This document shows positions 1-15,509 of a stretch of 15,509 nt of DNA, one piece after another; within the stretch, counting starts at the first letter, position 1, and each line of letters opens with the position of its first letter. Source of the stretch: an uncultured bacterium (lineage in GTDB: Bacteria > Verrucomicrobiota > Kiritimatiellia > RFP12 > UBA1067); contig CACZAK010000156.1 in assembly GCA_902779075.1 (NCBI GenBank), positions 1 through 15,509 on the forward strand, given 5' to 3'. The notes beneath the pieces are model-generated. The model was not told where the DNA came from, searched no databases, and saw nothing but the letters and a program-made list of their open reading frames with translations. Position numbers and translations under genes: made by a program.

Positions 1-71
1 ATCCTTTGCTACAAACACTGGAAAATGGCTTTTTTCAGTTATGGCACAATGCCCCTTCATGCCTCAACTGA

Positions 72-215
72 TGCCGAACACGAGTTTATGAATTGCCTCC
101 GGACTATTCCTACTACGCGTGGTACCTCTCCTTCGATTGGAAAAGCTTCTACCGGGGCGGCGGCCACCGCTACAACGGGCAGTCTGTTCGCCCTGTGCGA
201 GGATTTGCCGAATAG
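72..215 (+). pseudogene. Remnant of a FISUMP/DUF1566-type C-terminal domain
   Basis: Reading frame 3 from about 84 to a TAG at 213-215 encodes a piece rich in Tyr, Trp, Phe and Gly: DYSYYAWYLSFDW at 102-140, then FYRGGGHRYNGQSVRPVRG and a short acidic end. The AWYLSF strand followed by Gly/Tyr-rich residues and a closing SVRPVRGF is the usual C-terminus of FISUMP (Fibrobacter succinogenes major paralogous) or DUF1566/Lcl domains, secreted lectin-like folds. An in-frame TGA at 69-71 blocks the frame upstream, and the usual WSS motif is missing. I see no start codon or RBS for this frame, so I call it the decayed 3' end of a gene. A frameshift further left, or a sequence error, could also explain it. 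Positions 1-71 show nothing else recognisable. Confidence 0.6.
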
Positions 216-263
216 CGTGCGAGTTGCGCGCGTATTCGATTCATTCTGATTTATTTGATTCAT

Positions 264-324
264 TTTGGGGTGGTTGGTAGTTGGTGGTTGGTTGTTGGTG
301 GTTGGTGGGGGTGGGTTGGTGGGG
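264..324. repeat. G/T-only low-complexity tract
   Basis: About 60 bases contain only G and T on the plus strand except for one A at 279, built from irregular TTGGTGG-like units (for example GGTTGGTAGTTGGTGG). It runs directly into the first GC-rich repeat copy. With many GG and GGGG runs it could form G-quadruplex-like structure. The minus strand reads as a Pro/Thr/Asn-rich open frame only because of this composition. No gene is supported here. Confidence 0.75.
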
Positions 325-390
325 CGAGGCGTCCCGCCGAGTCGCGGCGGCTCGCCCAGAGGGCTCGCCCCACCTTCGGCTCGCCCCACA
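318..390. repeat. GC-rich palindromic intergenic repeat, copy 1
   Basis: The arms GGTGGGGCGAG (318-328) and CTCGCCCCACC (364-374) are exact inverted complements. Between them lies the core GGCGTCCCGCCGAG, also found in copies 2 and 4. A second right arm (CGGCTCGCCCCACA, 377-390) follows. The layout of arm, core and one or more right arms recurs at 756-791, 1019-1068, 10134-10239 and 15241-15376, always between genes. Such elements could fold into strong hairpins in RNA or single-stranded DNA. No transposase is present, so if the element is mobile it moves through something elsewhere. Confidence 0.8.
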
Positions 391-413
391 TTACGGCGGC
401 TCGCGAAAAGGGC

Positions 414-428
414 GCGCGCCAGAAAAAA
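414..428. repeat. 15-bp direct repeat, copy A
   Basis: GCGCGCCAGAAAAAA occurs here and again exactly at 650-664, with unrelated flanks on the right. Both copies lie in the gene-poor left region. It may be a fragment of a larger intergenic repeat. No function can be assigned. Confidence 0.6.
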
Positions 429-502
429 GGGCGCATCTGCGTAATTCACCGCCGAGCCTCCTGAGGATTGAAAACAACTATTTGAAACAACTCGCCTTTG
501 GC

Positions 503-524
503 GCACGGGCTAACTCGCCCGTGC
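503..524. other. Perfect 8-bp hairpin in a gene-free stretch
   Basis: GCACGGGC (503-510) pairs with GCCCGTGC (517-524) around a 6-base loop. Only the short run ATTT follows, so it is a weak terminator candidate at best. The surrounding 430-755 stretch is less GC-rich than the repeats, contains scattered imperfect inverted repeats (CCTGAGGAT near 461 and CCTCAGGAT near 574), and has no convincing gene. Confidence 0.45.
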
Positions 525-649
525 CCATTTGACGATCCTCAAACTGTCACGATTCTAATTGTTCAAGGTGCGCCCTCAGGATAATGTTGTTCTTGAAAGT
601 TGTCATGGTTGTTTCCAAATCCCAATACGAGTGGGTAAAAAACGGAGAT

Positions 650-664
650 GCGCGCCAGAAAAAA
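650..664. repeat. 15-bp direct repeat, copy B
   Basis: Exact second copy of GCGCGCCAGAAAAAA from 414-428. It sits just downstream of a short A-run and a 12-base purine-rich stretch. No gene is associated. Confidence 0.6.
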
Positions 665-755
665 CCTTCCTGAAAATCCGCCTTGCGCCGTGGGGTGGAT
701 TTTGATATTTTCACGGCGCTTTGAAACTTATAATGAATGTATCAGTGAGCCGCTT

Positions 756-791
756 GGTGGGGCGAGGCGTCCCGCCGAGCCGCCCCACCCC
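756..791. repeat. GC-rich palindromic intergenic repeat, copy 2
   Basis: A compact copy: left arm GGTGGGGCGAG (756-766), core GGCGTCCCGCCGAGCCG (766-782) and a short right arm GCCCCACCCC. The 17-base core is identical to that of copy 4 near 10137-10153. The stretch from 792 to 1018 that follows has no supported gene. It holds a perfect 7-bp hairpin (GTGCGCG at 879-885 with CGCGCAC at 892-898) and a 6-bp one (CCTTCG at 957-962 with CGAAGG at 969-974). Confidence 0.75.
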
Positions 792-1018
792 TGTTCGCTC
801 GATCCTTTCCTCAGCCATCCCTGTGCCTCGCCGTTTTTGCTTCGCGTTTGCCTTATGCGGAGCAAAATCTCACCTTTGGTGCGCGACAGGGCGCGCACGG
901 CATAACTGCGGGTACACACACCAAGGGCAGATCATTGCCGAACCATTGACGAGGGGCCTTCGTGGAGCCGAAGGGCTTGCGCACACGCCGTTGGCAGTGG
1001 CAAGGACCCCATTGCCCT

Positions 1019-1068
1019 TTCGGCTCGCCCGGAGGGCTCGCCCCACCTTGTAGGCTCGCCCCACCTTG
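1019..1068. repeat. GC-rich intergenic repeat, copy 3 (right arms only)
   Basis: Contains CGGCTCGCCC at 1021-1030, then two right arms, GGCTCGCCCCACCTT near 1035-1049 and GGCTCGCCCCACCTT near 1053-1067. This is a partial copy: the left arm GGTGGGGCGAG is missing. It lies about 60 bases upstream of the secA promoter box, next to a run of nine A (1076-1084). Confidence 0.7.
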
Positions 1069-1126
1069 CCGCGACAAAAAAAAACGAGCGGAGAGATGCT
1101 TTTTTCCCCCGTTAGGGCGGGAGATT

Positions 1127-1135
1127 TGGTATAAT
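1127..1135 (+). promoter_or_regulatory. Extended -10 promoter of secA, possibly leaderless
   Basis: TGGTATAAT is a perfect -10 hexamer (1130-1135) with an upstream TG extension. No good -35 is seen at the usual distance, which fits an extended -10 promoter. Only eight bases (CTTCCCCC) separate the box from the secA ATG at 1144, so transcription would start at or within a couple of bases of the start codon. No Shine-Dalgarno sequence lies in range: the nearest purine run, GGGAGA, is at 1119-1124, too far away and upstream of the predicted transcript. A run of nine A at 1076-1084 may act as an UP-like or bent sequence. Confidence 0.65.
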
Positions 1136-1143
1136 CTTCCCCC

Positions 1144-4100
1144 ATGAACATCTTGAAACTGCTTTTCGGTACCAAGAATGAGCGCGATCTCAAGCGGATT
1201 GCGCCCATCGTGGACCAGATTAAAAAGATTGAAGGCGAGTACGAGGCACAGCATTTCACGGCCGAGGACTACCCGAAGAAGACCGCGGAATTCAAGGAGC
1301 GCTTCGCCAAGGGCGAGACGCTCGACCAGTTGCTGCCGGAGGCTTTCGCTCTCGTCAAGAACGCCTGCCGCCGCCTCGTAGGCACGACCGAGGAGGTCTG
1401 CGGCCACACGCTCACGTGGGACATGGTCCCGTTCGACTGCCAGCTCGTGGGCGGCATCGTGCTGCATCAGGGCAAGATCGCCGAGATGCAGACGGGCGAG
1501 GGCAAGACGCTCGTCGCCACGCTGCCGCTCTACCTCAACGCGCTCGCCGGCAAGAACGTGCAGCTCGTCACGGTGAACGACTACCTCGCGCGCCGCGACG
1601 CCACGTGGATGGGCCACCTCCTCAAGTTCCTCGGCCTCACCGTGGGCTGCATCCAGAACTCGATGGACTCAGACGAGCGTCGCGCGCAGTACCAGTGCGA
1701 CGTCACGTACGGCACGAACAGCGAGTTCGGCTTTGACTACCTGCGCGATAACGGCATGGCGCAGGCCCCCGAGCAGGTGGTGCAGAACGGGCACCACTTC
1801 GCGATCGTGGACGAAGTGGACTCGATCCTCATCGACGAGGCCCGCACGCCGCTCATCATCTCCGGCCCCGCGACGATCTCCACGAGCGCGCAGTACACGG
1901 CGATGAAACCGCTTGTCGAATCAATCGTGCGCGTTCAGACGTCACAGTGCAACGACCTCATCGCGCAGGCGAAGAAGGCGCTCGCCGACGGCGACGAGTG
2001 GGGTTGCAAGAAGCGCATCTACCAGGTGTACCACTCGATGCCGAAGCACAAGCAGATGCTCCACATGTTCGAGGAGGCGTCCATCCGCAAGCTCCACGAG
2101 GACGTGGAGATGCAGATGCTCAGCGAAATGCACAAGGAGGAGGGCATCGCGCTCCGGGGCGAGCTCTACTTCACGATCGACGAGCGCACGCGCGAGGTGG
2201 CCCTCACGGACAAGGGCTGCGACAAGATGAACCCGAAGGATCCGCAGATGTTCGTGATCCCGGACCTCGCGAGCGAGATGAGCCGTCTCGACGGCGACAA
2301 GGAGATGTCCGCCGAGGAGAAGGCCGAGAAGAAGCGCATCGCGCAGGCGGACTTCATGGAGCGCTCCGCCCGCGTACACGTGGTGGACCAGCTCCTGCGC
2401 GCCTACTGCCTCTACGAAAAGGACGTCGACTACGTCGTGCAGCCGGACGCGCAGGGCGTCGGCCACGTCTACATCGTTGACGAGTTCACGGGCCGCATCC
2501 TGCCGGGCCGCCGCTGGTCGGACGGCCTCCACCAGGCCGTCGAGGCCAAGGAAGGCGTCGAGATCGAGCGCGAGAGCCAGACGCTCGCCACGATCACGAT
2601 CCAGAACTACTTCCGTCTCTACAAGAAGCTCGCGGGCATGACCGGCACGGCCGAGACCGAGGCGCGCGAGTTCAAGGACATCTACAAGCTCGACGTGGTG
2701 GTGATCCCCACGAACCGGCCGATCCGCCGCATCGACGGCAACGACCAGATTTACCGCACCCAGCGCGAGAAGTACAAGGCGATCATAGAGGAAGTGCGCA
2801 AGCGCCACGAGGCGGGCCAGCCGGTGCTGCTCGGCACGGTGACGGTCGATACGTCCGAAATCCTCTCGCGCCTCCTCAAGGTGGCGAAGATCCCGCACGA
2901 GGTGCTGAACGCGAAGAACCACGCGCGCGAGGCCGAGATCGTGATGCTCGCCGGCCAGCCCGGCGCGGTGACGATCGCCACGAACATGGCAGGCCGCGGC
3001 ACGGACATCAAGCTCGGCCCCGGCGTGGTGACGATCCCGCAGGAAGTCGTGAAGGGCCAGCTGAAGCTCGATGACAAGATGCCCGGTTCGCCGAAGACGA
3101 TCCGCGACCTCCTCGAAGAGCGTCCGCAGGGGCTGCACGTGATCGGATCCGAACGCCACGAGTCGCGTCGCATCGACCGCCAGCTGCGCGGACGCTGCTC
3201 GCGTCAGGGCGACCCCGGCAGCTCGCAGTTCTACATCTCGCTCGAAGACCCGCTCATGCGCCTCTTCGGTTCGCAGCGCATCAGCGGCATCATGCAGCGC
3301 CTCGGCATGAAGGAAGGCGAGGTGATGGAGCACCGCTGGCTGAACAAGAGCGTGGAGACTGCCCAGCGCCGCGTGGAACAGCAGCACTACGCGATCCGCA
3401 AGCGCACGCTCGAGTTCGACGACGTGATGAACAAGCAGCGCACGATCGTCTATGACCTGCGCGGCTCGATCCTCTCCGGGACGCCGGAGGACGTTCACGG
3501 CACGATCCTCGACGTGATGAACGACCTCGTGTTCGCGCAGTGCGAACGTTTCCTGTGCGAGGCGAAGGACGCGCAGGTGGGCGATTTTCTCCAGTGGCTC
3601 GGCGTGACGTTCCCCGTCACGGCCACGGAAGAGGAGCTCACGCCGCTCCTTGGCATGCCGGAGAAGTCGGCGGAACTCGTGTTCGGCCGCGTGAAGGAGG
3701 CTTATGAATCGAAGTGCGCGAGCGAAGACCCGCGCGTACTGCCGTCCATGGAGCGAGGGGTGTTCCTCCAGTGCATCGACCGCGAGTGGCAGGACTATCT
3801 GCGCGCGATGGACGACCTGCGCCACAGCGTGAACCTCCGCTCCTACGGCCAGCGCGACCCGCTGATCGAATACAAGCGCGAGGCGTTCGGCATGTTCGAA
3901 AACCTCATGATGACGATCAAGACGTCCGTTGCGAACACCGAGTTCCGCGCCACGACGGCGCAGAACATGCGCAGGATGCTCGCTGCCGCACAGCCGCGGG
4001 TGCGCACGAACGTCGAGGCGTTCGACGGCAACGGAGAAGAGGAGCGTCCTGCCGCTCCTCGTCCTGCCGCGCCGGCACAGCCGGCGCCTGAGAGCACGCA

Positions 4101-4281
4101 GGACGTCTTCGCGTCCATGATGAGCCAGGTTGCGGGACGCCCGGTGCGTGCAGTGCCGGCGCGCCGTCCGCCGCCGCCCGGCGCGCCCGCCGCAGGTGCC
4201 CCGGTAGTGGGCCGCAACGACCCCTGTCCGTGCGGGAGCGGAAAAAAATACAAAAAATGTTGCGGACGCGGTCAGTTCTGA
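1144..4281 (+). CDS. secA: Preprotein translocase ATPase SecA (enlarged, with SEC-C zinc motif)
   Basis: SecA is the ATP-driven motor that pushes unfolded preproteins through the SecYEG channel. This 1045-residue copy is complete. The N-terminal KLLFGTKNERDLKRI matches the family start, so ATG 1144 is the right start. Walker A is MQTGEGKT (115-122) and Walker B is DEVDSILIDEAR (223-233). A preprotein-crosslinking region runs from about 241 to 440, followed by VDEFTGRILPGRRW (about 444), GMTGTAE (about 497), TNMAGRGTDIKL (about 611) and GSERHESRRIDRQLRGRCSR (about 667). A helical wing/scaffold part and a Pro/Ala-rich linker (about 965-1020) precede the C-terminal zinc-binding NDPCPCGSGKKYKKCC. 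The length exceeds the roughly 900 residues of typical SecA, mainly from an insertion within the crosslinking region. Enlarged SecA proteins occur in Bacteroidetes and PVC bacteria. Expression seems to come from the extended -10 box directly upstream. Confidence 0.98.
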   Translation: MNILKLLFGTKNERDLKRIAPIVDQIKKIEGEYEAQHFTAEDYPKKTAEFKERFAKGETLDQLLPEAFALVKNACRRLVGTTEEVCGHTLTWDMVPFDCQLVGGIVLHQGKIAEMQTGEGKTLVATLPLYLNALAGKNVQLVTVNDYLARRDATWMGHLLKFLGLTVGCIQNSMDSDERRAQYQCDVTYGTNSEFGFDYLRDNGMAQAPEQVVQNGHHFAIVDEVDSILIDEARTPLIISGPATISTSAQYTAMKPLVESIVRVQTSQCNDLIAQAKKALADGDEWGCKKRIYQVYHSMPKHKQMLHMFEEASIRKLHEDVEMQMLSEMHKEEGIALRGELYFTIDERTREVALTDKGCDKMNPKDPQMFVIPDLASEMSRLDGDKEMSAEEKAEKKRIAQADFMERSARVHVVDQLLRAYCLYEKDVDYVVQPDAQGVGHVYIVDEFTGRILPGRRWSDGLHQAVEAKEGVEIERESQTLATITIQNYFRLYKKLAGMTGTAETEAREFKDIYKLDVVVIPTNRPIRRIDGNDQIYRTQREKYKAIIEEVRKRHEAGQPVLLGTVTVDTSEILSRLLKVAKIPHEVLNAKNHAREAEIVMLAGQPGAVTIATNMAGRGTDIKLGPGVVTIPQEVVKGQLKLDDKMPGSPKTIRDLLEERPQGLHVIGSERHESRRIDRQLRGRCSRQGDPGSSQFYISLEDPLMRLFGSQRISGIMQRLGMKEGEVMEHRWLNKSVETAQRRVEQQHYAIRKRTLEFDDVMNKQRTIVYDLRGSILSGTPEDVHGTILDVMNDLVFAQCERFLCEAKDAQVGDFLQWLGVTFPVTATEEELTPLLGMPEKSAELVFGRVKEAYESKCASEDPRVLPSMERGVFLQCIDREWQDYLRAMDDLRHSVNLRSYGQRDPLIEYKREAFGMFENLMMTIKTSVANTEFRATTAQNMRRMLAAAQPRVRTNVEAFDGNGEEERPAAPRPAAPAQPAPESTQDVFASMMSQVAGRPVRAVPARRPPPPGAPAAGAPVVGRNDPCPCGSGKKYKKCCGRGQF

Positions 4282-4352
4282 CCTCGCCGTCCGCCTAACC
4301 AAATGTCAGACGGCGCACGCCGCGTCGCTGCTTAACAACAAGGAGAAAAAAC

Positions 4353-4793
4353 ATGAACAAGATGATTAAAGTGTGTCTGATCGCGCTGATGGCCGCCACC
4401 ACCACCACGGCCTTCGCCCATCACCACCATCACCACCGCGGCACGGGCTTCGCCATCGGCGCCGGCATCCTCGGCGCGGGGCTTCTCGCCTCCACAATCT
4501 ACGACGCCACGCATCCGCGGCCGTACGTGGCTCCGGCTCCGGTCGTCGTGGCACCTCAGCCCGTCGTCGTGGCGCCTCAGCCGCAGGTCGTGGTTCAGCA
4601 GCCGCAGGTCGTGGTGCAGCAGCCGGCCCCGGTCGTGGTGCAGCAGCCTGTCGGCCACTACGAAAATCGCGTGCAGAACGTGTGGGTTGAAGGCCGTTAC
4701 GTGGATCAGACAACGCCTCAGGGCGCTGTCGTGCGCACATGGCAGCCTGGCCACTACGAGCAGCAGCAGACGCAGGTGTGGGTCACTCCTTGA
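4353..4793 (+). CDS. Small exported His-rich and Val/Gln/Pro-repeat protein
   Basis: 146 residues with no family I can name firmly. A strong RBS (AAGGAG at 4340-4345, 7 bases before ATG) sets the start. A signal peptide of about 22 residues ends in AFA and is followed at once by six His (23-28). Next comes a Gly/Ala hydrophobic segment, GTGFAIGAGILGAGLLAS (about 30-47), like a glycine-zipper membrane helix. The middle (about 58-100) is a repeat of PVVVAPQ and QVVVQQP units. The end has two related GHYE/VWV and GRYV/GHYE stretches (about 102-146), reminiscent of periplasmic YXWGXW-like repeats. A periplasmic or outer-membrane-associated protein, possibly metal-binding, is an inference. It lies 71 bases after secA and could be co-transcribed or have its own promoter, which I cannot identify. 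A terminator follows. Confidence 0.85.
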   Translation: MNKMIKVCLIALMAATTTTAFAHHHHHHRGTGFAIGAGILGAGLLASTIYDATHPRPYVAPAPVVVAPQPVVVAPQPQVVVQQPQVVVQQPAPVVVQQPVGHYENRVQNVWVEGRYVDQTTPQGAVVRTWQPGHYEQQQTQVWVTP

Positions 4794-4826
4794 CCTGTCG
4801 CCCGTTTTAGCGGAATAGCCAATTCG

Positions 4827-4866
4827 GACACGCCGTATAGCATGCGGCGTGTCTATGCGGTTTTTT
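4827..4866 (+). terminator. Rho-independent terminator with two competing stems
   Basis: CCGTATAG (4833-4840) pairs with CTATGCGG (4853-4860, one G-T pair), and TTTTTT (4861-4866) follows directly: a classic terminator. A second perfect 9-bp stem, GACACGCCG (4827-4835) with CGGCGTGTC (4845-4853), shares bases with the first, so the two are mutually exclusive. It separates the His-rich protein from the PotD-like gene, whose RBS begins only 6 bases after the T run. Confidence 0.75.
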
Positions 4867-4886
4867 AACAAAAGAGGTTGATCGGG

Positions 4887-5930
4887 ATGAAAAAGGCGAG
4901 AATTCTGGTAGGTGCCGCATTCGCGAGTGCCGCATTCGCGGGTTTTGGCGTAGAGAAGGAGGAACTGCGCATTTACACATGGAGCGATTACATCGCACCG
5001 GAGATGGTCAAGAGATTCGAGTCCGCCAACAACTGCCGCATCGTGATTGACACTTTCGACTCGAACGAGGCCATGTACGCGAGGCTCAAGGCCGGTTCCG
5101 CCAAATATGACATTATCATGCCGAGTTCCTACCAAATTTCTCCTATGGAAAAAGCAGGCATGATCAAGGCGCTTGATCATGCAAAGCTCCCGAACGTTAG
5201 GAAGAACTTTGACAGAAATGTCGCCATGTACGTGTTCGATCCCTCCTTCGCCTACAGCGTGCCGTACGCCGTCACGTGTACAGGGTTCGCCTACCGCAAG
5301 GACAAAATCGGGACGGCGCCTATCACAAGCTGGAAGGTGTTCGGCACGGCAGCCCTCAAAGGTCGCATGTCTCTTCTCAACGACATGCGGGAGACGATTG
5401 GCGCCGGCCTCCTGTCCCTTGGCTTTTCCATAAACTCCGCACATCCTGAGCAAATCGCCAAGGCGGCTGAAGTGGTTGTCGGATGGAAGAAAAATGTCGC
5501 GGTATTCGACAACGAGCAGTACAAGACGGCCGTCGCATCCGGCGAGCTGTTCGTGGGGCACGGCTATTCCTCGGATGTGATGCAGACAATACTCCACAAC
5601 GGGAATGTGGGGTTCTCCCTGCCGAGGGAGGGCTTCGCGTTCACGTTCGACGAGATGGTGATTGCAGCCAACTCGACAAAGGCAGATCTCGCCCACAAGT
5701 TCATCGACTTCTGCTACGATCCTGATGCGGCTGCTGCGAACATGCGCGGGATTTGCGCACCGATGCCCGTGTCGGCGGCGTTTGAGAGACTTGACTCCAC
5801 GTACCGCAAACTTCTTCTTATCGACCCTGATACGCTCAAGAACGGCGAGGTCATCCGGGACTTCAGCGATCAGCCTAATGTGCAAAAGCTCTACACCGAC
5901 GCATGGGAACGGATCAAGTCCGCGAAGTGA
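4887..5930 (+). CDS. PotD/PotF-like periplasmic polyamine-binding protein (orphan)
   Basis: 347 residues, type II periplasmic binding fold. The family hallmark LRIYTWSDYIAPEMVKRFE starts at about 27, followed by YDIIMPSSYQ (74-83), LLNDMRETIG (163-172) and LKNGEVIRD near the C-terminus. All match spermidine/putrescine-binding PotD/PotF. By alignment from memory, the polyamine-contacting Asp/Glu pair is kept (D166, E169) and so is a later Asp (D255), but the Trp two residues before that Asp reads Thr253. The substrate may therefore differ. ATG 4887 is chosen because AAGAGG (4872-4877) lies 9 bases upstream and a signal peptide starts there; the in-frame TTG at 4878 abuts the RBS. There is no lipobox Cys. 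No potABC permease or ATPase genes lie nearby; the neighbours are glycosidases. The gene stops 19 bases before the GH5-like gene, suggesting one transcript. Confidence 0.88.
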   Translation: MKKARILVGAAFASAAFAGFGVEKEELRIYTWSDYIAPEMVKRFESANNCRIVIDTFDSNEAMYARLKAGSAKYDIIMPSSYQISPMEKAGMIKALDHAKLPNVRKNFDRNVAMYVFDPSFAYSVPYAVTCTGFAYRKDKIGTAPITSWKVFGTAALKGRMSLLNDMRETIGAGLLSLGFSINSAHPEQIAKAAEVVVGWKKNVAVFDNEQYKTAVASGELFVGHGYSSDVMQTILHNGNVGFSLPREGFAFTFDEMVIAANSTKADLAHKFIDFCYDPDAAAANMRGICAPMPVSAAFERLDSTYRKLLLIDPDTLKNGEVIRDFSDQPNVQKLYTDAWERIKSAK

Positions 5931-5949
5931 CCATGCATGTGGGTTCAGT

Positions 5950-7200
5950 ATGATCAAGCAATCCTCACTTTTCGCAGTTGCATGCGCGGCGATGTTCGCG
6001 TCGTCCGCGCTTGCAAATCCACAGGCCGGACAAAAGCCCGCGATTGACTGCTCCAAGATTCGCGGCGTGTGCTACGGAATCTGTCCGAAGGCAACCGTGC
6101 GCAGGGAACTTGCGTATGGTACGCGCGTCGGGCTCAACACGGTGCGTTTCTGGCTCAGCCGAATCGCGTATGCGAAGGCGGGAGACCGATACGTGAAGCA
6201 GATCGTCGATTTCGTGCGGACGTGCCATGCGTGCGGCTACAAATCAATGTCGATTCTCTTCAACGGCAACGGACTCGATCCCAAGATGATCCAGCCAGAG
6301 GCTTACGCCCCTGCCGACCGCTTCACCGAGGCGATCGTGAAGGCTCTCAAGGACGAGCCGGGGCTTCTCATGTTCGACATGATGAACGAGCCGCTGTGCA
6401 ATCCGTGGATGTCCAACGCTACGGGCGACGTGCGAAAGGTGCGCGCGGAGACGACCTGGGCGTTCCTCCGGCGCGAGATCGACGTGGCGCGGAAGTCCGC
6501 GCCGAACTGTCTGTTTACGGTGGGCTACACGACGGCGTACGAGATTGAGCAGACGACGGCGGAACGGCTGGACGTAATCTCGTTCCACGACTACAGCGCC
6601 TCGCGCGCGGCCGGTCGCCGCAACTACGCCAAGGCGGCGGAATGGGGACGCAAGCTCGGCAAGCAGGTGCTCCAGACCGAGACGGGCTGCCTCGCGCGCG
6701 CCAACTCATACGAGATGGCCCTACAGCTGTGCCAGGAGTACAAGATGGGATGGGTCCTCTTCAACCTGATCATCGACGGCAGGTGCTTCGACGAACACGG
6801 CATCTTCTACCCGGACGGCACGATCCGCGACGCCGGGACGATCGCCGCGATGTTCGGGTGCTTCAGGAACCGCGGCGAAACGTGCGCGGTCATTCCGCCG
6901 AACCCCAACCGCGAGGGCCAGGCCGACAGGGCGCTCAAGCTCATCCGAACTGCGCTCGATGACAACGCCAAGGCATCTACGTTCGCAAATCGCAAGATGG
7001 ACAAGAAGCCCCTCCTCGACGCCTGCGAAGTGGCGGCGAACCTTCTGGAGGCGTGCGAACTCGTGCCGATGTGCGAACTGCCCACGACGAAGATCGTGGC
7101 GTTCAGGAAAGACCCCAACGCCGACATCTGGGAGATCCGCAAGTTCGCCTACGCGCTCGCGCGGCGCCTCAAGGAAGTATGCCAGATTGTCGACGACTGA
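5950..7200 (+). CDS. Secreted GH5-like (clan GH-A) glycoside hydrolase
   Basis: 416 residues with a signal peptide (AVACAAMFASSALA, cleavage near 22). It is a TIM-barrel glycosidase of the cellulase/mannanase type by motif. TVRFWLS with Arg66 sits at strand 2, MFDMMNEP carries the likely acid/base Glu147 after strand 4, and VISFHDYS (His213, Tyr215) follows strand 6. LQTETG carries the likely nucleophile Glu244 at strand 7, and Trp268 is at strand 8. This order of Arg, Asn-Glu, His-x-Tyr and Glu is the GH5 pattern; the substrate cannot be told. About 110 C-terminal residues (from about 305) are helical and outside the barrel, with no match I recognise. ATG 5950 is preferred because the longer in-frame reading upstream lacks a signal peptide and overlaps the PotD-like gene. 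The RBS is weak (GTGGG at 5939-5943), which suggests coupling to the upstream gene. Confidence 0.85.
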   Translation: MIKQSSLFAVACAAMFASSALANPQAGQKPAIDCSKIRGVCYGICPKATVRRELAYGTRVGLNTVRFWLSRIAYAKAGDRYVKQIVDFVRTCHACGYKSMSILFNGNGLDPKMIQPEAYAPADRFTEAIVKALKDEPGLLMFDMMNEPLCNPWMSNATGDVRKVRAETTWAFLRREIDVARKSAPNCLFTVGYTTAYEIEQTTAERLDVISFHDYSASRAAGRRNYAKAAEWGRKLGKQVLQTETGCLARANSYEMALQLCQEYKMGWVLFNLIIDGRCFDEHGIFYPDGTIRDAGTIAAMFGCFRNRGETCAVIPPNPNREGQADRALKLIRTALDDNAKASTFANRKMDKKPLLDACEVAANLLEACELVPMCELPTTKIVAFRKDPNADIWEIRKFAYALARRLKEVCQIVDD

Positions 7201-7232
7201 GGGTGCGCAAAAAAGAGAAATAAGCGGGCGAA

Positions 7233-8762
7233 ATGGGCAAAATCACACGAATACTCGCCGTCGCGGTGCTGGCCGCATCTTCATGTTGCTTTGGCAGCGC
7301 GGAGAAAGACAGGCAGGTGGGGCTTTTCTACTTTCTGTGGCTCGGCGAGCATGGAGGCAAGGGCCCCTACGACGTGACGAAGATCCTTGAGGCGGATCCA
7401 AAGGCCGGCGACAAGCCGAATTCTCCGCTTTGGGGTCCGTGGGGTGCGTACCACCACTGGGGCGAGCCGCTGTACGGGTACTACTTCTCCGACGACGAGT
7501 GGGTCGTGCGCCGCCACATGAAACTCATCATGCAGGCGGGTATCGACTTCCTCTTCTTCGACACCACGAACGCCGTCATCTACAAGAAGAACGCGATGCT
7601 GGTGATGCGGGTTCTCCAGGAATACCACGACGCGGGATGGCGCATCCCAAAGGTGATGTTCTACACGAACACGGCGTCCGGCAAGACGGTGCGGCGGATT
7701 TACGATGCCATCTACAAGCCTGGTTTCGCGAAGGATACGTGGTTTGCGCTGAATGGACGTCCCGTGATCGTCGCTAAGGAGGAGGACTGCGACGATGAGA
7801 CGAAGGCGTTTTTCACGATCGTAAAGTCGCAGTGGCCGAACGAGCGCGCGAAGAAAGGCGGATGGCCGTGGATGGACTTCACGCGTCCTCAGCGCGTGTT
7901 CCCCGGCGAGAAGGTGTCGAAAAGCGTGATGAACGTGTCCGTCGCGCAGCACCCGACCTGCCGGTTCGGCGATTCCGTCATGTACGGCGAGAAGGGCAAC
8001 TGGGGGCGCGCCTTCCATAACGGCGCTAACGACCCCACGCCAGGTGCCTGGACGAAAGGGTACAATTTTCAGGAGCAGTGGGACCGGGCGCATGAGGCGA
8101 AACCGGACATCGTGCTCGTCACGGGCTGGAACGAATGGATTGCCGGGCGCTGGCGTCGGAAGGATCGCCCAGACCGCCCCGTGATGTTCGTCGACTGCGC
8201 GAACTTCGAATATTCGCGTGACATCGAGATGATGCGCGGCGGATACGGCGACAACTTCTTCCTCATGCTGCGCGATAATGTGCGGCGCTTCAAGGGCATT
8301 ACAGACGACGCGGCCCCCAATCCTCCCGTCGCGTGGAAGCGTTACCGCTGTTTCGCCGACTCCGCTATGCCGCGCAACCATGCGGGCTACGGCACGAACT
8401 ATGTGAACCGCACGCAACGCAACGCGCCGCTTTGGATCGACGTGGCGCACGATGCACAGAGCGTTACATTCCGTGTGAAAACGCAGAAGCCAATCGCTGG
8501 CAGGGCGGGCGAGGGCGATTTCATGCGCATTCTCGTAGACGGAAAGGCAGTGAATGACCTTGGCGAAATGAAGGTCGTCGGCGACGAGATGCGTCTCAAG
8601 GTGCTGCGCAAGGTTTTGGGACTTCCCGCGTATGGCGAGTTCCGTTTCGGGTTCAAGTTCGTCGATTCCACAGTACCATGCCGCAATCCCCTTGATTGGT
8701 ACGAATATGGCGTAGTCGAGCCGCTCGGACGCATGGAATTCACATACGTCGGAAGGAACTAA
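7233..8762 (+). CDS. Secreted GH99/WbsX-like glycosidase with C-terminal CBM9-like domain
   Basis: 509 residues. The signal peptide (about 1-22) has a Cys pair (ASSCC), but a lipoprotein site is not clear. The N-terminal TIM barrel (about 28-360) begins VGLFYFLW and GPYDVTKIL, with HHWGEPLYGYY (74-84), MKLIMQAGIDFLFFDTTN (96-113) and VTGWNEWIAGRW (297-308). The LVTGWNEW strand with Glu301 is typical of GH99/GH71-like and WbsX-type proteins, which act on alpha-mannosides or related glycans. The precise family is uncertain. Residues about 368-509 look like a beta-sandwich of the CBM9/DOMON kind: WIDVAHDAQSVTFRV, MRILVDGK, and a closing DWYEYGVVEPLGRMEF. It starts 32 bases after the GH5-like gene. 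No strong RBS is seen before ATG 7233 (AAGAG at 7213-7217 is 15 bases away). A hairpin with a T-run follows the stop. Confidence 0.82.
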   Translation: MGKITRILAVAVLAASSCCFGSAEKDRQVGLFYFLWLGEHGGKGPYDVTKILEADPKAGDKPNSPLWGPWGAYHHWGEPLYGYYFSDDEWVVRRHMKLIMQAGIDFLFFDTTNAVIYKKNAMLVMRVLQEYHDAGWRIPKVMFYTNTASGKTVRRIYDAIYKPGFAKDTWFALNGRPVIVAKEEDCDDETKAFFTIVKSQWPNERAKKGGWPWMDFTRPQRVFPGEKVSKSVMNVSVAQHPTCRFGDSVMYGEKGNWGRAFHNGANDPTPGAWTKGYNFQEQWDRAHEAKPDIVLVTGWNEWIAGRWRRKDRPDRPVMFVDCANFEYSRDIEMMRGGYGDNFFLMLRDNVRRFKGITDDAAPNPPVAWKRYRCFADSAMPRNHAGYGTNYVNRTQRNAPLWIDVAHDAQSVTFRVKTQKPIAGRAGEGDFMRILVDGKAVNDLGEMKVVGDEMRLKVLRKVLGLPAYGEFRFGFKFVDSTVPCRNPLDWYEYGVVEPLGRMEFTYVGRN

Positions 8763-8788
8763 ATGAAAAATTATGAATGATGAATCAA

Positions 8789-8811
8789 AAAATGTGCGGA
8801 AGGCGCATTTT
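8789..8811 (+). terminator. Hairpin terminator after the GH99-like gene
   Basis: AAAATGTGC (8789-8797) pairs with GCGCATTTT (8803-8811) over 9 bp with one G-T pair and a 5-base loop. The last four bases are T and the first four are A, so the hairpin could work in both directions. It lies 27 bases after the stop at 8762, fitting the end of the PotD/GH5/GH99 transcript. The short T-run makes it a moderate candidate. Confidence 0.55.
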
Positions 8812-8817
8812 GGGAGG

Positions 8818-8864
8818 GGCTGCTTCCGCTCCCGGTCGGCAAGAGCGACTGGGAGGAAGTAGCC
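8818..8864. other. Long imperfect hairpin between two secreted-enzyme genes
   Basis: The 5' arm (8818-8838, starting GGCTGCTTCC) pairs with the 3' arm (8846-8864, ending GGAAGTAGCC). The stem has 19 bp with two G-T pairs, one 2-base bulge (8828-8829) and a 7-base loop GCAAGAG. No T-run follows, so it is not a normal terminator. It ends 30 bases before the RBS of the EEP gene and could be a transcript-stabilising or 5' regulatory structure, or a copy of a dispersed repeat. I see no second copy in this window. Confidence 0.7.
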
Positions 8865-8908
8865 GAGTATTGTTATTGCGCAAATGTTGAAGTGAAAGGA
8901 TGAAAAAG

Positions 8909-9715
8909 ATGAAGATTGCAAAGACTTGCTGTTGTACGCTTGCTGTCACACTCTGTGCGGCACTGGCGGCCTCGCCGTCGTATGCGGCTGTGGAGCAGAA
9001 GGTGGACAACGGTACGAACCAGTCGCCGGTACGACTCAGCGTCGTGCAGTGGAACATCGGGCATTTCGCGCTTGGCAAGAACAGCCAGACGGCCATTGCG
9101 CCGGAGGAATCGGCTGCTCGCAGTGCGGCGTACCGGGCGATGATCGCCCAGTTGAAGCCAGACTTCCTCGGCGTGAGCGAATTCGAGCCCATATTTGACA
9201 AGGCCGGGCGGCTTTCGACGAATGAGGTTTTTTCCTCGTTCCCCACGATGATCCTAGGCCCGAAGAACCACTACCAGTGTAACGCCCTGTTCACACGTTT
9301 TCCGTGCGTCCGGTACGAGATTGTCAATTACACCTTGCATCGTCAGGATGTTTACTTTATCGACTCTGTGTTCCAGTTTGGCACGAACGAGGTGCATTTC
9401 GTCCAGAGCCACCTCGACTGGTATCGCACCAAGGACGGAAAACGTTACGCGCTGCCGCAGATGCGTCAGCTCGTGAAGCATTTCAAGGACATGCCCTACG
9501 TCATCATCTCGGCCGACTTCAACGTACCGGAGATCGGGCATTTCGGCGCTTTCAAGAAGGCGGGGTACGTCGTCGCCAACGACGGACGCTATTCGGTACT
9601 TGACAACGTTGTCGTGAAGGGGTTTGACGTGAAGGAGCTCTTTGCCGCAGACAACGAACGCCTTCTGAGTGACCATCGCATCGTCGGCTGCGTTCTCGAA
9701 ATGCGGCAAAAATAA
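8909..9715 (+). CDS. Exported endonuclease/exonuclease/phosphatase (EEP) fold enzyme
   Basis: 268 residues. The EEP superfamily covers metal-dependent phosphodiesterases and phosphatases (nucleases, sphingomyelinases, inositol phosphatases). Motifs appear in order: VVQWNIGHF (Asn49), FLGVSEFE (Glu91), FVQSHLDW (His168), VIISADFN (Asp203, Asn205), LDNVVV (Asp232) and LSDHRIVG (Asp255, His256). All core catalytic positions are present, so it is probably active. A signal peptide (MKIAKTCCCTLAVTLCAALA, cleaved after PSYA) sends it out of the cytoplasm, which argues against DNA repair and for a secreted nuclease or a lipid/phosphodiester hydrolase. I choose ATG 8909 over ATG 8900 because the Shine-Dalgarno GAAAGG (8894-8899) abuts 8900 but is 9 bases from 8909. 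The DNA for its signal peptide is repeated in the pseudogene that follows. Confidence 0.87.
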   Translation: MKIAKTCCCTLAVTLCAALAASPSYAAVEQKVDNGTNQSPVRLSVVQWNIGHFALGKNSQTAIAPEESAARSAAYRAMIAQLKPDFLGVSEFEPIFDKAGRLSTNEVFSSFPTMILGPKNHYQCNALFTRFPCVRYEIVNYTLHRQDVYFIDSVFQFGTNEVHFVQSHLDWYRTKDGKRYALPQMRQLVKHFKDMPYVIISADFNVPEIGHFGAFKKAGYVVANDGRYSVLDNVVVKGFDVKELFAADNERLLSDHRIVGCVLEMRQK

Positions 9716-9749
9716 GGAATAAGGTAAATCGCACTGCTTACGAAGGAGA

Positions 9750-10124
9750 ATGAAGCGATTAAGGTTGCGAAAACTTGCTGTTGTATGCTTGCTGTCACAC
9801 TCTGCGCGACGGCGTTGGGCGAGTACAAAGATGCCGATAATCGGCTGGGGGTCGTGGGACGAGAAGGGCGCTTCGGCGGAGCGCTACGCGGAGGCGAGGG
9901 ATACGGGCTTCACGCACCTCACGCAGTGGTGTACGTCGTCGGCCGAGGCCAAGCGCCTCCTCGGCGAAGCCGAAAAGGCCGGAATCAAGCTGATCATCGG
10001 CCTGGGGCACGACGTCAAGCGCATGACGGACGCCGCGCTCGACATGATCCGCGCCGGCACCACGCGCATCGGTACCAGCGCCGGTGTATCCATCGTGGAA
10101 GAGCTAAAGGCACGAGAGAAATAG
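9750..10124 (+). pseudogene. Mosaic pseudogene: signal peptide, TIM-barrel fragment and DeoC tail
   Basis: Three pieces lie in a row. First, 9758-9829 matches the signal-peptide DNA of the EEP gene; its frame reads KVAKTCCCMLAVTLCATALGE. The codon aligning with the EEP ATG is ATT (9758), 9 bases after AAGGAG (9743-9748), so the start looks mutated. Second, after AAA at 9827-9829 the frame must shift: with one A fewer it continues as EYKMPIIGWGSWDE, then AERYAEARDTGFTHL and KAGIKLIIGLG, like the first strands of a secreted TIM-barrel glycosidase. Third, from about 10010, DAALDMIRAGTTRIGTSAGV matches the C-terminus of deoxyribose-phosphate aldolase, with the usual ASGG loop before it missing. 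The frame ends at TAG 10122-10124. ATG 9750 gives one open frame of 124 residues, but with a scrambled, non-signal N-terminus, so a functional protein is unlikely. Confidence 0.72.
9761..9808 (+). repeat. Duplicated signal-peptide DNA, copy of 8912-8959
   Basis: At a fixed offset of 849 bases, 43 of 48 positions are identical to 8912-8959, including a 32-base stretch with one mismatch (8924-8955 with 9773-9804). Similarity fades beyond the signal peptide, while the mature parts of the two genes are unrelated. This indicates copying or swapping of a leader segment rather than duplication of a whole gene. Confidence 0.85.
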
Positions 10125-10133
10125 GATTTAGTT

Positions 10134-10239
10134 GTAGGCGTCCCGCCGAGCCGTTACGTCGCCCCACCTCCGGGCCGCCCGGTGGTCGGCCCCTACCGGT
10201 TCGCATGGTAGGACGCGATCACCGAGCGCGCCGTTCCAT
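10134..10239. repeat. GC-rich intergenic repeat, copy 4 (degenerate)
   Basis: The core GGCGTCCCGCCGAGCCG (10137-10153) is identical to copy 2. The right arm reads TCGCCCCACC (10159-10168), then CCGGGCCGCCCGG (10170-10182) and a diverged GGTCGGCCCCTACC. A further GGTAGGACGCG with a GAGCGCGCC follows to about 10235. It fills most of the space between the pseudogene and the promoter of the giant secreted protein. Confidence 0.7.
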
Positions 10240-10246
10240 TTTCGGC

Positions 10247-10276
10247 TTGCGGGCGGCGGTGGGATTATGGTATCAT
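10247..10276 (+). promoter_or_regulatory. Probable promoter of the giant LamG protein
   Basis: TTGCGG (10247-10252) and TATCAT (10271-10276) are 18 bases apart. A TG extension gives TGGTATCAT, one base different from the secA box TGGTATAAT. It would leave a leader of about 50 bases with a good RBS (AAGAGG at 10321-10326, 8 bases before ATG 10335), unlike secA. Confidence 0.5.
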
Positions 10277-10334
10277 TATAGCCAATTCAACTGAACAGGA
10301 AGGTATCTTCAACAGTTACAAAGAGGAAAAAGCG

Positions 10335-13300
10335 ATGGAAAAACTTATCTGCAACTCCCGTAGGGGGGGGGCGAAAACTTCTAGTTTTGCTCGTGTTGTT
10401 GTTTTGGCTCTTGCGGGCGCGATGGGCGCGGTGACGGTATCGGCGTCAGACCTCGAATCCTACCGCTTCCGCTACGACTTCTCGTCGGGCGAGAAGGTGT
10501 TCTTCGGCAGCGCCGCTCAGCTCAGCGATCCGCTCGTCAGCGGCGGAACGCCCGTGTACACTCGCGTATATGGTCCGAACGGAGACAGTACGGCGGTTCA
10601 TCCATCGTCAGAGGACTGGGGTACGATCGGGACCGCCACGTTGAACGCCGACTGGACGCTCGCGATGTTTGCGCGCCCGGGTTCCGTCGAGGGACAGGTC
10701 ATCGTCGGCCTCGGGCGGCTGAACGGCGACAACAAAAAGTCGGTCGTGTTCTGCGCCTCTTCCGATCCGACCAAGTTCAAGGTCTATGTGGAGAAGCGTG
10801 TGCCGTCCAACAAGAAGTCGCACGAGACGACGCTCACGCTGGATGTCGGCAATACGACGGGTTTCCATTCGATCGTCGCCGTCCACCACGCTCCGCCGTC
10901 CGGCAACAAGGGAATGTTGCAGATCTACTGGGACGGCGTGCTGAAGGCCACTTACACCATGACGACCGATATACCGTTCGGCGACGTGATGCAGTTCTGC
11001 GCTTCGCCGTCATACTTTGTCTCACCCTGCGTCACCTCCACGGACAATCCCGACGTCGCGTTCCACGACGTGCGCTTCTTCTCGCGCGCGTTCACGGCGG
11101 CGGACGCGGCGGCGTACGCCGCGAAGTACCCGGCCGGCACGCTCCGCCAGAGCGCGTACGTCCAGTCAGCCAGCAAGAACGCCGTCGATACGGGCTATCT
11201 CACGAATCCGGGCACGCGCTACACGGCGGACTTCCAGTTTCTCGACAACACGAAGCAGGCCCGCATCTTTGGCGCGTATGGCGCCGCGGGATGCAACCTC
11301 TACGTCAACAGCAGCACCAAGTTCGGCTACGCGATGCGCGACGGCGGAGCGGGGTGGTCGGACTTTGGCGTGGGCGTGGACTACCGCCGCCGCGTCGTGA
11401 CGGAGGACGCGTTCGCGAACAGCGCAACGCTCCGTCTTGTCCAGACGCCCGGCGGCGTCGTGACGAAGTCGCTCGGCGGAACGCACACGAACACGGCCAC
11501 GATCTTTACGACGCTCTATGCGGAACGCCAAGAGGTGGACGGCGAATACATGAATCCATCCACATCTCGCATCTATTCGTTCGCGATCGACGAGACGACG
11601 GTGGTGGACGGCGAGAACGTCGTCACGCCTGTACATTTCTTCGTGCCGTACAATGACGCGACCCTTGGCGCGGGCTTCACGAACATCGTCGCCGGCACGT
11701 TCCACGGCGAGGCGAACGGCAGCGTCACCCCCGCCCTTGCGTACTGCGGCGGTGTCGGCGGCGTGGAAGACTACAAGTACGAGGACGGCGTCCTTTCGGC
11801 GAAGATATACGTCGCGTCCGCCAATCCGTCGAAAGGCCTTGTGCTGGTGGGCGAGGATGCGGCGACGGACGCCGCGTCGTTCTGGCTGGACCACGAGGCG
11901 ACGGTCACGCTCACGGCCGTCCCGCAGGGCGGCGCGGAGTTCCTCGGATGGTTCGGCGATCTCGGCACGATTCAGGTTGGCGGCACGGCGACGAACCTCA
12001 CAATCACGGTCAAGAGCGCGTCCGCCGCGCAGTTCGAGGCGCGTTTCGGCGCGGGCGCGTGGTCGGAACGCTACGACAGCTCGATGCCGCGTTTCGCGAA
12101 GAGGGCGCAGGACTTCGACGTGGGCGACTACGTGCAGAGTGGGCTCATCCTCCACTTCGACGGCATCCGCAACGCGGGCGCGTCCGCGCCGCACGATCCC
12201 GCCGCGACAACGTGGGTGAACCTCGGCACGCTCGGCGCCGCGCAGAACGCCGCGAAGACCACGCTTGCGTCGAGCGTTCCGTCCGGCGCGGCGGCAGGCG
12301 AATGGGCCGATGACGGCTATGCGTTCAAGGGCAAGGAATATTTCGCGCTCGGCGGTACGGTCTCGCTTGGAAGCGAGTTGACCACACAGGTCTCGGCGGA
12401 CTACGACGAATCGGCGCAAGTTGCCAATTATCCCGCTCTCTTCGGCGCAACCGCGAGTTCGTCGCGCGACGACTACTTCTTTTACTTCAACCGCGTCAAT
12501 AATGCAGGGGCGGTTCCTGTGTTCAAACTAAACCATGCGACGGCGCGCAACATGGGGCGCCGATATACGGGGGCGCACCTGACCGCGATCTACGACGCGC
12601 CCAACTCGCGCGTGAGCATCGAGGACGCCGTCCTGCCGTCCTGGCAGGCGGCCAGCACGACGGCCGCGCTCGGGGACTGGCCCTACGCCATCGGCACGGG
12701 GCGCGCAACAGACGCCCAGATGGGCGCTCGCATGTACCTCGGAAAGATCCGTTCCGTGCGCGTGTACAACCGGGTGCTCGACGCGGCGGAACTCACGGTC
12801 AACAGGATCGTCGATGACGCGCGCTTCTTCGGCACGGTCGAGGCGAACGTTGTCGTGGCTTCGAACGGCGCGGGGCTTTCGGGAACGGAGCCCGAAGGCG
12901 ACTACATGGTGAACGGCAGCCACACGTTCACGGCCCCCGCGAGCGTGGTGAAGGCGGACGGCACGACGTGGACGCCGACAGGCTACAGGATCGAGATACG
13001 GGATGCCAACGGCGTTTGGACGCTTCTCGAGGAGTCGTCCGCGACGGAATACGCCTACACGAACTGCGAGGCGCGTGCGCAGGTGCGCCTCACGTGGAAC
13101 TGGAAGCTTGCGGACGGCGTGAAGAAGCTTGACGCCGACGACTACGCGCAGGCCGGGCTTCTCCTCAACTTCGACGGCATCCGCAACGCCGGCCTCGCGG
13201 CGGAGCACGACGCGGAGGCGGAGACGTGGGCGAACCTCGGTTCGCTCGGCAGCGCGGTCGACGCCACGAACGCCGTCATCTCCTCGGAATACTGGCAGGC

Positions 13301-15245
13301 CGACTCCGCGTTTGGCAACTGGACGGACAAGGGCTACGTGTTCAAGTGCCGCAACTACTTCGCGCTGAAGGACAAGGTCGCGCTCGGCAGTGAGGCAACG
13401 ACGCAGGTCGTCGTTGACTACGACACCGTCGGGACAAAGCACTACAACACCGACCCGCACAAGGTCAGATGGCCGTGCATCTTCGGAGCGACGGACATTT
13501 CCAACCACTTCATCCTCTACATGAACATCGACAACAACGTGGACATGAAAACCTATACGTACGTTTTGGGCAACGCGACCTATCGCAACGAAGTTGACCG
13601 GTGGGATGGACGCTACGTCAACCGCATCATCGAGTCGCGTTCCGCAAAGACGGACACAATGAAGGTTTCGGCGGGCGCTTCGTGGAACAGCGGAAGCAAG
13701 GCGATTCCGTTCGGCATGGAGGTCGGCAGCCATTCCCTCGCCATCGGTACGGGAACCAGCACCGCGTCGGGATGGGCCGAGCACATCTACGCCGGCACGG
13801 TGTTCGCCCTGCGCCAGTACGACCGCGTGCTCACGGAGGCGGAACTCCAGCGCAACAAGGCGATCGACGAGGCCCGGTTCTTCGGGCGGATCGGCGGGCT
13901 TGACGAAACGGACGTCGTGCTCGTCAAGAGCGAGTCTCCGGGCGACGCCGTGACGGTCGCGGACGAAGGCGCGTACATCATCCGCGGCACCGGCACGAAG
14001 ACGTTCACCGCGCCGGAGACGTTCACGTGCGAGAAGGGCGAATACGCCTGCGCCGGATACCGCGTCGAGACGTGGGACGCGGCGGCGCGCGTGTGGAACG
14101 TCGATGAGACTTCCGCCGCCCGCACGAAGACGTTCTCCGGCACGTCGGGCGCGGCGAACCGCCGTCTTGTCTGGCTCTGGACGCTGACGCAGGGCATCCG
14201 CTCCGCCGCCGACTACACCACCGCCGACTACGTGCAGGCGGGCCTCGCCTCGAACTTCGACGGAATCAACAACTACGGTGCGACCCGTTCGCACTACAAT
14301 TCCGCCGGCATCTGGCTGAACCTCGCCGACGGCGGGCCGGACGCGACGCTCGTCGCCACGGCGCTGAGCGATCCCTCAAAGTCCGCAGTGGCCGGCTCGT
14401 GGGCTGCGGACGGATACACGTTCGGCGGCAAGAATCACTTCGCGCTGAAGGAAAACGTCGCCTTCGGCCAGCAGCTGTCCGCGCAGTTCATCCTTGCATA
14501 CGACCACGACAGCAACATCGGCTCCTATCCCAACATCTTCGGGACGACCGCGAACACCGGCAGGGACGACCTCATCGTGTACTTCGACAGGTCTTCGGGC
14601 AACGTGAACAACGGCCTTAAGATGCGCCCGAACTTCAAGCTGCAAAACGTGACGCGGCACACGATGGCAACGGACTGGACGGGGCCGTACCTCAACGTGT
14701 TCTACGATGACCTCGAAAGGAAGAAGGCCAGCATCAGCAACGCGGAATTGCCCGCCTGGATCAAGTCCAATGCATCGGGTACGCTGCCGTCGTGGCCCTA
14801 CACCATCGGCACGGGGCGCAACGCCACCCAGCAGACGCGCATGTTCATTGGTAAGATATCGTCCGTCAGGCTCTACAACCGCATCCTCACGGACGACGAG
14901 CTGCACCAGAACCGCAAGGTTGACGAGATCCGCTTCAACAACGGATTTGCGAACTACGCGAATCTCGTCGTCGCCTACGGCGCGAACGACGACGACATCG
15001 CGGCGACGGCGGCGCTTCCGGCGGGCGAGTACGAGGTGACCGGCAGCTGGACGCTCACGGCGGAGGAGGCCGTTGCGGACGGCCATAGGTACGTTCCGTT
15101 CGTGCAGGTCGAGACATGGAATAACGGCGGCTGGACCGCCGCCGGAAGGGCGCCTGGCGCCTCCTACACGGCGACCGATTCCGCAAAGGTTCGCCTCACG
15201 TACAACTGGCGGCGCAAGCGCGGCCTCACCATCATCGTGCGGTAG
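10335..15245 (+). CDS. Giant secreted LamG-module protein, probably surface-exposed
   Basis: 1636 residues. A long signal peptide has a basic n-region (1-20), core VVVLALAGAMGAV and a cleavage site near SAS (about 38). Modules follow in order: a LamG/concanavalin-like domain (about 39-265, with LQIYWDGVLKATY and AFHDVRFFSRAFTAADAAAY); a second beta domain (about 268-474, starting AYVQSASKNAVDTGY); and an InlB B-repeat-like or Flg_new_2-like segment (about 479-575, with FLGWFGD). Then come three LamG-like repeats at about 593-833, 931-1185 and 1291-1537. Each starts DYVQxGLxxxFDGIxNxG, carries NYFAL/HFAL, ends in IGTG then VRxYNRxL, and is followed by a beta linker ending RLTWNW. LamG domains bind glycans or proteins, so adhesion or carbohydrate binding is the likely role, without a catalytic domain. 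The last linker ends in RRKRGLTIIVR with no anchor or autotransporter domain. A run of nine G sits in codons 10-13. Confidence 0.9.
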   Translation: MEKLICNSRRGGAKTSSFARVVVLALAGAMGAVTVSASDLESYRFRYDFSSGEKVFFGSAAQLSDPLVSGGTPVYTRVYGPNGDSTAVHPSSEDWGTIGTATLNADWTLAMFARPGSVEGQVIVGLGRLNGDNKKSVVFCASSDPTKFKVYVEKRVPSNKKSHETTLTLDVGNTTGFHSIVAVHHAPPSGNKGMLQIYWDGVLKATYTMTTDIPFGDVMQFCASPSYFVSPCVTSTDNPDVAFHDVRFFSRAFTAADAAAYAAKYPAGTLRQSAYVQSASKNAVDTGYLTNPGTRYTADFQFLDNTKQARIFGAYGAAGCNLYVNSSTKFGYAMRDGGAGWSDFGVGVDYRRRVVTEDAFANSATLRLVQTPGGVVTKSLGGTHTNTATIFTTLYAERQEVDGEYMNPSTSRIYSFAIDETTVVDGENVVTPVHFFVPYNDATLGAGFTNIVAGTFHGEANGSVTPALAYCGGVGGVEDYKYEDGVLSAKIYVASANPSKGLVLVGEDAATDAASFWLDHEATVTLTAVPQGGAEFLGWFGDLGTIQVGGTATNLTITVKSASAAQFEARFGAGAWSERYDSSMPRFAKRAQDFDVGDYVQSGLILHFDGIRNAGASAPHDPAATTWVNLGTLGAAQNAAKTTLASSVPSGAAAGEWADDGYAFKGKEYFALGGTVSLGSELTTQVSADYDESAQVANYPALFGATASSSRDDYFFYFNRVNNAGAVPVFKLNHATARNMGRRYTGAHLTAIYDAPNSRVSIEDAVLPSWQAASTTAALGDWPYAIGTGRATDAQMGARMYLGKIRSVRVYNRVLDAAELTVNRIVDDARFFGTVEANVVVASNGAGLSGTEPEGDYMVNGSHTFTAPASVVKADGTTWTPTGYRIEIRDANGVWTLLEESSATEYAYTNCEARAQVRLTWNWKLADGVKKLDADDYAQAGLLLNFDGIRNAGLAAEHDAEAETWANLGSLGSAVDATNAVISSEYWQADSAFGNWTDKGYVFKCRNYFALKDKVALGSEATTQVVVDYDTVGTKHYNTDPHKVRWPCIFGATDISNHFILYMNIDNNVDMKTYTYVLGNATYRNEVDRWDGRYVNRIIESRSAKTDTMKVSAGASWNSGSKAIPFGMEVGSHSLAIGTGTSTASGWAEHIYAGTVFALRQYDRVLTEAELQRNKAIDEARFFGRIGGLDETDVVLVKSESPGDAVTVADEGAYIIRGTGTKTFTAPETFTCEKGEYACAGYRVETWDAAARVWNVDETSAARTKTFSGTSGAANRRLVWLWTLTQGIRSAADYTTADYVQAGLASNFDGINNYGATRSHYNSAGIWLNLADGGPDATLVATALSDPSKSAVAGSWAADGYTFGGKNHFALKENVAFGQQLSAQFILAYDHDSNIGSYPNIFGTTANTGRDDLIVYFDRSSGNVNNGLKMRPNFKLQNVTRHTMATDWTGPYLNVFYDDLERKKASISNAELPAWIKSNASGTLPSWPYTIGTGRNATQQTRMFIGKISSVRLYNRILTDDELHQNRKVDEIRFNNGFANYANLVVAYGANDDDIAATAALPAGEYEVTGSWTLTAEEAVADGHRYVPFVQVETWNNGGWTAAGRAPGASYTATDSAKVRLTYNWRRKRGLTIIVR
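10363..10371 (+). repeat. Poly-G(9) tract in the 5' coding region, possible phase-variation switch
   Basis: CCGTA is followed by nine G, then CGAAA. The run covers codons 10-13 (Arg-Gly-Gly-Ala), before the signal-peptide core. In the present length the frame is open for 1636 codons. With one extra G the frame reaches TAG at 10382-10384. With one G fewer it reaches TGA at 10432-10434. No start codon downstream could restore a full signal peptide. The current state is therefore ON and either single-base slip is OFF. Confidence 0.7.
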
Positions 15246-15376
15246 GGCGAGGTGCGGTAGGGCGAGGCGCGGTGGGGCGAGGCGCGGTGGGGCGAGCCGT
15301 CCTCGGCGAGCCGCATGGTAGGGCGAGCCGTCCTCGGCGAGCCGCCACGGCTCACCCGGAGGGTTCGCCCCACCTT
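15241..15376. repeat. GC-rich repeat, copy 5, with nested tandem arrays
   Basis: Four 15-base units (GGTAGGGCGAGGTGC and variants) lie at 15241-15255, 15256-15270, 15271-15285 and 15286-15300. Two 31-base units (starting GGTGGGGCGAGCCGTCC and GGTAGGGCGAGCCGTCC) lie at 15286-15316 and 15317-15347. A right arm ends the array: GGCTCACCCGGAGGG and TTCGCCCCACC (to about 15374). The stop codon of the giant protein (TAG 15243-15245) lies inside the first unit. The array sits between two convergent genes. Confidence 0.8.
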
Positions 15377-15392
15377 CTTACGCCACACCTCC

Positions 15393-15509
15393 TTACGGCA
15401 CGATGAGCGTCGGGATCGTGAGCGTGAGCGTCTCGGTTGCGCCGTCCTTGGAGACTTCGACAGCGAACGAAACGTTCGCGTACTCGCCCGGGGCGACTTC
15501 GGACTCGCC
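15393..15509 (-). CDS. C-terminal end of an unknown minus-strand protein (partial)
   Basis: The minus strand is open from the right edge to a TAA at 15395-15393, giving 38 residues: GESEVAPGEYANVSFAVEV, then SKDGATETLTLTIPTLIVP. Alternating hydrophobic and Thr/Val residues look like the last strands of a beta-sandwich, as in secreted proteins. It cannot be assigned to a family from this piece. The gene runs toward the giant LamG gene, with the repeat array between them. The plus strand of this stretch offers no competing gene. Confidence 0.5.
   Translation of the reverse strand, partial: GESEVAPGEYANVSFAVEVSKDGATETLTLTIPTLIVP

Follow-up and report, generated by a model that had tools for sequence, protein, structure and literature searches.

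A poly-G tract within a dispersed promoter and signal-peptide leader is a candidate slipped-strand switch for large secreted proteins of rumen Kiritimatiellae

The stretch of DNA analyzed here (the window) comprises 15,509 nt from an uncultured bacterium of the Kiritimatiellia, a class of the PVC group. At 10335..15245 on its plus strand lies an ORF for a predicted secreted protein of 1636 aa with a LamG-like domain, recognized from the reading frame itself and from a Pfam match (Laminin_G_3, PF13385; E=1.2e-13, best stretch residues 94-257). When Pfam was searched at E 0.1, the only other hit to this protein was a sub-threshold one to Flg_new_2, and NCBIfam held no family for it. The ORF opens with a coding leader (10335..10445, plus strand) for MEKLICNSRRGGAKTSSFARVVVLALAGAMGAVTVSA, which is predicted to be the signal peptide of the protein; its extent follows from the leader copies described below, and the cleavage site is our own reading of the sequence. 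Just upstream of the leader, at 9750-10124, is a 124-aa ORF that had no Pfam match and is possibly a gene remnant; we take its C-terminus to resemble deoxyribose-phosphate aldolase. Elsewhere in the window, 1144-4281 encodes SecA, as identified by SecA Pfam domains. The DEAD-like match of this SecA covers residues 6-511 against a profile of 290 positions, and is long because the preprotein-binding domain, and perhaps an insertion, sit inside it.

A single run of nine G residues (G9) occurs in the window, at 10363..10371 on the plus strand, where it spans codons 10-13 of the large ORF (AGG GGG GGG GCG), just as the original prediction had placed it. Since its sister copies carry G9, G10, or interrupted or shortened runs, the tract is a candidate slipped-strand switch. 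The stop codons given in that prediction were also right: as read from the sequence, gain of one G brings TAG at 10382..10384 into frame and loss of one G brings TGA at 10432..10434 into frame (both plus strand), so that translation is predicted to stop after codon 16 with G10 and after codon 32 with G8. A single slip had been claimed to abolish the protein, and the three G10 relatives do indeed stop after codon 16. Slips of three G, a point absent from the prediction, preserve the frame. In both shifted frames, the open sequence that precedes the tract was found to contain no ATG, GTG, or TTG codon. With nine G in frame, the tract reaches the contingency-locus threshold of G >=9 given in PMC5953494. 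No other run of G or C longer than five is present in the window, and one G9 there is only mildly unexpected by chance, as 9 of 200 dinucleotide shuffles contained at least one. Codon habit was considered as the source of the run and ruled out, since GGG and AGG are minority codons in this ORF: from codon 21 to the ORF end, GGG accounts for 18 of 155 codons for Gly and AGG for 9 of 79 for Arg.

The original prediction regarded a large LamG-type surface protein as a plausible target of switching. Our results place the tract instead in a dispersed leader module. When DNA from 10200-10600 was compared with G001, the nearest genome compared (sharing 53% of the window's sampled words), 57 places matched, some over a short dispersed repeat only and others over a conserved leader unit. 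One copy of the repeat, GGTAGGRCGCGATCACCGAGCGCGCC, occupies exactly 10207..10232 (plus strand), just upstream of the cassette and outside its conserved part, and related copies occur many times in G001, G012, and G022. The leader unit starts at ATTTTCGGCTTGCGG (10238) and passes through a promoter-like stretch, a 5'UTR, a ribosome-binding site, and the ATG to the hydrophobic part of the signal peptide, where it ends. Alignment of the copies revealed an upstream block (10238..10334, plus strand) that is conserved in most of them and, judging from conservation and position, we infer that it holds the promoter. On the same grounds, promoter-like TTGCGG (10247-10252) and TATCAT (10271-10276), 18 nt apart and followed by the 5'UTR, were assigned on the plus strand; a GAGG ribosome-binding site (10323-10326, plus strand) also lies within the block. 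A scan of 10238-10334 for a consensus sigma-70 promoter returned none at its threshold.

At least 36 copies of the leader (34 tabulated and two more) were counted in the window, G001, G012, G022, and G013. This number is a lower bound, since a distant leader (G001:C102:5840, MKNITCNSTQWAKSC) falls outside the 34-copy table; one of the 36 copies, G012:C148:1256, belongs to this distant, MKNITCNSTQWAKSC-like type. Leader DNA was matched in 4 of the 114 genomes of the family, and the copies beyond the window come from four genomes of a single genus. In a protein database, the leader was present in 18 of 22 hits to residues 1-60, and some protein relatives of the sister genes bear the source name Kiritimatiellae bacterium. 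A phage-borne leader was also considered and rejected, as an exact 20-base pattern gave no matches in viral_contigs. The bodies behind the leader include LamG (PF13385), PF12951, beta-helix (PF18889), and C10 peptidase (PF01640) proteins, and three of five scanned bodies were without a Pfam family. Since the leader precedes so many different bodies, we rejected the notion of a LamG-specific feature. As expected of a shared, exchangeable module, bodies lacking homology to one another were found behind near-identical leader DNA, and homologous bodies behind different leaders.

Among 27 copies of the NSRRGG type, to which the window's leader belongs, 19 had G9, three had G10, four were interrupted (GGGGAGGGA, GGGGAGGGG twice, and GGGGGAGGG), one was shorter by 3 nt, and none had G8; these lengths derive from the assembly consensus of paralogues and species, where G9 versus G10 in an assembled repeat can be an error. 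To be testable for frame, a G9 copy needed its ATG and at least 100 codons of contig. Six copies fell short of this: C109:15539, C161:92, and C189:10404 leave the contig within 30 codons, C260 and the copy at the start of C109 begin past the ATG, and C141:39933 lacks both ATG and 5'UTR. Each of the 13 testable G9 copies continues in frame from its ATG, in 12 cases for 453 codons or more. In the remaining one (G001:C255), which has 120 codons open, a second frameshift near codon 100 and away from the tract appears to break the gene, indicating that disruption not involving the tract occurs too. The G10 copies (G001:C288, G022:C111, and G012:C9), one per species in three species, all stop after codon 16, in agreement with the TAG read from the window. 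Behind their tracts the frame remains open, for 992 and 998 codons in two cases where it runs to the contig end and for 1569 codons in the third. OFF states therefore account for only 3 of the 22 pure tracts, all by +1. When the 66-nt coding leader was compared among the 24 RRGG-type copies holding an ATG (gaps at cut segment ends ignored), all four length changes, three of +1 and one of -3, were at the tract. Related copies thus differ in tract length while the remainder of the gene stays open, these differences being among paralogues and species rather than strains. Special conservation of the tract relative to its flanks was not supported: codon 11 was GGG in 15 of 18 equal-length copies and GGA in three, neighboring codons were equally conserved, and conservation is high across the whole coding leader.

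The gene that is OFF in G012:C9 encodes a predicted C10 peptidase. Its closest relatives, P0023 (97%) and P0024 (90%), have an unrelated leader, and its ON form is consequently known only from the 78% identical P0025, which has the same leader in frame. ATG, GTG, and TTG codons occur internally past the tract of G012:C9 and could give leaky expression when the gene is OFF. Another protein, P0026, begins MAGLVAGAAS. It could represent an OFF allele for which an internal codon was taken as the start or, equally, something else; the protein search is blind to tract length.

Orthologues of the window gene differ from it in this region. Contig C85 of G001 matches the window at 97.4% identity over 7.7 kb and at 94.1% over 5.8 kb, and the nearest orthologue, which it carries (94% over 1636 aa), has the interrupted tract GGGGAGGGA in the same frame. 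The original prediction had called for a comparison of orthologues and named interrupted Gly codons in them as one half of what would speak against it, the other half being reads of invariant length; the interruption in G001:C85 supplies the former. In the G012 orthologue (G012:C78), DNA homology to the window starts no earlier than 10442, close to the presumed cleavage site; the unrelated leader of this orthologue represents a second type shared with P0017 and P0022, and P0018 and P0019 carry a third. Retention of the tract among orthologues, a supporting rather than a defining feature of contingency loci, was thus seen in none of G001:C85, G012:C78, P0017, P0018, P0019, and P0022. Given the interrupted tract of its nearest orthologue, the window gene itself is perhaps not stably maintained as a contingency locus in its lineage. 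The G012:C78 leader was considered as another multi-copy cassette and rejected, as its listed matches beyond its own locus and G022:C136 were to a short internal dispersed repeat. Its alternative signal peptide (L114 6544-6633) contains a reverse-strand copy of the dispersed repeat GGTAGGGCGCGATCACCGAGCGCGCC, which suggests that a repeat of intergenic origin now encodes part of a signal peptide here.

We also compared the identity of leader and body in orthologue-like pairs. Eight of nine pairs gave both values, with the leader lower in four and higher in four. For example, G001:C161:7599 and G012:C23 have bodies that are 96% identical (900 nt) and leaders that are 81% identical, one having G9 and the other the non-slippery GGGGAAAGG, whereas G012:C117 and G022:C112 have a leader identity of 96.6% and a body identity of 81.5%, and G001:C189:3076 and G012:C148 have values of 87% and 66%, respectively. 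Since leader and body identities are uncoupled, switchability belongs to the leader and is gained or lost as leaders change.

Long G runs are not confined to the leader. G001 (6.1 Mb) has 59 runs of G9 or longer, 14 of them in the leader, G012 and G022 have 23 each, and at least one was present in 40 of 40 relatives searched. Expected numbers for G001 were 2.6-8.4 under Markov orders 2-5, 28.9 (about half of the 59 observed) under order 1, and 152 (exceeding those observed) under order 0, the models having been trained on 54 loci that were mostly fetched for their tracts, with runs >=7 removed. The pattern TTGAC-N(2-12)-G8-N(0-6)-TAnnnT gave 74 raw matches, several sites being counted twice, in 29 of 110 family genomes, as compared to four for the reversed pattern. 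G009 was richest, with 17 raw matches, and some of the 12 loci inspected precede housekeeping-like genes (e.g., L180). Four similar TTGACAAAAC...TAAAAT sites in G001 (C14:42625, C80:16486, C116:9195, and C160:5715) have runs of G8, G9, G10, and G10 and spacers of 16, 17, 18, and 19, and the three of these sites that were inspected lie before ORFs of 972, 864, and 989 aa, the starts of which are signal-like. Poly-G in promoter-like spacers, differing in length at sister sites before large ORFs, is a candidate second class of phase variation. Homopolymers in promoter spacers underlie phase variation of porA and opc in Neisseria, and the runs of G8 or more between TTGAC and TAnnnT are like these; the tract of the window, in contrast, lies in a coding leader.

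Considering these results, we think it probable, if well short of certain, that the nine G residues form a slipped-strand contingency tract in a modular promoter/5'UTR/signal-peptide leader, which this genus of rumen Kiritimatiellae reuses before many large, often unrelated secreted proteins. The phase-variation reading of the original prediction is strengthened by sister copies whose lengths differ with the predicted effect on frame (G9 in 19 and G10 in three of 27) and by a lineage rich in poly-G, some of it in promoter-like spacers, and is weakened by the interruption in the nearest orthologue. With G9, and by arithmetic with G6 or G12, the start codon would be in frame, allowing synthesis and export of the protein; translation would end after 16 codons with G10 or 32 codons with G8, and the protein would be OFF. 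Slippage would be reversible in living populations, and recombination or gene conversion would carry the leader from gene to gene, so that a gene may acquire a switchable leader, a point-mutated, locked one (as in the four interrupted copies), or an unrelated one. Possible benefits are bet-hedging of costly surface or digestive proteins, or avoidance of phage or immunity. A broader reading, which we offer tentatively and which falls a little short of an even chance, is that rumen Kiritimatiellae possess a portable ON/OFF cassette of promoter and signal peptide: the G9 leader would be pasted by recombination before unrelated giant secreted proteins (LamG, beta-strand-repeat, and C10 peptidases), phase variability itself would be movable, each cell would show a random subset of the large exported proteins, and the promoter-spacer class would make this a genome-wide contingency system.

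Unlike decaying genes, the three G10 copies encounter no further stop in the 992, 998, and 1569 codons behind their tracts. This argues against the strongest alternative, in which the leader would be a cassette spread only recently, by dispersal or gene conversion, the G run a passenger coding for an Arg-Gly-Gly-Ala stretch of the signal peptide, and the G10 copies ordinary frameshifted pseudogenes in the course of being lost. Such a cassette would account for flanking codons as conserved as the tract, for locked versions in orthologues, and for the copy in C255 that appears broken elsewhere; it sits poorly with all four changes in coding-leader length falling in the tract and with poly-G in promoter-like spacers of the same species, where an explanation based on amino acids cannot apply, and we consider it unlikely. 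Less probable still is that true length is G9 everywhere and that the tenth G is an artifact of sequencing or assembling, from metagenomes, a leader that is repeated and contains a homopolymer. Contigs of G001 ending in or beside the leader (C109 at both ends, C189, C161, C260, C261, and C288) indicate that the assembler struggled there, but three species, each assembled separately, have one G10 copy apiece, the bases flanking these copies differ, and 19 copies are pure G9 tracts regardless. Finally, homopolymers of such length can slip in transcription, and OFF copies do retain long open frames, but action at the RNA level (transcription slippage, or ribosome pausing or frameshifting for export timing), which would partly rescue the loss of frame in DNA and leave no clean ON/OFF state, is very improbable, as locked, interrupted, or non-slippery versions of the leader serve orthologous genes and the run is thus probably not needed for export.

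The slipped-strand switch that we favor has two counterparts in Neisseria, in one of which, pilC, the tract lies in the signal-peptide region. According to PMC5953494, the PilC gene contains a tract of 9-20 G, the modal length of poly-G in meningococcus and gonococcus is nine, the cut-off is also nine, and non-switching alleles of both opa and pilC occur. Like PilC, as described there, the tract studied here is a poly-G/C tract within the reading frame; however, there are two pilC genes, as opposed to a leader common to many genes, and homology to PilC was judged by Pfam only. In the Opa system, about 11 opa genes each have CTCTT repeats within their leader and are switched by translation frame (PMC3745409). 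The two systems are alike in having many genes with the same repeat inside the region coding for the leader peptide, but the repeat unit here is a single G rather than CTCTT, and the leader moves independently of the body, with various large secreted proteins rather than one family behind it. Pfam gave no match to Opa and the repeat is G9, making the relationship one of analogy only. In our best reading, the switch resembles Opa and PilC in logic rather than ancestry and is assigned to neither. For Akkermansia muciniphila, a gut bacterium of the PVC group, a 2011 report proposed that mononucleotide repeats cause phase variation, with 17 genes having tracts >8 bp, two of them in capsule synthesis, and no shared leader module is described for it in the accessible part of that report (PMC3048395). 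The original prediction knew of no such report for this kind of bacterium, which stands for the Kiritimatiellia, as a search of open-licence papers for "Kiritimatiell" with "phase variation" or "phase-variable" found none, but must be qualified by the G-tract proposal for Akkermansia.

Most known cases of phase variation by homopolymer slippage come from host-adapted pathogens. If our reading is true, a leader that bears the switch and passes from gene to gene would reveal the way in which switchability itself is spread. Large secreted proteins in single-consensus assemblies of rumen metagenomes could then be wrongly annotated as broken or truncated. The copies have now been tabulated with their tract positions and expected lengths, which allows switching to be examined directly in existing read sets from the rumen.

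Poly-G was also observed in other settings in G001. At seven loci (L063, L066, L071, L080, L086, L095, and L106), a dispersed element with the flank CCAGCGCCGTCAGGCAGTGA (and variants) is followed by G10-G17, the length of which differs from copy to copy with no obvious reading frame. A third kind of tract lies within long genes. In C30 (L067 889 and 2036), a leucine-rich-repeat ORF, presumably BspA-like, has a G11 out of frame and a G10 in frame, both in repeat codons. In C11 (L061 3051, minus strand), a mid-gene G10 is preceded by ~555 codons and followed by 681 codons in different frames, making this gene a further OFF candidate.
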